Source: Cephaloticoccus sp.
GTDB lineage: Bacteria > Verrucomicrobiota > Verrucomicrobiia > Opitutales > Opitutaceae
Assembly: GCA_030833445.1 (NCBI GenBank)
Contig: JAURHD010000002.1
Location: 186,001 to 250,000 of the forward strand
Length of the DNA stretch: 64,000 nt
Direction: 5' to 3'
The position numbers and the translations under genes are program-made. Positions 1-64,000 of the stretch are shown piece by piece (position 1 is the stretch's first letter; each line of letters begins with the position of its first letter). The notes beneath the pieces are model-generated. The model was given only the letters and a program-made list of their open reading frames with translations, was not told the DNA's origin and searched no databases.

Positions 1-171
1 GGCGAGGGCTTGGGCATCGGTGTTGAGCACGGTCATTTGCAACCGCTCCAGATTTTCCATCTTCAGCCGGTCGACGGCATTCGAGCCCGCTCCACCCACC
101 CCGATCAGTTTGATGGTGATGTTGGGATCACCCGGGTTGACGGTTTCCAAGGGAAGTTCGTTGAGATTCAT
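1..171 (-). CDS. ftsZ: Cell division protein FtsZ, N-terminal 57 codons (cut by window edge)
   Basis: Tubulin-like GTPase that polymerises into the Z-ring at midcell. Only the amino end is present. After a short leader (MNLNELPLE) comes the first FtsZ nucleotide-binding strand and loop, IKLIGVGGAGSNAVDR, then the expected region with the NTDAQAL motif. The ATG at 171 lies 5 bases after the ftsA stop, so it is the last visible gene of the dcw operon, in the usual ftsQ-ftsA-ftsZ order. The GTPase signature and the C-terminal tail lie outside the window. Confidence 0.95.
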   Translation of the reverse strand, partial: MNLNELPLETVNPGDPNITIKLIGVGGAGSNAVDRLKMENLERLQMTVLNTDAQALA

Positions 172-176
172 GGCGC

Positions 177-1391
177 TCAGGAATTGGCGAACAGTTTGGT
201 AATGCCGCGGAGGAATCCGGTTCGGCGACGACTCGATCCGAGGCGTTGCGTATGGGATTGCACCCCGTAGTAGAGTAAGCCCAAGGCGGTGTTGTAACCC
301 GGGTCCCGGAGGTTCTCGGCCACCCACGCGGGGGTTTCGCCCAGATGAACCGGCACGTTGTAGATCTTGGCGGCGGCTTCGGCGATTCCGGTCAACTTGG
401 CGGTTCCGCCCGTCAACACGACCCCGCCGCTGCAATTGTCCACCGTGAAGGCGCCGCCTAATTTCTTCTTCACTACCTCAAGGATTTCCCAAGCCCGGGC
501 CGAGGTGATTTGCTCGATCGCATGCCGGGAGAATTGCCGGTCACCAATGGCGAAATTGCCATCCAGCCAGACTTTTTCCGTCTTGTCGCGAGTTTGCACA
601 ATCGCCCGTCCGTAACGCAATTTGAGTTTCTCCGCCTGCCCTTCCGTCAAACGCAGTCCGATACTCAAGTCATTAGTCAAATGGGTTCCGCCTACGGGTA
701 GCACCCCGGTGGTGTGCGGCACGCCATCGCGATAGAGGACGTAATCGGTCGTGCCGGCCCCGATATCAATGGCCAGCACGCCATGCTGACGCTCTTCCGG
801 CGTGGTCACCATGTGGCCGGAAGCCAGGCTGGAAAGGACGAGTTCGCTGACTTCCAGGTTGAATCCGCGGATCACGTGGATCGTATCGGCCAAGCGCTGT
901 TCCTGGCCATGCACCGTCCAATACCCGACATCTAAACGCTGCCCCACCAAGTGTTCGGGCGAGGTTGGCACCAACCGGCCATCCACCCGGAACGGGCGCC
1001 GGATGTGATGCACCACCATGCGACCTTTCGGCAATTCCTTGGCTCGGGCCAGTTCACAGACGGTGCGGATATCCTCGGACCCAATCATGTTGTCCGCCGC
1101 TTTCACACTGACGGAGGATTCATTGTAGAAGCCCTCCAAGTGGCCACCAGTCTGGGCGAGAAATACCGTATCCGTGCGTTCACCCGCCTCGCGTTCCGCC
1201 TGCTCGAGCGCGCTGTGGGTGCATTCGCTGGCGGCCTTGTAGTCGACGACCGTGCCCTTGATCACGCCGCGCGACTGACACTCACCCCGGCCGATGATGG
1301 CGAGTTCGCGACCGGTGTATTCACCGATCAGCACTGTTACTTTGGAGGTGCCGATTTCGACGGCACCGATAAAATGGGGACTAGAGCTCAA
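177..1391 (-). CDS. ftsA: Cell division protein FtsA
   Basis: Actin-fold ATPase that tethers FtsZ to the membrane and recruits later division proteins. The 404 residues show the phosphate-1 motif VEIGTSK (11-17), the phosphate-2 motif DIGAGTTD (209-216) and an adenosine-loop-like VVLTGGTAKL. The last about 17 residues (RTGFLRGITKLFANS) match the conserved amphipathic membrane-targeting helix. The start is a TTG at 1391 that overlaps the end of ftsQ by 11 bases; no ATG gives a complete N-terminus, so the TTG is favoured. Length and order are normal for the family. Confidence 0.93.
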   Translation of the reverse strand: MSSSPHFIGAVEIGTSKVTVLIGEYTGRELAIIGRGECQSRGVIKGTVVDYKAASECTHSALEQAEREAGERTDTVFLAQTGGHLEGFYNESSVSVKAADNMIGSEDIRTVCELARAKELPKGRMVVHHIRRPFRVDGRLVPTSPEHLVGQRLDVGYWTVHGQEQRLADTIHVIRGFNLEVSELVLSSLASGHMVTTPEERQHGVLAIDIGAGTTDYVLYRDGVPHTTGVLPVGGTHLTNDLSIGLRLTEGQAEKLKLRYGRAIVQTRDKTEKVWLDGNFAIGDRQFSRHAIEQITSARAWEILEVVKKKLGGAFTVDNCSGGVVLTGGTAKLTGIAEAAAKIYNVPVHLGETPAWVAENLRDPGYNTALGLLYYGVQSHTQRLGSSRRRTGFLRGITKLFANS

Positions 1392-2385
1392 TGGTCTTGG
1401 GACGGGTTGGCTTGAATAGTGATTTTGCGGGAGCGTTCTGCTTTGGCGCCAGATTCTGCCCGGGCCGCGGTTCGCTGAAGGTTACCGGCACTTGGATACG
1501 TCCGTCGGTCATGCGTCCCACCGCGAGATTGATCTCGGTTACGGGTTGGTCGGCCTGAGCCCGCACGGAATCGATCAATACGTCCAGTTGAGCAATCTGG
1601 CGCAGAAAATCCGCGGAATTATTGGCGAGGAAAATGATGCGTTCGATGTTGGACGCGCGCACCTCAATTACTCGGTCGGCTTCGAGCCGGGCCAATGAGA
1701 CAACCTTCCATGTTTGATAGAGGTGGGGTGCTTCATTGCGAGCCGTAGCCAGCAGATCAGCCACCACGCTCATGTCGGCAATCGGCTGCAATTTGTCACC
1801 TACCTTGGCCAGCCGGATACCGTCCAAAAAGGGCAACGTGCCCATGAGCGATCGATCGTAACCACGGCCATCATAAACCACGCCGTCCCGCGCCACCAGT
1901 AACGGCCGCGGAGCGCCTCCGCCCAATTGGGCATTCACGAGGGCGACAGGGGAACGTTCGGCCAAGGTGATTTCCAAAGTGCTGGGGAATTTACGAGCCA
2001 CCGTTGCACTGAGCACCTGGTCGTCGGCCAGTAATGTGGTCCGCAGGGCATCGATATCGAGCTCCATCAGGGTCGCCTTGGCCGGCAGCGCGAGTGTGCG
2101 GGTGATCCAAGCCTGATCCAGCACCCCATCGGTGCGCAGCATGATTTCCTTGATCGGGACGGTGTCCACGACTGCTGAAATTTTGCGCGGATCCTCATTA
2201 AAGAATTCAGTGAAGACCAGAATACCGCCGACAATTACCACCATGGCCACTACGGCTGCCGTGACCCGAAAGACGGTCATGAACATCCGTTTGCGTCCAC
2301 CCTGTGACATCGCGCGCGGTTTTACCTGCTGCGGTATATCGCGCCAGGAGCGGGTCGTCGGTTGTTTTGGGTTGGACTTACTCAC
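1381..2385 (-). CDS. ftsQ: Cell division protein FtsQ (POTRA domain)
   Basis: Bitopic divisome protein linking early and late division proteins. It has a basic cytoplasmic tail (about 1-38), one transmembrane helix (about 40-62), a POTRA-like region (PIKEIMLRTDGV to KFPSTLEITLAERSPVA) and an FtsQ-type beta domain with DGVVYD and LPFLDG. The GTG at 2385 sits one base after the ddl stop and is favoured. A TTG at 2412, inside ddl, would add nine residues. It ends in TAG. The low primary similarity usual for FtsQ makes gene order an important part of the call. Confidence 0.85.
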   Translation of the reverse strand: MSKSNPKQPTTRSWRDIPQQVKPRAMSQGGRKRMFMTVFRVTAAVVAMVVIVGGILVFTEFFNEDPRKISAVVDTVPIKEIMLRTDGVLDQAWITRTLALPAKATLMELDIDALRTTLLADDQVLSATVARKFPSTLEITLAERSPVALVNAQLGGGAPRPLLVARDGVVYDGRGYDRSLMGTLPFLDGIRLAKVGDKLQPIADMSVVADLLATARNEAPHLYQTWKVVSLARLEADRVIEVRASNIERIIFLANNSADFLRQIAQLDVLIDSVRAQADQPVTEINLAVGRMTDGRIQVPVTFSEPRPGQNLAPKQNAPAKSLFKPTRPKTIEL

Positions 2386-2386
2386 G

Positions 2387-3316
2387 TTAGATAGCAGTAG
2401 CCGCTGTTCCAAAACGTTGCACAGCAGGTGTCACCAATTCCCGAACCAACGCCGCGAAATCCAGTCCCACACACTGTGCACTCATCGGCAGCAGACTCGT
2501 TTCTTTCATGCCGGGCAGCGTGTTGATTTCGAGCAAATAAAGTTCGCTCGTTGCAGAAAGCATGAAGTCCACTCGCGCATAATCACGGCAATCACAGGTC
2601 GTGAACGCCGTCTCCGCCGCCGCTTGCACTTTGGCAGTTAATTTTTCTTCCAATGGCGCCGGGGCAAAATACTCCGTCATGCCCTTCGTATATTTGCTGG
2701 TGTAATCATAGACGCCCGAACGCGGCCGTATCTCCACCACGCCCAACGCCCGACCGTTCAGCACGCCGATGGATAGTTCCCGACCCATGATCCGTTCCTC
2801 GATCAACCATTCACCAGTATTGATTTCTGCCAAGGCCGCCGACAGATCCGCGCGATTCTTTATCAGGCGCAATCCCACGCTGCTGCCTTCCGCATTCGGT
2901 TTGACGACCAGGTTATCACCCAAATCCGCCATCACTTCGTCAACCGAAGGTTTTTGATTGGCTTTGAACAGGATTTCCCGCGGTCCACCCACTCCCTTGC
3001 CGGCCAGCAAGGCTTTGGTCCGCGTCTTGTTCATCGTCAGCGCACTGCTGGCCACGCCACAACCAGCATAATGCACCCCGGCATTCTCCAAGAGTTGCTG
3101 CATGCCGCCATCTTCACCAAAAGTGCCGTGCAGCGTGGAGAAAACCACATCCCGCGAGCGATCCAGTCCTGCCGGCAAGGCATCTGTCGTGACTTCCAAT
3201 ATGCGCGTGGGAAAAGAGCGGCTCAAAGCGGAGGCACAGGCCCGGCCGGAACCGAGGGACACTTCACGCTCGGCGGAACTGCCACCGGCCAATACGACGA
3301 TCACAGGTTTATTCAT
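2387..3316 (-). CDS. ddl: D-alanine--D-alanine ligase
   Basis: ATP-grasp enzyme that makes D-Ala-D-Ala for the peptidoglycan stem peptide. The start region PVIVVLAGGSSAEREVSLGSG is the typical Ddl N-terminal loop. ATP-grasp features follow: VVKPNAEGSSVGL, EERIMGRELSIGVL, and the metal-binding EINTLPGM near the end. The ATG at 3316 overlaps the murC-murB stop as ATGA and has a strong GGAGG ribosome site just upstream, so it is preferred over the upstream in-frame start at 3331. At 309 residues it is normal length. Confidence 0.95.
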   Translation of the reverse strand: MNKPVIVVLAGGSSAEREVSLGSGRACASALSRSFPTRILEVTTDALPAGLDRSRDVVFSTLHGTFGEDGGMQQLLENAGVHYAGCGVASSALTMNKTRTKALLAGKGVGGPREILFKANQKPSVDEVMADLGDNLVVKPNAEGSSVGLRLIKNRADLSAALAEINTGEWLIEERIMGRELSIGVLNGRALGVVEIRPRSGVYDYTSKYTKGMTEYFAPAPLEEKLTAKVQAAAETAFTTCDCRDYARVDFMLSATSELYLLEINTLPGMKETSLLPMSAQCVGLDFAALVRELVTPAVQRFGTAATAI

Positions 3317-5619
3317 AGGAAATCCTCCCACTTGCGCCCAAAAAGCTGGGCCTCCGGTTCCAAAGTGACCCCACGACTGGCTTGCACTTTTCGCCGCACT
3401 TGCTGCACCAGAGCCATGACTTCGGCCCCCGTGGCCCGGCCGCGGTTCACAATGAAATTCGCGTGCACCGGCGAGACTTCGGCATCACCGATCCGTTCGC
3501 CCTTGAGTCCGGATTCATCAATCAACTTGCCCGCCGAACCGTTGGGCGGGTTTTTGAAAATGCAGCCTGCACTCGGTTCGCGCGGCTGGGACTCCTGTCG
3601 TTTCTTCCGGTAGACATCAATTTGTCGGTTAACTGTGTCCGCATCCGCCGCCGATGCCGGTCGGAGCAACGCGCCCAAGGCAATGGCCTGATCCAGATCG
3701 GCACAATGCCGGTAGGTCACATGCATATCCGCCTTCTTTAGCGTCACGACATCTCCCTGCCGGTTCATCAACCGGACTTCCTCAACAATATCGAACATCC
3801 AACCGCCCATGGCCCCGGCATTCATCCGTAACGCTCCGCCGACATTGCCGGGAATACCTTCTAAAAATTCAAATCCGACCAATCCGGCCTTGGCGGCGAG
3901 ACCGCATAGGTTTTTCAAACGCAGACCGGAACCGACCCAGACGCGGCCTTCATCCTTCGGTGTAAATTCCGACCAATGCGCATGGGCCATGCTGACCACG
4001 AGGCCGTCGACCCCTGCATCCGCCACGATCAGATTCGATCCACGTCCGAGGGGATGCACCGGCACTCCGTGTTTGGCGGCGGCACGAAGCAACACTTTCA
4101 GGTCGGACTCATTGGCCGGTTCGGCGTAGACTCGGGCTGCTCCCCCCACTCGCATCGTCGTCTTGTTCGCCAGGGGTTCTTCCAAGGTCAATTTCATCCC
4201 GGGAGATAGCTCCGGCTTGATCACATCCACAAAGTGCGACCAACGCATCCGCGTGCGACCCGCCAGCCAAGACCTTGCCATCTGATCTATGTTACCTGCC
4301 CCCACAAACACGACCGTATCACCCGGGCGAACCGAATTGTTCAGGTTTTCAACCAGCATCTCCACACTTCTCAAATATGCACTGTCTACGGCCAGGGTTG
4401 CGGGAATCAGTGCAACCAAATCCGCCGTGCCTCCACCCTCCACGGGCAATTCACCCGCGCCATACACATCCAACAGGAAAAGCTGATCCGCCACGGACAA
4501 TGATTCGGCAAACTCAGCTTTAAACTGCGCAGTGCGACTGTAGCGGTGTGGCTGGAATATGACGATCAAACGGCCCGCAACCGCCACTTGTTGCCGTAGG
4601 TCACCCAACAACGCCTTTATCTCTGCTGGATGATGCGCGTAATCCTCAATCACAGTCAGTCCATCGGTCCGGGATAAGACGGATTGACGCCGCCGGACGC
4701 CGGGAAATTGGGCCAATGCGTCGGGCTTTAAGGCTGCACCCATCAATTGCGCCGCGGCCAAGGCTCCCGTCGCATTGCTAGCATTGAACTCGCCGCGCGC
4801 CTTGACCGACTGCGACTGCACAGAAAATTTGCCGGCCAGTTCAAGTTTCAGGCCATCGGGCGTGTTCCCAGTGGAAACCAGCCCAAAGTCACCGGATTTG
4901 CCATAAGTATAACGCGGAGCCGGACCAGAGTGCTTGAGTCCGGCACTTTGCACACAGGTTTGATTCAACAACACCGCCCCTCGAGTGCGGGCAAAGAGGG
5001 CCGCAAAGGTCGCGGTCAATTGATCAGCCTGGCGGTAATGATCCACGTGATCCCAATCCAAGTTCACCACCAAGGTGATTTCGGGGGAGAAATTTGCGAT
5101 GGTGCCGTCACTCTCATCGATCTCGGCCACGATCCAAGGGGTGCGGCCGACTGCGGCGGGAGGAATGGCCGGATCGGCAAACAGTCCGCCCAAAACATAA
5201 CCCGCTTCAAGCCCCGCCGACCGTAATGCGGTAATCAACATGGCGGTCGTAGTCGTTTTGCCGTGGGACCCGCAGACGGCCACCAATTTCCGGTCCCGCA
5301 CCACCTCGGCGAGCATTTCACCACGCCGCACTTGTTTAAGCCCACGTTGATTGGCTGCCTGCAGTGTTGGATGCCGGGCACTAATCGCGGATGACAAGAC
5401 CACGAGGTCACATTCATCGGGCAACCCGCCCAACACGATCCCGGCCCGACGCAATTGCAGCGCCACATCTTCACTCAGTGAGTCGTCCTCCCCGGTCACC
5501 GTGTAGCCCATTCCAGTCAGCAAAATCGCCAACGGGGCGAGTCCCATGCCGCCGATGCCCACACCATGAATCCGGGTGACGCTGCCGCCAAACAATTGTG
5601 ACGGAGCCGATGCATTCAT
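3313..5619 (-). CDS. murC-murB: Fused UDP-MurNAc--L-alanine ligase / UDP-GlcNAc-enolpyruvate reductase (MurC-MurB)
   Basis: One 768-residue protein carries two consecutive cytoplasmic steps of UDP-MurNAc-peptide synthesis in inverse order: reductase MurB at the C-terminus supplies the substrate of ligase MurC at the N-terminus. MurC (about 1-455) has the Rossmann start HGVGIGGMG, the P-loop GSHGKTTTT (117-125), EIDESDGT and EDYAHHPAEI. MurB (about 470-768) starts with PLANKTTMRVGG, then has GRGSNLIVAD and LEGIPGNVGGALRMNAGA. The proton-donor position is cysteine 686 (SAGCIFKNP) rather than the serine of E. coli MurB, and LEPEAQ holds the C-terminal acid (756). No stop or frameshift separates the halves. 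The ATG overlaps the murG stop as ATGA. Confidence 0.95.
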   Translation of the reverse strand: MNASAPSQLFGGSVTRIHGVGIGGMGLAPLAILLTGMGYTVTGEDDSLSEDVALQLRRAGIVLGGLPDECDLVVLSSAISARHPTLQAANQRGLKQVRRGEMLAEVVRDRKLVAVCGSHGKTTTTAMLITALRSAGLEAGYVLGGLFADPAIPPAAVGRTPWIVAEIDESDGTIANFSPEITLVVNLDWDHVDHYRQADQLTATFAALFARTRGAVLLNQTCVQSAGLKHSGPAPRYTYGKSGDFGLVSTGNTPDGLKLELAGKFSVQSQSVKARGEFNASNATGALAAAQLMGAALKPDALAQFPGVRRRQSVLSRTDGLTVIEDYAHHPAEIKALLGDLRQQVAVAGRLIVIFQPHRYSRTAQFKAEFAESLSVADQLFLLDVYGAGELPVEGGGTADLVALIPATLAVDSAYLRSVEMLVENLNNSVRPGDTVVFVGAGNIDQMARSWLAGRTRMRWSHFVDVIKPELSPGMKLTLEEPLANKTTMRVGGAARVYAEPANESDLKVLLRAAAKHGVPVHPLGRGSNLIVADAGVDGLVVSMAHAHWSEFTPKDEGRVWVGSGLRLKNLCGLAAKAGLVGFEFLEGIPGNVGGALRMNAGAMGGWMFDIVEEVRLMNRQGDVVTLKKADMHVTYRHCADLDQAIALGALLRPASAADADTVNRQIDVYRKKRQESQPREPSAGCIFKNPPNGSAGKLIDESGLKGERIGDAEVSPVHANFIVNRGRATGAEVMALVQQVRRKVQASRGVTLEPEAQLFGRKWEDFL

Positions 5620-6746
5620 GCGATTACCGGCCTTTCACAAGTTGGCGGACCATCGTTGCGCGGTGCGCAGATATCCTCCAGATCGGTCAGTAGCACCTCC
5701 AAAGGACTAGCCCGATCCATCCGTTGCAAATTCGTCCGAAAGCGGCGCAACAACCAGTCATTGAAAATGGTATCGAAGACTTCGGCCTGTAAATTACCCA
5801 AATTGGATTGCTCCACCACAATGCCCCCACCCTGACGCTCAAGGAAGGAGGCATTCGCACGTTGATGATCATCGGCGGACTGGGGAAACGGCACCAAAAT
5901 CGCCGGGGTCGTGCACCGGATCAGTTCTGCAATTGTGCCGGCTCCTGCTCGGGCCACGACCAAGTCCGCGGCGGATAGCAGCTCCGCCACCCGGTCACTG
6001 AATGGCACAAACACGGCCTTTACCTGGCCACCGGTGCGGGATGGAAACTCGATCGTCTCCGCCTCACCATTGGATGGACCGGTCACGCAATAAATTTGGA
6101 TGCCTTCCGCCGCGAATGACTCGGCATGGCTTCTCATCCACCTATTCAAGGGCAGTGAACCTTGGCTTCCCGCGAACACCGCAAGCACATTGAGACTGGG
6201 ATCCAACCCGAGTGACTTGCGGGCATCCCCCACTGCCAACCGGCGAATTTCACGTCGCACCGGCATTCCCACATAGCGGATATGGCGCGCCCGCACACTG
6301 GTAAGTCTCACGCCGGGTGGTAGGTAGACGCGCTTGGCAAACCCGCCCAAAGTGCGCACCGCGAGACCCGGCACCCGATTGGACTCATGCAAAGCCACCG
6401 GAATTTTTCTCAACCAGCCGGCGAGTGTCACCCCGGCAGAAGTAAATCCGCCAAAGGCCACGATACCATTCGGCTGCTCCGATCCCACCAAACGAAAGCA
6501 AAAGAGAAATCCCTTGGCTTGGCTGAAGACGAATTTGATAAAGCGGACCGGGTTCAATGAAAACGCCGTGCCAGGCACACGCAGAAAAGTGAAATGCGGA
6601 TATTTTTCCACCAGCCGCGCATCCACTTTCTTCTGGCTGATCAACAAGATGACTTCGTGGCCGCTGCCGACCAAGCCTTCGGCCAAGGCGATGCCTGGCG
6701 AAAGGTGTCCGCCGGTGCCGCCGCAGGAAATGATGTATTTACTCAC
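5616..6746 (-). CDS. murG: Undecaprenyl-PP-MurNAc-pentapeptide GlcNAc transferase MurG
   Basis: Peripheral membrane GT28 glycosyltransferase that converts lipid I to lipid II on the cytoplasmic face. The N-terminus YIISCGGTGGHLSPGIALAE is the first glycine-rich acceptor loop, HESNRVPGLA is the conserved second motif, and VFAGSQGSLPLNR plus LVVARAGAGTIAEL form the UDP-GlcNAc site. The GTG at 6746 forms a GTGA overlap with the ftsW stop and places the first loop close to the start as in other MurG proteins; an upstream in-frame ATG at 6800 would add 18 unlikely residues. 376 residues. Confidence 0.94.
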   Translation of the reverse strand: MSKYIISCGGTGGHLSPGIALAEGLVGSGHEVILLISQKKVDARLVEKYPHFTFLRVPGTAFSLNPVRFIKFVFSQAKGFLFCFRLVGSEQPNGIVAFGGFTSAGVTLAGWLRKIPVALHESNRVPGLAVRTLGGFAKRVYLPPGVRLTSVRARHIRYVGMPVRREIRRLAVGDARKSLGLDPSLNVLAVFAGSQGSLPLNRWMRSHAESFAAEGIQIYCVTGPSNGEAETIEFPSRTGGQVKAVFVPFSDRVAELLSAADLVVARAGAGTIAELIRCTTPAILVPFPQSADDHQRANASFLERQGGGIVVEQSNLGNLQAEVFDTIFNDWLLRRFRTNLQRMDRASPLEVLLTDLEDICAPRNDGPPTCERPVIA

Positions 6747-7906
6747 GCTAACACCTCCCGCATCGAACGACTTTGGCGCGACAATCCGGTTCGCGGCCAA
6801 GCGCGTTGGGTATTGATGATGATCCCGATCAACATGGCCATCAGCAGGAGATTGGAAAGACCGGCACTGATGAACGGCAGTGACATACCCTTGGTGGGAA
6901 AGATGCCCGTCACGACCCCGAGATTAATGATGGCCTGCAGGCAAATCATGAGCAGACAACCGGTAACCAGGAGATATTGAAACAGGTTTGGCGCCCGCCG
7001 CAGGTGGATGATACCGGCGATGAAGATAATCGTGAAGACTACCACGATTCCCATCGTGAACCACAGACCCAGCTCTTCCGCCACGATGGCTAGGATGAAA
7101 TCGGTGTGAGCTTCAGGCAGGTAATTAAGTTGCTGGCGCCCTTGGCCGAGGCCGACTCCATCCACCCCGCCCGCCGCAAATGCCGCCAAGGCCTGATACA
7201 ATTGATACGTGCCGTCCTGCTTGTTACCTTCCACATCCAGAAAGGCGGTTATCCGGTGCAACCGGTTGGGATTGTGGATCACCAATACCGCAAAGGCCAG
7301 CAACACAACGGCAATGGTGGGCAAGACATAGCGCCACTTGGCCCCGGCGAGGAAAAGCAGCAGCATCCCCACGGCCACCACCAAAGCAGCCGTGCCGAAA
7401 TCCGGCTCGAGGATAATCAGTCCCGCAAATGCGAGGATGATTCCGATCGGCATCAGGTAACCCCGTTTGAATTCGTCGATCCGGGTCTGATTGATGGCAA
7501 GGTAGTGCGCGAGGCAGAACACCATCGAGAGTTTGGCAAACTCCGATATCTGCAAGCGCATCGATCCGATCCCAAGCCATCGTTTGCTACCCTTCACCTC
7601 AATACCGATGTGCGGCACCAAAACCAAGATTAGCAGAATCCCCGTTGCGGCCGCCATCAGCACCACATAGCGCCGGGCATAATCGAGGTTTACCCGACTG
7701 GTCACATAGCAAACGACTGCAGCCATCGCCACCCCGAGCAATTGCTTGCTGAGGTAATAGTAAGGGCCCTGTGCAAACGACGCGCTCGCACTAAAGAGGA
7801 TGGTCAGACCGAGGATGGTCAACCCCACGGCGCACACCACGATAATGGCAGCGGGATTCAGCACGAACCGCGGCCTGGTCGTATCGGCAGAAGTGGTGCG
7901 CGCCAT
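6743..7906 (-). CDS. ftsW: SEDS-family peptidoglycan glycosyltransferase FtsW
   Basis: Polytopic SEDS glycosyltransferase that works with the division PBP to polymerise septal glycan. The 387-residue protein shows about ten hydrophobic segments, the family segment GSKRWLGIGSMRLQISEFAKL, the LEPDFGTA loop, and GLGQGRQQLNYLPEAHTDFI in the large periplasmic loop. TKGMSLPFISAGLSNLL is the conserved penultimate helix region. It lies between murG and a LysM gene, not beside murD as is common. ATG at 7906 follows the LysM gene stop by 8 bases. Confidence 0.94.
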   Translation of the reverse strand: MARTTSADTTRPRFVLNPAAIIVVCAVGLTILGLTILFSASASFAQGPYYYLSKQLLGVAMAAVVCYVTSRVNLDYARRYVVLMAAATGILLILVLVPHIGIEVKGSKRWLGIGSMRLQISEFAKLSMVFCLAHYLAINQTRIDEFKRGYLMPIGIILAFAGLIILEPDFGTAALVVAVGMLLLFLAGAKWRYVLPTIAVVLLAFAVLVIHNPNRLHRITAFLDVEGNKQDGTYQLYQALAAFAAGGVDGVGLGQGRQQLNYLPEAHTDFILAIVAEELGLWFTMGIVVVFTIIFIAGIIHLRRAPNLFQYLLVTGCLLMICLQAIINLGVVTGIFPTKGMSLPFISAGLSNLLLMAMLIGIIINTQRAWPRTGLSRQSRSMREVLA

Positions 7907-7914
7907 CGAACAGC

Positions 7915-8880
7915 TCAGTAAGTTTGGGGTCCGGAGGTTTCCTCAACTTGGATCACAGGGGCATCTCCGGGATCATTGACAAAGCCTTCATCCAAGGGCC
8001 GATCCATCGGCGGCGGGGTAAAGATAACCGGGTTGTTTACTGGCTGAACCGGGGAATTTGTCACCGGCGAATTCGATACAGGAGCCGGTGCGGGTTTGGT
8101 TTCCGCCGGTTTGGGCGTGGTCGTGGCCACCGGAGCGCTCCAGCCGGGGATGACCAATGACTGGCCGGGACGAATCTTGGCCGGATCACTGATATTATTG
8201 GCGGTGGCGACATCGCCCATCTTCACCTGATACTTGCGCGCAATCCCACCGAGCGTCTCACCCGACTTAACGACGTGTGTGATGGATTCTTTGCTCGATG
8301 TGCTGGCGGCCTTGGTTTCAACCGCCTTGGTTTCCACTGCGACCGTAGCCGGAGTGTTCGAAACTGATTTTCCCGGTATGATTAGCTTCTGGCCCAATTG
8401 CAGCGTTGAGCTGGCCCGTAGATTATTTGCGGCAGAAAGTTCTACCACCGACAAACCGTTCCGCTTGGCGATGGACCAAAGACTGTCCCCACGCACCACC
8501 GTGTAGGTGGTTACCGGCAACACGTCTGCCACCGGTTCGGCCTTGAGTGCACCTGCCACTGCCGTGTTGGGTCGGGTGGGACTATAACGACCATCATTGG
8601 CAACCGCTGGAGCATCCGGATTGAAAAACAAGGGTGCATTGGTAATCGGCGAATCGGAATCCGTCGCATTAATCTGGGTGGAAGCATAATCACCGGATGA
8701 ACCCGATGAATAGTCGTTCGAGAGATTTGGCACCGACACCATTGGTTCCGGCGTAGACGCCACCGTATCCGCCGGGGTCACCCGCTTGCTGGTGGTGCTG
8801 CAGCCGGGATTCGCAAAAATAAGAATCAAGGCGACGACATGGATGCCCGCCACGATGCCGAATATTTTCAGTAGTTTCAT
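7915..8880 (-). CDS. Membrane-anchored protein with two LysM domains, inside the dcw cluster
   Basis: The 321-residue protein begins with one hydrophobic helix (about 7-24) followed by NPGCSTT, which resembles a lipobox but lacks the usual small/aliphatic pattern; it could be a lipoprotein or a signal anchor. A Ser/Pro/Thr-rich spacer leads to LysM 1 (about 126-169, TYTVVRGDSLWSIAKRNGLS) and LysM 2 (about 201-245, THVVKSGETLGGIARKYQVK), then a Pro/Thr-rich tail. LysM domains bind GlcNAc in peptidoglycan. No catalytic domain is visible, so a scaffold or septal targeting role is inference. It is cotranscribed between murD and ftsW. Confidence 0.85.
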   Translation of the reverse strand: MKLLKIFGIVAGIHVVALILIFANPGCSTTSKRVTPADTVASTPEPMVSVPNLSNDYSSGSSGDYASTQINATDSDSPITNAPLFFNPDAPAVANDGRYSPTRPNTAVAGALKAEPVADVLPVTTYTVVRGDSLWSIAKRNGLSVVELSAANNLRASSTLQLGQKLIIPGKSVSNTPATVAVETKAVETKAASTSSKESITHVVKSGETLGGIARKYQVKMGDVATANNISDPAKIRPGQSLVIPGWSAPVATTTPKPAETKPAPAPVSNSPVTNSPVQPVNNPVIFTPPPMDRPLDEGFVNDPGDAPVIQVEETSGPQTY

Positions 8881-8913
8881 GATATCAGTGTGGTTTGGTT
8901 GTTTATTTAAATA

Positions 8914-10197
8914 CTAGTTGAGATTGGCGGTGCTGGCCAGGTTGCGCACCAAGTGTTCGAATTGTTCCCCCCGATCTTCGTAGCTTTGAAACATATCGAA
9001 ACTCGCGAAACCCGGACTCAGCAAAACATGCTCCCCTTTTTTGGCCATGGCCACGGCTTGCTGCAATGCTGCATCCAGACTATCGTGGATTTGGTGCAAA
9101 ATATTTTGGGCCTCACAGGCCGCCGCCAAGGCTTGCCGGGTTTCCCCGATCAGATGGATCGACTGGACCGCCCCGCCAATCCGGCCCACAAAGCCGGACA
9201 CGTCGCCTCCTTTGGATTTTCCTCCCAAAATCAAATGAACCGGGTCCTTGAACCCACCCAGTGCCGCTTCCACCGCATGAAAGTTAGTCGCTTTTGAGTC
9301 ATTCCAGAATGTTACTCCGTCGATTTGGCCGACTTGTGCCAACCGATGGCGCCCCAGACGGAAGGACTTGGCCGCGGCCAATAATTGTGACGGATCACGT
9401 TTGCTCAATTTCCACCAGGCAGACGCCAACAGGTAGTTCTCCCGCTGAGGATAATCGGCAAACACGGTCCCGGCCAAGGCGGCATCGACGGGTTGATTTT
9501 CCGTTTCAATCCAAGTGCTCATCGGCATGACAAAGTTAAATTTTCGGGCATGCCGGTAGACCGAGCTTCCGGCCAAGACGGCCGTGTCCGCCGTGCGCAC
9601 CACGAGTGCCCATTTGGCATTGAAATAGGCGTCCAGACTGACGTGACGGTCCAGATGATCTTCCGCGAAATTTGTCCACAAAACAGCATCTGCTTTGAAA
9701 TGCTGGATTGTCTCGGCCTGAAACGAACTGACTTCGCAGATTGCCAGATCATCGCCATTACCACCGGCAGTATCCGCCACCAACCTGGAAAAAGGCCGGC
9801 CAATATTTCCCACCGCGTGCGCCGTCTCCCATACATGTCGCAGGGCATGGGTTAGAAATTCCGTCAGGGTCGTCTTCCCATTGGTGCCGGTGATGGCAAT
9901 GATGCGCCCGCGCCAAAACAGCGCCGCGAAATCCAGCTCACTCATACATTCCAGCCCCGCCTCGCAAGCCGTCACCAGCCATGGATGGTTCGGCGCAAAC
10001 CCCGGGGAAAATATCACCAGCTTATGTGAGTTTGCCTTGGCTACTGAGAAGTGCACACCGTTTTGATCGTAAACTACGGCTGGCAAACCGAGGTTTCTCA
10101 TCAATGCCTGCAGTCCCTGCCCGCTGAGACCCGCGCCCAGAATTGCGACCGGTTTGGTCAGCGCACTTTGGAGAACAGCTGGAATACTCAACGGCAT
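8914..10197 (-). CDS. murD: UDP-N-acetylmuramoyl-L-alanine--D-glutamate ligase
   Basis: Cytoplasmic Mur ligase adding D-Glu to UDP-MurNAc-L-Ala. The N-terminal Rossmann region has AILGAGLSGQG (18-28), the P-loop is GTNGKTT (104-110), and WNDSKATN is the characteristic MurD motif in the C-terminal half. LSPGFASFDMFQSYEDRG near the end is the conserved MurD tail with SFD. 427 residues. ATG at 10197 follows the mraY stop by one base. Confidence 0.95.
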   Translation of the reverse strand: MPLSIPAVLQSALTKPVAILGAGLSGQGLQALMRNLGLPAVVYDQNGVHFSVAKANSHKLVIFSPGFAPNHPWLVTACEAGLECMSELDFAALFWRGRIIAITGTNGKTTLTEFLTHALRHVWETAHAVGNIGRPFSRLVADTAGGNGDDLAICEVSSFQAETIQHFKADAVLWTNFAEDHLDRHVSLDAYFNAKWALVVRTADTAVLAGSSVYRHARKFNFVMPMSTWIETENQPVDAALAGTVFADYPQRENYLLASAWWKLSKRDPSQLLAAAKSFRLGRHRLAQVGQIDGVTFWNDSKATNFHAVEAALGGFKDPVHLILGGKSKGGDVSGFVGRIGGAVQSIHLIGETRQALAAACEAQNILHQIHDSLDAALQQAVAMAKKGEHVLLSPGFASFDMFQSYEDRGEQFEHLVRNLASTANLN

Positions 10198-10198
10198 A

Positions 10199-11311
10199 TC
10201 AGCGAATTTTCAACGTGGCCAGACCCGCCAAGGCGAAGCCGAGTGACAATACCCAGAAACGCAACACGACCTTGGTCTCCGGCCAGCCCAGTTTTTGAAA
10301 ATGATGGTGAATGGGTGCCATCAGAAATATGCGTTGCCCCACCCCCGCGCGACGCTTGGTAAATTTAAACCAGCTGACCTGCATGATCACGGAGAGTGCC
10401 TCCATGACGAATACGCCGCCAACAATGATGAGCGTCACGGGTTGATGAATCATAAAGGCCATCACGCCAATCAATCCACCCAGAGCCAGCGAACCAGTAT
10501 CACCCATGAACACCTCCGCCGGGTGCGAATTATACCAAAGGAATGCCATGCAGGCCCCGATCAGCGCACCGCAGACAATCGTCAATTCACCTACTCCCGG
10601 GACATGGCTGATCAGTAGATAATCGGCAAATCTGACGTTGCCCGCTACATAGGCCATGATGCCAAACACCAGTGCGACGGAAATTGTGCAGCCAACGGCC
10701 AACCCATCCAGCCCATCGGTCAGGTTGATCGCGTTACTAAAGCCCACGATCCACAGGTAGATCATCACGAGCAAAAACCACCACGGCATGTAAGTGATTA
10801 CCGCCGATTTAAAGAATGGCACCCACAGTTCCCTGATTTTCAACGCGCTGTCGGGATGCCAGACCAGCACCCCCAACGCGACTAAGGTCGCCAATGACTG
10901 CCACGCGATCTTCTCTTTGGATGAAATGCCGTCCCGATTACGGTGGACCACCTTCAGATAATCGTCCCGCCAACCAGCCACGGTCAGGACCGTGTAAACA
11001 AACAAGGCCACGAACACCCATACGTTCGGCGTGGCCCATAGCACGGAACCTGTGAATACCGAAATAAAGATAATCAATCCGCCCATGGTGGGCGTGTTCT
11101 TCTTGTCAAACCGCTGCGCAAGATCACCCGTGCGGTCATCGTCGTAATGCTGTCCGAATTTCAAGGCGCGAAACCGCGCGATCAGCCACGGACCGATGAT
11201 GAATCCGATGATCAATGAAGTGCCGGCTCCCAGCACGGTGCGCACCGAAATATACCGCAGGAGACGCAACGGTCCGAAATAGTGTTCGTAGTCTGCGAGG
11301 TAACTAAGCAT
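10199..11311 (-). CDS. mraY: Phospho-MurNAc-pentapeptide transferase MraY
   Basis: Integral membrane enzyme that transfers phospho-MurNAc-pentapeptide to undecaprenyl phosphate, making lipid I. It has about ten hydrophobic segments; KKNTPTMGGLI (polyprenyl-phosphate transferase signature), WRDDYLK, NAINLTDGLDGLA with catalytic aspartates, and FMGDTGSLALGG are all present. MAPIHHHFQKLGW is the C-terminal His-rich loop typical of MraY. 370 residues. Its ATG overlaps the last 8 bases of murF. Confidence 0.96.
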   Translation of the reverse strand: MLSYLADYEHYFGPLRLLRYISVRTVLGAGTSLIIGFIIGPWLIARFRALKFGQHYDDDRTGDLAQRFDKKNTPTMGGLIIFISVFTGSVLWATPNVWVFVALFVYTVLTVAGWRDDYLKVVHRNRDGISSKEKIAWQSLATLVALGVLVWHPDSALKIRELWVPFFKSAVITYMPWWFLLVMIYLWIVGFSNAINLTDGLDGLAVGCTISVALVFGIMAYVAGNVRFADYLLISHVPGVGELTIVCGALIGACMAFLWYNSHPAEVFMGDTGSLALGGLIGVMAFMIHQPVTLIIVGGVFVMEALSVIMQVSWFKFTKRRAGVGQRIFLMAPIHHHFQKLGWPETKVVLRFWVLSLGFALAGLATLKIR

Positions 11312-12701
11312 GGGCGGCCTCCTTGGTGGTTTCCAACAGGGTTTCGAGCTGGTAACGGCGGCTACCCTTCAGAAATACCGCCCCATTAAAACCGGCGAGC
11401 TGGTCCCTGACCGCATCTAGTGTGCTGACGACATTGATTTGGTTCGCCCCAATGCCCGCTGCCCGGGCACCTTCAGCTACCCCCGTCGCGTGACTGCCAA
11501 TCACAAACAAGCGGTCCTGCGATCGCAGACGCAGGGAACGACCAAGCGCGCGGTGAAACATCTCAGATTCCGCGCCTAACTCTTCCATTCCACCCAGCAC
11601 CAAAATACGCGGCTGATCTGCCGGCGCGATGGCGTAAAATGCATCCAGCGCATCCGCCATCGAAGCAGGGTTCGCGTTGTAGCAATCTACGTAGAGCAGT
11701 TTGCCCCCCTCTCGGCGGAGTTCACCGCGCATCTTCGCCGCTGTCCAGTCCATCAAGCGCGTTTGGATCGCATCCCGGGTGACACCGAGCCAAAGCGCGG
11801 CACAAATCGCCAACACGGCGTTTTGCGCCATGCCATCCGTTACCCGCCGCAAGTTGAAAATAAGTGGTGGCGGCTTGCCATAGGCCAAGACAATCGCGGT
11901 TTGATCATCCCGATGAGTAATCGTGTAATACACCCGGTCATCATCCCATGGTTCCGGCCGGATCACATCCGCGCGTTCCACGACGATCCGCTTGCCCTTT
12001 AATTCTGCAAAGGGCGCAAATTGCTCACACTGCCATGGAAATAAGGATACCCCGTTCGGCCGAACCGACGCTGGCAACACCGCCTTTTCCTTCGCCACTC
12101 CTTCAATCGAACCAAGCGCGGCCACATGGGCTGGTGCGACCAAGGTCGTGATGGCAACATCCGGCACAATCATGCCCGCCAGCGGTGCCATGTCTCCCGG
12201 TTCACTGATGCCCGCCTCCACAACCGCGTAACGATGCCGATCTAGTTCCAACCGGGTCATGGTCAGGGGCACGCCGAGATGATTATTGAGGTTACCTTCC
12301 GTGGCGAGCACCCCTCCTTCCTCTCCGCCCAGTAATCGGGCGAGCAGATTCTTCGTCGAGGTTTTGCCGACACTTCCCGAGATACCAATCACCGAACCCG
12401 CAAAGGCCAAGCGGTGTTGCCGGGCGATGGTTTGAAAGGCCTGCAAAGGATCCGCCACCACCAGTTGCGGCAATTTCAACGCGGGGTTCGCGGTGGCCAC
12501 GATCGCCGCACTCGCTCCGGAAGTTTCTGCCGCCGGCAGGTAATCGTGCCCATCGCGCTGAGCCGTGCGCAGTGCGACAAACACCTGACCGGGTTTTAAC
12601 TGCCGACTATCGATCGTGAATCCCGCCAACGGCGCGACCGGAACCGTTGTCCAACGGCCTCCGGTCCATGCTGCCAATTGACTGGAGTCAAATCTTGTCA
12701 T
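11304..12701 (-). CDS. murF: UDP-MurNAc-tripeptide--D-alanyl-D-alanine ligase
   Basis: Mur ligase that adds the D-Ala-D-Ala made by Ddl. FTIDSRQLKPGQVFVAL is the N-terminal UDP-binding signature, GSVGKTSTK (109-117) is the P-loop, GNLNNHLGVPLT follows, and YNANPASM is the MurF C-terminal motif. 465 residues. Its ATG forms an ATGA overlap with the murE stop, and it terminates with TAG inside mraY. Confidence 0.95.
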   Translation of the reverse strand: MTRFDSSQLAAWTGGRWTTVPVAPLAGFTIDSRQLKPGQVFVALRTAQRDGHDYLPAAETSGASAAIVATANPALKLPQLVVADPLQAFQTIARQHRLAFAGSVIGISGSVGKTSTKNLLARLLGGEEGGVLATEGNLNNHLGVPLTMTRLELDRHRYAVVEAGISEPGDMAPLAGMIVPDVAITTLVAPAHVAALGSIEGVAKEKAVLPASVRPNGVSLFPWQCEQFAPFAELKGKRIVVERADVIRPEPWDDDRVYYTITHRDDQTAIVLAYGKPPPLIFNLRRVTDGMAQNAVLAICAALWLGVTRDAIQTRLMDWTAAKMRGELRREGGKLLYVDCYNANPASMADALDAFYAIAPADQPRILVLGGMEELGAESEMFHRALGRSLRLRSQDRLFVIGSHATGVAEGARAAGIGANQINVVSTLDAVRDQLAGFNGAVFLKGSRRYQLETLLETTKEAAHA

Positions 12702-14287
12702 CTGGGCTTGAGGGTCTTGATCCCGATCAATTCACGCACAACTTGGCGGTCATCAAACGGGATAACCGTATCGGCAAACTCCTGATAGCTTTCATGCCCT
12801 TTGCCCGCTATGAGCAGACAATCACCCGGCTTGCACGTATCCAACGCCAGACTGATTGCCCGCCGCCGATCATCGATCCACGTGATTTTCTCCGGCTTCG
12901 ACACGCCGGTCTTCATATCATCAAAGATCTGAGCCAAGGCCTCTCCGCGAGGATTGTCCGCGGTGGCAAAGGCAAAGTCCGCGTATTGCTGCACGGCCGC
13001 CGTCATCATGGGGCGTTTCGAGCGGTCCCGTTTCCCGCCACAACCAAACACCACCAATAATCGACCCGGTGTAATCACGCGCAACATGCTCAGTGCGTTG
13101 TTCAAGGCATCGTCCGTATGGGCATAGTCTACCAAAACATTGTAGTCCTTGCCTTCCTCGATGCGCTCCATGCGACCCGGCACCCCTTTGAATGCAGCCA
13201 AGCGCGCGATAAATTTCCGTGGATCCCGGCCGAGACTCCAGGCCGTCGCGATCGCAGCCAACAGGTTGCTCACATTGTAGCGTCCAATCAGGGGAGAATC
13301 GACATCCATGCTCCCGTCCGGCCAGACCAAGCGGAAGGTGGTGTTCTTGAAATTCAATTGGAGATTTTCAGCCCGCACCAGGGCTTGCGCATTTTCCCCA
13401 AACGTCACCGTGCGCACTTCAGCGGGAATCATCCCGACCAGCCGATTGCCATAGGAATCATCCAGATTGATGACCGCGACCTTGGGCTTGGTCCCCATTT
13501 CACCCGTAAATAGCCGCGACTTGACCCCGAAATAGGCCTCCAGGGTTTCATGGTAATCAAGGTGATCGCGAGTGAGATTGGTGAAGACCGCGACCGCGAA
13601 TTCCAGACCCAGCACCCGCGCCTGATCAATACCATGCGAGCTGACCTCCATCACCGCGTGTTGGCAATTTGCGGCGCGCATCTGCGCCATCATGCCGTAT
13701 ATATCGACGGATTCAGGTGTAGTGCGGAAGGACGGCACCGTGCGTGATCCCAAATCGTAATTGATCGTGCCAATCAGCCCCACCCGCTTTTCCGCATCCA
13801 GCAAATGCTTGATCAGATGCGTCACGGTCGTCTTGCCGTTGGTGCCGGTCACACCAATCACATCGAGCTCGCGATCCGGAAATTTGTAATAGCGCTGCGC
13901 GATCCGCGCCAGCGCGGCCCGGGGATCCGCAACTTGAATGAAAGTAACCTTGGCCGGGGTGACGGAGGGCAACCGATTGGTGACCACCGCCACAGCGCCG
14001 CGTGCCACCGCCTCATCGACAAAACTAGCGCCATCGGCCCGCCGGCCCGGCAAGGCGAAGAAGAGCGTGCCCGGCACGACCCGACGACTGTCCATCACCA
14101 ACCCGGAAATCGGACGATCGAGCGATCCCTTCACCGCTAAAATTTCACCAGATTCAAAGTAGTCGGAAAGTTTTGGAGCCATTTTAAATACGCGATTGCG
14201 AAGTTGGGTTTCACGACGGGTCCGGCGAATCGGTCGCGGCGCGAAGGCATGAATCAGGGAATAGTCTTGGGTTAGATAGCCGATCAT
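12698..14287 (-). CDS. murE: UDP-MurNAc-L-Ala-D-Glu--2,6-diaminopimelate ligase
   Basis: Mur ligase adding the third stem residue. GLVMDSRRVVPGTLFFALPG is the N-terminal signature, GVTGTNGKTTVTHL the P-loop region, and DYAHTDDALNNAL the central-domain motif. The substrate loop reads DNPRGE, which is the meso-diaminopimelate signature; lysA in this window acts on the same compound. The ATG at 14287 forms an ATGA overlap with the upstream PBP stop and has an AAAGGA ribosome site, so the 529-residue form is chosen; an internal ATG at 14182 would remove a basic 35-residue N-terminal extension and is a realistic alternative. Confidence 0.94.
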   Translation of the reverse strand: MIGYLTQDYSLIHAFAPRPIRRTRRETQLRNRVFKMAPKLSDYFESGEILAVKGSLDRPISGLVMDSRRVVPGTLFFALPGRRADGASFVDEAVARGAVAVVTNRLPSVTPAKVTFIQVADPRAALARIAQRYYKFPDRELDVIGVTGTNGKTTVTHLIKHLLDAEKRVGLIGTINYDLGSRTVPSFRTTPESVDIYGMMAQMRAANCQHAVMEVSSHGIDQARVLGLEFAVAVFTNLTRDHLDYHETLEAYFGVKSRLFTGEMGTKPKVAVINLDDSYGNRLVGMIPAEVRTVTFGENAQALVRAENLQLNFKNTTFRLVWPDGSMDVDSPLIGRYNVSNLLAAIATAWSLGRDPRKFIARLAAFKGVPGRMERIEEGKDYNVLVDYAHTDDALNNALSMLRVITPGRLLVVFGCGGKRDRSKRPMMTAAVQQYADFAFATADNPRGEALAQIFDDMKTGVSKPEKITWIDDRRRAISLALDTCKPGDCLLIAGKGHESYQEFADTVIPFDDRQVVRELIGIKTLKPR

Positions 14288-16206
14288 CGTGGATTTCCTT
14301 TCATGGCCACCAGATTGCGGCCGATCCCGATGGGCGGTTTGATGTCGAGATATTGAATGAGTTGTTCACCGATGCGCTTGAATGAAGGTGCGCCAACCAC
14401 TCGACCGTAGGCATTGCCAGTCGACACCTTGGCGTTGTCCACAATTACAGAGATCACGACTTCCGGCTTACTGGCGGGAAAGAAGCCGACAAAGGAACCC
14501 ACGTGATTCCGGCTGGAATAAACGCCGTTGATCAATTTCTGGGCGGTGCCGGTCTTACCCGCGACCTCGTAGCCGGGAATCGCGCCTTCAATAGCCGTGC
14601 CGCCTTCGCGCACAACCCCTTCAAGCATCTTCGCAACTTCCTTGGCGGTCTGCGTGCTGATCACCCGGCGACGGGAAATGGTGTCGAAGCTGTAGACCGT
14701 TTCCCCGGATGCATCGCGAATTTGCTTGATGATTTGTGGACGCAACAGCAACCCACCGCTCGCGATCGTGCCCATTGCGTAGTGAATTTGCAGTGGCGTG
14801 GCCGAAATGCTGTAACCGGCGGGAATGCGGGTGATATCAATGCCGCTCCATTTTTTCACCGGATTGAGAAGCCCGGAAATTTCACCGCCGAATGGGAACC
14901 CGGCTTTTTCGCCAAAGCCGAAGGCCCGCGCATAGTCATAGAGCCGCTGTTCGCCCAAGACCATGCCCAGTTGGGCGGCTCCGACGTTGCTCGAATGGCT
15001 GATGATTTCTGTAACGCTCAGGTGATGGTCATAGTGGTGGTCATCCGGCATGAACTTACGCACCGCACCCTTGTATTCGATTGAACTCAAGGTGCAGTCG
15101 AAGCGTGTATTGGGCCGCACGAGTCCTTCGTTCAGTGCGCCGGATGCCGGCACAATCTTGAAAGTCGAACCCGGATCCAGCTGATCCGTAATGGCAAAAT
15201 TACGCTGCACGCTCAACGGCGCCTTGCTGTATTTGTTGAGGTCAAAGCTCGGGTAATTGCCCATCGCGAGGATGAAGCCGGTGCGGGCATCACTCACAAT
15301 GATCGTGGCCTTGTCCGGGCTGAACTTCTTCGCGATCGCCGCCAGCTCTTCCTCGACCATGTGCTGGATGATGATGTCGGTCGAAAGCACGACATTGAAG
15401 CCATCGACCGGCTGCACCTCACGCGTGCGAAACTGGGCCAACTCGCGCCGCTTGCCGTCCCGTTCACCCTCGCGCCAACCGTCCTGGCCGCGCAGATAAA
15501 AATCAGCATAACTCTCCACCCCAGCGGCGGCGACACCGGCTTTGTTCACATAGCCCACGAGGTGCGCCGCGAGTGAATTGTGTGGATACACGCGCCGGAA
15601 AACCCGATTGCCATAAACTCCCTTGATCTTGAGTGCCGTGATCTTGTCGTAGGTCGTCTCGTCGATGTCCTCCCGAATCTTGGCCCAGCGAATGGAGCGC
15701 TCCTGGGTTGGGCCATCGGCATCATCCAGCACTTCCTCGGGCCCATCCGCGGCGTCATCCTCATCCGTGACCACGGGTTCAGTTTGCTGGACGCTGAATA
15801 CCACCTTCGCGGACGCATCTCCGCCTTGCTTGCTCGTGGCGTCTTCCGTCCGCACAGTGCGAGTCTTGTTCGTAAATAGACGCTCGATTTTGGCCAAGGG
15901 CAAACCGGTCAGGGTCGCCAGTTCCGGCCACTTGATCCGATCCTCCTCCACCACCGCCTGTGGATCCACGCCCACGATATACATCGACTGATTGGCCGCG
16001 AGCAGGTGCCCGTGCGTATCATAAATCACTCCTCGACGTGCCGGCTCTACGATCACTTGCCGCCGGACTTGCTCGATATAGCCGAGCAGCTTCCCGCGAT
16101 CAATTACATGCAGGAAGACCAACCGCGTGCCGATCCCTGCGAGACACAGGAAGACGCCGGCTGAGAGCAGGAAAATGCGGTAGGTGGATGCAAAGCCTTT
16201 GGACAT
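14284..16206 (-). CDS. ftsI: Division-type class B penicillin-binding protein (FtsI/PBP3-like transpeptidase)
   Basis: Periplasmic transpeptidase anchored by one N-terminal helix (about 10-32), which cross-links septal peptidoglycan with FtsW. Active-site motifs are STFK (347-350), SSN (405-407) and KTGT (551-554). The pedestal domain contains an unusual acidic, probably flexible insert (about 122-170, many D and E residues). No PASTA domain follows the transpeptidase domain. 640 residues. ATG lies 6 bases after the ftsL stop. Confidence 0.94.
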   Translation of the reverse strand: MSKGFASTYRIFLLSAGVFLCLAGIGTRLVFLHVIDRGKLLGYIEQVRRQVIVEPARRGVIYDTHGHLLAANQSMYIVGVDPQAVVEEDRIKWPELATLTGLPLAKIERLFTNKTRTVRTEDATSKQGGDASAKVVFSVQQTEPVVTDEDDAADGPEEVLDDADGPTQERSIRWAKIREDIDETTYDKITALKIKGVYGNRVFRRVYPHNSLAAHLVGYVNKAGVAAAGVESYADFYLRGQDGWREGERDGKRRELAQFRTREVQPVDGFNVVLSTDIIIQHMVEEELAAIAKKFSPDKATIIVSDARTGFILAMGNYPSFDLNKYSKAPLSVQRNFAITDQLDPGSTFKIVPASGALNEGLVRPNTRFDCTLSSIEYKGAVRKFMPDDHHYDHHLSVTEIISHSSNVGAAQLGMVLGEQRLYDYARAFGFGEKAGFPFGGEISGLLNPVKKWSGIDITRIPAGYSISATPLQIHYAMGTIASGGLLLRPQIIKQIRDASGETVYSFDTISRRRVISTQTAKEVAKMLEGVVREGGTAIEGAIPGYEVAGKTGTAQKLINGVYSSRNHVGSFVGFFPASKPEVVISVIVDNAKVSTGNAYGRVVGAPSFKRIGEQLIQYLDIKPPIGIGRNLVAMKGNPR

Positions 16207-16212
16207 TTAGCG

Positions 16213-16605
16213 TCAGCGCCGGAGCGCCACTTGGAAGGAAACGGTTGATACAGCTGCGTCGGAGAAAAGTCCGCGGTTATGCTTGGCGGCGAGACGCATG
16301 ATCGGATCCTCATCGATGTAGGCAGTCTGCTGTGGAATGGGCGGCACAAGACCCAGTTTCCACTGGTCATTGAGCAGCTTGAGGATGGCCGGATCCTGTG
16401 CGCGCTCAATCGCCGCGTGGGTCTCGTTGATCTGGCGCTCCACTTCGGTGAGCTTGGCATCAAGCACCTTGGCCGAGTTGGCGGTGAGCGATATCTGGTG
16501 ACGCATCCAGACGGTGCCCAAACCGATGGAGCCACTGAAGCAAAACATAACCAGCGTATAGACCAGCAACTGGTTCACAAAGGCGTGGGTATCTTTCTTA
16601 TGCAT
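16213..16605 (-). CDS. ftsL: FtsL-like bitopic division protein
   Basis: A 130-residue protein with a short polar N-terminus, one transmembrane helix (about 12-34) and then a periplasmic stretch of heptad-like hydrophobics (KVLDAKLTEVERQINETHAAIERA) predicted to form a coiled coil. Size, topology and position between rsmH and the division PBP are those of FtsL. Sequence similarity in this family is poor, so the name rests on architecture and location. Confidence 0.75.
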   Translation of the reverse strand: MHKKDTHAFVNQLLVYTLVMFCFSGSIGLGTVWMRHQISLTANSAKVLDAKLTEVERQINETHAAIERAQDPAILKLLNDQWKLGLVPPIPQQTAYIDEDPIMRLAAKHNRGLFSDAAVSTVSFQVALRR

Positions 16606-16617
16606 GGTGTGACGGGA

Positions 16618-17538
16618 TCAAAGTTTACGCAGGGCGCGCAGTTTCGCGGAGCGACTGCGGGGATTGACGGCGAGTTCATCATCGCCGGGGGTGAGTGGTT
16701 TGCGGGTCAGCGGCTCGGCAAATTTTTCGCGCAGATCCTGCGGCCGGGAATCGTTGGCCGATTCGGGCTGGCCGCACATCCGCCGGAAGAATTGTTTGAC
16801 CGGCCGATCCTCAAGAGAGTGAAAACTGATCATCACCAATACCCCGCCCGGGGCTAGTTTCTCAAAGGCGGCCGGCAAGGCGCGTTCGATCGCCCCGATT
16901 TCATCGTTCACGGCAATCCGTATGCCTTGGAACGCACGCGTGGCCGGGTGGATTTTCATCGTGTGCCTCACCCGGGCCGGGATGGCATTGGCAATCAGTT
17001 CGGCCAGGGAGACGGTGCGTGACAGGGCGCCGGTGCCACGGGCAGCCATGATGGCCGAGCTGACACGACGCCAAAGTTTCTCTTCACCGAAATCACGAAT
17101 CGCCCGGACCAGCATCGCCTCCGTAGCCGTTTCCAACCACTGTGATGCGGGCACACCGTGCCGTGGATCCATGCGCATGTCGGCCGGCGCATCATGCCGG
17201 AAGGAGAAACCGCGTTCGGTTTCGTCCAACTGAAAGGAGGAAACCCCGAGATCGAACAAGATACCGTCGAAATCGCTGATCGGCAGTTCACTCAAACGGC
17301 CAAAATCACGATCGATCAAGGTGAAGTGATCAGGAAAGTCCGCCTGCAATTCCGCCGCCCGGGGCTGGGCCGCCGGATCGCGATCCAGCGCCGTCACCTG
17401 CACGCCCGGAGCCGAGCTCAGCATGGCCCGGGTGTGTCCGCCGCCGCCGAAAGTGCAGTCGAGATAACTGCCGCCAGTTCGCGGCGCCAGCAATTCCAAC
17501 ACCTCGGGCAGCATGACAGGCTGGTGTCCGGGTTTCAT
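16618..17538 (-). CDS. rsmH: 16S rRNA (cytosine-1402-N4)-methyltransferase RsmH
   Basis: SAM-dependent methyltransferase (MraW) that modifies C1402 of 16S rRNA. The N-terminus [15 protein letters not shown], the SAM loop [25 protein letters not shown], and the late [18 protein letters not shown] are family signatures. The ATG at 17538 has an AAGGA site 8 bases upstream and gives 306 residues, the usual size. An earlier ATG at 17574 would overlap the preceding small ORF and add 12 residues. Confidence 0.95.
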
Positions 17539-17554
17539 CGTGAATCCTTGAGTC

Positions 17555-17776
17555 TCAATGAGCGCAGCGCACATCGGACTTCCCCCGGTTTGAAAGTTTG
17601 GTGGTGAGAGCCCCGGCCAGTTTGACCCGCAGCCTTGGCATCAGGGCGCTGCGGGAAAATGCCACACCCTCACCCGCCGCATCGAGCCAGGCCGAGCAAC
17701 TCGAGCGCGACAACAGGGCCAGCGTCGCCTTGCGCATGGCCATTCGCGAAGGTGAAACTTTAGGCGCGTAGTGCAT
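17555..17776 (-). CDS. Small unknown ORF between mraZ and rsmH
   Basis: A 73-codon frame starting 4 bases after the mraZ stop and ending 16 bases before the rsmH start. The product is basic (many R and K), rich in Ala, Leu and Ser, and has no clear transmembrane helix or domain. Its tight fit between two co-directional genes suggests translation coupling to mraZ. No distinct ribosome site is visible. I do not recognise the family; it could also be a spacer frame open by chance in GC-rich DNA. Confidence 0.45.
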
Positions 17777-17780
17777 CGGC

Positions 17781-18233
17781 TTAGATTCCGAGACGGCGCA
17801 TCAGATCGCCGAAATTCTCGCCAGAGGTGCGCGCCTCGACCTTCGTCCAGCGCTCCGGGTTGTAGATATTAAACTTCGTCAGGCCGCCCACGAGCACGGC
17901 CTCCTTGGTAATATTGGAGTGCATCAGCAGCTCCGGGCTCAGGTTCATGCGGCCCGACTTGTCGAACCACAGTGAATGGGTCTGAGAGAAAAACCGGGAC
18001 ACAAAGTCTTGTCCGGCACCATCACTCAACGCCATGCCGGCAATTTTCGCCCGCAGCTTCTCCACCTCGGACGGCGGCAACACCGCGATGTAACCGTCCG
18101 GATGCGGGGTAGCCAGAAATGCATCTTCCGCACTGTGCGCATAACGCCACGCCGACGGAATCGTCAGACGATTCTTATCGTCCAACGCATGCCTAAAAAG
18201 GCCGGTATAGAGCGGTGGTTGGGACTGCGACAT
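17781..18233 (-). CDS. mraZ: Transcriptional regulator / division-cluster protein MraZ
   Basis: AbrB-fold DNA-binding protein that forms a ring and represses the dcw promoter in studied species. The start YTGLFRHALDDKNRLTIPSAWR carries the first D-x-K/N-R-hydrophobic repeat and MNLSPELL the second (with GRMNL). The ATG at 18233 gives 150 residues. An upstream frame start at 18275 would run through the direct repeats described separately, so it is rejected. First gene of the dcw operon. Confidence 0.92.
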   Translation of the reverse strand: MSQSQPPLYTGLFRHALDDKNRLTIPSAWRYAHSAEDAFLATPHPDGYIAVLPPSEVEKLRAKIAGMALSDGAGQDFVSRFFSQTHSLWFDKSGRMNLSPELLMHSNITKEAVLVGGLTKFNIYNPERWTKVEARTSGENFGDLMRRLGI

Positions 18234-18254
18234 GGGGATATCGGGGCATCTGCG

Positions 18255-18289
18255 CCCCAAAGTGCCCCACTTCATCCCTTTTTACCCCA
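18255..18289 (-). promoter_or_regulatory. Putative MraZ operator: four direct repeats at exact 10-bp spacing
   Basis: On the minus strand, reading toward mraZ, the repeats are TGGGG (18289-18285), AGGGA (18279-18275), TGGGG (18269-18265) and TGGGG (18259-18255). The period is exactly 10 bp, and they end 21 bp before the mraZ ATG. Known MraZ sites are three or four TGGG-type direct repeats spaced by one helical turn upstream of mraZ, so this is probably the autoregulatory site of the whole dcw operon. A TTGACG hexamer (18299-18294) just upstream could be a -35 element, but I see no convincing -10. Confidence 0.75.
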
Positions 18290-18552
18290 CAACCGTCAAG
18301 ACAAGATGCGTCAAAATAGCGCGAATTTATTCACAGGTTATTCCGATCCCGTTCCCGTTCACTTACTCTGGATTTCAGCCTCTCCGCAAAAAAGGCCTGA
18401 TTGGGGCGGCAAAAAATCCCGTCACAGATTTCTGCGGTATAGTCTAAGAAGGCCTTGTGTTCATGCGTTGGCTGTTAACTCAACCCGCGAAAACGCTCCG
18501 CATTCGGGGCCTTACAACGAATCACCCATTCACCACCCTGATACCCAAGCCC

Positions 18553-19829
18553 ATGCCAAAATATCCTCCATGTCTCGCCGCATTTTTACTGATCTTCACC
18601 GCCCTGCCCCTCTTGGCTGGCGAAAACAAGGCTACCACCAAGCTGCTGGAAACGTCGGAATCCTATTTATGGTTTCTCGGTCACGCCGATGAGGCTGCGC
18701 AAACGGACGGACTCGCGCCGTGGCAGGTGGATGAATTCATGGCCGAGGGTGCGATCAAAACCGAAGGCTGGAAGGAAGCCAATCTGACCGGCGTATCGCA
18801 ACGCCTCTTGGACCAATCCCGCGTGCCGGTGGAGTTCGCCCATCCCGAACATCTTCGTGAGCGTGCAGTGAACGCTTGGTATCTAGAGGGCAAGCGAGCC
18901 CTGCACATGGGACAGTAGAAAAATTTTCGCAATGCGCTGAGTTCACTGGTGCTCGCCGCGCCCAACCACTCACAAGTCGCAGGCGATCTTGCTCGTGAAT
19001 GGAATGACAACCAAACCGTCAAATCCCTGAGTCGTCTGACTCAAGCCGAGCAGGTCGAGCGCCTGCTCAAGGATTCCCCGCACGAATTTTCCATGCAGGC
19101 CCGGCGGGAAAAACTTCAGCTGGACGAACGCCATGACGATGAACTCGTGCTGCGGGCTTGGAGTGAAAACGGTTGGTGGGACAACCCGGAAATCGATGAT
19201 CTCAAGATGCGCGGATCAAGCGCCGCCAAGCCGATACCGAAAACGTCATGGATGTGTCAGTCTACATCACCCTCATTGCGGCGTATGATGCGGGTAGTTC
19301 GGGTGATGTTGCATCACTACGCGTCAATTTGGAGAAGCTGGAGGGTTCAGCTATGGCCAAAGGGTGGGTGCATATGAGCTTGGAACGCGAATTGGCGGTT
19401 CTGGAAGCGCAGTTGGCCAAAGTCATCCCGATGGATCGTTCCTGGCAAACCGCCGACGGTGCCTCCACGACTTTGGGACAGGTGCTCGGTGATGGTCAGG
19501 CCCTGCTGCTGGATTTTTACGCCTCCTGGTGCCACCCATGTATGGACGCGATGCCCGCGTTGGCTGAAAGGGCCGCTCAGTTCGGACCCAAAGGCCTCGT
19601 CGTCGTGGGTGTGAATGTCGAAGGTGATCCCGCCAAAGCCCGCGCGGTGCGAGAAAAGTTCAAACTCACCTTACCATGGTTGATGGACACCGATGATGAC
19701 AGCGGACTGGCGAGCCTGCTGGCCATCGAAGCGATTCCTTACACAGCCCTGGTCAGTGCGGAAGGGAAACTACTTTATCTGGGCTCGCCCGAATCCCCGT
19801 TATTGGCTGCCAAGCTCGATGCGCTTTAA
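18553..19829 (+). pseudogene. Disrupted secreted thioredoxin-like (TlpA-type) protein gene
   Basis: The gene starts with a signal peptide (PCLAAFLLIFTALPLLAG). The N-terminal region (a helical domain with no recognised name) is interrupted by an in-frame TAG at 18916-18918, after which the same frame continues coherently. A second lesion at about 19213-19214 (an apparent two-base insertion) shifts the frame; the C-terminal part then reads as a thioredoxin fold with WCHPC, FGPKGLVVVGVNVEGD and the cis-proline region AIPYTALV, to a TAA at 19829. An intact form would be a periplasmic thiol-disulfide oxidoreductase of the TlpA/ResA type of about 420 residues. It is probably non-functional unless the lesions are sequencing errors. 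Confidence 0.8.
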
Positions 19830-19847
19830 GTAAGCGCGCGAGCTTCA

Positions 19848-21107
19848 TCAACCCAAGCCGGGGAAATCCAAAGTCGCGAAATGGTCGGCGTAGGTCTCGG
19901 CCCGGCGGATCAATTTCCATTTGCCGTCGCCCTGCCACAATACTTCGGCCGAGCGGAGTTTGCCGTTGTAGTTGAAGCCCATCGAGTGACCGTGGGCCCC
20001 GCTGTCGTGAATCACCAACAGATCGCCAATGGCGGGATCCGCGATTTCACGATCAATGGCAAACTTGTCGTTGTTTTCACAGAGTGAACCGGTGACGTCG
20101 TAAACCTTGCGCGGACCACCTTCCTTTCCCGGCACAGAAATATGGTGATAAGACCCATACATGCCGGGACGCATCAGATTGGCCATGCAGGCATCCACTC
20201 CGACATAGTCCTTGTAGATCGATTTCTTGTGCAGCACATGCGACACCAGGTAACCGTAAGGACCCGTGATCATCCGGCCACACTCCATGGAGATGCGGAT
20301 CGGTCCGAGGCCAGCGGCAACAATAGTCTGTTCGTAGGCGGCTTTGATTTTTTGACCGACGTAGGCCAAATCGACCGCGGTCTGTTCCGGCTTGTAGGGA
20401 ATCCCGATACCTCCGCCGAGATTGAGAAACTCAAAGCGGATGCCGAGTTCGCGGTTCAGCTCCACCACCAAGTCAAAAAGCATCTGAGCGGTCTCGACGA
20501 AGTAGTCGGGATTGAGCTCATTCGAAGCGACCATGGTGTGCAGACCGAAGCGCTTCACGCCCTTGGCCATAAGCATGCGGTATCCTTCGAACAACTGCGC
20601 GCGGGTAAATCCGTATTTGGCATCCTCGGGTTTGCCGATGATCACATTACCTTCCTTCAACGGACCCGGGTTGTAGCGAAAGCACAGCATCTCAGGCAGT
20701 TTACCACCGAGGCTCTTCTCCAAATATTCAATATGGGAGATGTCATCCAGATTGATGATCGCGCCCAACTCAGCCGCCTTCTGGTATTCGTTGGCCGGAG
20801 TATCGTTGGAGGTAAACACGATCTTGTCGCCAGTGATACCCACGGCTTCGCATAACATGAGTTCAGCCAGAGAAGAACAATCACCGCCGAGTCCTTCTTC
20901 CTTGAGAGCCTTGATCACATGGGGATTCGGCAGCGCCTTGACGGCGTAGTAATTTACAAAGCCACCTGGCACCCAGGAGAAGGCCTTATAAAATGCCTGT
21001 GCATTCTTGCGCATCGCCACCTCATCATAGAGATGGAAAGGCGTCGGCACCTGGGCCGCGACGGCTTCGAGTTGTTCCTTGGTAAATGGCAGCGACTTGT
21101 CGGTCAT
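19848..21107 (-). CDS. lysA: Diaminopimelate decarboxylase
   Basis: PLP enzyme of the alanine-racemase fold that converts meso-DAP to L-lysine. The PLP lysine is K57 in NYYAVKALPNP; GLGGDCSSLAEL, the glycine loop LNLGGGIGIPY, ECGRMITGP, and the active-site GSLCENNDKFA and DSGAHGHSMGFNYN follow in the expected order. 419 residues. It is convergent with the broken thioredoxin gene. Together with murE, it indicates a DAP-based wall and lysine synthesis. Confidence 0.93.
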   Translation of the reverse strand: MTDKSLPFTKEQLEAVAAQVPTPFHLYDEVAMRKNAQAFYKAFSWVPGGFVNYYAVKALPNPHVIKALKEEGLGGDCSSLAELMLCEAVGITGDKIVFTSNDTPANEYQKAAELGAIINLDDISHIEYLEKSLGGKLPEMLCFRYNPGPLKEGNVIIGKPEDAKYGFTRAQLFEGYRMLMAKGVKRFGLHTMVASNELNPDYFVETAQMLFDLVVELNRELGIRFEFLNLGGGIGIPYKPEQTAVDLAYVGQKIKAAYEQTIVAAGLGPIRISMECGRMITGPYGYLVSHVLHKKSIYKDYVGVDACMANLMRPGMYGSYHHISVPGKEGGPRKVYDVTGSLCENNDKFAIDREIADPAIGDLLVIHDSGAHGHSMGFNYNGKLRSAEVLWQGDGKWKLIRRAETYADHFATLDFPGLG

Positions 21108-21173
21108 AAACGTAAAAGCCGCAAAAAGAGCCTGTCCTCTCCCCTCCTGTCAACGTTGGACAAAGTTTGAGCC

Positions 21174-21842
21174 TTAGGCCTTTGGGCGATTGCCATGGGC
21201 TTTTTTGCGCCAGAGGACGAGGGCGGCAGAGAGTGCGAGGAAGAGGGCGCCGTAGGTGGACGGCTCGGGGACGTTGGGGTAGATCTGGTCGTCCCATGAG
21301 TCCCAGCCGGTGTTGTTGGCGTCCCAGCCGGCAAAGATGACCTGACTTTCGGGCAGGGAGCCCATGTTGTCCAAGACGTCCTGGGTGGCGCCGGTCCAGT
21401 TGGTCGCGTAGAAGAAGTCGGTGTTCTTCGTCCAGTTGATGATGTTGAGCGTGATGCTCGTATTGAGGAAGCTGAAGGTGGTGGCAAACAGCGTGCTCGC
21501 TCCGGAGAAGTCCAGCACGGTGTCGGCGGTGATCAACAGGTTGCCGACCGTCAGGTCGATGTCGGTCAGCTTCAAGGTGCCGCCGCTCAGGATCAGGCTG
21601 CCGGCATAGTTGATGTCGCCGGGAGTATCGAGTTCGAGGGTGCCCGAACCGAGTTTTTCCAGGGTGCCCGAACCGGTGATGTCGCCGGAGAAGGTCGAGC
21701 TGGAGTTGTCGCCGCCGATGGTGAGTTTGCCTCCGGTGGTGGAACCGTCACCCATGTTGATCGTGCCGGTGCCCAGGTCGATCTGGCCGGTGCCGCTGAT
21801 CTGGCTGATCGCATCCGAGCTGGTGCCCATCGAGAGGCGGCC
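21174..21842 (-). pseudogene. PEP-CTERM autotransporter-repeat protein, C-terminal fragment joined to another gene
   Basis: The frame reads as extracellular beta-strand repeat sequence ([34 protein letters not shown]) ending in a PEP-CTERM sorting signal: VPEPSTYG, a hydrophobic helix and a short basic tail (LWRKK). Such proteins are exported and processed by exosortase. The fragment has no signal peptide: upstream of about 21842 the sequence abruptly becomes the N-terminal part of an NADH dehydrogenase read in another frame. The upstream beginning of this gene is therefore missing. Confidence 0.75.
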
Positions 21843-21845
21843 GGT

Positions 21846-22062
21846 CCGCAAACACCGCCCGGATGGGCTGGGCAATATCCACCGCCGACAAACCCGCCGT
21901 CGCCACCTGATACAACAGCGGCTGAAAGAGATGATGATTCTGCCGGTCGATCAGCGTGATCCGCGCCTCGCCGTGCGGGATAGCCCGGACCACTTGCATA
22001 CCGGCAAAGCCACCCCCGATCACGACCACATGAGGCAGGGAGGTTGATCCAGCTGTCTTCAT
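21846..22062 (-). pseudogene. Type II NADH dehydrogenase, N-terminal fragment
   Basis: From the ATG at 22062 the frame reads [18 protein letters not shown], the FAD-binding Rossmann loop of NDH-2, then [24 protein letters not shown] and [12 protein letters not shown], which match the first about 70 residues of that family (normally 400-450). It then runs into the PEP-CTERM fragment and loses similarity. The intact enzyme would pass electrons from NADH to quinone without proton pumping. The truncation is either a genomic deletion or an assembly join. Confidence 0.8.
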
Positions 22063-22163
22063 GGCCGTTAACCTATGGGCAGACGAGCCGCGCTGGCAAA
22101 CCACCTCCGGGACAATTTGCTGTTCTTCTGCCCCCAGTTAACTTTGTGATAGCCATTCGCAGC

Positions 22164-22466
22164 ATGAAAGCTCCCGTCAACATCCAGCTTATCGGTCAGG
22201 AAATCGGCATCGCTTGGGATGACGGATCGGAGGATTACTTTGCCTGCGCCCGGTTGCGGGCCGCCTCCCCCAGTGCTGAAACCCAGGGCGAACGCGATAT
22301 CCTGGGCCAAACCCATGGCGGCACCCCCACCAAGGATTACAGTGGGGTCATGGTCACGGGCTGGCAGATCGTCGGCAACTATGCCGTTCGTTTTGACTTC
22401 AGCGACGGCCATCGCACCGGTTTGTATTCCTTTGATTATCTCAAGGCACTCGCCGCCCAAAATTGA
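22164..22466 (+). CDS. DUF971 domain protein
   Basis: A 100-residue protein whose core IGIAWDDGSEDYFACARLRAASPSA and YAVRFDFSDGHRTGLYSFDYLKAL is the DUF971 fold, also found at the N-terminus of gamma-butyrobetaine hydroxylases and fused to some iron-sulfur scaffold ATPases. Its function as a free-standing protein is unknown. It is divergent from the NDH-2 fragment and 7 bases upstream of hisI, so probably co-transcribed with it. Confidence 0.85.
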   Translation: MKAPVNIQLIGQEIGIAWDDGSEDYFACARLRAASPSAETQGERDILGQTHGGTPTKDYSGVMVTGWQIVGNYAVRFDFSDGHRTGLYSFDYLKALAAQN

Positions 22467-22473
22467 TTTTACC

Positions 22474-22932
22474 ATGAGCACATTCGTATTCCCCTCCCGC
22501 ACCAACAAGGCCGAGATCGAACTCGGCACCACCCTGCAGCCGAAATTCGGCGAAGACGGGCTCATTCCCTGCATCACCAGCGACCACGTCACCAACGAAG
22601 TCCTGATGTTCGCGTTCATGAACGCGGAGTCGTTGGCGCACACCCTGCGCACGGGCAAGGCCACTTATTGGAGTCGTTCGCGCAACAAACTTTGGACCAA
22701 GGGCGAGGAGTCAGGCAACGTGCAGCTGGTCAAGGCCGTGCTCACCGACTGCGATCAGGATGTCATCCAGATCAAGGTTGAGAACGTCGGGGGTGTGGCC
22801 TGCCACAATGGTTACAAGTCCTGCTTTTACCGGCAGCTCTCCGCCGGGGCTAATCCCGACGAACCCGCGAGTCTCAAGCTCGAATTCGCCGCGCGGCAGG
22901 TCGTTGATCCGGCCAAGCTCTACAAGAAGTAA
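22474..22932 (+). CDS. hisI: Phosphoribosyl-AMP cyclohydrolase
   Basis: Third enzyme of histidine synthesis, opening the adenine ring of PR-AMP. MFAFMNAESLAHTLRTGKATYWSRSR is the substrate region, DCDQD gives the Mg-binding aspartates, and ACHNGYKSCFYR supplies the zinc cysteines. There is no PR-ATP pyrophosphohydrolase (HisE) domain after it; at 152 residues it is the single-domain form. Start ATG at 22474 follows DUF971 closely. Confidence 0.94.
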   Translation: MSTFVFPSRTNKAEIELGTTLQPKFGEDGLIPCITSDHVTNEVLMFAFMNAESLAHTLRTGKATYWSRSRNKLWTKGEESGNVQLVKAVLTDCDQDVIQIKVENVGGVACHNGYKSCFYRQLSAGANPDEPASLKLEFAARQVVDPAKLYKK

Positions 22933-22974
22933 CTTCAGTGCCGCGCAAACGGCGCCCGCGTTTATGACGCGGAC

Positions 22975-23019
22975 ATACGCATCCATGCGTATTGGGGGGT
23001 TCCGAGGGGTTTGTTAGTA
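22975..23019 (+). promoter_or_regulatory. Perfect 8-2-8 dyad next to a possible promoter of the truncated lipoprotein gene
   Basis: ATACGCAT-CC-ATGCGTAT (22975-22992) is a perfect inverted repeat with a 2-bp centre, the form of an operator for a dimeric regulator. Right after it, TTGGGG and TAGTAT are separated by 17 bp (22992 to 23019), a weak sigma-70-like pair that ends 7 bases before a GTG start at 23027. Function is inferred from spacing alone. Confidence 0.35.
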
Positions 23020-23026
23020 TCGTGGA

Positions 23027-23284
23027 GTGATTACGCTAAAATCATTCCGCATATTTTCTCCAGGGTTCATCGCTGCGCTGGCCGCGATTTCATTAAGTGG
23101 CTGTGGCGGCGATGACGCGCCGGTCAACAATGCACCGGGCCCGGCCGTTTATTCGGCCTTCTCCGGTGTCACCATTGAGATCAATCCAACGCTGAGCTTC
23201 CTGACCAATGGGCAGCTCACTTATCTCAACACTGTCGCGGGTAGTGCGTTCCCCGCAGCGGCGGCGGCCATCACCGGCACCTCG
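23027..23284 (+). pseudogene. Lipoprotein gene, N-terminal fragment
   Basis: From GTG 23027 the product has a basic start, a hydrophobic helix (FIAALAAISLSG) and a good lipobox LSGC, so a secreted lipoprotein. The mature part (VYSAFSGVTIEINPTLSFL) is beta-rich with no named domain. From about 23285 the DNA instead encodes, on the opposite strand, the beginning of another protein, and the lipoprotein frame continues into low-quality Arg/Ser-rich sequence. I read this as a truncated gene. Confidence 0.6.
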
Positions 23285-23397
23285 CGCAGGAATTCCTGCA
23301 GCAACCAAGCCCCGATCATCACGGCAATCGCAGCCAAAAAAATCCTGAGCGGCCATGAGCCGGAAAACCATGACTCCGAGCGGGCTTCTGAATTCAT
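23285..23397 (-). pseudogene. N-terminal fragment of an unknown membrane protein
   Basis: Starting at ATG 23397, 35 bases after the BNR-4 gene stop, the frame reads MNSEARSESWFSGSWPL and then a clear transmembrane helix (FLAAIAVMIGAWLLQ). It meets the truncated lipoprotein gene head-on at about 23285 and has no further recognisable sequence. It was probably the next gene after the BNR-4 gene before a deletion. Confidence 0.5.
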
Positions 23398-23432
23398 CTT
23401 CGCGTCTCCGCGTCGCTGCGTGAGGCAAAATT

Positions 23433-24683
23433 CTAATCCAGTGTCCGCCAGACGACTTTGTTCTGCATCACATCGTTGCAGCCACTGCCACAATCCCCGT
23501 CGGTGTAGATCATGCCGGGATGGACCGGCACTTCATTAAACCCGGTCGGGCGTTCCAAGTTGGGCATCCAGCGCGGATGCGCCGGGTTGGGTTCGTCAAC
23601 CAATGTAGCGGTGAACGTGCGGCCACCGTCGCTTGAATCGAATCGCATCAGCTCGGTGCTGGGATGTCCCCAGAATTGTTTGCCATCCGCCAAGTTGATG
23701 ACGGGCGTAACAATGATCGGCTGCCCGGCTCCATTAAACACGATGCCGCCAGAGAAAACCAAGGCGCAGTCGCGCCAGCCATGCGGCAGAAACGGATTGA
23801 GATGCACGTGATTCCACCCTCCGCCCGCCTTGGGCGTGGCGAGGTAGGCTTCCGAAGTGTTTTCCAGTCGCACACTGTAGCCGATATGTGGCACATCGCC
23901 GGGCCCCAGGGCCATCGCACCGGAATCCACCACCCGGCCATGATCGGATTCACTACGGAAAATTATTTCCGCCGTATCGCCCGTTGCAGGTAGTTCCAGT
24001 TTGGTGCCGTCAAGTCGCTGCCACGTCCGACCTTCATCGGGACTGACCATGCAACCGACCGCCGTGTAAGAAACCGGCGGCGTGTCGTAGCTCGGCTGCT
24101 CGTAAATGCGGAACGACATGAACAGTTTTTTATGATCCGCGCCCCACATCATCGAGGTGGCATACTGGCTGTAATTGATCCGTTGGGATTTCAGAATCGG
24201 ACCCTGCCGCGTCCACTCACCACCGGGGGGTTTGCGCCAGAGTTCCAATTCCCACGGTTCCTTTTCATAGCTGCGCCGGGCGGAAAGTATCAGCGTGCCG
24301 TCGGCCGCGCACAGCAAAGTCGGATAAGTCAGATCGGTGCCGAACTGTTCCATCGGTCCCCACTCCGAGGCATCATTCGGACGGACCGAGCGATGGTAGC
24401 GAAACGGATGATGATGCGAAAAATAAACAATATGCAGGTAACCTTCTGCATCGATCGTCATGGCGGGACCGCCATGGTTGTCCACGGCCTCACCCACCGT
24501 GACTGTATCGCTCCAGGCGCCCGTTTCGTTGTCTCGCGAGCGGGTTTTGATTCGGAAGCCTTCCGGTGGCGTGTCCAGCCAGGCTACGTGGGTCTTACCT
24601 TGGCAGGTAATGACTTTACTCGATTCGATGTAGGCGGTCGCCCGGCCACTGCCGGTTTCGGAAAGGATGAACGGGGTAGACAT
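23433..24683 (-). CDS. BNR-4 repeat (sialidase-like beta-propeller) protein
   Basis: A 416-residue protein, without a clear signal peptide, made of six-bladed propeller-like repeats with Asp-box-type strings such as SPDEGRTWQRL and SSDGGRTFTATL, and blade starts like GPAMTIDAEGYLHIVYFSHH. This matches the BNR-4 family, which includes polysaccharide lyases and sialidase-like enzymes. The HH pair in FSHHHPFRYHRS is typical for the family. The exact substrate cannot be read from the sequence. The ATG at 24683 is preferred to one at 24704. Confidence 0.75.
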   Translation of the reverse strand: MSTPFILSETGSGRATAYIESSKVITCQGKTHVAWLDTPPEGFRIKTRSRDNETGAWSDTVTVGEAVDNHGGPAMTIDAEGYLHIVYFSHHHPFRYHRSVRPNDASEWGPMEQFGTDLTYPTLLCAADGTLILSARRSYEKEPWELELWRKPPGGEWTRQGPILKSQRINYSQYATSMMWGADHKKLFMSFRIYEQPSYDTPPVSYTAVGCMVSPDEGRTWQRLDGTKLELPATGDTAEIIFRSESDHGRVVDSGAMALGPGDVPHIGYSVRLENTSEAYLATPKAGGGWNHVHLNPFLPHGWRDCALVFSGGIVFNGAGQPIIVTPVINLADGKQFWGHPSTELMRFDSSDGGRTFTATLVDEPNPAHPRWMPNLERPTGFNEVPVHPGMIYTDGDCGSGCNDVMQNKVVWRTLD

Positions 24684-24739
24684 GAGGTAACCGCCAAAAT
24701 GCACAAAAGCCGCGGAAGGAGAACCCTCGAATCAGGAGA

Positions 24740-24830
24740 TTATTTTCCCGCGAATCGCGCGGATGGGCGCGGATGAAATGCAGGCTGATCGGTAGTAACC
24801 GAGAAATCCGTGTAATCCGTGGTAAAAGAA
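24740..24830. repeat. Intergenic copies of dispersed short GC-rich motifs
   Basis: The space between lpxA and the BNR-4 gene carries the strings CGCGAATCGCGCGGATGGGC (near 24750) and GAAATCCGTGTAATCCGTGG (near 24802). Close relatives recur at 40802 (CGCGGATTACACGGATGATA). A related family with CGCAGAG units is seen at 30793 and its complement-like form at 23398. They are non-coding and resemble intergenic repeats scattered in many verrucomicrobial genomes. No gene is visible here. Confidence 0.55.
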
Positions 24831-24899
24831 CACGGATGAGCAACCCGTCCCTATTTTGCGACTTTTGCGCCTTTTTGCGGCTAAATCCGTCCTACCCGT

Positions 24900-25688
24900 T
24901 CAACTGCTCCCAGGGGCCAGGCCGCGGGTGCAGATGGCGGCAAAGGCGAGTATCTGCTTGAACTCCGCACTCTCCGCCGACGCATGCGACGCGAGTTTCT
25001 CGAGGGCCTGCGAGCGGTTGAGCCCGTCACGGAAAAGAATGCGGTGGATTAGTTTCACGCGGTCGAGCTGCTCGACCGCGAATCCGTTGCGCTCGAGCCC
25101 CACCTTGTTGATCGACCGGATCACGGCCGGAATACCATCGGCAATAAACCACGGCGCGATGTCCTGCACGACCTTGGCGTAGGCGCTGATCATGGAGTAA
25201 GCGCCGATCCGGCAAAACTGATGGACGCCGCAGACTGCACCGAGAATCGCATGATCCTCCACGATCACATGTCCGGCCAGGCCAACGGAGTTACTGGCGA
25301 TGATGTGGTTGCCGAGCTGGCAATCGTGCGCCACGTGGCTGTAGGCGAGAATCGTGTTGTGTGAACCAATGGTCGTGAACTCCCCGTCGTTGGTCGCGCC
25401 GTGCACGCTGACATATTCGCGAAAGACATTGTGGTCGCCGATGCGCACCCCGGGGTTGCCGCCCTTGTATTTCAGGTCCTGCGTCTTCGCGCCGATACTG
25501 CAATAGGGAAACACTTCGCAGCCTTCGCCGAGGACGGTGTTGCCCTCAACCGAGGCGTGATGATGCAGCCGGGTGCCCGCGCCAAGTTTTGCCGTGCCGC
25601 CGACAAAGGCGAATGGGCCGATCTCAACCTCGTCGCCCAGTTCTACCGTGGGTTCAACGATCGCGGTGGGGTGGATGCGATGGGCCAT
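24900..25688 (-). CDS. lpxA: UDP-N-acetylglucosamine acyltransferase LpxA
   Basis: Left-handed beta-helix trimeric acyltransferase, first step of lipid A synthesis. Hexapeptide repeats run through residues about 3-190 (IHPTAIVEPTVELGDEVEIG). TQDLKYKGG, FREYVSVHGAT, and the segment with the catalytic histidine SHVAHDCQLGNHII are LpxA-specific. The helical C-terminal domain follows. 262 residues. It lies 9 bases after the lpxC-fabZ stop, in one operon. Confidence 0.95.
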   Translation of the reverse strand: MAHRIHPTAIVEPTVELGDEVEIGPFAFVGGTAKLGAGTRLHHHASVEGNTVLGEGCEVFPYCSIGAKTQDLKYKGGNPGVRIGDHNVFREYVSVHGATNDGEFTTIGSHNTILAYSHVAHDCQLGNHIIASNSVGLAGHVIVEDHAILGAVCGVHQFCRIGAYSMISAYAKVVQDIAPWFIADGIPAVIRSINKVGLERNGFAVEQLDRVKLIHRILFRDGLNRSQALEKLASHASAESAEFKQILAFAAICTRGLAPGSS

Positions 25689-25697
25689 GGCGTGCGG

Positions 25698-27020
25698 TTA
25701 TTCCTCGCCTTCGACCACGGCAAACATCACTTCGGCTGAGGAGACCACCTGCCCGGCCACCGTGCAATTACACTGGGCGGTGGCGAGTTTGTCGCCGCGC
25801 ATCTTGATGATCTTGGCGTTGATAATCAGCTGGTCTCCGGGCCGCACGGGCTTGCGAAATTTCACCTTGTCCGCGCTCATGAAAAACGGCGTGCCGCTGG
25901 TCTTTGCCACCTTGCGCAACAGCACAACGCCGGCGGCCTGCGCCATGGCCTCAAGCTGCAATACGCCCGGCATGACCGGATTGGCCGGAAAGTGCCCCAT
26001 GAAATAAGGCTCGTTGAACGACACGTTCTTGATTGCCACCAATTCGTCATCGCCGACGAACTCGACCACGCGGTCGATCATCAGGAACGGATACCGGTGA
26101 GGAATCGTGTCGAGGATGCGCCGGATATCCAGCGACGTTTCCGTCGGCATCACCGTTGCCGGGCGCGGTTTCTTCTTCGGGCCCTTCTTGCGCTCCTGCA
26201 GTTTCTCAAACAACGCCTTCGTCAATTCCGCGTTGATCGCATGACCCGGGCGGGTGGCAACGATGTGCGCCTTGAGCGGCATGCCGAGCAGCACAATGTC
26301 GCCGATGATATCGAGAATCTTGTGACGCACAAACTCGTCCTTAAACCGCAACGGCTCCTTGGAGATGATTTTGTCGCCCTTGATCACGACCGCGCAATCG
26401 AGCGAACCGCCCTTGATCTTGCCGAGCTTCAATAATTCCTCGATATCCTCGTAAATCGTGAAGGTCCGCGCCGCTGCGATCTGTGTAATGTAACTGTCCG
26501 GGTCGATCGACAGCGATAGGTGCTGGGTGTGGATGCCGCGGTTATCCGCCGAGGTGCAGGAAATCTTCAATTCGTCGCAAGGCAGTGCGATGATCGACGA
26601 GTCACCTTTCGTCACCGAGATCGGCGCATCCAGGGTGAAATAGTCGCGCTCCTTGTCCTGCTCGACCGGTTCGGCCTCGAGGATCATGTTCACATATGGC
26701 TTGGCCGAACCATCCATAATCGGAGGTTCGGAGGCATTCATCTCGATGATGACGTTGTCCACGCCGCAACCACTCAACGCACTCAATACGTGCTCCACGG
26801 TGTGAATCTTGGCGTGACCGTTTTGGATCGTGGTCGATCGCACCAGATCGGTCACCTGATCGACCAATGGCTTCAGCTCCGGAGCCCCGTTCAGGTCGAT
26901 GCGTTTGAAGACGATCCCGTGATCTGCCGGGGCGGGTTTCAGCGTGAGCGTTACGGCCTCGCCCGTATGGAGGGCCGTGCCTTGGATGGAAATTTCACGC
27001 GCAAGGGTGCGTTGTTTCAT
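25698..27020 (-). CDS. lpxC-fabZ: Fused LpxC deacetylase / FabZ-type hydroxyacyl-ACP dehydratase
   Basis: A 440-residue bifunctional protein. LpxC (about 1-272) is the zinc deacetylase that commits UDP-3-acyl-GlcNAc to lipid A: zinc ligands lie in TVEHVLSAL (H77) and [10 protein letters not shown] (H233, D237), and RPGHAINAE holds the catalytic histidine (259). A basic linker ([15 protein letters not shown]) leads to FabZ (about 295-440), which dehydrates 3-hydroxyacyl-ACP: catalytic H307 in [11 protein letters not shown] and E356 in [10 protein letters not shown]. Both enzymes use the same 3-hydroxyacyl-ACP pool. Similar fusions are known in Bacteroidota. Confidence 0.95.
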
Positions 27021-27293
27021 GGGTTATGAGGCGGAGTTTCCCGATGTAGCTGGAAATGACAAGTTTGAGATGCGACGAAGTGCAGTCCGTAAACGTTCGG
27101 CGAATTATTCAATCTGAAACCTGACGTCACCCAATTCGACTTCGCCACGCGCCGAAGTCAGGGTGTCGGTTTGAAAATTACCCGCAATTTGTAAGCGCGT
27201 TTGGCTGGTCTTCATCCCCGCGACACCTACCCGTTACCAAGTGCCCTACCTCACACGATCCAATTCATTCCGTCTTCGCACGGCTGCGCAACC

Positions 27294-28226
27294 ATGAATC
27301 CTTGGCTAGTCCTTGTGCTGGGATTGATCCTCTTGACCATTGGCGCACGCGTGATGGTCGCCGGCGGCGTCGCCCTGGCACTGCGGCTCGGCCTTACCCC
27401 GCTGGTAGTCGGGTTGACGATCATGGCCTATGGCACAAGCACGCCGGAACTCGTGGTCAGCGCCGGAGCCAGTTTGCGCGGTCTGAGTTCACTGGCCGTG
27501 GGCAACATCGTCGGGTCCAACGTTTGCAACATCGCATTGATTCTCGGCCTTTGCGCGATGCTGCGACCGCTGAGTGTAAACCGCCAAGTCGTGCGGCGCG
27601 AGGTGCCGGTGCTTATCGTCATCTCAATATTAACCCCGGCCCTGCTTTGGGATCGCTCATTGGATCGAATCGACGGCGCGATCCTGTTACTGCTGGTGAT
27701 TGGTTATACGGCTTTTCTGGTGCGCGATGCCCGGCGGCAAGGCGATCACTCCAATGGTGCCGGCATGCGCGTAAGCCGCTCGGTCTGGCAAAGTATCGCG
27801 TTGGTGGTCGCCGGACTGGTCTTTCTGCTTTTCGGAGCGGACCTCATGGTCGACTCCGCCGTCGAGTTGGCGCGTTCGTGGGGTTGGAATGAACTCCTGA
27901 TCGGTCTCACCATCGTCGCGATCGGCACCAGCCTGCCCGAACTCGCGCTGTCCCTGATTTCCACCCTTAACGGGGAAACCGATGTCGCCGTCGGCAATGT
28001 GGTTGGCTCCTGCACCTTTAACCTGCTGGGCATCCTCGGTGTGACTGGACTACTCAGTCCGGGCGAACTTCCCGACCTGCGCACCACCGACCTGGTCACA
28101 CTCGCCCTTGTGCCGTTGGCGCTGTGGCCGCTCGTCCGCAATGATGGAAAGATCACGCGAGGGGAAGGAATCTTTCTTTTCACCGCTTATGCAGGCTACA
28201 CGGCATGGCTGGTGATGACATCGTGA
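27294..28226 (+). CDS. Calcium/sodium antiporter of the CaCA family (YrbG-like)
   Basis: Inner-membrane exchanger of about 310 residues with two inverted halves, each bearing an alpha-repeat: GLTIMAYGTSTPELVVSAGA and later GLTIVAIGTSLPELALSLIS, both followed by AVGNIVGSNVCN / AVGNVVGSCTFN. Ten or so hydrophobic helices. The ATG at 27294 is the start of the first helix (MNPWLVLVLGLILL). The 273-bp space between it and lpxC holds the divergent promoters presumably, but I see no clear hexamers or other feature there. Confidence 0.9.
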   Translation: MNPWLVLVLGLILLTIGARVMVAGGVALALRLGLTPLVVGLTIMAYGTSTPELVVSAGASLRGLSSLAVGNIVGSNVCNIALILGLCAMLRPLSVNRQVVRREVPVLIVISILTPALLWDRSLDRIDGAILLLLVIGYTAFLVRDARRQGDHSNGAGMRVSRSVWQSIALVVAGLVFLLFGADLMVDSAVELARSWGWNELLIGLTIVAIGTSLPELALSLISTLNGETDVAVGNVVGSCTFNLLGILGVTGLLSPGELPDLRTTDLVTLALVPLALWPLVRNDGKITRGEGIFLFTAYAGYTAWLVMTS

Positions 28227-28240
28227 ACGTCCTGTGCACG

Positions 28241-28256
28241 CGGCCGGGACTGGCCG
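28241..28256. terminator. Short GC-rich hairpin between convergent genes
   Basis: CGGCC-GGGACT-GGCCG forms a 5-bp stem with a 6-base loop in the 30 bp between the antiporter stop and the GNAT stop. There is no T-run, so it is only a weak candidate for bidirectional termination. Confidence 0.3.
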
Positions 28257-28763
28257 TCACCACTCGATCACATACAGCCCGAGATCCTCGTGCCCGCCCG
28301 GCAGACGGATGATTTCCACGAAGTGCAAACCCAGTTTTTCGAGCAGCTTGATCGAGGGCTTGTTCGCCGGCATCGTGACCGCTGTGATGCGTTTCAAGGA
28401 CAACTGGCCTCTACCTTCATCCAACACTGCCTGTGCCGCCTCCAGTGCATAACCTTGCCCGCTATGCTCCGGCAGCAACGCAAACCCGATATCTGCGTCA
28501 TCCAAACCCTCGCGGCGAAACAGCCCCGCCATGCCAAGCGGCGTGTCGTCGGTTTGCAACGCGACCCGATACGCGCCGTGACCGTAACGCGTGTGCATCC
28601 CATTCATCTTGTCGATGTAGCCGCGCGCTTGTTCGGGCGTGTGCACGTTGCGGTCACCGATGTTGCGCAACCACGCCGGTTCATTGACCAGCCGAATGAC
28701 GAAGTCGGTGTCATCATGCGTGAAAGGGCGTAGCTGAAGTCGTTCGGTTTTGAGCATGGCCAT
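28257..28763 (-). CDS. GNAT N-acetyltransferase (RimJ/RimL type)
   Basis: A 168-residue acetyltransferase. LKTERLQLRPFTHDDTDFVI is the usual start of RimJ/RimL-type enzymes, MAGLFRREGLDDADIGFALLPEHSGQGYALEA is the acetyl-CoA site (Q/R-x-x-G-x-G/A region), and NKPSIKLLEKLGL is the C-terminal motif. The ATG at 28763 follows the araC stop by 5 bases; longer starts would overlap that gene. The substrate (protein N-terminus or small amine) is unknown. Confidence 0.8.
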   Translation of the reverse strand: MAMLKTERLQLRPFTHDDTDFVIRLVNEPAWLRNIGDRNVHTPEQARGYIDKMNGMHTRYGHGAYRVALQTDDTPLGMAGLFRREGLDDADIGFALLPEHSGQGYALEAAQAVLDEGRGQLSLKRITAVTMPANKPSIKLLEKLGLHFVEIIRLPGGHEDLGLYVIEW

Positions 28764-28768
28764 ATTGA

Positions 28769-29608
28769 TCAATTCTCCGTCGTGCCCTGCCATTGCGCAC
28801 GGAAAGCCGAGGGCGACAATCCGGTGCGCTTTTTGAAGAGCTTCGAAAAATGAAATTCGTCGCAGAAACCCAACTCGGTCGCGATTTCCTTCAGTGGTGC
28901 GTTGTCCGAACGCAACCGGATCGCTGCCTGATCGATCCGCCGCGCCAACCGGTATTGCGCCGGGGGGATGCCCATCGCGGCGCTAAACTTTTTGCGAAAC
29001 TGCTCGTAGGTCAGCCCGTATTCCGCCGCGAGTGTCTCCCAATCTGGCAGCCCCGCCTTTTCCAACCTTCGACAAGCGGCATCAAGCCACGGTTCGGTGC
29101 GGTCTTGTTTTAGCCCCCCAGCCCGCTCCACCCGCATCTCCGCCAACAGATTCATCAATCGCGTGACCTCGACCAAGGATGCGGCTGATCCGGATGCATT
29201 GGTCAGCACCGCGGCAATCCGGCGTCGCCAATGGTCCACCGGTTCGAGATGCCAGACCGGATCTGCCGCATCGAGCAGACCCGCCGCCCGCCATGCGTCA
29301 AATCCCGGCCCGTTGAATACGAGCCAGATGTCATCCCACGGCTTGCCCTCCCCCGGATCATAAAAATGGCCCACGTCAGGAAAGAGCAAAAACGCATCCC
29401 CGGCTCGCACCGTCGCCCGAAAGCCATGGGCATCACCAAATTCGCTTTGACCCGCCACCACATAAACCAATGCATAACTCCCCAGAACGCGCATGCCAGT
29501 CCGTGCAATCCCCCGGTTGGCCCGCGATTGTCCACCGAGAGTAACCGCACCCAATGGGGTATTGAAAGCGGCGACCGGCAAAGGGCGAGTGATCCACGAT
29601 TCGGGCAT
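28769..29608 (-). CDS. AraC family transcriptional regulator (divergent to a phyH gene)
   Basis: The N-terminal part is a cupin-like effector domain (VRAGDAFLLFPDVGHFYDP). The C-terminal AraC double helix-turn-helix spans about 185-279, with IDQAAIRLRSDNAPLKEIATELGF and FCDEFHFSKLFKKRTGLSPSAFR. It probably senses a small molecule and controls the divergent phyH gene at 29840. The ATG at 29608 (MPESWITRP) is preferred over the upstream frame start at 29650. It shares a likely transcript with the GNAT gene. Confidence 0.85.
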   Translation of the reverse strand: MPESWITRPLPVAAFNTPLGAVTLGGQSRANRGIARTGMRVLGSYALVYVVAGQSEFGDAHGFRATVRAGDAFLLFPDVGHFYDPGEGKPWDDIWLVFNGPGFDAWRAAGLLDAADPVWHLEPVDHWRRRIAAVLTNASGSAASLVEVTRLMNLLAEMRVERAGGLKQDRTEPWLDAACRRLEKAGLPDWETLAAEYGLTYEQFRKKFSAAMGIPPAQYRLARRIDQAAIRLRSDNAPLKEIATELGFCDEFHFSKLFKKRTGLSPSAFRAQWQGTTEN

Positions 29609-29690
29609 GACGATTTCCAAAAAGCACATGCTAAGCCCCAGAACAACCATTCTTTAACAGTTAGATCCTTGTTATGGTAGCCCCGACATT

Positions 29691-29803
29691 TTTCTCTTAC
29701 CGCTTTATCGTAATTTTTCTTCGCCCTCAGATTTCAGCCATCAGCCTTCACCAACCCACTTTCCCCTGACGAAAGATAAAGTGTAAGCGAACGAGAAAGA
29801 ACC
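29691..29803. repeat. Dispersed pyrimidine/purine-ended intergenic element, copy A
   Basis: Left end TTCTCTTACCGCTTTATCGT followed by AATTTTTCTTCG; right end CCTGACGAAAGATAAAGTGT followed by AAGCGAACGAGAAAGAACC. The two ends are roughly inverted relative to each other. A second copy lies at 40684-40942 and a partial right end at 31009-31035. This copy occupies most of the promoter space between araC and phyH. Confidence 0.6.
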
Positions 29804-29839
29804 TTATCACGCACTACTTACCCCTAAGAGCTTTTCCCC

Positions 29840-30760
29840 ATGCCCGTTGCCACCCAAACCCTTTCCTCCTGCGGCCATCAACTCGACATGTCCGACGAGG
29901 CCTTCGGCTACGTCCGCAGCTCCGCCGATTGCGTCGATGATGCCGCCGAACTCGCCCGTCGGCTAGATGAAGACGGTTACCTTTACATTCCCGGTTTCTT
30001 CGATCGCGATCTGATTCACACCGCCCGAGCCTCCGTCTGCGGCCGACTCGCCGCCGAGGGTTGGCTCGACCCAGCCCATCCTGCCATCGAGGCCGTGGGC
30101 CTCGCGGGCAAGACCACGAATTTTCGCTATGATCTGGCCAAGCAGAACCGCGCCGTTGAACGCGTCGTTTACGGCCCGGAACTCGTAGGTTTTTACGCCA
30201 ATCTTTTCGGTGAGACCGTGCGGCATTTCGATTACACTTGGTTCCGTGCCCTCAGTCGCGGCGAAGGCTCCACCCCTCACTGCGATCTCGTCTACATGGG
30301 CCGCGGCACGCATCAATTGCTGACCTGCTGGATTCCCTACGGCGACACCCCGCTCGAAATGGGCGGTGTGATGGTCCTCGAGGGTTCGCACAAAAAATCC
30401 GACCGTATCAAACACTACCTCGAGATCGACGTGGATGCCTACTGCGAAAACCGGCCCAAGGAAGTCGAAAAAGTCGTCGCCAAGAGTGGCTGGAGCCATC
30501 CTGGATTCCTCAGCAAAAACCCGGTATCCCTCCGCGAAAAACTCGGCGGCCGATGGTTGACCGCACCGGATTGGCAAGCGGGCGATTTCATTACCTTCGG
30601 CATGACCCTGGTGCACGGGGGCATGGACAACCAGACGGATCGCATCCGGCTTTCATCCGACACGCGTTACCAACGCGCCAGCCAGCCGATCGACGAACGT
30701 TGGATCGGCGAAACGCCGATCGCCAACACCCGCGCCGGCAAGCGCGGCCGGGTCTGCTGA
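29840..30760 (+). CDS. Phytanoyl-CoA dioxygenase (PhyH) family protein
   Basis: Fe(II)/2-oxoglutarate oxygenase fold of 306 residues. The iron facial triad is visible: H147 and D149 in STPHCDLV and H259 in LVHGGMDN, with a downstream arginine (R268 or R270, DRIRLSSD) for 2-oxoglutarate. DEDGYLYIPGFFDRDLI is the typical N-terminal opening. Bacterial members hydroxylate varied small molecules, so the name does not give the substrate. It is divergent from araC and followed by repeat-rich DNA. Confidence 0.85.
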   Translation: MPVATQTLSSCGHQLDMSDEAFGYVRSSADCVDDAAELARRLDEDGYLYIPGFFDRDLIHTARASVCGRLAAEGWLDPAHPAIEAVGLAGKTTNFRYDLAKQNRAVERVVYGPELVGFYANLFGETVRHFDYTWFRALSRGEGSTPHCDLVYMGRGTHQLLTCWIPYGDTPLEMGGVMVLEGSHKKSDRIKHYLEIDVDAYCENRPKEVEKVVAKSGWSHPGFLSKNPVSLREKLGGRWLTAPDWQAGDFITFGMTLVHGGMDNQTDRIRLSSDTRYQRASQPIDERWIGETPIANTRAGKRGRVC

Positions 30761-31136
30761 GCTGCGCGGATCGGAATAACTGCATTTTAACGCAGAGGTC
30801 GCAGAGCGCACAGAGGTGAGAATGACGGATATGAACCGAGAGCTTTTGCCTCGCTGATATTCCAGCGTTCCTGAGCGTCAGATAAATTCAATAGGTTGAT
30901 CCCGGCTTTCTGGTTTCGGAAAATCGCCAACCCAGCCTCACGGTGCCTTTTTCCTGCTACCTGAGTTTCCCCATTCAAGCAGGTTTCAGGTCTCAGTGTC
31001 TTCGCTCCCCTGACGAAAGCTAATGCGAAAGAACCCGGATCGGCTCTCCGTGGCTGTGTGTCTCCGTGGCCAAATCACTACGCCGGCTTAATGCTTACGG
31101 CTTATCGCATACCTCTGCGGTGCACCCTGCGCTGTC
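30761..31136. repeat. Gene-free stretch with several repeat remnants
   Basis: No supportable gene in 376 bp. It contains a CGCAGAGGTCGCAGAG-type motif (about 30793-30816), the right end of the dispersed element (CCTGACGAAAGC at 31009, ending GAAAGAACC at about 31035), and TCTCCGTGGC units at about 31043-31068. These short families recur elsewhere in this window between genes. Confidence 0.55.
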
Positions 31137-31364
31137 TCAAACGGGCGGCGGATTGCGCTCAAATTTCACCTGATGCCAATACGGATAGGCCAACGGCACC
31201 GCACTCGCGGCATCGAGTTTCGCAATCTGCTCCTTGGTCAAATTCCACCCCACCGCGGCAATGTTTTGGCGCAACTGCTCCTCGTTGCGCGCACCGATAA
31301 TCACACTCGAAACCGATGGACGTTGCAGCACCCAGTTGAGCGCCACCTGCGGCACGGTCTTACC
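31137..31364 (-). pseudogene. Aldo/keto reductase, C-terminal fragment
   Basis: The frame GKTVPQVALNWVLQRPSV, SVIIGARNEEQLRQNIAAVG and the following LTKEQIAKLDAAS are the last about 75 residues of an aldo/keto reductase (normally about 310-330 residues), including the cofactor-binding IIGAR-x(4)-L motif. Upstream, at about 31365, similarity ends and no barrel or catalytic Tyr/Lys remains. It is a 5'-truncated remnant next to a repeat-rich region. Confidence 0.8.
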
Positions 31365-31533
31365 GGTTATAATATACATCGAGTGAATGGATTGCTCTTC
31401 TGATACCGGTCTGCCGGTTATGTCATATATTTGTCCTTACTGCCAACCACCTACAGGAACCAGCAGGGTCTTTTCCTTATATCATTAGATTGAAGTCGCT
31501 GTCCAAACGGAGTTTGCTAACGAAACACCGGGC

Positions 31534-33389
31534 ATGATTCGCTACTTCACTACATGGAATTCGAAGCTGGACGCGGCTTACCGCGACCATCCGTATTTTG
31601 TCCGGGTGAAGGCCAAGCTGCTGGCCGGTCTGGCTTTGTTGGTCGTGTGTTTCATGCCGATCAATGCGACCAAGCTGTGGTAGGCACAATTGCCGGAAAT
31701 GGGCACCCGCCTGCTGATGAACCTGATGTTGTTCGTGGCGGCCATGGCCGCGTTCATCCTAGTGCGCCGTGGCCGGATCAACCTTGCTGGTAATACGTTG
31801 GCGCTGGGTCTGGTCTTGCCGGTGTATCTGGCCCTGCTACTGCCCGGCGCCATGCGCGAACCGCTCGCCACCGGGATCCAACTGTTTGCCTTCGCCATGG
31901 TGTTTGTGCTCATGGCGTCGGTCTTTGCCACCCGTAGCATCGCCTACACGATCTTCGCCATCATCATTGCCGGACATTTCGGTTTTTATCATTTCATCCT
32001 CAAGAATCGCGCGACCACCGAGATGTTGGACTTTGCCAGCAACACCCTCTTGCGCGACGGCTTCTTTGCCTTGGGATTCGTCTTCGTGCTCGGGATGACC
32101 CTGATGCGGCTGATGGAATCGGCCCATCGGCGCAGCGAGATGGCCCTGCAGGAAACCCAGGCCATGAATCAGAACCTCGGCCGGTTGGTGGCCGAACGGA
32201 CTGCGGACTTGGAAGCGGCAACTGCAGTGGCCAACGCGGCTTCGTTGGCCAAGAGTGAATTCCTGGCCAACATGAGCCACGAAATCCGCACTCCCCTCAA
32301 CGGGATCATTGCGTCATCGGATCTCCTGCTGCAACGGCGCGACCTGCCGGCTGGTAGCGGTGAATCCGTGCGCTTGATCGCGGAGTCGGGCGACTTGCTG
32401 TTAAAGTTGCTCAGTGACATCCTAGACTTTTCCAAGATCGAGGCCGGTCAACTTCAGTTGGAGAACCACATCTTCGAACTCGGCACTGTCCTCGGCGACA
32501 CCCTCGCCCTCGCTTCGAGCCGCTCCGTGATGGGAGATGTAAAACTGCTCAGCGAGATCGATCCCAACCTGCCGAAGTATGTAATCGGCGACAGTTACCG
32601 CCTGCGGCAGATCATCTCCAATCTCACATCCAATGCGATCAAGTTCACCTCCTCCGGTGCCGTGTGGAAGTCAGTGCCGTGGTGGTGCAACCCGCCACCA
32701 ATCCGCAATCGATTCGTTTTGAGGTCAAGGACACCGGTATCGGGATGGATGAGAAAGCGCTCGCCTTGGTTTTCGAGCGCTTCAGTCAGGCCGATTCGTC
32801 CACCACGCGTAGTTATGGCGGCACCGGACTGGGCCTCGCCATCAGTGCCCGCTTGACCGAGCTTATGGGCGGAAAACTGGAAGCCACCAGCGCACCCGGC
32901 AAAGGGTCATCATTTTTCTTCACGCTCCCACTCCCTACCAGTGACACGCCGCCGCCCGTGCCGGAAGCGCTGCCGGCCGGCAAAACTGACCTGCATCTCG
33001 ATGTGCTCGTGGTGGAGGACAACCCGATCAACTACCGCATTATATCCGCGCAGCTCGATCAGCTGCATTGCACCTATCAGCTGGCCTCGGATGGCTTGCA
33101 AGCCATCGCCTTTTTGGAGGCGGCCGCGGTGCCCCCCGATGTAATTCTGATGGATTGTCACATGCCCAATCTCGATGGTTGGGAAGCCACCCGCCGCATC
33201 CGCACTTGGGTTGGCGAACCCCATGCCGGCCGAGCCAGAGCCGCATCCATTCCCATCATTGCCCTGACCGCCGCCGCACTGCCGCAGGAACGCGCCCGTT
33301 GCATCGAGGCCGGGATGAACGACTTCATTTCCAAACCGGTAAAACTGGGCGAGCTGCGTCGTAGCCTCCAGACTCACTCCAAGGAGTGA
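31534..33389 (+). pseudogene. Hybrid sensor histidine kinase gene with an amber stop and a frameshift
   Basis: From ATG 31534 one frame encodes an N-terminal multi-helix membrane sensor, interrupted by TAG at 31681-31683 and then continuing in frame. A dimerisation domain follows with the phospho-histidine motif [17 protein letters not shown]. In the ATPase domain, after [18 protein letters not shown], an extra TG in GTGTGG at about 32660 shifts the frame; the next frame supplies [15 protein letters not shown] (G boxes) and a receiver domain with VVEDNPIN, MDCHMPNLDGWEATR and the KPVKL lysine. The complete form would phosphorylate its own receiver in a phosphorelay. Probably inactive. Confidence 0.85.
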
Positions 33390-33497
33390 ATTTAGCCCGG
33401 GACCTTTCGGTCACGGTTGAATCGAGGAATGATTGTGGTCATGGATGAATTGACTCCGGCCATCGATAGTCTACTGCATTACAGGATCCTTCCCGCC

Positions 33498-34310
33498 ATG
33501 AGACTTCGTTACCTCTACGTCCTGCTGACTACCTGCCTACTGGCGGCAGGTTTATCAGCCCAAGTCACGATCACGAGCTTTACCCAGACTGGAAGTCTGC
33601 CCGCGAACGATGATGACCATAGTAACGCGATCGATCTGGGTTTCTCCATTAATTTCGGCGGAAACACCTTTTCACAAACCTACGTGAGTAACAATGGTTA
33701 CATCACGTTCGATTCGGGCAGCGGAGACTACAGCCCCAGCCTACTCAATGCCGATTATACCGGCCTGCCGATCATCGCCGCCTTTTTTTCCGATGTGGAC
33801 ACCCGCAGCCCGAACACAGGCACGGTAACTTGGGGAACCGGATTGGTCGATGGTCTCGCGGCCTTTGCGGTAAAGTGGGACCAAGTGGGCGAATACTCCG
33901 CTTCCGACCATCCCAAATCTTCCAATTCCTTTGCGATCGTTCTCGTCAGTCGCACCGATATCGGCACGGGCAACTTCGACGTTTATTTTAACTACGGCTC
34001 TATGAACTGGGATCACGGCGCCAGTAACGAGTTCGGTGCGGTCGCTGGATTTCATAGCGGGGCCACCGGCTCTCCGGTGTATTACCAAGTTCCCGGTTCG
34101 GGCACCGTTGGGGCTTTTGTGGATGGTGGGCCAAATTCGCTGTTTACCTCTTCCAACAGCAACGCGAACGGTGTGCTCACGTTCGTATTCCGAAATGGTG
34201 GCTTCGAGAATATCGCTGAGATCACCACGGTTCCCGAGCCATCAACCTACGCCCTTTTCGGCCTCGGTTTGGCCGTCGTGGGTTACACGATGTTCCGTCG
34301 CCGTCGGTAA
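33498..34310 (+). CDS. PEP-CTERM sorted protein with a nidogen-like (NIDO) domain
   Basis: A 270-residue exported protein. Signal peptide LYVLLTTCLLAAGLSAQ at the start; a NIDO-type beta domain with INFGGNTFSQTYVSNNGYITFDSG and FAVKWDQVGEY; C-terminal PEP-CTERM signal VPEPSTYALF plus a helix and RRRR. It is predicted to be processed by exosortase and placed at the cell surface or in exopolysaccharide. The start at 33498 is chosen because the signal peptide begins there. It is intact although its neighbours are broken. Confidence 0.85.
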   Translation: MRLRYLYVLLTTCLLAAGLSAQVTITSFTQTGSLPANDDDHSNAIDLGFSINFGGNTFSQTYVSNNGYITFDSGSGDYSPSLLNADYTGLPIIAAFFSDVDTRSPNTGTVTWGTGLVDGLAAFAVKWDQVGEYSASDHPKSSNSFAIVLVSRTDIGTGNFDVYFNYGSMNWDHGASNEFGAVAGFHSGATGSPVYYQVPGSGTVGAFVDGGPNSLFTSSNSNANGVLTFVFRNGGFENIAEITTVPEPSTYALFGLGLAVVGYTMFRRRR

Positions 34311-34343
34311 GCTAAAGCCAACGGGTGCCTGTAGCATCCGCGG

Positions 34344-36130
34344 TTACTTACCTTCCCGGATTCTGTTTAACATCGTGTCGACGATCTCGCGCATTCTTGG
34401 CGCGAGTTCCACCCCGGACATTTCCTCCAGCAGCACCCTTGCCGCATCGGGATTGTCGTTGGCCAGATAATCCTGCGCCTGCACGGTCAGGTTGAAATAC
34501 TGTAGTTCCAGCCGGGACGCCCGATAGTCCTCCGCTAAATGGGGCACGAGGGTGTATTGGGCCTGGATGCCATTGAATACAGCCCCTGCCTCCAGAAATT
34601 TACCGCGGGATACAGCGTCATGATATGCCATCAGGCGCTCTTCGGCCCCCAGTTGCGCGCGGAGCCAGTCGGCATAGGATTTCACAAACGCTGTCGCTTC
34701 CGGTCCGGGCTCGAAGGCTTTCATCTCTCGCCCGGCAGCCGGCAGTTCACCATTGCGCCAGCGCCACGCAATCAAGCCAAGTTGGATAATTTCATCGTCG
34801 GCCCGCAGGGTTTCGCGGGCTTTTACCAAGGTCTGCCGATCCTGTTCGCGCGCCGGGCTGACTGACGGCATTACATCGGCCAGCAGTCGGTAAGTTGCCA
34901 ACTGCCGCGGATTGTTGGCGGCAACAGCTTGGAGCATGTCGGCTACCAGCAGCGCCTTGTCGGCCGGCACCATGACCCCACCGCTGGTGCGGATGCCCAG
35001 ATTGATCGTATCCATGCACCATTGCAGGCGCATCGTATCATTCTTGGTGCCCGCCTTGATCGCCTTGGCCAATACTTCACCGGCCAGTCCGGTTTGATTG
35101 GTCGCCAGCGCATTGAGCCAGCGGACTTCCTCAGGACCGGGATCATCCGCCGGCAGCAGTGCCGTGGCTTGCGTCAGGAAGGCCATCGCCAGTTCCTGGT
35201 TAGCCCCGGGTTTTTGCACCATGAAGCGCGCCTTGTTCAAGTCCCAGACTCCCGGAGGCGCTTAGCGCAAGGCGACTTCGGCCTCCTGGTGTCGCACGTC
35301 GCTCGGGATACGCACCACGCCAAAATCCATGCTTTTCAGTCGCCGCATCATGGCCTCGGAAGCATCCGCCGGGGACTGCCCGAAGACTTGGGCAAATGCT
35401 TCGGCGCGGCTCGTTCCTTCCGTCACGCGCTGCTGATATTCGGCGAGATTGCCAAAGCCCTGCCTCTCGCCCTGCTTGATCGTCAGGTGATAGAACGCCA
35501 GCCACGCCATCGCCGGAGGTAGTGCACCGCTCGCCAAGGTAAACTGGAATTGGTCACGGTTATTGCCAAGCTCCTCAACGTTATGTCGGTTGCTCTGACC
35601 GACGGTCAGCCAATTGCTTCGGATGTTGGCCTCTTGGAAAAAATGCAGAAAGCCCTGCACCACCCATGGGTCGTAGATCACACCGGAGGACGAGAGCAAC
35701 CACATCGCGAGCACGGATCGTATCTTCATTTCGGAACCGCTGAAACCTGATTAGATGGAGAGCGCGATCATCGGCTGACGCGCCAAACCTACCGACTGCA
35801 CCACCAATTCAGGCGCACACCCGGAGTGCATTTGCATGCGGCGATCCCCGATCAGTTCCAGAAAATCACGATCCTTTTCCAACAGCAGCACGGTCAAACG
35901 CAGAACCTGCCTATCCTCGAGGCGATGAGTTGTTGGGCCGCACAGCGTTGCAGGTCGAACTTCTCCATCCAAGCCGTGACCTTTCGCTCACTCAACGCAT
36001 TGGTGAGGACGGTATAATTGCCCATCTCGATTTGGCGGAAAGTCTGGGCCGCAGAACAGCGCAGGGCTGGCAGGATGAGAAATACAAGCAGAGCCAAACC
36101 GCTAAGGAGGAGGCGTCGGGTGCAGATCAT
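34344..36130 (-). pseudogene. Multiply disrupted secreted TPR / peptidase-like gene
   Basis: One ancestral frame can be followed from a signal peptide (SGLALLVFLILPALRCSA) at 36130. A frameshift at about 35920 moves to the frame LTVLLLEKDRDFLEL; TAA codons stop it at 35751-35753 and 35262-35264, but coding-like sequence continues in the same frame (VIYDPWVVQGFLHFF; then LNKARFMVQKPGANQELAMAFL) down to 34344. The C-terminal part is helical, TPR-like. The order resembles secreted metallopeptidase-like proteins with TPR tails, but the zinc motif HExxH is not visible, so the family is a guess. Confidence 0.65.
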
Positions 36131-36315
36131 AAAAGCAAAACTGATTGAGACTTACGTCCCCGCGGTGGCAAGCCTACCCTGCCGCCTGTCGTGACTCGAT
36201 CCGGGCCGGCAAATCCTAGCCGGTTGTGATAATTCCCACGCGTTGCAAAGCGTGTGCGCGTATCGCGTGCCAATTATTTTGTGGGGTCAGGAGTGGGCGG
36301 GCTTCGTCAAAACCC

Positions 36316-36854
36316 GCGGCAATTAAAATCCCGTGATGCTGCACCCCATGATAATCGCCGCCATGGGAATGGCCGTGCCGTTGTGCAGCAACCCGACCAG
36401 TGTGGCCATGGTTCCGCCCACGGCAAATTGCAGTGTCCCCCATCAGCGCAGAGGCACTGCCCACCGCTTTCCCGACCGGTGCCAAAATCGGTGCTACGCC
36501 CATCACCAGCATCAGTGTAATATAAATATGCGACGACTACGTCGCATCAAACCGGTCCCGCACCACCGCCCGGCATGCCATCAAGGCGTTGATCGATCCA
36601 GCCAAGGCATATCCAGCGGTCGCGATCGCAAATATGAGCACGCCCCAAACAACGGACCGCGCGGGCTCAACCGATCCGCCAAGGCCCCATACATCGCCTG
36701 GCCGATCGCCGTGCCGATCATGTAGATCGACAGGGTCAACTGCAAGCGGCCCAACTCGACCCGAAGTCGCCGCGATCTGCGGAAACGCCGGCAGATACAT
36801 ATCGATGCTCAGGGGCACGAGCGGCGAGAAGGAGTCCAGCATAGCACCAGCCAT
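36316..36854 (-). pseudogene. Bcr/CflA-type MFS drug transporter remnant
   Basis: Pieces of one transporter in several frames: VPLSIDMYLPAFPQIAAT (first helix) from 36854; in another frame LTLSIYMIGTAIGQAMYGAL; then FAIATAGYALAGSINALMACRAVVRD ending at a TAG (36537-36539); then LMLVMGVAPILAPV, joined directly to GSASALMG, which normally lies far downstream in this family. There are thus at least two frameshifts, a stop and an internal deletion of roughly 150 or more codons. No function is expected. Confidence 0.75.
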
Positions 36855-36888
36855 CTATGGGATGGCATATTCCTGGCACCCTGATGCC

Positions 36889-38718
36889 TTATGCGTTGGC
36901 GATGTTAAGCGCCTCTAGTTCTTCCCACCGCGCAAAAGATTTCGCGTGTTCCATTTCGATCACATCCAGCCGGGTCTTCACCTCGGCAAACTTCGTCGTT
37001 TCGTTTTTGTAAAACACCGGGTCGGCCAGCTTGGCCGCGAGTTCGGTCTGCTCGGTCTCCAACGCTTCGATCCGGGCCGGTAGTTCTTCCAGTTCGCGTC
37101 GCTCCTTGTTGGTCAGCTTGCGCGCCTTGGGTGTAGCCGGGGTCGGTGACCCCGGGGTCTTCCGACCGGGCTCAGCGAGCCCGGCTACAGCCTCTTCCTT
37201 CGCCTTCGCCAGCTTGGCCTTTTCAGTCAACCAGTCGGAATAACCACCCACGTATTCGCCAATCCTGCCCTCGCCTTCGAAGACCAGCGTGCTGGTCACG
37301 ACGTTATCCAAAAAATCGCGGTCGTGACTAACCACAATCAGCGTGCCCTCGTATTCGACCAAAAGTTCCTCCAATAAATCGAGCGTCTCAGCATCAAGAT
37401 CGTTCGTCGGTTCATCCATCACCAGCACGTTGGCCGGCTTGGTAAAGAGGCGGGCGAGCAACAAACGGTTGCGCTCGCCACCAGACAACACCCGGGCGGG
37501 CGTGCGTGCGCGATCAGGAGCAAAGAGAAAATCCTGCAGATAACTGATCACGTGACGGGAGCGGCCGTTGACACTCACGGTCTCGTTGCCGTCGGCGATA
37601 TTTTCGGCCACGGTCTTGTCGCCGTCGATCTGCGCCCGCATCTGGTCGAAATAGAGGACTTCGAGCTGGGTGCCAAGCTTGAGCGTGCCACCTGTCGGGG
37701 TGAGTTCGCCGAGCAACAGTTTGATAAAAGTGGTCTTACCGGCGCCGTTGGGTCCGATGAGTCCGAGTTTGTCACCGCGGGTGAGAATGGTGCTGAAATC
37801 CCGCACCAACGGCACGCCACCGGGATAGGCAAAGGTCAGATTTTCGGCGTCGATCACCTTCACCCCGCTGCGACCGGCGTCGGCCAGTTGCAGTTTGGCG
37901 GTGCCGGAAACTTCGCGGCGCGCACTGCGCTCCGACCGCATCGCCTTGAGCCGGGCCACCCGGCCCATGTCACGCGTGCGGCGCGCCTTCACGCCGCGAC
38001 GCAACCAGACTTCCTCCTGCGCCAGTTTCTTATCGAAGGCGGCCTGCTGTTTCTCCTCGGCCAACAGGAAGTCCTCCTTGCGCACCAGATAGGTGTCGTA
38101 ATCACAGGACCAGCTCGACAGCCGGCCGCGATCGAGCTCGATGATGCGCGTGGCCAGTTTGCGCAAAAAGGCGCGGTCGTGCGTCACGAAGAAGAGCGAA
38201 ATTTTCTCGGTCAGCAAAAAGTCCTCGAGCCACAGGATCGAATCGAGGTCGAGGTGATTGGTCGGTTCGTCGAGCAATAACAGATCCGGCTGGCCAGCCA
38301 GCGCACGGGCCAGCAACGCGCGGCGTTTAAGTCCACCGGAGAGTTCGGCAAATTGCGGTTCGGGTGTCAGGCCAAGCCGCACAATCAAATCCTCGACCCG
38401 CACTTCGCGCTCCCATTCTTCCTCGTGATGATCGGCATTGGGTCGCAATCCGCTGAAGACTACATCGTGGACCGAGCCGGTGACGTCGGACGGAATCTCC
38501 TGCGGCAGGCGCGTATAGACGGCACCATTCGGCCGGAAAACATCGCCGCGGTCAGGCTGCATTTCCCCCGCGATCACTCGCATCAACGTGGTCTTGCCGG
38601 TGCCGTTGCGCCCGAGCAGACACACGCGTTCGCCGGGGTCGATTTGGAAGTTCAAACTGTCCAAAACGGCCGGTCCACCGAAGCTGAGGGAAATATCCAA
38701 CAGGCTGAGCAACGCCAT
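36889..38718 (-). CDS. uup: ABC-F family ATPase (Uup-like)
   Basis: A soluble protein with two ABC ATPase domains and no membrane part, 609 residues. First domain: LGRNGTGKTT, ELSGGLKRR, LLLDEPTNHLD. Second: IGPNGAGKTT, LSGGERNR, VMDEPTNDLD. An interdomain linker and a C-terminal coiled-coil (LEELPARIEALETEQTEL), the DNA/ribosome-binding extension of Uup-type proteins, are present. Uup acts on ribosomes and affects transposon excision. The segment before the coiled coil (PGRKTPGSPTPATPK) is encoded by a REP-like repeat pair. The ATG at 38718 gives the family start MALLSLLDISLSFGG. Confidence 0.92.
   Translation of the reverse strand: MALLSLLDISLSFGGPAVLDSLNFQIDPGERVCLLGRNGTGKTTLMRVIAGEMQPDRGDVFRPNGAVYTRLPQEIPSDVTGSVHDVVFSGLRPNADHHEEEWEREVRVEDLIVRLGLTPEPQFAELSGGLKRRALLARALAGQPDLLLLDEPTNHLDLDSILWLEDFLLTEKISLFFVTHDRAFLRKLATRIIELDRGRLSSWSCDYDTYLVRKEDFLLAEEKQQAAFDKKLAQEEVWLRRGVKARRTRDMGRVARLKAMRSERSARREVSGTAKLQLADAGRSGVKVIDAENLTFAYPGGVPLVRDFSTILTRGDKLGLIGPNGAGKTTFIKLLLGELTPTGGTLKLGTQLEVLYFDQMRAQIDGDKTVAENIADGNETVSVNGRSRHVISYLQDFLFAPDRARTPARVLSGGERNRLLLARLFTKPANVLVMDEPTNDLDAETLDLLEELLVEYEGTLIVVSHDRDFLDNVVTSTLVFEGEGRIGEYVGGYSDWLTEKAKLAKAKEEAVAGLAEPGRKTPGSPTPATPKARKLTNKERRELEELPARIEALETEQTELAAKLADPVFYKNETTKFAEVKTRLDVIEMEHAKSFARWEELEALNIANA
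37133..37188. repeat. GTAG-type REP pair (BIME-like) lying inside the uup coding region
   Basis: GTAG + CCGGGGTC-GGT-GACCCCGG (37133-37155), a 10-bp spacer, then the inverse unit CCGGGCTC-AGC-GAGCCCGG + CTAC (37166-37188). Each half is a perfect 8-3-8 palindrome with a 5' GTAG, the layout of REP sequences recognised by RAYT transposases. Arms differ between halves by paired changes that keep the stem. It lies in frame in the linker before the coiled coil. A related pair is at 44989-45060. Confidence 0.75.
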
Positions 38719-38855
38719 AAGCGGTCCAACGTGCCAGACCCTGGGGGCCATGCGCAAGCGCGTGAGTAAAAATCAATTGCCCGAACCGCATCTAGCTCTT
38801 GCCCCGGGGCCGGCGCTCGACCAATACCAAGGACTTTCTCCCTTACCCATCCCCT

Positions 38856-39593
38856 ATGTCCACCATCCCCGTTGCCCTCCAACTCTGGTCGTTGCGCGAC
38901 CGCACTAAAACCGACTTCGCCGCCACCGTGGCCGAGGTTGCCAAAATCGGTTACACCGGGGTGGAGACTGCCGGCTTCGGCAATCTCGACGCCATGGGTG
39001 CCGCCGCCGCCCTCAAGGCCGCCGGCCTGAAATGTGCGGGCATGCATGTCGGCATCGACGCGCTCAAGGGCAATCTTAACCAATGCATCTCGGATGCGCA
39101 TACGCTCGGCGCCAAGCACGTGATCTGCCCGGGCTGGCCACGCGACCATTTCGTCTCGGGCGCCGCCTGTGCCGGCATCGGTCGTGAACTCGCGAATTTC
39201 GGCGCGGCGTTCCGGGTCCACGGCATGCAGTTCGCCTTCCACAACCATGACGGCGAAATGAAAATCGTCGACGGCCGCCGCGTATTCGACTGGATGCTTG
39301 ATGCGGCCGCGCCGCGGGATCTCGGCTGCCAAGCCGACGTTTACTGGGTGCAGGTTGGCGGCAAAGATCCCGCGCAATTCCTCCGCGAGCAGGGCCGTCG
39401 CGTGCGCACCGTGCACATCAAGGACCAGACCGAAGTCGGCAGCGGCCCGGTGGATTTCACCCAAGTGTTCAAGGCGATCGATGAGATCGGTTCCATCGAG
39501 TGGAACATCGTCGAGGTCGAGGAATACAATTACGATCCGTTGGAGTCGGTTCGCCGCTCCTACGAGCAACTCAAGGCCTGGGGTCGCGCCTAA
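38856..39593 (+). CDS. Sugar phosphate isomerase/epimerase (xylose isomerase-like TIM barrel)
   Basis: A 245-residue AP-endonuclease-2-type barrel: start VALQLWSLRDRTKTDFAATV, then GYTGVETAGF, FAFHNHDGEM (metal-binding His), QADVYWVQVGG, VHIKDQTEVGSG and EVEEYNYDP. These enzymes isomerise or dehydrate sugars, often together with Gfo/Idh dehydrogenases; the next gene, 16 bases downstream, is such a dehydrogenase, so they probably act on one sugar or inositol. The exact reaction is unknown. Confidence 0.85.
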   Translation: MSTIPVALQLWSLRDRTKTDFAATVAEVAKIGYTGVETAGFGNLDAMGAAAALKAAGLKCAGMHVGIDALKGNLNQCISDAHTLGAKHVICPGWPRDHFVSGAACAGIGRELANFGAAFRVHGMQFAFHNHDGEMKIVDGRRVFDWMLDAAAPRDLGCQADVYWVQVGGKDPAQFLREQGRRVRTVHIKDQTEVGSGPVDFTQVFKAIDEIGSIEWNIVEVEEYNYDPLESVRRSYEQLKAWGRA

Positions 39594-39609
39594 CCTTCGC
39601 CGCATCACC

Positions 39610-40668
39610 ATGCCCAAGAAAACCACCTTTAATGTCGCCGTCATCGGCGCCGGCGCGATCGGTCACGATCACATCCGTTCCTTTCAACAACATCCCGCGG
39701 CACGCGTCCTCGCGTTGGCCGAGGTTTCGCCCGAGCGCGGTCGTGAGGCCGCCGACGCCTACAACATACCAGAGTTGGTGACGGATTATCGTCCGTTGCT
39801 CACGCGCAAGGACATCGACGTCATTTCCATCGCCCTGCCGAATTACCTGCATGCGCCCGTCGCCCTCGCCGCCCTCAAGGCCGGCAAGCATGTGATGGTC
39901 GACAAGCCGATGGCGACCAACGCACGTGACGCCGCCAAACTCGTCACGGCGGCGAAGCAGAAAAAGGTGCTACTCATGGTCGGACAGAACGCCCGTTTCA
40001 CTCCCGAGGTGCAAACCGCCAAGCAACTCGTGACGAAGGGCGTGCTCGGCGAGGTCTATCACGCCAAGACTGCATGGACCCGTCGCGCCGGTATTCCCCG
40101 CATCGGCTCATGGTTCACCCAGACCCAATTTGCTGGCGGTGGCTGCACCTACGACATCGGTGTGCACGCCCTCGACCGCTGCCTGTTCCTCATGGGCGAA
40201 TTCGAGGCCGCGTCTGTCAGTGGACAGACGTTTTCCAAATTCGGTTCGCGCGGGCTTGGCGATGCGACCTGGGGCAAGAGCGAGATCGACCCGAATAAGC
40301 CCTTCGACGTCGACGACCTCTCGATGGCTCTCATTAAATTGAAAAGCGGACGCACCGTGTTGCTCGAAGCCTCGTGGGCTGCGCACCAACCCGAGGCGGA
40401 CTACAACGGCACCCAACTCTTCGGCACCGACGCCGGGCTGTTGCTGCCGCCGTTGAAACTGTTCCGCCCCGGCCCGAATGGCTACATCACCGAGCAAGTC
40501 GACGTGAAGGCCGACTTGGTGAACAAGAACCGCATGGTGCACTTCATCGACTGCTTGCTCGGCAAGGCCAAGCCCTACGTGAAACCGGAGGAGTCCCTCG
40601 GCGTGCAGAAGATTCTCGACGCGATCTACGTTTCGGCCTGCACCGGTCGTGAAGTGCGGCTGAAGTAG
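39610..40668 (+). CDS. Gfo/Idh/MocA family NAD(P)-dependent oxidoreductase
   Basis: A 352-residue dehydrogenase. NVAVIGAGAIGHDHIRSFQQ is the dinucleotide-binding loop, KHVMVDKPMATNARDA contains the conserved EKP-like motif (here DKP), and GGGCTYDIGVHALD is the second-domain signature with the substrate histidine. Probably oxidises a sugar or cyclitol. In one operon with the upstream isomerase-like gene. Confidence 0.9.
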   Translation: MPKKTTFNVAVIGAGAIGHDHIRSFQQHPAARVLALAEVSPERGREAADAYNIPELVTDYRPLLTRKDIDVISIALPNYLHAPVALAALKAGKHVMVDKPMATNARDAAKLVTAAKQKKVLLMVGQNARFTPEVQTAKQLVTKGVLGEVYHAKTAWTRRAGIPRIGSWFTQTQFAGGGCTYDIGVHALDRCLFLMGEFEAASVSGQTFSKFGSRGLGDATWGKSEIDPNKPFDVDDLSMALIKLKSGRTVLLEASWAAHQPEADYNGTQLFGTDAGLLLPPLKLFRPGPNGYITEQVDVKADLVNKNRMVHFIDCLLGKAKPYVKPEESLGVQKILDAIYVSACTGREVRLK

Positions 40669-41024
40669 TCTCAAAAAAATCGTTCTCTTTCCTCTTTATC
40701 GTAATCTTTCTCCGTGCCTCGGCCAAAGGCCGTGGACGCGCCCTGCGAAGCTTCGGCGAAGCAGGGCCTCTCGGCTCCGTCAACGATCAGCCGAGGAATT
40801 TCACCGCGGATTACACGGATGATACCCGGATATTATAATCAGCTATCCGCAATATTCGCGCAATCAGCGGGAAAATAGACCCTGCCCCGGGACTCTGCAG
40901 TTCCTGACGAAAGATAAAGATTACGAGGGAAGAGAAAGACCGCCTGAACTCGTCGGAGCCCCTCACGCCTCTGATGCGACCGCAACCGGGACCGCCGCCC
41001 GCCCCAAAATCCCCCTGCGGCCGG
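40669..41024. repeat. Gene-free 356 bp with dispersed element copy B and hairpins
   Basis: Left end TTCTCTTTCCTCTTTATCGT-AATCTTTCTCCG (about 40683-40714) and right end CCTGACGAAAGATAAAGATT-ACGAGGGAAGAGAAAGACC (about 40903-40942) match copy A at 29691. Between them lie GGCCAAAGGCC, a CCCTGC...GCAGGG hairpin (40741-40766) with inner GCTTC-GGC-GAAGC, and CGCGGATTACACGGATGATA at about 40804. No gene is seen. Confidence 0.6.
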
Positions 41025-41978
41025 TCAATCCCCGTAGTACGCGAGCGTGGCCTTGGCCAGTTTCTTGACCCGGGTGCGCAGCTCCTTTGGCGCCAGTGCC
41101 TGGGCCTCTGGGCCAAATCCAAACAGCCAGCGCGCCAGCCATTCCAAGGAATAGGTATAGAGCGAATACTCAGTGCCGCCGTCGCGTGATTTCTCCGGAA
41201 TCAAGGTCGCATAACTTTCCGCCCTGGCCTTCCCTTGCACCGCATCGGCCAACCAGATGCGCGCGGGAATCTCCTGCTCGGCATCCGCCTCTCGTTTCAA
41301 GTGATCAGTCAGGGAAAAATCCGGCCGGTGATCAAACGGTTCCTCGGTCACGGTGAGTTCCCGGATGCGATCGATGCGGAACTGACGGAAGTCCCGCCGC
41401 AACCGGCACCACGCCACCAGATACCAGGTGCCACCATAGAACACTACCCCGAGTGGTTCGACCTCGCGCTTGGTTTCCTCGCGGCGTTCCCGACCGCGGT
41501 AGTTCAATTGCAAAACGCGACGATTGACGACCCCGCGTTGGACCTGCCGCAGCCAGGGTTGCGCCGCGGGATCGGGTTGATGATTGCCACCACGCCCCAT
41601 GATCACGGTCTGCCGCGCAAGGCGCTCGACATGCTCCTGACGGTCCGGATGCAGGACCGCGCGCAACTTGTCGAGCGCCGCCGACATTGGCACTCCGAGC
41701 GAGGAGTCCGTAAATTGCTTCACCATTTCCGCGCCGACAAAAAGCGCCGATGCCTCGTCCGCTGTCAGCATGACCGGCGGCAAATGATAGCCTTTCACCA
41801 AACTGTAGCCCACCCCCGCCTCGCCCGCGATCGGCACCCCCGCCTCGCCCAAAGCTGACATGTCGCGATAAACTGTCCGCACACTGATCTCGAAGTGCTC
41901 CGCCAGTTCGTCGGCTTTGACCAAGCGCCTCCCCTGCAAAAACATCACCATGGCTACGAGCCGGTCCGTTCGATTCAT
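41025..41978 (-). CDS. WYL-domain transcriptional regulator (YafY family)
   Basis: A 317-residue protein with an N-terminal HTH (MNRTDRLVAMVMFLQGRRLVKADELAEHFEISVRTVYRDM shortened here to its features: residues 1-40, helix-turn-helix SVRTVYRDM) and a WYL domain around 150-225 (PLGVVFYGGTWYLVAWCRLRR, FRIDRI). WYL domains bind nucleotides or small ligands. Divergent from korA, 165 bp away, so it may regulate that operon. Confidence 0.88.
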   Translation of the reverse strand: MNRTDRLVAMVMFLQGRRLVKADELAEHFEISVRTVYRDMSALGEAGVPIAGEAGVGYSLVKGYHLPPVMLTADEASALFVGAEMVKQFTDSSLGVPMSAALDKLRAVLHPDRQEHVERLARQTVIMGRGGNHQPDPAAQPWLRQVQRGVVNRRVLQLNYRGRERREETKREVEPLGVVFYGGTWYLVAWCRLRRDFRQFRIDRIRELTVTEEPFDHRPDFSLTDHLKREADAEQEIPARIWLADAVQGKARAESYATLIPEKSRDGGTEYSLYTYSLEWLARWLFGFGPEAQALAPKELRTRVKKLAKATLAYYGD

Positions 41979-42142
41979 GCGGGCAGCATGTGGGCCACCC
42001 CGCCGCCGCCAAACCGATTTTGCATTTCCGGGGCACGAAAACAGGGCGATTGGCTTTTAATGCACCGTGCGCGGCGCATAACTTCCCGTTCTTAATGACT
42101 GTCCGAATGATTTCGCCGTGGATTGCCCGGGGCGGATTTCAC

Positions 42143-44020
42143 ATGGGTTGCATTTGTATGGTTAGCCCCAACCCCGACCTGAACGGCGGAGCCACGTCCG
42201 ATCCCAAGGCTTCGCCGTCTTCCCCTTCAATTTTGCCCGATGCCGTGATCCGGCTGGCCGGCAACTCGCAGGATGGCATCCAGACCATCGGCGGATTTCT
42301 CGCCCGGCTCGCCGGGCGCAGCGATCAGGATGTCCTCACCTACATGACGATCCCGTCGACCATCTCGGGCGGTCCGTCGATTTTCCAGGTGCGCATGGGC
42401 ACCGGCGAAATCCTCTCGGCCGGCGACCAGACGGACTTCCTCGTGGCCTTTTACCAGCACAGCTACGAGGAGCATGTCGGCTCGCTGGGTGAGGGCGGCG
42501 TGCTGATTTACGACAGCGACCACGTCGAGCCCGACAAGAGCGACCGCCGTTACCTCTATGTGCCGGTGCCAATCACCAGCAGCACCATCGAGGTCATGGG
42601 CGGTTCGTCCAAGGACAAGGGCAAGAACATGTTCGTGCTCGGGCTGATCTCGCGCGTGTTCAACCTCGATGTGGCCAAGCTGCAGGCGCTCGTTCGCGAA
42701 CGTTTCGCCGGCAAGAGCGAGGACATCGCCCGCAACGCCCTCCTCGCGCTCGACGCGGGTTACGCCCACCCCGTCGAGAATCTCCTCGGGCAACTCTACC
42801 GTTTCGAGCACCGCGAACGCGGCGGCCGGCCCCAGGTCACGATGGACGGCAACACCGCCCTCACCTACGGCCTGCTCGCTGCCGGCGTGCGCTATGGCGC
42901 AGGCTATCCGATCACACCGTGGTCCACCATCATGGAAATGCTGCGCAGCGAACTGCCGAAATACGGCGGCACATTTGTGCAGGCGGAGGACGAACTCGCC
43001 GCCGTCTCCCTCGCCTTGGGCTTTGCGTATTCCGGCCACCTCGCCGTCACCGGCAGCTCCGGTCCCGGTTTGTCCCTGAAGGCCGAGGCGCTCGGCTGGG
43101 CGGTCATGGCGGAAATTCCCCTGCTCGTGATCAACGTGCAACGCGGCGGCCCCTCGACCGGATTGCCGACCAACATCGAGCAAAGCGATTTGATGCAGGC
43201 TATCTATGGCAGCCACGGCGACGCCCCGCGCGTCGTGCTTGCCCCGCGCGATGTGGAGGATTGTTTCTATGTCGCCCTCGAGGCGGCCAAGATCGCCAAG
43301 GAATGCAGCGTGCCCGTGATCATTCTCACCGACCAGGCGCTCGCCACCCGCATCGAGGCCTTCGATGAACCCGAGTTGGACAAGCTCGTGCAAAAGGCGG
43401 GCCCGGATCTGTCGCCCCGCCCCGAGACGTTCAAGCCCTACCCGCTGGACCATGTGACCCGGCACGCGCCGCCGGGCTCCGTCGTGGGTTCGGGCAAATA
43501 TCCCACCGTCACCGGACTCGAGCACGATGAGATGGGCCACCCGACCGCCAATCCCGCCCTGCACATGAAGATGACGGCGCGCCGCCGCGACAAATTGAAG
43601 CAACTCGGCGAAGCCCTGCCGCGCCCCGCGGTGCACGGCGACCAGGAAGGCGACATCCTGCTGATCAGCTGGGGTTCGCCCTACGGTCCGGTCAAGGAAG
43701 CCGTCAATCGCCTGCGCGCTGAAGGCCAAAAGTGCGGCCATCTGCAACTACGTCACCTCAATCCCCTGCCTCCGAGTCTCGAACGTATCTTCGCCCGTTA
43801 CCGTCAGATCTTCGTCGTCGAGATCAACGACCAAGGCCTCTACGGCTACGGCCAGCTCGCGACGCTGTTGCGGGCCCGCTACGCTAACCCGGCCATCCGC
43901 AGCATCACCAAGACCGATGGCCTCGCCTACAAGACGCGCGAGATCACCGAGGGCGTCAAACGTCTCTGCGGGGCCGCCTCGGCCTCCGTGTCCGCCTATC
44001 CCACCGACCTGCATTCCTGA
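42143..44020 (+). CDS. korA: 2-oxoacid:ferredoxin oxidoreductase, fused gamma-alpha subunit (KorA)
   Basis: Subunit of the enzyme that converts 2-oxoglutarate (or a related 2-oxoacid) plus CoA to acyl-CoA with reduction of ferredoxin. The N-terminal gamma part (about 30-215) has NSQDGIQTIGGFLARL and IPSTISGGPSIFQVRM; the alpha part (about 230-620) has YGAGYPITPWSTIMEML, SSGPGLSLKAEALGWAVMAEIP and NVQRGGPSTGLPT, the pyrimidine/CoA-side motifs. It pairs with korB 13 bases downstream. The start is uncertain: ATGs at 42095, 42143 and 42158 are in frame; 42143 has a GGCGGA site at good spacing. Confidence 0.85.
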   Translation: MGCICMVSPNPDLNGGATSDPKASPSSPSILPDAVIRLAGNSQDGIQTIGGFLARLAGRSDQDVLTYMTIPSTISGGPSIFQVRMGTGEILSAGDQTDFLVAFYQHSYEEHVGSLGEGGVLIYDSDHVEPDKSDRRYLYVPVPITSSTIEVMGGSSKDKGKNMFVLGLISRVFNLDVAKLQALVRERFAGKSEDIARNALLALDAGYAHPVENLLGQLYRFEHRERGGRPQVTMDGNTALTYGLLAAGVRYGAGYPITPWSTIMEMLRSELPKYGGTFVQAEDELAAVSLALGFAYSGHLAVTGSSGPGLSLKAEALGWAVMAEIPLLVINVQRGGPSTGLPTNIEQSDLMQAIYGSHGDAPRVVLAPRDVEDCFYVALEAAKIAKECSVPVIILTDQALATRIEAFDEPELDKLVQKAGPDLSPRPETFKPYPLDHVTRHAPPGSVVGSGKYPTVTGLEHDEMGHPTANPALHMKMTARRRDKLKQLGEALPRPAVHGDQEGDILLISWGSPYGPVKEAVNRLRAEGQKCGHLQLRHLNPLPPSLERIFARYRQIFVVEINDQGLYGYGQLATLLRARYANPAIRSITKTDGLAYKTREITEGVKRLCGAASASVSAYPTDLHS

Positions 44021-44033
44021 ATAATTTATCCCC

Positions 44034-44978
44034 ATGAGTTCTTCCACCCTTTCCCCCGCCCAACCCGACAGCGAGCGCGTGCCGCTCACCAAGAAAGCGC
44101 TCACCGCAGACCACCCCACGTGGTGCCCCGGCTGCGGCGATTTCGCCGTGCTCTCCTCGTTTTATCGCGTGCTCGAGAAGCTGCAGTATCCGCACGAGAA
44201 AATCGTGACCATGGCCGGCATCGGCTGCAGTTCGCGCTTCCCCTATTTCGTCAACACGCACGGCGGGCATTACATCCACGGCCGCTCCCTGCCGTTCAGC
44301 GCGGGTATCTCGCTGTCGCGTGAGGATCTGCATGTGTTCGTCTTCGGCGGCGATGGGGACGGGTTTTCCATCGGCGGCAACCACCTCGTCCACACCGCGC
44401 GCAAGAACGTCAATCTGACCTACGTGATCATGGACAATTTCGTCTACGGTCTCACGAAGAAGCAGACTTCGCCCACCTCGCCGCTCGGCTTCAAGTCGAA
44501 GACCGACCCCACCGGTGCGATGGACCAGCCGATCAACCCCATGCGCACCCTGATCAACTCCGGCGCGACCTTCATCGCCCGCAGCCACGCCACCCAGGTG
44601 AAGCACATGATGGAGATGATCGAACTCGCCGCGCTGCACGACGGCTTCTCGGTCGTGGAAATCTTGTCCGAGTGCGTGGAATTCTTTCCCGGCTCCTTCG
44701 ACGGCGCCAACCCACGCAAGGGCGGTGCCTTTACGCCCATCGAGCTGAAACAAAATGACGGCACGCCCGAGGACGAGGCGCGCCACGATGCGACCGACGA
44801 ACTCGCCGCGGCCAAACTCGCCCTCGAACCCTGGCCGGGTCGTTTCGGCGTGTTTTACCAGAAATCGCGTCCGACCAAGAACGCACTCGAAGCCGGCCTG
44901 ATTAAGAAGGCCCGTGAACGCACGAAGGGCGCGTCCGATCTGGAACTGCTGCAAGCCAGCTTCGCGAAACTACGTTAA
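44034..44978 (+). CDS. korB: 2-oxoacid:ferredoxin oxidoreductase, beta subunit (KorB)
   Basis: TPP- and [4Fe-4S]-binding subunit, 314 residues. Cysteines for the cluster are in WCPGCGDF and GIGCSS, with another in LSECVEFFPGS. TPP motif GGDGDGFSIGGNHLVH and then NFVYGLTKKQTSPTSP. The LTKKQ-x(n)-SPT pattern is typical of KorB/OforB. A 72-bp REP pair starts 11 bases after its stop. Confidence 0.93.
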   Translation: MSSSTLSPAQPDSERVPLTKKALTADHPTWCPGCGDFAVLSSFYRVLEKLQYPHEKIVTMAGIGCSSRFPYFVNTHGGHYIHGRSLPFSAGISLSREDLHVFVFGGDGDGFSIGGNHLVHTARKNVNLTYVIMDNFVYGLTKKQTSPTSPLGFKSKTDPTGAMDQPINPMRTLINSGATFIARSHATQVKHMMEMIELAALHDGFSVVEILSECVEFFPGSFDGANPRKGGAFTPIELKQNDGTPEDEARHDATDELAAAKLALEPWPGRFGVFYQKSRPTKNALEAGLIKKARERTKGASDLELLQASFAKLR

Positions 44979-44988
44979 TTGTTCCTTA

Positions 44989-45060
44989 GTAGGGCGGGAT
45001 CGCTGATCCCGCCAACGCATACCTAAAACGACGACAGCGGGATCAGCGATCCCGCCCTAC
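44989..45060. repeat. GTAG-type REP pair (BIME-like) between korB and doxX
   Basis: GTAG + GGCGGGATC-GCT-GATCCCGCC (44989-45013; 9-3-9 stem), 23-bp spacer, and the inverse unit GCGGGATC-AGC-GATCCCGC + CCTAC (45037-45060; 8-3-8). The same layout as the pair at 37133-37188, with compensating stem changes. It lies between two convergent genes and may also terminate both transcripts. Confidence 0.8.
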
Positions 45061-45068
45061 ATCAAACC

Positions 45069-45482
45069 TTACGCCCCCTTCTTGCCGTCGATCGAGAATC
45101 GACCGGCGCCGGTGAAGAGCAGCGTCAGCGAGATCGCGAGGTAGATCATCGCGAGTTCCCCACTGCCGGGATTGGCCAGCTTCATGCCATGCGCCATGAA
45201 AAAGGCTACGCCCATGCCGATGGCGAGCACCAAGGCGGCAAAGCGCGTGAACCAACCAAGGGCAATCAGACCCGCGCACACAAATTCAGCGAAGATGATC
45301 AAGATCAGTCCGGGCACGCGGCCGATGCCGATGATGTCCGGAAATTTCTCCGTCATGTCGGAAAAACTCATGACCTTAATGAGGCCGTGATTAAGCAACA
45401 TGGTCAAACCAGCGACCAGACGGAGAAACAGCAGCCCGAAATCGGTGCTCTGCGGAATGAATTTCAGTTGGAAGAATTTCAT
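45069..45482 (-). CDS. DoxX family membrane protein
   Basis: A 137-residue four-helix membrane protein: LLFLRLVAGLTMLLNHGLIKV, LILIIFAEFVCAGLIALGWFTRFAAL, a loop with AHGMKLANPGSGELA, and IYLAISLTLLFTGAGRFSIDG near the end are DoxX family features. Members act near quinone-linked or redox-stress systems; the specific role is unknown. ATG 45482 begins the usual KFFQL start; the earlier frame start at 45518 is less likely. Confidence 0.85.
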   Translation of the reverse strand: MKFFQLKFIPQSTDFGLLFLRLVAGLTMLLNHGLIKVMSFSDMTEKFPDIIGIGRVPGLILIIFAEFVCAGLIALGWFTRFAALVLAIGMGVAFFMAHGMKLANPGSGELAMIYLAISLTLLFTGAGRFSIDGKKGA

Positions 45483-45574
45483 GGGTAAGTGAGTTCGTCT
45501 AATAATGCCCGCGGCCATCAGATTGTCGAGATTCTCCCATTTGCGTTTGGAAAAATACCGCTCAAGATCCCATC

Positions 45575-46069
45575 ATGACGAATCCAGTCCAACCCATCGA
45601 TCCCGGTGTTCGTATCGGACACGTTCACCTCAAGGTCGCGGATTTGGAACGGGCGCTGGCGTTTTATTGCAGCGTGCTCGGTTTCCAACTTATGCAGCGC
45701 TACGGTTCGCAGGCTGCGTTTGTCTCAGCCGGTGGTTACCATCATCACATCGGTTTAAACACTTGGGAAAGTGCGGGCGGCCGTCCCCCCGCGCGCGGCA
45801 CCACCGGACTGTTTCATGCCGCGATCCTCTATCCCACCCGGGCCGCCTTGGCCGACGCGTTACGGCGGTTGGAATCAGCCGGGATTCCGTTGGACGGGGC
45901 TTCGGATGATGACCTCTCCCGCTTGCTGACTTTCCCCAATGTGCTGATTACTTCGCACCAGGCTTTCCTCACCCAGGAGGCACTCCAAGAAATCGCCCGC
46001 GTAACCATTGCCAACCTCGTCCATGGACTGCGCAGCGAGCCGTTTCTCGACGGCACCCGATTGGGTTGA
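45575..46069 (+). pseudogene. Chimeric ORF: VOC/glyoxalase N-part joined to D-lactate dehydrogenase C-part
   Basis: Residues 1 to about 110 are a vicinal-oxygen-chelate domain ([55 protein letters not shown]), resembling CatE-type ring-cleaving dioxygenases of about 280-300 residues. From about residue 111 (base 45905) the frame changes identity: [21 protein letters not shown] is the end of D-lactate dehydrogenase, with the catalytic His of SHQAF, and ends in the family style. Neither part is complete, so a functional product is unlikely. It reads as an in-frame deletion fusion. Confidence 0.75.
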
Positions 46070-46073
46070 TCTC

Positions 46074-46883
46074 TCAGTATTTGGCGTGCTCGAGGATGAA
46101 ATCCACGATCGGAGTCGGATCCGGTAAACTGTGCGGATGATGTCCGCCGCCCGGCTTGACGATGACCTCGATCAATCCACCCGCCGCCCGGTAACGCTTT
46201 TCCAAGATCGCTAGGTTTTCCTCGAATGGCACGATCACATCGGCGTGTCCGCTCACCCCGATTATTGGAATGCCCGCCTGCACCACCGGTTCGATCCGAT
46301 CAAGTGGACTGACTTTCGCCGTCTCCAGCTCTTCGACCGTAAGGCCATAGTTTTCTGCCACCTCTGGCCATCGGGGGGTTTGATAACCGGGCCAGCTTTT
46401 CAAATCGAGGGCCGGCGCATCGAGGTAAAGTGCGGCCACGCGATCAGGGTAGTCCGCTGCAAAATTAAACGCATAGAGCCCACCGCGACTGAAACCCTCG
46501 ATGACCATTTTCGGCGCAAGAGCAAAGTCAGTTGTCAGTCGTTGATAAAACGCATCAAAGATCTGCATCGCCGCCGGTGACCCGTAACGGTCGCTCGCGT
46601 TGATGTAGGCGAGATGCCAGCCGCGCTTGAGCAATTCGAGTGATGCTTGCGGACCATGCCGGTCACCAAACCATTCCGCCCGCCAAACCCAAGGATTACC
46701 CGGGGCGGCCTTTTTCGGCACAATCAGGATCGCCGGCTGCCCGTCGACCACAAAATCGAGCCGCTCGTAATCGTGCCATTCGGATTGCGTCATGCCCGGC
46801 CCCTGTCCGGCGTTAAGTGCGGTTGCCATGAGCAAAGCCACGAGAAATCCAAAGCATACGCAAATTGTTCGGCGTAGTATCAT
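46074..46883 (-). CDS. Secreted alpha/beta hydrolase (esterase/peptidase-like)
   Basis: A 269-residue protein with an N-terminal signal peptide (ILRRTICVCFGFLVALLMATALNA). The nucleophile elbow is GFSRGG, DAPALDLKSW lies in the cap area, and HADVIVPFEENLA plus GGGHHPHSLPD provide candidate acid and histidine of the triad. The ATG at 46883 overlaps the GH95 stop by one base (TGATG), implying coupled translation and a role in glycan breakdown, perhaps as a deacetylase; that is inference. Confidence 0.8.
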   Translation of the reverse strand: MILRRTICVCFGFLVALLMATALNAGQGPGMTQSEWHDYERLDFVVDGQPAILIVPKKAAPGNPWVWRAEWFGDRHGPQASLELLKRGWHLAYINASDRYGSPAAMQIFDAFYQRLTTDFALAPKMVIEGFSRGGLYAFNFAADYPDRVAALYLDAPALDLKSWPGYQTPRWPEVAENYGLTVEELETAKVSPLDRIEPVVQAGIPIIGVSGHADVIVPFEENLAILEKRYRAAGGLIEVIVKPGGGHHPHSLPDPTPIVDFILEHAKY

Positions 46884-49174
46884 CAAGTTGGCGGATACAT
46901 CGGCACTCCCGGATCCAACGGTGCCACCGGCAAGGGTCCGGCCCAACCATCCGCTGGCGCCGGCGGAATGGGCGGTCCCATCGGCAATTCGATCGGCTTG
47001 ATCAGGTTGGCTTCGATGATGTCTCCCGCCGTGACCGTGAATACAAAGTCGTCACCAGTTTTGGTTACCGGCACGCGGTTCCAAGCCGGCACGCGACCAT
47101 CGAAATTATCGCGGATGCGAATCTCACCCGTCGCTCCTGCGACGACGCGTAGCCAAATCGTGGAATTATTCTCGCGCTTCGCCGACACCTTGTGCCCGCC
47201 CTCGGCGACCAAATCGGTGAAGGCTGCATCATGCCACAACCACGGCATCGCCGGGAAAATCCGGATCGGCCCCCACTCCCCCGTGCCAGGATGAGCTGAC
47301 CATGATTGCAGCACCATTTCATGGACCGTGGCGCAGGCGAGAAAGTTGCCCTCCAGGGTAAAGGGCCGGTATTCGAGACTGGTGAAACCCGTCTTGGTCT
47401 GGTCGCCGTTAACGTGGAAACCATTGCGCGTGATAAAGGCGTGGAGATAGGCCTTGAGATACCAGAAGGCTGATTCGGGCTCATTGATCCGGGCCCGCAG
47501 CGCGGACATCCAGGTATAGCTGAAACCCACCCACTCCAGCACCCCGAGTCGGTCGAGGTCATGCACGGAAGCCAACACGATTTCCTTCTCCGCATTTGAT
47601 CCCTCCACGCTCAGCAGATTGAAGGGATAAATGCCCATGATCGTCGCAAAATGCCGGTGACTGAAGGCGAGATCCTCGTTGGCCGAAATCTTCAACTGGT
47701 GACGGTCATTGACGTGATAAGCCCCGAGCCCATCCGCCACCTTCCGCCAATCCGCCGCGGCCTCCCCCTCGCCGAGCAGGTCGGCCATCTCGGCATTACC
47801 CAAAAACAGCATGCGCAGGCACATGATGTCGTAATTGGAATTCGGCGTGACCCACGAGCGCTGGTCGCGGTTCCAGGCCTCGGGTGAAGCGGACAAGGGC
47901 ATCACCAGCACGCCGTCGGCGTTGGGTTTCAACATGCCGCGCAGACACTCGCCGATTTCGCGGCACCACGGATAGGCGATCTCGCGCATGAATTTCTCAT
48001 CCCGCGTATGCCGCCAATGCAGGTAATACAAATGTCCGACCCAAGCGCCGTGGACAGGGCACATGCTGTATTGAGCCCAACCGCCGAGGGCTTGGCCGCC
48101 GAGAGACATGACCGCCGGCACTGCCGCACCGTCCGTGCCCATGAAATCACGCGCAAACTTGCGGAACTCCGGCAGCAAGTTGTGCATGAATTCAAGAAAC
48201 GAAAGACCTTCATCAAAGTGACCCGAGACCTGATAACCCATGTAGGTCATCTGCGTATTCAGGTCATGATGATAGTCACCCTTCCACGGCGGCAATTCGC
48301 CGCTATCAGCCGTCCAGACACCTTGCAGCGGTATCGGCGGTGCACCGCGTCGAGAAGCCGCGCCATAAAAATACTGCACGAGGTGATAATGCATCATCAC
48401 CTGATTATCCGGCACCGTGATGGACGATTTCAGCCAGAACTCACGCCACCAAGTGACATGTTCGATGTGTAATTTTTCATAGCCGGCATCGAGGGCGGCA
48501 TTCACTCGTTCCCGGGCCGCACCGATCACTTCCGCACCATCAGCCACCGAGTAGGTCACCGTCATGCCAATAAGCGTGGCTGCACCAACGCGCCGCATCG
48601 CGGCATAAACGCAATATTGCGCGTCATTGGCAGCCGTCTGCACAAACCACCGGGCGGTATCGTTCTCGCCCATCTCAGCGGGCGGATAACCGAGCTTCTT
48701 TACCGATTCTGGAGCCAGAATCCGCAGCGACTGCGGTGCCTCCCCTTTGATTTGCAACAAAGCTACGGGCGCAGTGGCAGCAAAAAATGCGGAGACTGTC
48801 ACCCCATTGCCCAGATCAACCCCCGCAGTCGCGGTAGGCATATCCAGCGTAAAGGCCGTCGCAGTTTGTCCCGCGGCCAGATCGATCTCAATCCGACCGG
48901 CGGGGATTTTGGTCGGATGATCAGCGCCGCCGGCTCCGTCGACGATCACGGCGATACCGTCATTATCTTGCGCGGCTACCATCTGCGCCATTTTCGCATA
49001 GGTAAATCCCGCCAAAGGGTTGCCCGGCGCAGGCCGTTCATCCCAGAGGTCACCGCGATCCAGCGAACAACGCAACGTGCCGGCCTCGCCCCAAATCAAG
49101 GCACCTTGCAGTCCATTACCCAGCGGCAGTGCTTCGTCCCATGTCTCGATGGGAGCATTGAGCAATAAATTCAT
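46883..49174 (-). CDS. Glycoside hydrolase family 95-type enzyme (alpha-L-fucosidase family)
   Basis: A 763-residue enzyme without an obvious signal peptide. The beta-sandwich start is TWDEALPLGNGLQGALIWGE (11-30); the (alpha/alpha)6 barrel opens with LQGVWTADSGELPPWKGDYHHDLNTQM (283-309), and the C-terminal domain ends in Pro-rich sequence. GH95 enzymes use an inverting mechanism with an N-x-N pair; here the corresponding triplet reads DLN (304-306), so the first Asn is Asp. Substrate may differ from typical fucosides. Coupled to the downstream hydrolase gene. Confidence 0.8.
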   Translation of the reverse strand: MNLLLNAPIETWDEALPLGNGLQGALIWGEAGTLRCSLDRGDLWDERPAPGNPLAGFTYAKMAQMVAAQDNDGIAVIVDGAGGADHPTKIPAGRIEIDLAAGQTATAFTLDMPTATAGVDLGNGVTVSAFFAATAPVALLQIKGEAPQSLRILAPESVKKLGYPPAEMGENDTARWFVQTAANDAQYCVYAAMRRVGAATLIGMTVTYSVADGAEVIGAARERVNAALDAGYEKLHIEHVTWWREFWLKSSITVPDNQVMMHYHLVQYFYGAASRRGAPPIPLQGVWTADSGELPPWKGDYHHDLNTQMTYMGYQVSGHFDEGLSFLEFMHNLLPEFRKFARDFMGTDGAAVPAVMSLGGQALGGWAQYSMCPVHGAWVGHLYYLHWRHTRDEKFMREIAYPWCREIGECLRGMLKPNADGVLVMPLSASPEAWNRDQRSWVTPNSNYDIMCLRMLFLGNAEMADLLGEGEAAADWRKVADGLGAYHVNDRHQLKISANEDLAFSHRHFATIMGIYPFNLLSVEGSNAEKEIVLASVHDLDRLGVLEWVGFSYTWMSALRARINEPESAFWYLKAYLHAFITRNGFHVNGDQTKTGFTSLEYRPFTLEGNFLACATVHEMVLQSWSAHPGTGEWGPIRIFPAMPWLWHDAAFTDLVAEGGHKVSAKRENNSTIWLRVVAGATGEIRIRDNFDGRVPAWNRVPVTKTGDDFVFTVTAGDIIEANLIKPIELPMGPPIPPAPADGWAGPLPVAPLDPGVPMYPPT

Positions 49175-49332
49175 AAAGTCGGGGGGTTAACCTGAGGTGC
49201 GGTTACGATTAGCTGAATTGGCCGATCACCTTGCGGGAATAATCGGCTATGAGAAGCCTATACTGGCGAAGTTTCACGTTCTTGGCACCGGCAATGCTTG
49301 CGGGAGCCTATTCACCTGACTTTCCTGATATT

Positions 49333-52300
49333 ATGAACGGCCATCTATCGAACGAAGAGCTCAGTCGCATCGGCCTCACCGCTGCCCCCACGGCCGAGGA
49401 AACCCAACAGCTCCTGCTCTACATTAATTTGCGCCTGCGCTACCTGGGTTGCCCGACTTTCCCGCTGCAATCAGGTCCCACCAGCCTAGACCAGATGACC
49501 AGCGGCTTGGTCGCCCTCAGCCGGGAAAAAGACCGGCTCCTTTCCAGCCATCTCTGCCCGGTCGATCAGCGCATTCAGGATTTTCTCGACGACAACCTCG
49601 GCACCAACGCGCCACGACTCCCGGCCTCGTCGTTCGTGCTCGATCGCTACGGCATCGCCCGGATGCTTTCCCTGCCCCCGGACCGCGATATGTTCAAGTC
49701 GGACATCATCACGTCCTACCGCGTGAGACAGGGCGTGCTGCACAACCCGGCCAGTGACCGCCGCACCACCAAGGGCATCTTTCACGTCGCCGAGGGAGGC
49801 CTGCCCATCCCCGACGATAAGAAAGCGGTGCCCCAAGAGGTTTTCGCCAAGTTACTCGGCCACGCCCTGAATCCCCCGGCCAAGCTGAAACAACTTCCTT
49901 TCCTTTCCACCCAACCGGAACCGGCGGAAGTGCTCGTCTCATTACTGCTCCGCCCGGTGGTCTGTCCTGCGGTGCCCGGATTCACCGCCGAGAAGAAAAT
50001 GGAGATCCGCTTCTTTGTGCCGGGCAATCTCGTGGCCAACCTCGATTTCGTCGAAAGCATCTTTGGCAACGCGGGCGACCCGCGCCTGCCGGAAAATGAC
50101 GCCGCCCTCGATCCCGAACACTGGAGCGGCCACACCGGCTGCGTCGTCCTCGCCCCCCATCTCAACCTGCTGACCAAAAAAGAACTCGGTCTGCCGAAAT
50201 ATGCGGACGCTACGGAACGCCAGCGGCGCGATGGCATGTGCTGGGAAAAGCCCGACGAACTTTATAACGATGGCGGCGCCTTCAAGGCCACTTGCCGCGA
50301 TGCGAACGGCGTGATCGTCACGGTCATCTCCGATAACTATTTCGGTTACTGCAAAAAAGAGGTGAAGACGCAGATCAGCTACGCGACCAATCTCTTCGGC
50401 CTCACCGAGGAGGAACACGCCGGCGGCGCCCTCCTCTTCAACCGTTACGATTTGTCCGAGGACTTCGCCTCCGCCCGCGTCACCCACAAATACCCGCGCA
50501 CCCTCGCCGAATCGCTCGCCCTGCTCGGCGACCAGGCGGAGATGCAGCCCGACGGCAGTGCGATCGATCGGAACTATCCCGACATCATCTACGTGCCGGC
50601 CGATGCACATTTCAAACTCACTGGGGCGACCGTCAGCTGGCCGCACGAGGGTGGAACCGTCACCCAGCCGTTGCGCATCAACTACACCTACGTGCTACCT
50701 TCGGGCTACAAGGTGCACTTGGAAAAGCCGCGCGGCAGTCGCACTTGGCGTCTGGTCGGCACCCATGCCGAATGCACCCTCTGCCACAAGCCGTGCACTG
50801 TCTCCGGGGGCGGTAAGTCGGAGATCTCCAAAAGCCTATCCGACGCCATTATCGTCGGTCCTGTTTTTGTCGCCGATTTCGAGGCCGACCTCGATGCCGT
50901 CGCCAAGGTGCTCAGCCACGATTACAGCCAACGGCATCGCGATCCCGCCAAACGCGGCACGGACGTTCGTCCGCTGCTTAGCACGGAGCGGTCCCTCGGC
51001 TCGGTGATTAAACTCCTCACGCCGTCCAAAGCCGAGCACTCCGATGAGCACAACGCGTGGCTCGGCACCATCCCGCCGCACATCAAGGAACTGGCTTTTG
51101 TGGTGAAGCGCTTCTACCGCCCGGAATGGGGCGATGATTGGCGTTCGCATTTCGGCGTCGATGTCATCAACGGCATACCCGCCAACCAACTTCGTTTCGA
51201 CGGCCAACGCATCGAGGCCAGCTTCCTGCGTGTCGGTTTCGGCGCGGACGGTTCATGGCGCACCTTCGGCCTGCGCAAGGACTTTCATCCCGCGCTCAAG
51301 ATCCAGATGGAGGACGACATAACCGCCTCCGTCGTTGTGCCCAAAAACAGGCTCACAGGTCTCGGCGCCTCCGCCGTCGAACCGTCCCTCAAGTTCGTGA
51401 AGAACTGCGAATACCGGCTCTTCCAGCGTCCCGACGATGCGATTCATCGCGGTTACGATCACCAGGCCGAGGCGGACTTTGCGCGGCCCGACACTTTTTT
51501 CTCCAACTACGCGCCACTCACCGCGAATCAGGCGCGCGAGTTGGTGGAGGACGCGATCGGCTACGATCAGTTCACCGCGCCGATGCAGGAACTCATCCGG
51601 GCCTCCCAGGACGGCTCGCCGGAGTATTTCGTCTGCTCGGCCCATCCGCGCATCGTTGATGGCAAGCCCTCGAAAAACCCGCGCTACCTGCAAGTGCGCA
51701 CCAACCTGCGCAACCCGCGCGACTCCTACATCGCCTCGGTCGGGCTGCGCTTTATGCGCAAGGTCGCACTGCCGCATGCAGTGCTCACGCCCGTCAATGC
51801 GGTGCTCGCCGGTCGCCGCAACAACGCCGCCGATCTCAACGCCGGCATCCGTTCCCTCGCCGTTCACAATCCCCTGCACTACATGGAACTGCCGGAACTC
51901 TTCATGGAGTTCATCTGCAGCCTGACCGGCAAATCTCCTTCCACTACCGGTGCCGGTTCCGAGGGCGCCTTGACCAAGGCACCGTTCAACGCGTTGCCAC
52001 CGATTTACGATCTCAACGCCGCTTTTGTCTCCTTTGTCGTCACCGGTTATGCCGGCATCCTATCCTCCGCCGGGTGCATCGGTCCAAAACAGCGCGTCGA
52101 CCATGACATCAGTCTGCTCGTGCCGGAGGTCTGGTGCCGCATGGGCGTCGAGGAACGCGACCCCAAGGCGCTGATTGCCCAGGGCTTCATGGAAAAATGC
52201 GAAGACTTCGAACACGAGGGTAAGACCGTCCTCGCCAGCCGTCTCGGCTATCGCATCACCCGCCGCTTCATCGCGCACTACTGCGGGCGCGTCTTCAATC

Positions 52301-52800
52301 ATCCGCACGTCATCTTCAGCGACGACATGCTCAAACCCGAGCAGCAGGACATTGCGGAATTTGCTGATGGCATCGCCAACATCGTCAGCACGCAGGCTCA
52401 AGTCGCGCAGCACTACTTCAACGATGGCAGCATCGAACAAGCCTGCCCTCCCCTTCGCGCCTTGCTGCACTTGATGCGCGACGGCACCTACGAAGGCAAG
52501 GACCTCGCCGACGCGGAAATTCGCGCCTTGTTCAACCGCGATACGATTCTAGCCAGCGCTTGGTATCAGGAACGTCTCGCCGCCAAGCAGGCCGTGGACA
52601 TCGCCCAATGGCGCAAGCACGCAGCCTATCTGGAACAATTCCTGCATCGCGCCAATTACGCGGGTGAAGCCGCGCGGCTCGGCATTGCCGACCGGCTTGA
52701 GTCGGCGAAGCAGCAACTCGCCAAGGTCAAGTCCTCCGATTACCTCAAGGAATTGGTGGGCACGATCGGTGCGGAACCGGCGATCGCCCAAGGCAGTTGA
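49333..52800 (+). CDS. Probable PPi-type phosphoenolpyruvate carboxykinase
   Basis: A 1155-residue cytoplasmic protein with no transmembrane or signal sequence in this start choice. I recognise the segment CTLCHKPCTVSGGGKSEISK, with SGGGKSE at 491-497, as matching the large pyrophosphate-dependent PEPCKs known from Entamoeba and Propionibacterium, which interconvert PEP + CO2 + Pi and oxaloacetate + PPi and are about 1,100 residues. FVADFEADLDAVAKVLSHDY follows soon after and could hold metal ligands. It has no accessory domain. Upstream in-frame ATGs at 49249 and 49294 would add a hydrophobic N-terminus not expected in this enzyme. Recognition is from memory, with no search; an alternative is an unrelated conserved protein. 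Confidence 0.6.
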   Translation: MNGHLSNEELSRIGLTAAPTAEETQQLLLYINLRLRYLGCPTFPLQSGPTSLDQMTSGLVALSREKDRLLSSHLCPVDQRIQDFLDDNLGTNAPRLPASSFVLDRYGIARMLSLPPDRDMFKSDIITSYRVRQGVLHNPASDRRTTKGIFHVAEGGLPIPDDKKAVPQEVFAKLLGHALNPPAKLKQLPFLSTQPEPAEVLVSLLLRPVVCPAVPGFTAEKKMEIRFFVPGNLVANLDFVESIFGNAGDPRLPENDAALDPEHWSGHTGCVVLAPHLNLLTKKELGLPKYADATERQRRDGMCWEKPDELYNDGGAFKATCRDANGVIVTVISDNYFGYCKKEVKTQISYATNLFGLTEEEHAGGALLFNRYDLSEDFASARVTHKYPRTLAESLALLGDQAEMQPDGSAIDRNYPDIIYVPADAHFKLTGATVSWPHEGGTVTQPLRINYTYVLPSGYKVHLEKPRGSRTWRLVGTHAECTLCHKPCTVSGGGKSEISKSLSDAIIVGPVFVADFEADLDAVAKVLSHDYSQRHRDPAKRGTDVRPLLSTERSLGSVIKLLTPSKAEHSDEHNAWLGTIPPHIKELAFVVKRFYRPEWGDDWRSHFGVDVINGIPANQLRFDGQRIEASFLRVGFGADGSWRTFGLRKDFHPALKIQMEDDITASVVVPKNRLTGLGASAVEPSLKFVKNCEYRLFQRPDDAIHRGYDHQAEADFARPDTFFSNYAPLTANQARELVEDAIGYDQFTAPMQELIRASQDGSPEYFVCSAHPRIVDGKPSKNPRYLQVRTNLRNPRDSYIASVGLRFMRKVALPHAVLTPVNAVLAGRRNNAADLNAGIRSLAVHNPLHYMELPELFMEFICSLTGKSPSTTGAGSEGALTKAPFNALPPIYDLNAAFVSFVVTGYAGILSSAGCIGPKQRVDHDISLLVPEVWCRMGVEERDPKALIAQGFMEKCEDFEHEGKTVLASRLGYRITRRFIAHYCGRVFNHPHVIFSDDMLKPEQQDIAEFADGIANIVSTQAQVAQHYFNDGSIEQACPPLRALLHLMRDGTYEGKDLADAEIRALFNRDTILASAWYQERLAAKQAVDIAQWRKHAAYLEQFLHRANYAGEAARLGIADRLESAKQQLAKVKSSDYLKELVGTIGAEPAIAQGS

Positions 52801-52836
52801 TCAATGTGGAAATCAGGAAGGCTGGAATGACTTCAG

Positions 52837-53343
52837 ATGGTGATGATCGAAACGCCCAGACTACGCATACGCGAGTTCACCGAAGCTGATTTCCCGGCCC
52901 TCTTCGCGCTCGTTTCGAATCCCGAAGTGATGCGGTTCTCCGAGGGCTTGGAAGACGAGGCCACTGCACGGGCGCGCTTGAAGTCCTTCATCCAGTCCTA
53001 CCGCACACGGGGCTATGGCAAGTGGGCGTTGGTAGAAAAGGCCACCGGACGGCTGATCGGTTACTGTGGTTTCGGCACTGAGGAAATCGACGGCGTGATG
53101 ATGCCCGAGTTGGGTTATCGTTTGTTTCCGGCATATTGGGGCTGCGGTTTGGCGACCGAGGCCGCCATCGCCTGCTCCCAGTATGCGGAGGATCATCACT
53201 GCTTTCCGCGTTATCTCGGCTTCACCCATCCCGGCAACACCGGCTCCCAAAACGTGCTCCGCAAAGTCGGCCTGAAATTGATCGGCGAACGGCCCTACCA
53301 TGGCTACACCGTCATCGTCTTCGAAAAGCACCTCAGCCCATGA
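52837..53343 (+). CDS. GNAT N-acetyltransferase (RimJ/RimL type)
   Basis: A 168-residue acetyltransferase: IETPRLRIREFTEADFPALF start, LIGYCGFGTEE, ELGYRLFPAYWGCGLATEAA (acetyl-CoA loop) and NVLRKVGLKLIGE. Possibly starts at the second Met (52843). It follows the 1155-residue gene by 36 bases on the same strand. Substrate unknown. Confidence 0.8.
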   Translation: MVMIETPRLRIREFTEADFPALFALVSNPEVMRFSEGLEDEATARARLKSFIQSYRTRGYGKWALVEKATGRLIGYCGFGTEEIDGVMMPELGYRLFPAYWGCGLATEAAIACSQYAEDHHCFPRYLGFTHPGNTGSQNVLRKVGLKLIGERPYHGYTVIVFEKHLSP

Positions 53344-53368
53344 ACCCCAACCCAAGCGACCATTTGAT

Positions 53369-53947
53369 ATGAGCACGATTCGTTCCGGCAACCAACCCGT
53401 CCTATTCGTAGTGGATGTTCAAGTCGGCGTCATGGCGCAGGCGTGGGAGGCGCCCCGCGTGATTCAAAATATTTGCCAAGTCGTCACTCGGTCCCGGGAA
53501 GCCCACGTCCCCATTATCTGGGTGCAGCACGATGATGAGGATATGCCACGCGATACTCCCGAGTGGCAATTGGTCCCCGAACTGAAGCCGTTGCCGACCG
53601 AGGGCCGCATCTACAAAAACTTCAATTCTTCCTTCGAGCAGACTGATTTGGAAGCGCAACTGGCCTCATTGGGTGTGACCCATATCGTCCTCGCCGGGGC
53701 TGCCTCCAATTGGTGCATCCGGGCCACCGCGCATGGCGCTTTGGAACGCGGCTATGACCTGACGCTGGTCGAGGACGCGCATACAACCCAGACCTTGGAC
53801 TTCGGCAACGGCACCAAGATTGAAGCGGCGACCATCGTGCTGGAACTCAACACCGCCATCACCTGGCTGGCCTATCCCGGCCGCAAGAACACCACCGGCA
53901 AAGCAGCTTCCGTAGACTTCCACCTAAGCGCTGGCAAAAGCGACTAA
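53369..53947 (+). CDS. Isochorismatase-family cysteine hydrolase
   Basis: A 192-residue alpha/beta protein with the Asp-Lys-Cys triad of this family: D16 in LFVVDVQ, K82 in YKNFNSSF and C115 in ASNWCIRATA. The cis-peptide segment before the Cys is present. Such enzymes hydrolyse amides such as nicotinamide, ureidoacrylate or biuret; context does not choose between them. ATG at 53369 is preferred because the upstream frame start lies inside the GNAT gene. Confidence 0.85.
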   Translation: MSTIRSGNQPVLFVVDVQVGVMAQAWEAPRVIQNICQVVTRSREAHVPIIWVQHDDEDMPRDTPEWQLVPELKPLPTEGRIYKNFNSSFEQTDLEAQLASLGVTHIVLAGAASNWCIRATAHGALERGYDLTLVEDAHTTQTLDFGNGTKIEAATIVLELNTAITWLAYPGRKNTTGKAASVDFHLSAGKSD

Positions 53948-54004
53948 AGCGAACTCACTCTTTTCATATCGCCCCACTCCCACCGGGTCGTTCAACTGGG
54001 CGTC

Positions 54005-54586
54005 ATGGCGAAGGTTTACTTCTACTATTCGGCGATGAATGCCGGCAAATCGACCGTGCTGCTGCAGTCGAGCTACAACTATCACGAACGAGGCATGCGC
54101 ACATTGGTGTTTGCACCTGCGGTGGATAAACGGGCCGGGTTGGGCCGGGTGAAGTCGCGCATCGGACTGGAAGCTCCCGCAGAGGTGTTGTCCGAGACCG
54201 ACAACCTGTTCAAACGCGTGAAATATCAGCACGAACTATCCAAGGTGGCGTGTGTGCTGATCGACGAAGCCCAATTCCTGACCCCCGAGCAGGTCACCCA
54301 AGCCACGGATCTCGCCGACACGTTGGACATCCCCGTGCTCTGCTACGGTCTGCGCACCGATTTTCAGGGCAAACTCTTTCCGGGCAGTGCGGCGTTGCTC
54401 GCCGTGGCGGACGACCTGATCGAGTTGAAGACCATCTGTCATTGCGGGCGCAAAGCCACGATGAACCTGCGCATCGACGCCGAGGGCAAGGGCCTGCGCG
54501 AAGGCGCCCAAGTTGAGATCGGCGGCAACGAGCGTTACGTGGCGATGTGCCGCCAGCATTTCAAGGCCGCCCTCGCGGACAACTAA
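54005..54586 (+). CDS. tdk: Thymidine kinase (type II)
   Basis: Salvage enzyme phosphorylating thymidine. A 193-residue protein with P-loop [15 protein letters not shown] (Walker B-like), [15 protein letters not shown] (lasso region) and zinc cysteines in CHCGRKA and CRQHF. Ordinary length. The lactonase gene begins 5 bases after its stop. Confidence 0.94.
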
Positions 54587-54591
54587 ACACC

Positions 54592-55689
54592 ATGCTACGT
54601 TACTGGATATTTTTTATCATGAGCCTGACTGTCTCTGCTTCCGAACATCTGATCTACATCGGCACTTATACGCGCACCACTGGCAAAGGCATCTATGCCG
54701 TTCGTCTCAATGGCGAAACCGGAGAGCTCTCGACCCCCGAATTGGTCGCCACCACACCCAATCCTTCCTTCATCGCACTTTCGCCGGATAAGAAGCATCT
54801 CTATGCGGTAAGCGAACGCGACACGCTCGCGGTGCCCTTCTCGGTCGATCTTTCCACCGGCAAACTCATTCCCGATCTCGTGCAGGAAAGCGGCGGCAAG
54901 GCCCCCTGCTACCTGATGGTGGACGGCACGGGCCAAGCCTTGATCGTGGCGCATTATCATGAGGCGATCGTCGCCTCGTTGCCAATTCTTGCCGACGGTT
55001 CGCTCGGCACTCCCGTGAGCGTCATTCCCCATCACGGGAAAAGCGTGCACCCGACCCGGCAAGAGGCCGCGCACGTGCATTCGGCGAACATCTCACCCGA
55101 CAGCCGCCACGTGATCGTGTGCGACCTCGGCCTCGACAAGGTCTTCACCTACAAACTCGATGCGGCCACTGCGACCCTCACTCCCGGTGAGGTGCCATTC
55201 GTCGCGACCGCTCCCGGCGCCGGGCCACGTCACTCCGCCTTCAGCCCGGATGGAAAGTTCGTCTTTGTGATCAACGAACTCAACAGCACGCTGACCTGCT
55301 ATCGTTACGAAGCCAACAATGGCACGCTCACCGCGCTCGACACCCAATCCACCTTGCCGGCGGATTGGACCGGCGAGAGCACTTGCGCTGAAGTAAAAGT
55401 GCACCCCAACGGCCGTTTCGTCTACGGCTCCAATCGCGGTCACGACAGCATCGTGGTCTACGCGTTTGATCGTGCCACCGGCAAACTGGCACCGATCGAC
55501 TACACGCCGAGCGGTGGCCGCAACCCGCGAAATTTCAATCTTTCGCCTGACGGCCAATGGCTCGTCGCCGCCAATCAAAACACCGATTCGTTAAACGTGT
55601 TTCGGGTCGATGCGACCACCGGCAAGCTGACCCCGACCGACCACAGTGCCAATGTGCCGCTGCCGGTCTGTGTGCAATTCGCGAACTGA
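54592..55689 (+). CDS. Secreted seven-bladed lactonase (6-phosphogluconolactonase-like, YbhE family)
   Basis: A 365-residue beta-propeller with an N-terminal hydrophobic signal (YWIFFIMSLTVSAS). Blade motifs are LIYIGTYTR, TPNPSFIALSPDKKHLYAV, HVHSANISPDSRHVIVCDLGLDKV, GPRHSAFSPDGKFVFVINE, RFVYGSNRGHDSI and GGRNPRNFNLSPDGQWLVAANQ, which fit the lactonase_7 family. E. coli Pgl is cytoplasmic, so export here suggests a different sugar lactone. It is the last gene before a convergent response regulator. Confidence 0.85.
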   Translation: MLRYWIFFIMSLTVSASEHLIYIGTYTRTTGKGIYAVRLNGETGELSTPELVATTPNPSFIALSPDKKHLYAVSERDTLAVPFSVDLSTGKLIPDLVQESGGKAPCYLMVDGTGQALIVAHYHEAIVASLPILADGSLGTPVSVIPHHGKSVHPTRQEAAHVHSANISPDSRHVIVCDLGLDKVFTYKLDAATATLTPGEVPFVATAPGAGPRHSAFSPDGKFVFVINELNSTLTCYRYEANNGTLTALDTQSTLPADWTGESTCAEVKVHPNGRFVYGSNRGHDSIVVYAFDRATGKLAPIDYTPSGGRNPRNFNLSPDGQWLVAANQNTDSLNVFRVDATTGKLTPTDHSANVPLPVCVQFAN

Positions 55690-55703
55690 CCACGATCAGT
55701 TCG
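55682..55703. terminator. Hairpin shared by the 3' ends of two convergent genes
   Basis: CGAACTGA-CCACGA-TCAGTTCG is a perfect 8-bp stem with a 6-base loop. The left arm holds the lactonase stop (GAACTGA, residues N-stop) and the right arm, on the other strand, the original response regulator stop (also N-stop). No T-tract follows, so termination is possible but not certain. Confidence 0.45.
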
Positions 55704-56096
55704 ACTCGCCCGTAGTTTTGGTTACGCCACAGTCGGTGATGGCCTTGAGCAACTGCTGACGATTGAACGGTTTGGCCAACAACCATTGACCCCATACATC
55801 GAGGCAATTTGTAGATAGCTTTCACGCGGGGCATGACCACCGCCCGACATGGCCAGGATGCGCTGTTCCGGATTCATACGGCGGACAGAATTGATTAGTT
55901 CCACCCCGTCCATTTCGGGCATCAACATATCGGTGATCACCAAATCATAGCCATGTTGCTCAATATGTTTCACCGCTTCGTCGCCACCACCCACGCAGTC
56001 CACCACAAAGCCTGCCTTTTCCAATAGGAGCCGGGCGATCGAGAGGATATCCTCTTCATCATCAACAACCAAAATACGTGTGCTATCCGTGGACAT
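55696..56096 (-). pseudogene. Single-domain response regulator with a C-terminal frameshift
   Basis: From ATG 56096: ILVVDDEEDILSIARLLLEKAG (acidic pocket), phosphoacceptor D in LVITDMLMPEMDG, and T/S-region LAMSGGG. After MYGVNG at about 55785, the native frame reads CWPNRS and stops at 55722, whereas the other frame gives LLAKPFNRQQLLKAITDC, which contains the conserved lysine and ends at the TGA 55696-55698. So a one-base loss appears to have removed helix 5. A receiver without its Lys should not switch normally. Confidence 0.75.
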
Positions 56097-56195
56097 GTGT
56101 TGGCACCACGTTTTCCATGCCCGGTGAAACCAGCAAGCTCAGGCACGGCTAAAATCGTGTAAATAATTCACAACCCGTTGGTCCATCTTGATTAG

Positions 56196-57053
56196 TTATG
56201 GGCCTCGATGCCGACGGCGGTAAGCCAAGGGTGCAAGGCCAGTCCGACGCAGAAACTGTCGGTTAAAATTGGCCAGATTGTTATATCCCGTCGCAAATGC
56301 GATCTCCGCCACGGATCGCTCGGGTTCATCAATCAATGCCCGGCAGATCCGACCCACCCGGACCTCGTTCACAAAGGCTTCAAAGGTGTGACCCAACTTG
56401 CGGCGAAAATAGCGGCTGAACGCCGCCGGGCTCAACCCTGCCCGGCGCGCGGCTTCGCGTTGCAATACCGTCTGGGTGATGGAGCTGTTCACATAATCCA
56501 GCACCCGGGCCAGCCGACTTTGATCCTCCACATTGAACACAGGCGCGTAACCGGCACTGGCCAACAGTTTCGTGCCTCTGGCGCGGGATAATCCATGCAA
56601 GGTTTCAAGCAGAAGCAGCATGCGTGGCAACGGGTCCAATTTGATCATACGGCGAAGGGCCGCAGCAACTCCTTGCGCCGTACGACCAGTGATATGCAAA
56701 CCGCGTCGGGCTCTTTGCAGCAAACGGTGAACTCCGGCCAGCTCCGGAGTTTCCAACCACTGAGCTCCGAGCATCTCCTCGCGAAATTGCACGACGATCG
56801 AGCGCGCCTCGCCGTGCCACTCGTCCGGGTTGTGCCAATAGTGGGGTAACCCCGAACCGATCAGCACCAAGTCGCCTGGTTCAAAGCGCTCAATACTGTC
56901 GCCCACAAACCGCAGCCCGTGGCTCGATTCGATCAGGGTCAGCTCACACTCCGGATGAAAGTGCAGCGGGGAGAAGAACCGCTCCGTGCTAAATTCCCGG
57001 CAGGCAAACGACTCTCCCGGCCGTAACGATACTTTTTCTAGCTGTGCGAGCAT
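56196..57053 (-). CDS. AraC family transcriptional regulator (second araC/phyH pair)
   Basis: A 285-residue regulator. N-terminal cupin with FSPLHFHPECELTLIESSHG and FEPGDLVLIGSGLPHYWHN, typical of sugar-sensing AraC proteins; C-terminal two HTH (QREAARRAGLSPAAFSRYFRRKLG; SVAEIAFATGYNNLANFNRQF). Start ATG 57053. It is divergent from the phyH gene at 57147, with direct repeats in the 93-bp space. Confidence 0.88.
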   Translation of the reverse strand: MLAQLEKVSLRPGESFACREFSTERFFSPLHFHPECELTLIESSHGLRFVGDSIERFEPGDLVLIGSGLPHYWHNPDEWHGEARSIVVQFREEMLGAQWLETPELAGVHRLLQRARRGLHITGRTAQGVAAALRRMIKLDPLPRMLLLLETLHGLSRARGTKLLASAGYAPVFNVEDQSRLARVLDYVNSSITQTVLQREAARRAGLSPAAFSRYFRRKLGHTFEAFVNEVRVGRICRALIDEPERSVAEIAFATGYNNLANFNRQFLRRTGLAPLAYRRRHRGP

Positions 57054-57065
57054 GGTTTAAAGCCA

Positions 57066-57097
57066 TATTGGTTAATTAAGTATCAGTATTGGTCAAT
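57066..57097. promoter_or_regulatory. Direct repeats with 21-bp period between araC and phyH (putative operator)
   Basis: TATTGGTTAAT (57066-57076) and TATTGGTCAAT (57087-57097) are 11-bp direct repeats with one mismatch, start-to-start distance 21 bp (two helical turns). AraC-type activators bind direct repeats at this spacing, so the site probably serves the adjacent regulator for itself and the phyH gene. Confidence 0.65.
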
Positions 57098-57146
57098 GAC
57101 CGCGTAGCCACCCGCGGCTAAATCCGTTAAATTCTGCCCACTCATC

Positions 57147-57965
57147 ATGGCTACCTCCACCAAACCTGACATCGACTCTCCCTTCACGCTCACGGCGGAT
57201 CAAATCGCGAAATTTCGCCAGGACGGCTATATCAAGATCAAGGACGTCCTCACTCCGGATGTCATCGACTATTACGGTCCGCTCATCACATCTGAAGTGC
57301 ATCGTCTCAACAAAATGCACCTGCCAATCGAGCAGCGTGACACCTACAACAAGGCCTTTCTCCAAGTCGGTAATATCTGGTGTGAGAACGAGACCATCAA
57401 GGAATTTTGCTGGGGCAAACGCCTCGCCCGCATGGCCAAGGAGCTGCTCGGCGTTACAGGGGTTCGCATGTATCACGATCAGGCCCTCTACAAAGAGGCC
57501 GGTGGCGGCGTCACCCCTTGGCATGCCGATCAATATTACTGGCCGCTAAGCAATGCCAACACCGTCACCGCATGGATTCCACTCCAAGCCACCCCGATGG
57601 AACTCGGTCCGTTGGCGTTTGCCAAGGGCAGCCACAAGTTTGAAGCCGGCCGCGAGCTCGGCATCAGTGATGAGAGTGAAGAACGGATCGGCCGTTCGAT
57701 GAAGGAGCAGAATTATCCCTTGGATGATACGCCGTTCGATCTGGGCGAAGTCAGCTTTCACTACGGTTGGACCTTCCACCGTGCCGGGCGCAACACCTCC
57801 GACAAACCCCGCGCCGTGATGACCATTATCTACATGGATGAGGACATCCGTTTGGTTGAGCCGCACACCAAGGCCCGCCATCAGGATCGCGACAAGTTTG
57901 CCCCGAATATTGAAGTCGGCGGCATCCTCAACGGTGAGCTGACCCCGATCATCCCACACGAGTAA
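57147..57965 (+). CDS. Phytanoyl-CoA dioxygenase (PhyH) family protein
   Basis: A 272-residue Fe(II)/2-oxoglutarate oxygenase: H126 and D128 in TPWHADQYYW, H211 in GWTFHRAGRN, R222 in KPRAVMTI. The WHxDxxYWP segment is common in bacterial PhyH proteins. Substrate unknown. Probably controlled by the divergent AraC protein. A 7-4-7 hairpin lies 5 bases after its stop. Confidence 0.87.
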   Translation: MATSTKPDIDSPFTLTADQIAKFRQDGYIKIKDVLTPDVIDYYGPLITSEVHRLNKMHLPIEQRDTYNKAFLQVGNIWCENETIKEFCWGKRLARMAKELLGVTGVRMYHDQALYKEAGGGVTPWHADQYYWPLSNANTVTAWIPLQATPMELGPLAFAKGSHKFEAGRELGISDESEERIGRSMKEQNYPLDDTPFDLGEVSFHYGWTFHRAGRNTSDKPRAVMTIIYMDEDIRLVEPHTKARHQDRDKFAPNIEVGGILNGELTPIIPHE

Positions 57966-57970
57966 GTCGG

Positions 57971-57988
57971 GTCCCCACTCATGGGGAC
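57971..57988 (+). terminator. Hairpin after phyH
   Basis: GTCCCCA-CTCA-TGGGGAC is a perfect 7-bp stem with a 4-base loop placed just after the phyH stop. There is no T-run, so it is a moderate candidate for a terminator or mRNA 3' end. Confidence 0.4.
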
Positions 57989-58103
57989 TCCCATGCCCTG
58001 CTATCAGACGGTGATTTTGGACTACCACCAGGCGCGCAAACAGCCGTAGTTCACTATTTGACCCGGTGCGGCTACCTGATACGTTGCCCGGTTCAAACTG
58101 TTA

Positions 58104-59399
58104 ATGGCTGACTTTCTCGACAATACACCTTCCTCCGAATCCAAGCGTTGTGAACGCGCCCTCCTCGTGGGCATCCACACGCAGACCATGCAACCGGGCG
58201 AAGCCCAGGAACTACTGGGTGAACTCAAGGAGCTCGTTGAGAACCTGCACATTGGCGTCATCCACACGGAACTGATCAATCTGCGCGAACCGACCCCGGC
58301 CACGCTGCTGGGTCGCGGCAAGACCGATCAGATCATCACGCTGGCCAAGCACATGGAAGCCGATTTGATCGTGATGGACGAGTCTTTGACCCCCGCGCAG
58401 CAGCGCAACTGGGAAAAGCTTTCCGGCATCGCCGTGATCGACCGCGAGGAGGTCATTCTGGATATCTTTGCCGACCGCGCCCAAACCCGGGAAGCCGTCC
58501 TGCAAATCGCGCTGGCCCGGATGCAATATTCGCTCCCCCGCCTCACCCGCGCCTGGACCCACCTTTCCCGCCAGCGCGGCAAAGGTAAGCTCGGCGGTGA
58601 AGGTGAAACCCAGTTGGAACAGGACCGCCGGTTGGTGAACGACCGGATAACCCGGCTGAAGGCCGAACTGGCGGTGGTGCAAAAGCAACGTGGGGTGCAA
58701 CGTCGCAAACGACTGCGGGTGCCCGTGCCCACCGCATCGATCGTCGGCTACACCAACGCCGGCAAGTCCTCACTCATCAACGCGCTGACCGGTTCACACG
58801 TCATGGCCGAGGACAAATTGTTCGCCACCCTCGACCCGACCACCCGCCAGCTTATCCTGCGCGGGAATCAGAAACTGCTCGTCACCGATACCGTCGGTTT
58901 CATCCGTCGACTGCCTCACCGTCTTGTGGAATCCTTCAAGGCCACTTTGGAAGAAACCATTGTCGCCGACTTCCTGATTCACGTCATCGATGTGACGAAT
59001 CCGAATTTTGACCAACATTACGCCACCACGCTCAGCGTGCTGGCTGAACTCGGGGCGGCCGATAAAAAGATCATCACGGTCTTCAATAAAATCGACGCGG
59101 CCACGCCGGCCGATCTGCAGCGGGCCCGTCAGCTCGTGCCCGATGCAGTCTTTCTCAGTGCTCACACCGGAGAAGGAATCGACACCCTCGCGGACGGCTG
59201 CATCGAGCAGATTGCCGATGCCTTTGGGGCGACCGAATTGCTCATCCCGCACGACCGCTACGATGTTGTCGCGCGCCTGCACACTCTCGGCCACATTCAG
59301 GAACAGGAACACCGCGAGGACGGCCTGTTCATTCGGGGACGTTTTCCACTGGCCCAGACCGGATTCTTCGCGCCCTTCATGCTGAAGGCACCGGCCTGA
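58104..59399 (+). CDS. hflX: GTPase HflX
   Basis: Ribosome-associated GTPase that splits stalled or heat-stressed ribosomes. 431 residues with the HflX N-terminal domain (ELINLREPTPATLLGRGKTDQI, LTPAQQRNWEKL, IDREEVILDIFADRAQTREA), an LxRxRGK-like segment (RQRGKGKLGGEGETQLEQDRR), and G1 GYTNAGKSS, G3 DTVGFIRRLP and G4 NKID. Complete and normal length. It is convergent with the Dabb gene, with only 6 bases between their ends. Confidence 0.95.
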   Translation: MADFLDNTPSSESKRCERALLVGIHTQTMQPGEAQELLGELKELVENLHIGVIHTELINLREPTPATLLGRGKTDQIITLAKHMEADLIVMDESLTPAQQRNWEKLSGIAVIDREEVILDIFADRAQTREAVLQIALARMQYSLPRLTRAWTHLSRQRGKGKLGGEGETQLEQDRRLVNDRITRLKAELAVVQKQRGVQRRKRLRVPVPTASIVGYTNAGKSSLINALTGSHVMAEDKLFATLDPTTRQLILRGNQKLLVTDTVGFIRRLPHRLVESFKATLEETIVADFLIHVIDVTNPNFDQHYATTLSVLAELGAADKKIITVFNKIDAATPADLQRARQLVPDAVFLSAHTGEGIDTLADGCIEQIADAFGATELLIPHDRYDVVARLHTLGHIQEQEHREDGLFIRGRFPLAQTGFFAPFMLKAPA

Positions 59400-59405
59400 C
59401 GCAGA

Positions 59406-59708
59406 TCAGTCCGCGTCGTAGATTTGCACCCGCGTCCACTTCGGCTTGCCTTGCTCGACAAAGGCCACGTGCAACGGATGCACCTGATAGGCGTCATGTG
59501 CCTTAATGTCGTCAAACAGACAGGTGATCGAATAATCGAAGGTCTTGTCCACGACGGGTCGAGCCGCCACGCCTTCGGCGGGTGTGCCGAGATAGAATTT
59601 CCCCACACTCGGCACTTCGCGGAGTGCCTCCAATGCGGATACGAACTCAGCGCGTTGCGCCTCGGTCAATTCGGGTTTCAGCCAGAAAACAACAGTATGA
59701 ACGAGCAT
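59406..59708 (-). CDS. Dabb (stress responsive alpha/beta barrel) domain protein
   Basis: A 100-residue ferredoxin-like dimeric barrel: MLVHTVVFWLKPELTEAQRAEF start, DYSITCLFDDIKAHDAYQVHPLHVAFV middle. Homologues are seen as free-standing small proteins or enzyme domains of unknown function. It is 53 bases downstream of the phyH gene on the same strand. Confidence 0.85.
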   Translation of the reverse strand: MLVHTVVFWLKPELTEAQRAEFVSALEALREVPSVGKFYLGTPAEGVAARPVVDKTFDYSITCLFDDIKAHDAYQVHPLHVAFVEQGKPKWTRVQIYDAD

Positions 59709-59761
59709 GGGGCTAGGTTTGAGCCGCGACGCATTGAGGCAAGCCCAAGCGCCGTCATACG

Positions 59762-60847
59762 CTAATCATCATCCTGCAGATCGGCCGCGGCCGGGCGCAT
59801 ATCCATGTCACCATTGGCGACATTGCCGACGGAACTAAAAATAAAGCGATGATTACGGCGGCGCGTTTCCGCGTCATCGAGCGCGGCGCAAGGCGTGCCA
59901 AACAGCGGCTGCGCAAACGGCAGATGCGTATCGCCCCGGGCGAGGATGTGCGACCCGTTGCTCATGCGCGTGACCCGATCAAAGCTGTGCGGACCGGCCT
60001 GCGGACCCTCGGTGATTTCGCCCCATTGGGTGAAAGAACGGGCATTGCAATAATGCGAGACGAACGAGCGGCGGAACCGGTCGGTGCTGATGTTCTGTTT
60101 GCTCCGATGCAAAATGTGTCCGCCGAAGAAAACCACATCGCCCGGCTTGGCCGGCACCAGCACCTGCGGATACTTCTCCGCGATCGAATTCAGCTGATTG
60201 ATCGCATCATCGGTCACGCTCACTCCATCCACCGCCGGCACTCCGGGCAGGTGCCGATCGCCATACCACATTTTGTCCGTCAACGGCGGGTAGACCGGCT
60301 CCACATTGCTGCCCGCCGCCATCCACATCGCGCCGTTGAATTCATCCACCTCGTCGATGGCGATCCAAGCCCCGCAGAGGGTATCCGGGTGCGTCGGGAT
60401 GTAATAGGTGTCCTGATGCCAACCCTGTCCACCCGATCCGGGTGGCTTGAAAAACAACATAGTCTGCAAGGCCAGCACATCTGGACCGATCAATGATTCC
60501 AAAATATCCAGCACCCGGGGATGCAGCATGTAGCGTTCATGCAGGGCCAGTTTGCGATGCAGCATGTGGATCCGCGGCACCGCGTGGGCGCGTTCCAAGG
60601 GCGTCATTTTCGGGTCCATTTCCGGTAGACGGAATTCCACGGGCGCATCGGGCTGTTGCTCCGGCAGACGACCGGCCATCAGGTCCTCGGTATGGGTCTT
60701 TAGCTCGGCGATATCCTCCGGTGGCACCAGTTGGGGAATGACCACAAACCCATCGCGCCGAAACCAGCGAAACTCTTCCACGGTCAATTTGCGGCTATCT
60801 GATTGTTTGGATGGGGAGCTGACGGGTTGGGTCGCTGATAGGGGCAT
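59762..60847 (-). CDS. Phytanoyl-CoA dioxygenase (PhyH) family protein
   Basis: A 361-residue Fe(II)/2-oxoglutarate oxygenase, larger than the two others here. H144 and D146 in GQGWHQDTYYIP, H247 in GGHILHRSKQN, and R257/R259 after TDRFRRSF. DGFVVIPQLVPPEDIAEL is the usual N-terminal opening. The ATG at 60847 is preferred over 60976, which would add 43 residues with no family match. Followed by the Dabb gene. Confidence 0.85.
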   Translation of the reverse strand: MPLSATQPVSSPSKQSDSRKLTVEEFRWFRRDGFVVIPQLVPPEDIAELKTHTEDLMAGRLPEQQPDAPVEFRLPEMDPKMTPLERAHAVPRIHMLHRKLALHERYMLHPRVLDILESLIGPDVLALQTMLFFKPPGSGGQGWHQDTYYIPTHPDTLCGAWIAIDEVDEFNGAMWMAAGSNVEPVYPPLTDKMWYGDRHLPGVPAVDGVSVTDDAINQLNSIAEKYPQVLVPAKPGDVVFFGGHILHRSKQNISTDRFRRSFVSHYCNARSFTQWGEITEGPQAGPHSFDRVTRMSNGSHILARGDTHLPFAQPLFGTPCAALDDAETRRRNHRFIFSSVGNVANGDMDMRPAAADLQDDD

Positions 60848-61017
60848 CGCGAAAACCCTTAAGGGCCAAGAATCACCACGATGCAAGCATGACAGCGACT
60901 TACGGGAGCAATGCCCCGGGTGCCCACTACATTGTGCGGTCCCTAACCAGATAGTCAGTTTCCGGCCTTGACCCACCGGGCAAGCCTTGCAGCTTGTTCA
61001 ACCCTTACAGGACTCAC

Positions 61018-61091
61018 TGCCCGATGGTGTAATGGTAGCACAGGTGACTTTGACTCACCCAGTCATGGTTCGAACCCATGTCGGGCAGCCA
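61018..61091 (+). tRNA. tRNA-Gln (anticodon TTG), CCA encoded
   Basis: A 74-base cloverleaf: acceptor TGCCCGA/TCGGGCA, D arm GTGT-loop AATGGTA-GCAC, anticodon stem GGTGA/TCACC with loop CTTTGAC (anticodon TTG, reads CAA), 4-base variable loop, T arm CATGG-TTCGAAC-CCATG, discriminator G and genomic CCA. All stems pair perfectly. The 200 bp downstream of it hold no gene and I see no repeat of its 3' end that would mark an integration site. Confidence 0.95.
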
Positions 61092-61292
61092 TCCAGGATG
61101 GCGAGGATGCAGGTGTAAACCCGCCTGGAATTAACCGACTCTAGTCGCAGACCGCCTCCAGGTAGGGTTAAGATACAACCCATAACAAGCTCCCAGACTA
61201 ACACTCGGGGTGGCTCGAAAACTTGAGGCCGGTCATTTGCGCAGGCAAGTCATTAGCCGGCCAATGAATTGGACTGCGGCCAGATCTGTGAC

Positions 61293-62387
61293 TTAGTCCA
61301 CTCTACCGCGGGCATCGACCCGCCAGCGATCCACGATCGTGGCGCCTTCCACCACGGTAACCTGATTGGTCAGGTTGATCACGGTGCAGACGTGCGCCGG
61401 CATCAATTGCAAGCGATCGCCCACTTTGAGTGTGTCCACATCAGACCCGCGCAGGTAGCCGTGCTCCTCGTTGAGTCGCACCGCCTGAATATCGCGACCG
61501 TCCACGGCGATGGCGTGCACGCCCAACGCAGTCTTGTCGGAGGAAAATACTTTTGAGCCTGCATCAATCAGGGCCAAACCCGGTTCGGGTCGGTCCACCA
61601 CCGTGACCAAAACATGGATCGCCACATCGATCGGTGCCATCACTTGGGACGTCACTGCGAGCGCCATGTCGCCGAACATGTAGGCGCCGGGCCGCACCAC
61701 CTGCACCTTGCCGGTGGCAGCCATCAAAGGCGCCGTGACACTGCAACCGGGCCACAACGGCAAACTCGTATCAATTGCATCGCGCACTTCAATCATCCGC
61801 TGCAATACCGCCGCGGTGCGCTCCGACTGTTCTTCGGGTTTGGCGCCGTAAAGCTGTCCTTCGTGCGTGTAGATCCCGGCCAATTCCAATTGCGGGCAGC
61901 GCGCGCAAATCGCCGCGACTCCCTTTGCGGATTCAATATCCCGCACGCCTTCACGATGCAGTCCGGTGTCGAGCGCCAACATCACTTTCAGCACCCGACC
62001 GGTGGCCATCGCCACGCGTTCCAAGGCCTCGGCCTGAGCCACGCTCGTCGCGGCCACGCGCAATTCATCCAATTGATCGGCAAGCTTCGTCAGACGCGGC
62101 GCCACGCGCACATCCACCAGGGAATGCGCGATAAAAATCCGTCTTACGCCCGAGGGCAGCATGGCCTCGGCCTCGCCGACTTTCGCACAGGTCAAACCCT
62201 GCGCACCCGCCGCCAGTTGGAGCTTCGCCATCTCCACCATCTTGTGGGTCTTCATGTGAGGCCAGAGCCCCACCCCGTTCGCATTGCAGTGATCCTGCAT
62301 CGAACGAATGTTGGCTATCGTCTTGGCCCGATCCAAGAGCACCACGGGCGTGGTTAGGTCGGAAATGGTTTTGGTCAATTCGGCCAT
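61293..62387 (-). CDS. D-threonine aldolase / alanine racemase-fold PLP enzyme
   Basis: A 364-residue protein of the D-TA family: start TPVVLLDRAKTIANIRSMQ; the PLP lysine is K46 in PHMKTHK; GLTCAKVGEAEAM; GIYTHEGQLYG; and the C-terminal metal-site region LMPAHVCTVINL. Family members cleave D-3-hydroxy amino acids or act as deaminases/racemases. First in a three-gene minus-strand block ending with it, after the SDR and amidohydrolase genes, so it may act in the same catabolic route. Confidence 0.85.
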   Translation of the reverse strand: MAELTKTISDLTTPVVLLDRAKTIANIRSMQDHCNANGVGLWPHMKTHKMVEMAKLQLAAGAQGLTCAKVGEAEAMLPSGVRRIFIAHSLVDVRVAPRLTKLADQLDELRVAATSVAQAEALERVAMATGRVLKVMLALDTGLHREGVRDIESAKGVAAICARCPQLELAGIYTHEGQLYGAKPEEQSERTAAVLQRMIEVRDAIDTSLPLWPGCSVTAPLMAATGKVQVVRPGAYMFGDMALAVTSQVMAPIDVAIHVLVTVVDRPEPGLALIDAGSKVFSSDKTALGVHAIAVDGRDIQAVRLNEEHGYLRGSDVDTLKVGDRLQLMPAHVCTVINLTNQVTVVEGATIVDRWRVDARGRVD

Positions 62388-62393
62388 GACCTG

Positions 62394-63143
62394 TTACATC
62401 CGGCCGATTTGACCGACGGTCAAGCCACCGTCCACCACCACCACGTGGCCGACCACATAAGCGGAGGCCGGTGAGAGCAGGAATACCGCGGTGCCGGCGC
62501 AATCTTCACCTTCGCCAAGTCGCTCGAGCAGGATCTTTTTCTCGTAATGCTTGCTCCTGGCCGAGTGCCCCAGCGCTGCGGTCAGCGGCGTGCGGATCAA
62601 GCCGGGGGCAAGCCCGTTCACCCGGATACCATGCGGCGCCAGTGCGATCGCGAGACTGCGCGTCATCATTACCAGCGCGCCCTTGGAACTGTCATAAGCG
62701 GTGGAGTCTTCCTCCGCTTGAAAACCATTGGTGGAGGAAACCAAGACCATCGCACCGGGACGTTTCCGCGCCACCAGTTCCTTGGCAAAGGCCTGGCAGA
62801 GGAAATAGGTCGCGCGGACATTAAGGTCCATCGTGCGATCCCAGGTCTCGGGATCCATTTCGAGAAACGGCTTGTCGAAAAAACTGCCCGCGTTGGCCAC
62901 AAGCAGATCCAGGTTAGGCCGTGCGGCAAAGGCATCGGCCACCAGTTTGGTGGAGCCGGCCGGTTCCAGCAGGTTGCCCTGCAAAAAGAGGCTGCCCTCC
63001 GGCATGGTGTCCGGTTTGGCGGTATTGCCGTGGAACACCACATCGGCCCCGGCCTCGTGCAAGCCGAGGGCAATGGCATGCCCGATCCCCTTGGAGGAAC
63101 CGGTGACGAGCGCGGTGTTATTAGCGAGTGAGAATGCTTTCAT
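62394..63143 (-). CDS. Short-chain dehydrogenase/reductase
   Basis: A 249-residue classical SDR: TALVTGSSKGIGHA (cofactor loop, 10-23), NAG motif (84-86), catalytic S136 or S137, Y150 and K154 in AYDSSKG. The NAD(P)-binding and the C-terminal AYVVGHVVVVDGG motif are present. It overlaps the amidohydrolase gene by 23 bases and precedes the D-TA gene by 6, so the three are co-transcribed. Substrate unknown. Confidence 0.9.
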   Translation of the reverse strand: MKAFSLANNTALVTGSSKGIGHAIALGLHEAGADVVFHGNTAKPDTMPEGSLFLQGNLLEPAGSTKLVADAFAARPNLDLLVANAGSFFDKPFLEMDPETWDRTMDLNVRATYFLCQAFAKELVARKRPGAMVLVSSTNGFQAEEDSTAYDSSKGALVMMTRSLAIALAPHGIRVNGLAPGLIRTPLTAALGHSARSKHYEKKILLERLGEGEDCAGTAVFLLSPASAYVVGHVVVVDGGLTVGQIGRM

Positions 63144-64000
63144 CTTTGAGTTGGAGCAGGTTCAGCAGGTTGTCGTGGGCGACCGCCTGTTTCAGATTTT
63201 CCGGCAGCGCGTGCACGCAGTCCAATTCCTCGGCATAGGTGCTGCGCAACGAATACTCGGAGTCGACGTAACTTTGGAACGGCGTATCGGAACCCCAGAT
63301 CAATTTAGTCGGATACGCCTCCGCCATCGCGCGGAGCACGGCGGTGGGGTCATTGTAGTCGGCGGGAAAGCGCCGGTCCGCGGTGGCGACATTGGGCATG
63401 CCCTTGATCACGCATTCGCAATGGATGCGGTGCGCGGAACAATCGAACCACGTGTTGGGCAGTTCCGCCACGCGGTCGAGACACGGATGGTCAAACCGGC
63501 AGGAATGCGCCAGGCAGAAGCGCACGTTCGGCGTGGCCTCCGCCACCTGGAGAATACTCGTGGCCTGCGACCACTGGTCGTTGCCCACGCTCGAGTGGAT
63601 CAGGAACGGCAGGTTGAACTCCTCGGCAAATTCCAGGAACCCGCGGCCCTCCCGCAGCAAGGCGGTCACGTCCGACTTGATGATCGTCGCCTGGATCTTG
63701 AGGCCGTAAAAGGGAAACTGCTGCTTCAATTCACGCAGCCGCTTCAATTGCGCGGCCGGTTCACGCAGCGGATCGAGGATCGCAAAGGGCAGCACATGCT
63801 TCCCGAGATCGGGATAGAGTTCATAAATTTCCCGGAACATGCGCTCGTTCTCCCGCGCATACGGCACCGTTTCGTAACCGGGGGTCACGAGTTCGCCGTG
63901 GAGCATCCGACCCACGTCGAACGAAAGATTGCTGACCATGGGAAAGACGACCCAACGGTCGACGCCGCAGTGCCGTCCTTCGGTCACCAATGCGGGCAGG
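63121..64000 (-). CDS. Amidohydrolase-2-type (TIM-barrel) protein, 5' end beyond window
   Basis: The readable 293 codons carry VDRWVVFPMVSN, YGLKIQATI, FLIHSSVGND (metal His), FCLAHSCRFDHPCLD, and LIWGSDTPFQSYVD (metal Asp) as in amidohydrolase family 2. The frame stays open to the window end; the first Met visible (63990) is inside a conserved-looking LVTEGRHCGVD segment, so the true start with the metal-binding HxH lies upstream. Members are decarboxylases or hydrolases. Confidence 0.8.
   Translation of the reverse strand, partial: LPALVTEGRHCGVDRWVVFPMVSNLSFDVGRMLHGELVTPGYETVPYARENERMFREIYELYPDLGKHVLPFAILDPLREPAAQLKRLRELKQQFPFYGLKIQATIIKSDVTALLREGRGFLEFAEEFNLPFLIHSSVGNDQWSQATSILQVAEATPNVRFCLAHSCRFDHPCLDRVAELPNTWFDCSAHRIHCECVIKGMPNVATADRRFPADYNDPTAVLRAMAEAYPTKLIWGSDTPFQSYVDSEYSLRSTYAEELDCVHALPENLKQAVAHDNLLNLLQLKDESILTR

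Follow-up and report, generated by a model that had tools for sequence, protein, structure and literature searches.

The gene uup in the analysed window, i.e. the whole stretch of 64,000 nucleotides that was studied, carries a palindromic repeat that lies completely within its reading frame. Very probably, a REP dimer of the GTAG superfamily landed in the unstructured linker between two domains of the ABC-F ATPase Uup and is now translated as part of this linker. A single gene shows here how selfish DNA can turn into protein sequence: the palindrome limits the frame that survives, and hence the peptide, and the disorder of the protein decides which site survives.

Structure of the REP dimer in uup

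The gene uup is located on the minus strand (36889..38757), encodes 622 amino acids from the listed TTG start and was assigned by matches to PDB and Pfam. The REP dimer comprises 56 bp on the same strand (37133..37188), its tags point outward, and it codes for the 19 Uup residues 524-542 (VAGLAEPGRKTPGSPTPAT). From 37133 to 37188 the layout is GTAG, a hairpin (37137-37155), a spacer of 10 nt (37156..37165, minus strand), a second hairpin (37166-37184) and CTAC. In the direction of the coding strand, hairpin 1 (37166..37184, minus strand) reads CCGGGCTC GCT GAGCCCGG, and hairpin 2 (37137..37155, minus strand) reads CCGGGGTC ACC GACCCCGG. Both units consist of a GTAG tag, a perfect stem of 8 bp and a loop of 3 nt, and both have the shape given for the GTAG REP superfamily in Table 1 of PMC3733652, with GTAG at one end of a stem-loop, a stem of 5-13 bp and a loop of 2-20 nt. 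The original prediction of a 56-bp pair of GTAG hairpins, in frame in the Uup linker before the coiled coil, was confirmed. Its statement that the length is a multiple of three was wrong, as 56 leaves a remainder of 2 and the other five dimers of the genome measure 47 bp.

The window contains two places (the REP in uup and 44994-45055) at which perfect hairpins with an 8-bp stem and a 3-nt loop form a pair less than 60 nt apart; the same count in 100 dinucleotide shuffles of the window gave a mean of 0.01 and a maximum of 1. The hairpin pattern CCGGGNTCNNNGANCCCGG matched the window five times at up to two mismatches, compared to 0.64 expected matches. The folding energy calculated for the RNA of the coding strand from 37131 to 37190 was -40.3 kcal/mol (z = -6.1), and no Rfam family reached its gathering score between 36800 and 37500. 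The sequence GTAGCCGGG at 14569 was considered as a further unit and rejected, as it showed no hairpin by eye. Downstream of uup (36216-36854), short overlapping ORFs have the look, by eye, of a decayed membrane transporter; Pfam gave no match for the two of these ORFs that were searched.

Position of the REP-coded stretch in Uup

Uup has links to the ribosome and to genome stability. Searched against PDB, the uup product matched Uup itself best (9nlj, E 4.5e-171). Pfam detected ABC_tran in two stretches and ABC_tran_CTD at residues 547-615; the latter is the C-terminal coiled-coil domain that follows the linker (36913..37119, minus strand), with model helices between 550 and 621. The REP lies wholly inside the ORF, with the ABC domains N-terminal and the CTD C-terminal of residues 524-542, so that the REP-coded stretch follows the second ATPase domain and precedes the C-terminal coiled coil.

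A structure model was calculated with AlphaFold2 from 23 sequences (mean pLDDT 81.7, pTM 0.43). The pLDDT fell below 50 at residues 526-544, which nearly coincides with REP residues 524-542, and this segment is flanked in the model by a helix ending at 526 and by the coiled coil from 550. Three further segments showed a pLDDT below 50 (1-13, 256-260 and 284-296). In the model, the low pLDDT at 526-544 is as in disordered segments, and the REP probably occupies a flexible linker that directly precedes the C-terminal coiled coil.

Further copies of the REP in the genome

The genome to which the window belongs has a size of 2.9 Mb and is 97.75% complete. A BLAST search of it with the uup REP yielded three further strong places (E 1.3e-5 or better), and a pattern search revealed six dimers on five contigs, in which some units carry 1-3 mismatches: uup (C22), C2:37167, C71:3795, C71:5496, C27:1181 and C66:47204. 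At three mismatches the pattern search of the genome gave 60 matches in comparison to 22 for the reversed control; therefore, many of the weak matches are due to chance. The uup REP belongs to a small dispersed family, multi-copy as in the GTAG superfamily, and with these other copies genome-wide its predicted status as a REP was substantiated.

Five of the six dimers have a length of 47 bp and consist of two 23-bp units with one base between them. The spacer of the uup dimer is 9 nt, i.e. three codons, longer than the 1-nt spacer of these. Three of the six dimers are located in genes, namely the one in uup and two in one cusA-type gene, and all three are read in the same frame; the remaining three lie outside genes, as judged from ORFs. 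The cusA-type gene with the two in-frame dimers (L002 and L003; G000:C71, 3795-3841 and 5496-5542) codes for a CusA-type metal pump (match to E. coli CusA, E 7.7e-257). The dimers start at residues 429 and 996 of its 1100 residues and, by eye, occupy matching places in the two repeated halves of the pump; the first site corresponds to a 13-residue gap in the alignment with CusA.

The open reading frame of the dimer

In the second frame, the tag GTAG contains the stop codon TAG; in the third, most units have TGA in their loop, which leaves the GTA-GCC frame open. As an inverted pair, the dimer has the same frame open on both strands. Exactly one open frame per strand was found in three of the four GTAGCCGG dimers tested (uup, the second cusA site and C2); in the first cusA dimer, two frames are open on the minus strand. 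The REP in the Uup linker of relative G040 is open in all frames, and the frame rule is therefore specific to the GTAGCCGG family. In these three dimers, the single open frame sets the encoded peptide.

Insertions would survive only in the stop-free frame and at sites where almost any flexible peptide may do. The peptide VAGL(A/V)EPG..PGS.TPAT would then be a by-product of the DNA palindrome and not a selected motif. Both dimer lengths, 56 and 47 bp, leave a remainder of 2 on division by three; provided that the flanks were previously in frame, each event would have brought or lost at least one extra base.

REPs in the uup linkers of relatives

Orthologues were obtained from a draw of 61 family genomes, of which 53 had a clear orthologue and 50 were fetched (own genome included), from nine genomes of the genus (four above the cut-off, own included) and from a named collection of 80 loci, of which 19 were used. 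The 72 ORFs handled were reduced to 68 by removal of the truncated L107 and L108 and the near-duplicates L030 and L098; 61 loci, mostly of other phyla (L109-L169), and the orthologues G008, G035 and G048 were left out of the linker counts. In five of the nine genomes of the genus, some of the five about 97-98% complete, no uup was detected at E 1e-150, and G045 showed a distant ABC-F match only. Possibly, uup was lost in such genomes (G045, G061 and others).

Comparison of uup with relatives, which had been proposed as a check, showed that the dimer is absent from the 67 other non-redundant orthologues; in G020, one lone unit of this type occurs at this place. Multi-copy REPs were present in the same linker in four of these 67 orthologues. 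The searches of the respective genomes with these REPs gave 72 (itself included; G040), 47 (G020), 46 (G037) and 44 (G050) matches, where one palindrome can match both strands and is then counted twice, so that the REP places are fewer than the matches. The single unit in G020 is of the GTAGCCGG type, the linker of G037 carries an array ending in the GTAGCCGG type, and the REPs of G040 and G050 represent GTGG-tagged families. The five REP-bearing linkers, that of the window included, belong to five genera. One more orthologue (G065, same genus) possesses a REP-like palindrome in the linker, for which only the palindrome itself was found in the 73%-complete genome; G065 was counted as doubtful and kept out of the REP-free set.

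A strict rule of hairpin plus tag gave four matches in three ORFs within 12,174 nt of linkers and none in the remaining 118,896 nt of the 68 ORFs; it does not catch the REPs of G040 and G050, which were identified by eye and then corroborated by their further copies. In 30 codon shuffles, the rule gave on average 0.2 matches in the linkers and 1.6 in the rest. For evenly spread matches, the chance that those of all three ORFs fall into linkers is about 8e-4, a value to be read with the fact that the window was chosen for having one. Palindromes could in principle also be a chance product of GC-rich codons, and single alanine-rich hairpins do occur in several REP-free linkers. The shuffle results and the numerous copies scattered over the genomes concerned speak against this, and so does a control linker with a non-REP hairpin: its own genome contained no second match, and of three other genomes two gave a single weak match. 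The probability of such a chance origin is negligible, and the repeat counts refute it.

With the linker left out, the tree spread the REP-bearing rows over several places. The sisters of G020 and G050 are REP-free, as is L091, the sister of G040; G037 stands near G040 and L091 but carries other REPs. The nearest row to the window is the doubtful G065. REPs inside genes are already known; here, the same site is hit more than once.

This recurrence in the linker of one gene, together with the very stable RNA fold (z = -6.1) and stems that are still perfect, might also indicate that the REP is kept for a function, either through a hairpin in the uup mRNA or through a peptide that tunes the motion of the coiled coil. 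However, the REPs of the other genera differ in sequence and in peptide, none was recognised in 62 of the 68 orthologues, and perfect stems are likewise predicted by a recent insertion. A retained function is considered very unlikely, and insertion into a tolerant linker remains the preferred reading.

Length of the linkers

The REP-bearing linkers comprise 61, 65, 65, 61 and 61 amino acids (mean 62.6), that of the window 61. The 62 REP-free linkers have a mean length of 59.5 amino acids and range from 51 to 69. With REP boundaries set by hand, the linkers minus the REP would have lengths of 42, 35, 48, 41 and 53 amino acids (42 in the window), and four of these five would be shorter than all 62 REP-free linkers. 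As the lengths with and without a REP are nearly equal, the REP seems to replace linker sequence, or the linkers shrink back afterwards. A coupled or later loss of the old linker would have held the length near 60 residues. The length excess of the REP-bearing linkers is slight (62.6 versus 59.5 amino acids; Mann-Whitney P 0.037); it is such as some net insertion would give, and it counts against replacement. Of the predicted insertion into a flexible linker, the flexible linker probably holds, but a simple gain of length does not (61 amino acids in comparison to 51-69).

G040 and L091 form the closest pair; their proteins are 91% identical, no REP was seen in the latter, and both linkers have 65 amino acids. 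An alignable empty site was found neither in this pair nor in seven other pairs, because the linkers diverge too fast. The five REP-bearing Uup linkers constitute a natural series for the question whether selection sees the length of a linker and not its sequence.

Origin of the insertions

A Y1 transposase of the RAYT type, perhaps an enzyme that is no longer present, may have copied the REP DNA into uup. The search for Y1 transposases in the 97.75% complete genome of the window identified one gene only (C2:14725, L009), and no RAYT flanked by the same REP was found there. The gene at C2:14725 lies between 29-bp inverted repeats without a REP-like hairpin, in which it differs from a REPtron; this arrangement corresponds to the TIRYT type described in PMC3733652. 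A similar arrangement with 30-bp repeats was observed for a Y1 gene of G020 (L269).

In the relatives the situation resembles that of REPtrons: among 26 Y1 loci in six genomes, nine had REP-like units on both sides, and these were distributed over four relatives (G040, G037, G050 and G020). In G040, the REP core of the uup linker recurs as inverted copies on either side of one Y1 match (L267). The GTGGGAGCGAGCTTGCTCGCGAC unit occurs in uup of G040 (L173) and on both sides of L267; it presumably resembles a common Pseudomonas REP.

Alternatively, the REP in uup might stem from an exchange between REP copies, by recombination or gene conversion, or from the action of an enzyme other than a RAYT, as the sole Y1 gene found in the genome has long inverted repeats. 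Against this origin, which is considered unlikely, stand the REP-flanked Y1 genes in relatives and the flanks of four copies, which by eye have at most one base per side in common. Movement by a RAYT is likely for the family, with no REP-flanked Y1 gene found in the own genome. The proposed search of the genome for a RAYT gene yielded no cognate RAYT.

REPs in other genes of relatives

Outside uup, 59 distinct REP-matching places in five relatives were inspected, which represent the best matches and not a random sample. Eleven of them are located in ORFs with Pfam domains around the site. Pfam was run on 20 hand-picked ORFs of the 52 loci with a spanning ORF of at least 200 amino acids (uup and repeats included), eight of the 20 had no Pfam family, and L183, with domains only after the REP, was not counted; for this sample, 11 is thus a minimum number. 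That REPs avoid genes holds only weakly in this lineage: three of the six own dimers and 11 of the 59 places in relatives lie inside genes, judged from ORFs.

In five of the 11 cases the REP is positioned between two domains (DEAD_2 helicase, SpoU methylase, an exosortase-DUF3485 protein and dihydrolipoyl acyltransferase in two genera). REPs within domains were found in SNF2, sulfatase, monomeric isocitrate dehydrogenase, an AcrB-type pump and SMC, and that of a sodium symporter follows just after the best of two domain stretches; the cases within domains speak against survival in linkers only. The REPs of the dihydrolipoyl acyltransferases occupy the linker from the lipoyl to the E3-binding domain in both genera (L212:577-1791 and L226:505-1860).

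Tentatively, REPs might represent a standing supply of linker sequence in this bacterial family: disordered linkers would be exchanged again and again by different REP families without growing in length, and the quickly evolving linkers of these bacteria would consist in large part of decayed REP DNA. This generalisation is doubtful; the cases for it are Uup in five genera, dihydrolipoyl acyltransferase in two, the exosortase protein and the SpoU methylase.

Comparison with known repeats

GTAG REPs within genes were published in 2013 and were most numerous in Opitutus terrae (PMC3733652, BMC Genomics). More than half of the GTAG palindromes of O. terrae form dimers or groups, and they are found inside ORFs and translated (PMC3733652). 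The element in uup resembles these intragenic REPs as a GTAG-tagged palindromic dimer inside an ORF. According to the same source, many in-gene REPs lie in genes of DNA synthesis and repair, and two Xanthomonas species carry REPs in recB at roughly the same position; its authors suggest that such REPs may be neutral in flexible linkers or loops, and speculate that some may have altered repair proteins and favoured mutators (PMC3733652). The main text of PMC3733652, whose gene list is a supplement, does not name uup, and a literature search found no REP in uup. New in comparison to the passages of PMC3733652 cited here are the occupation of one linker by several REP families across genera, its unchanged length and the rule of the single open frame.

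The palindromic elements of Rickettsia are similar in that palindromic repeats lie in frame inside genes of likely functional proteins (PMC3733652). They differ in lineage, and RPE-4 and RPE-6 of R. conorii are of the CGTC type (PMC3733652); compared by tag, the uup REP carries GTAG and not the CGTC of the intragenic R. conorii repeats.

The window contains a second REP dimer of another family (GTAGGGCGGGATC...GATCCCGCCCTAC; 44990..45061, no strand assigned), which is intergenic by eye, with similar units elsewhere in the genome (contigs C15, C19 and C44).
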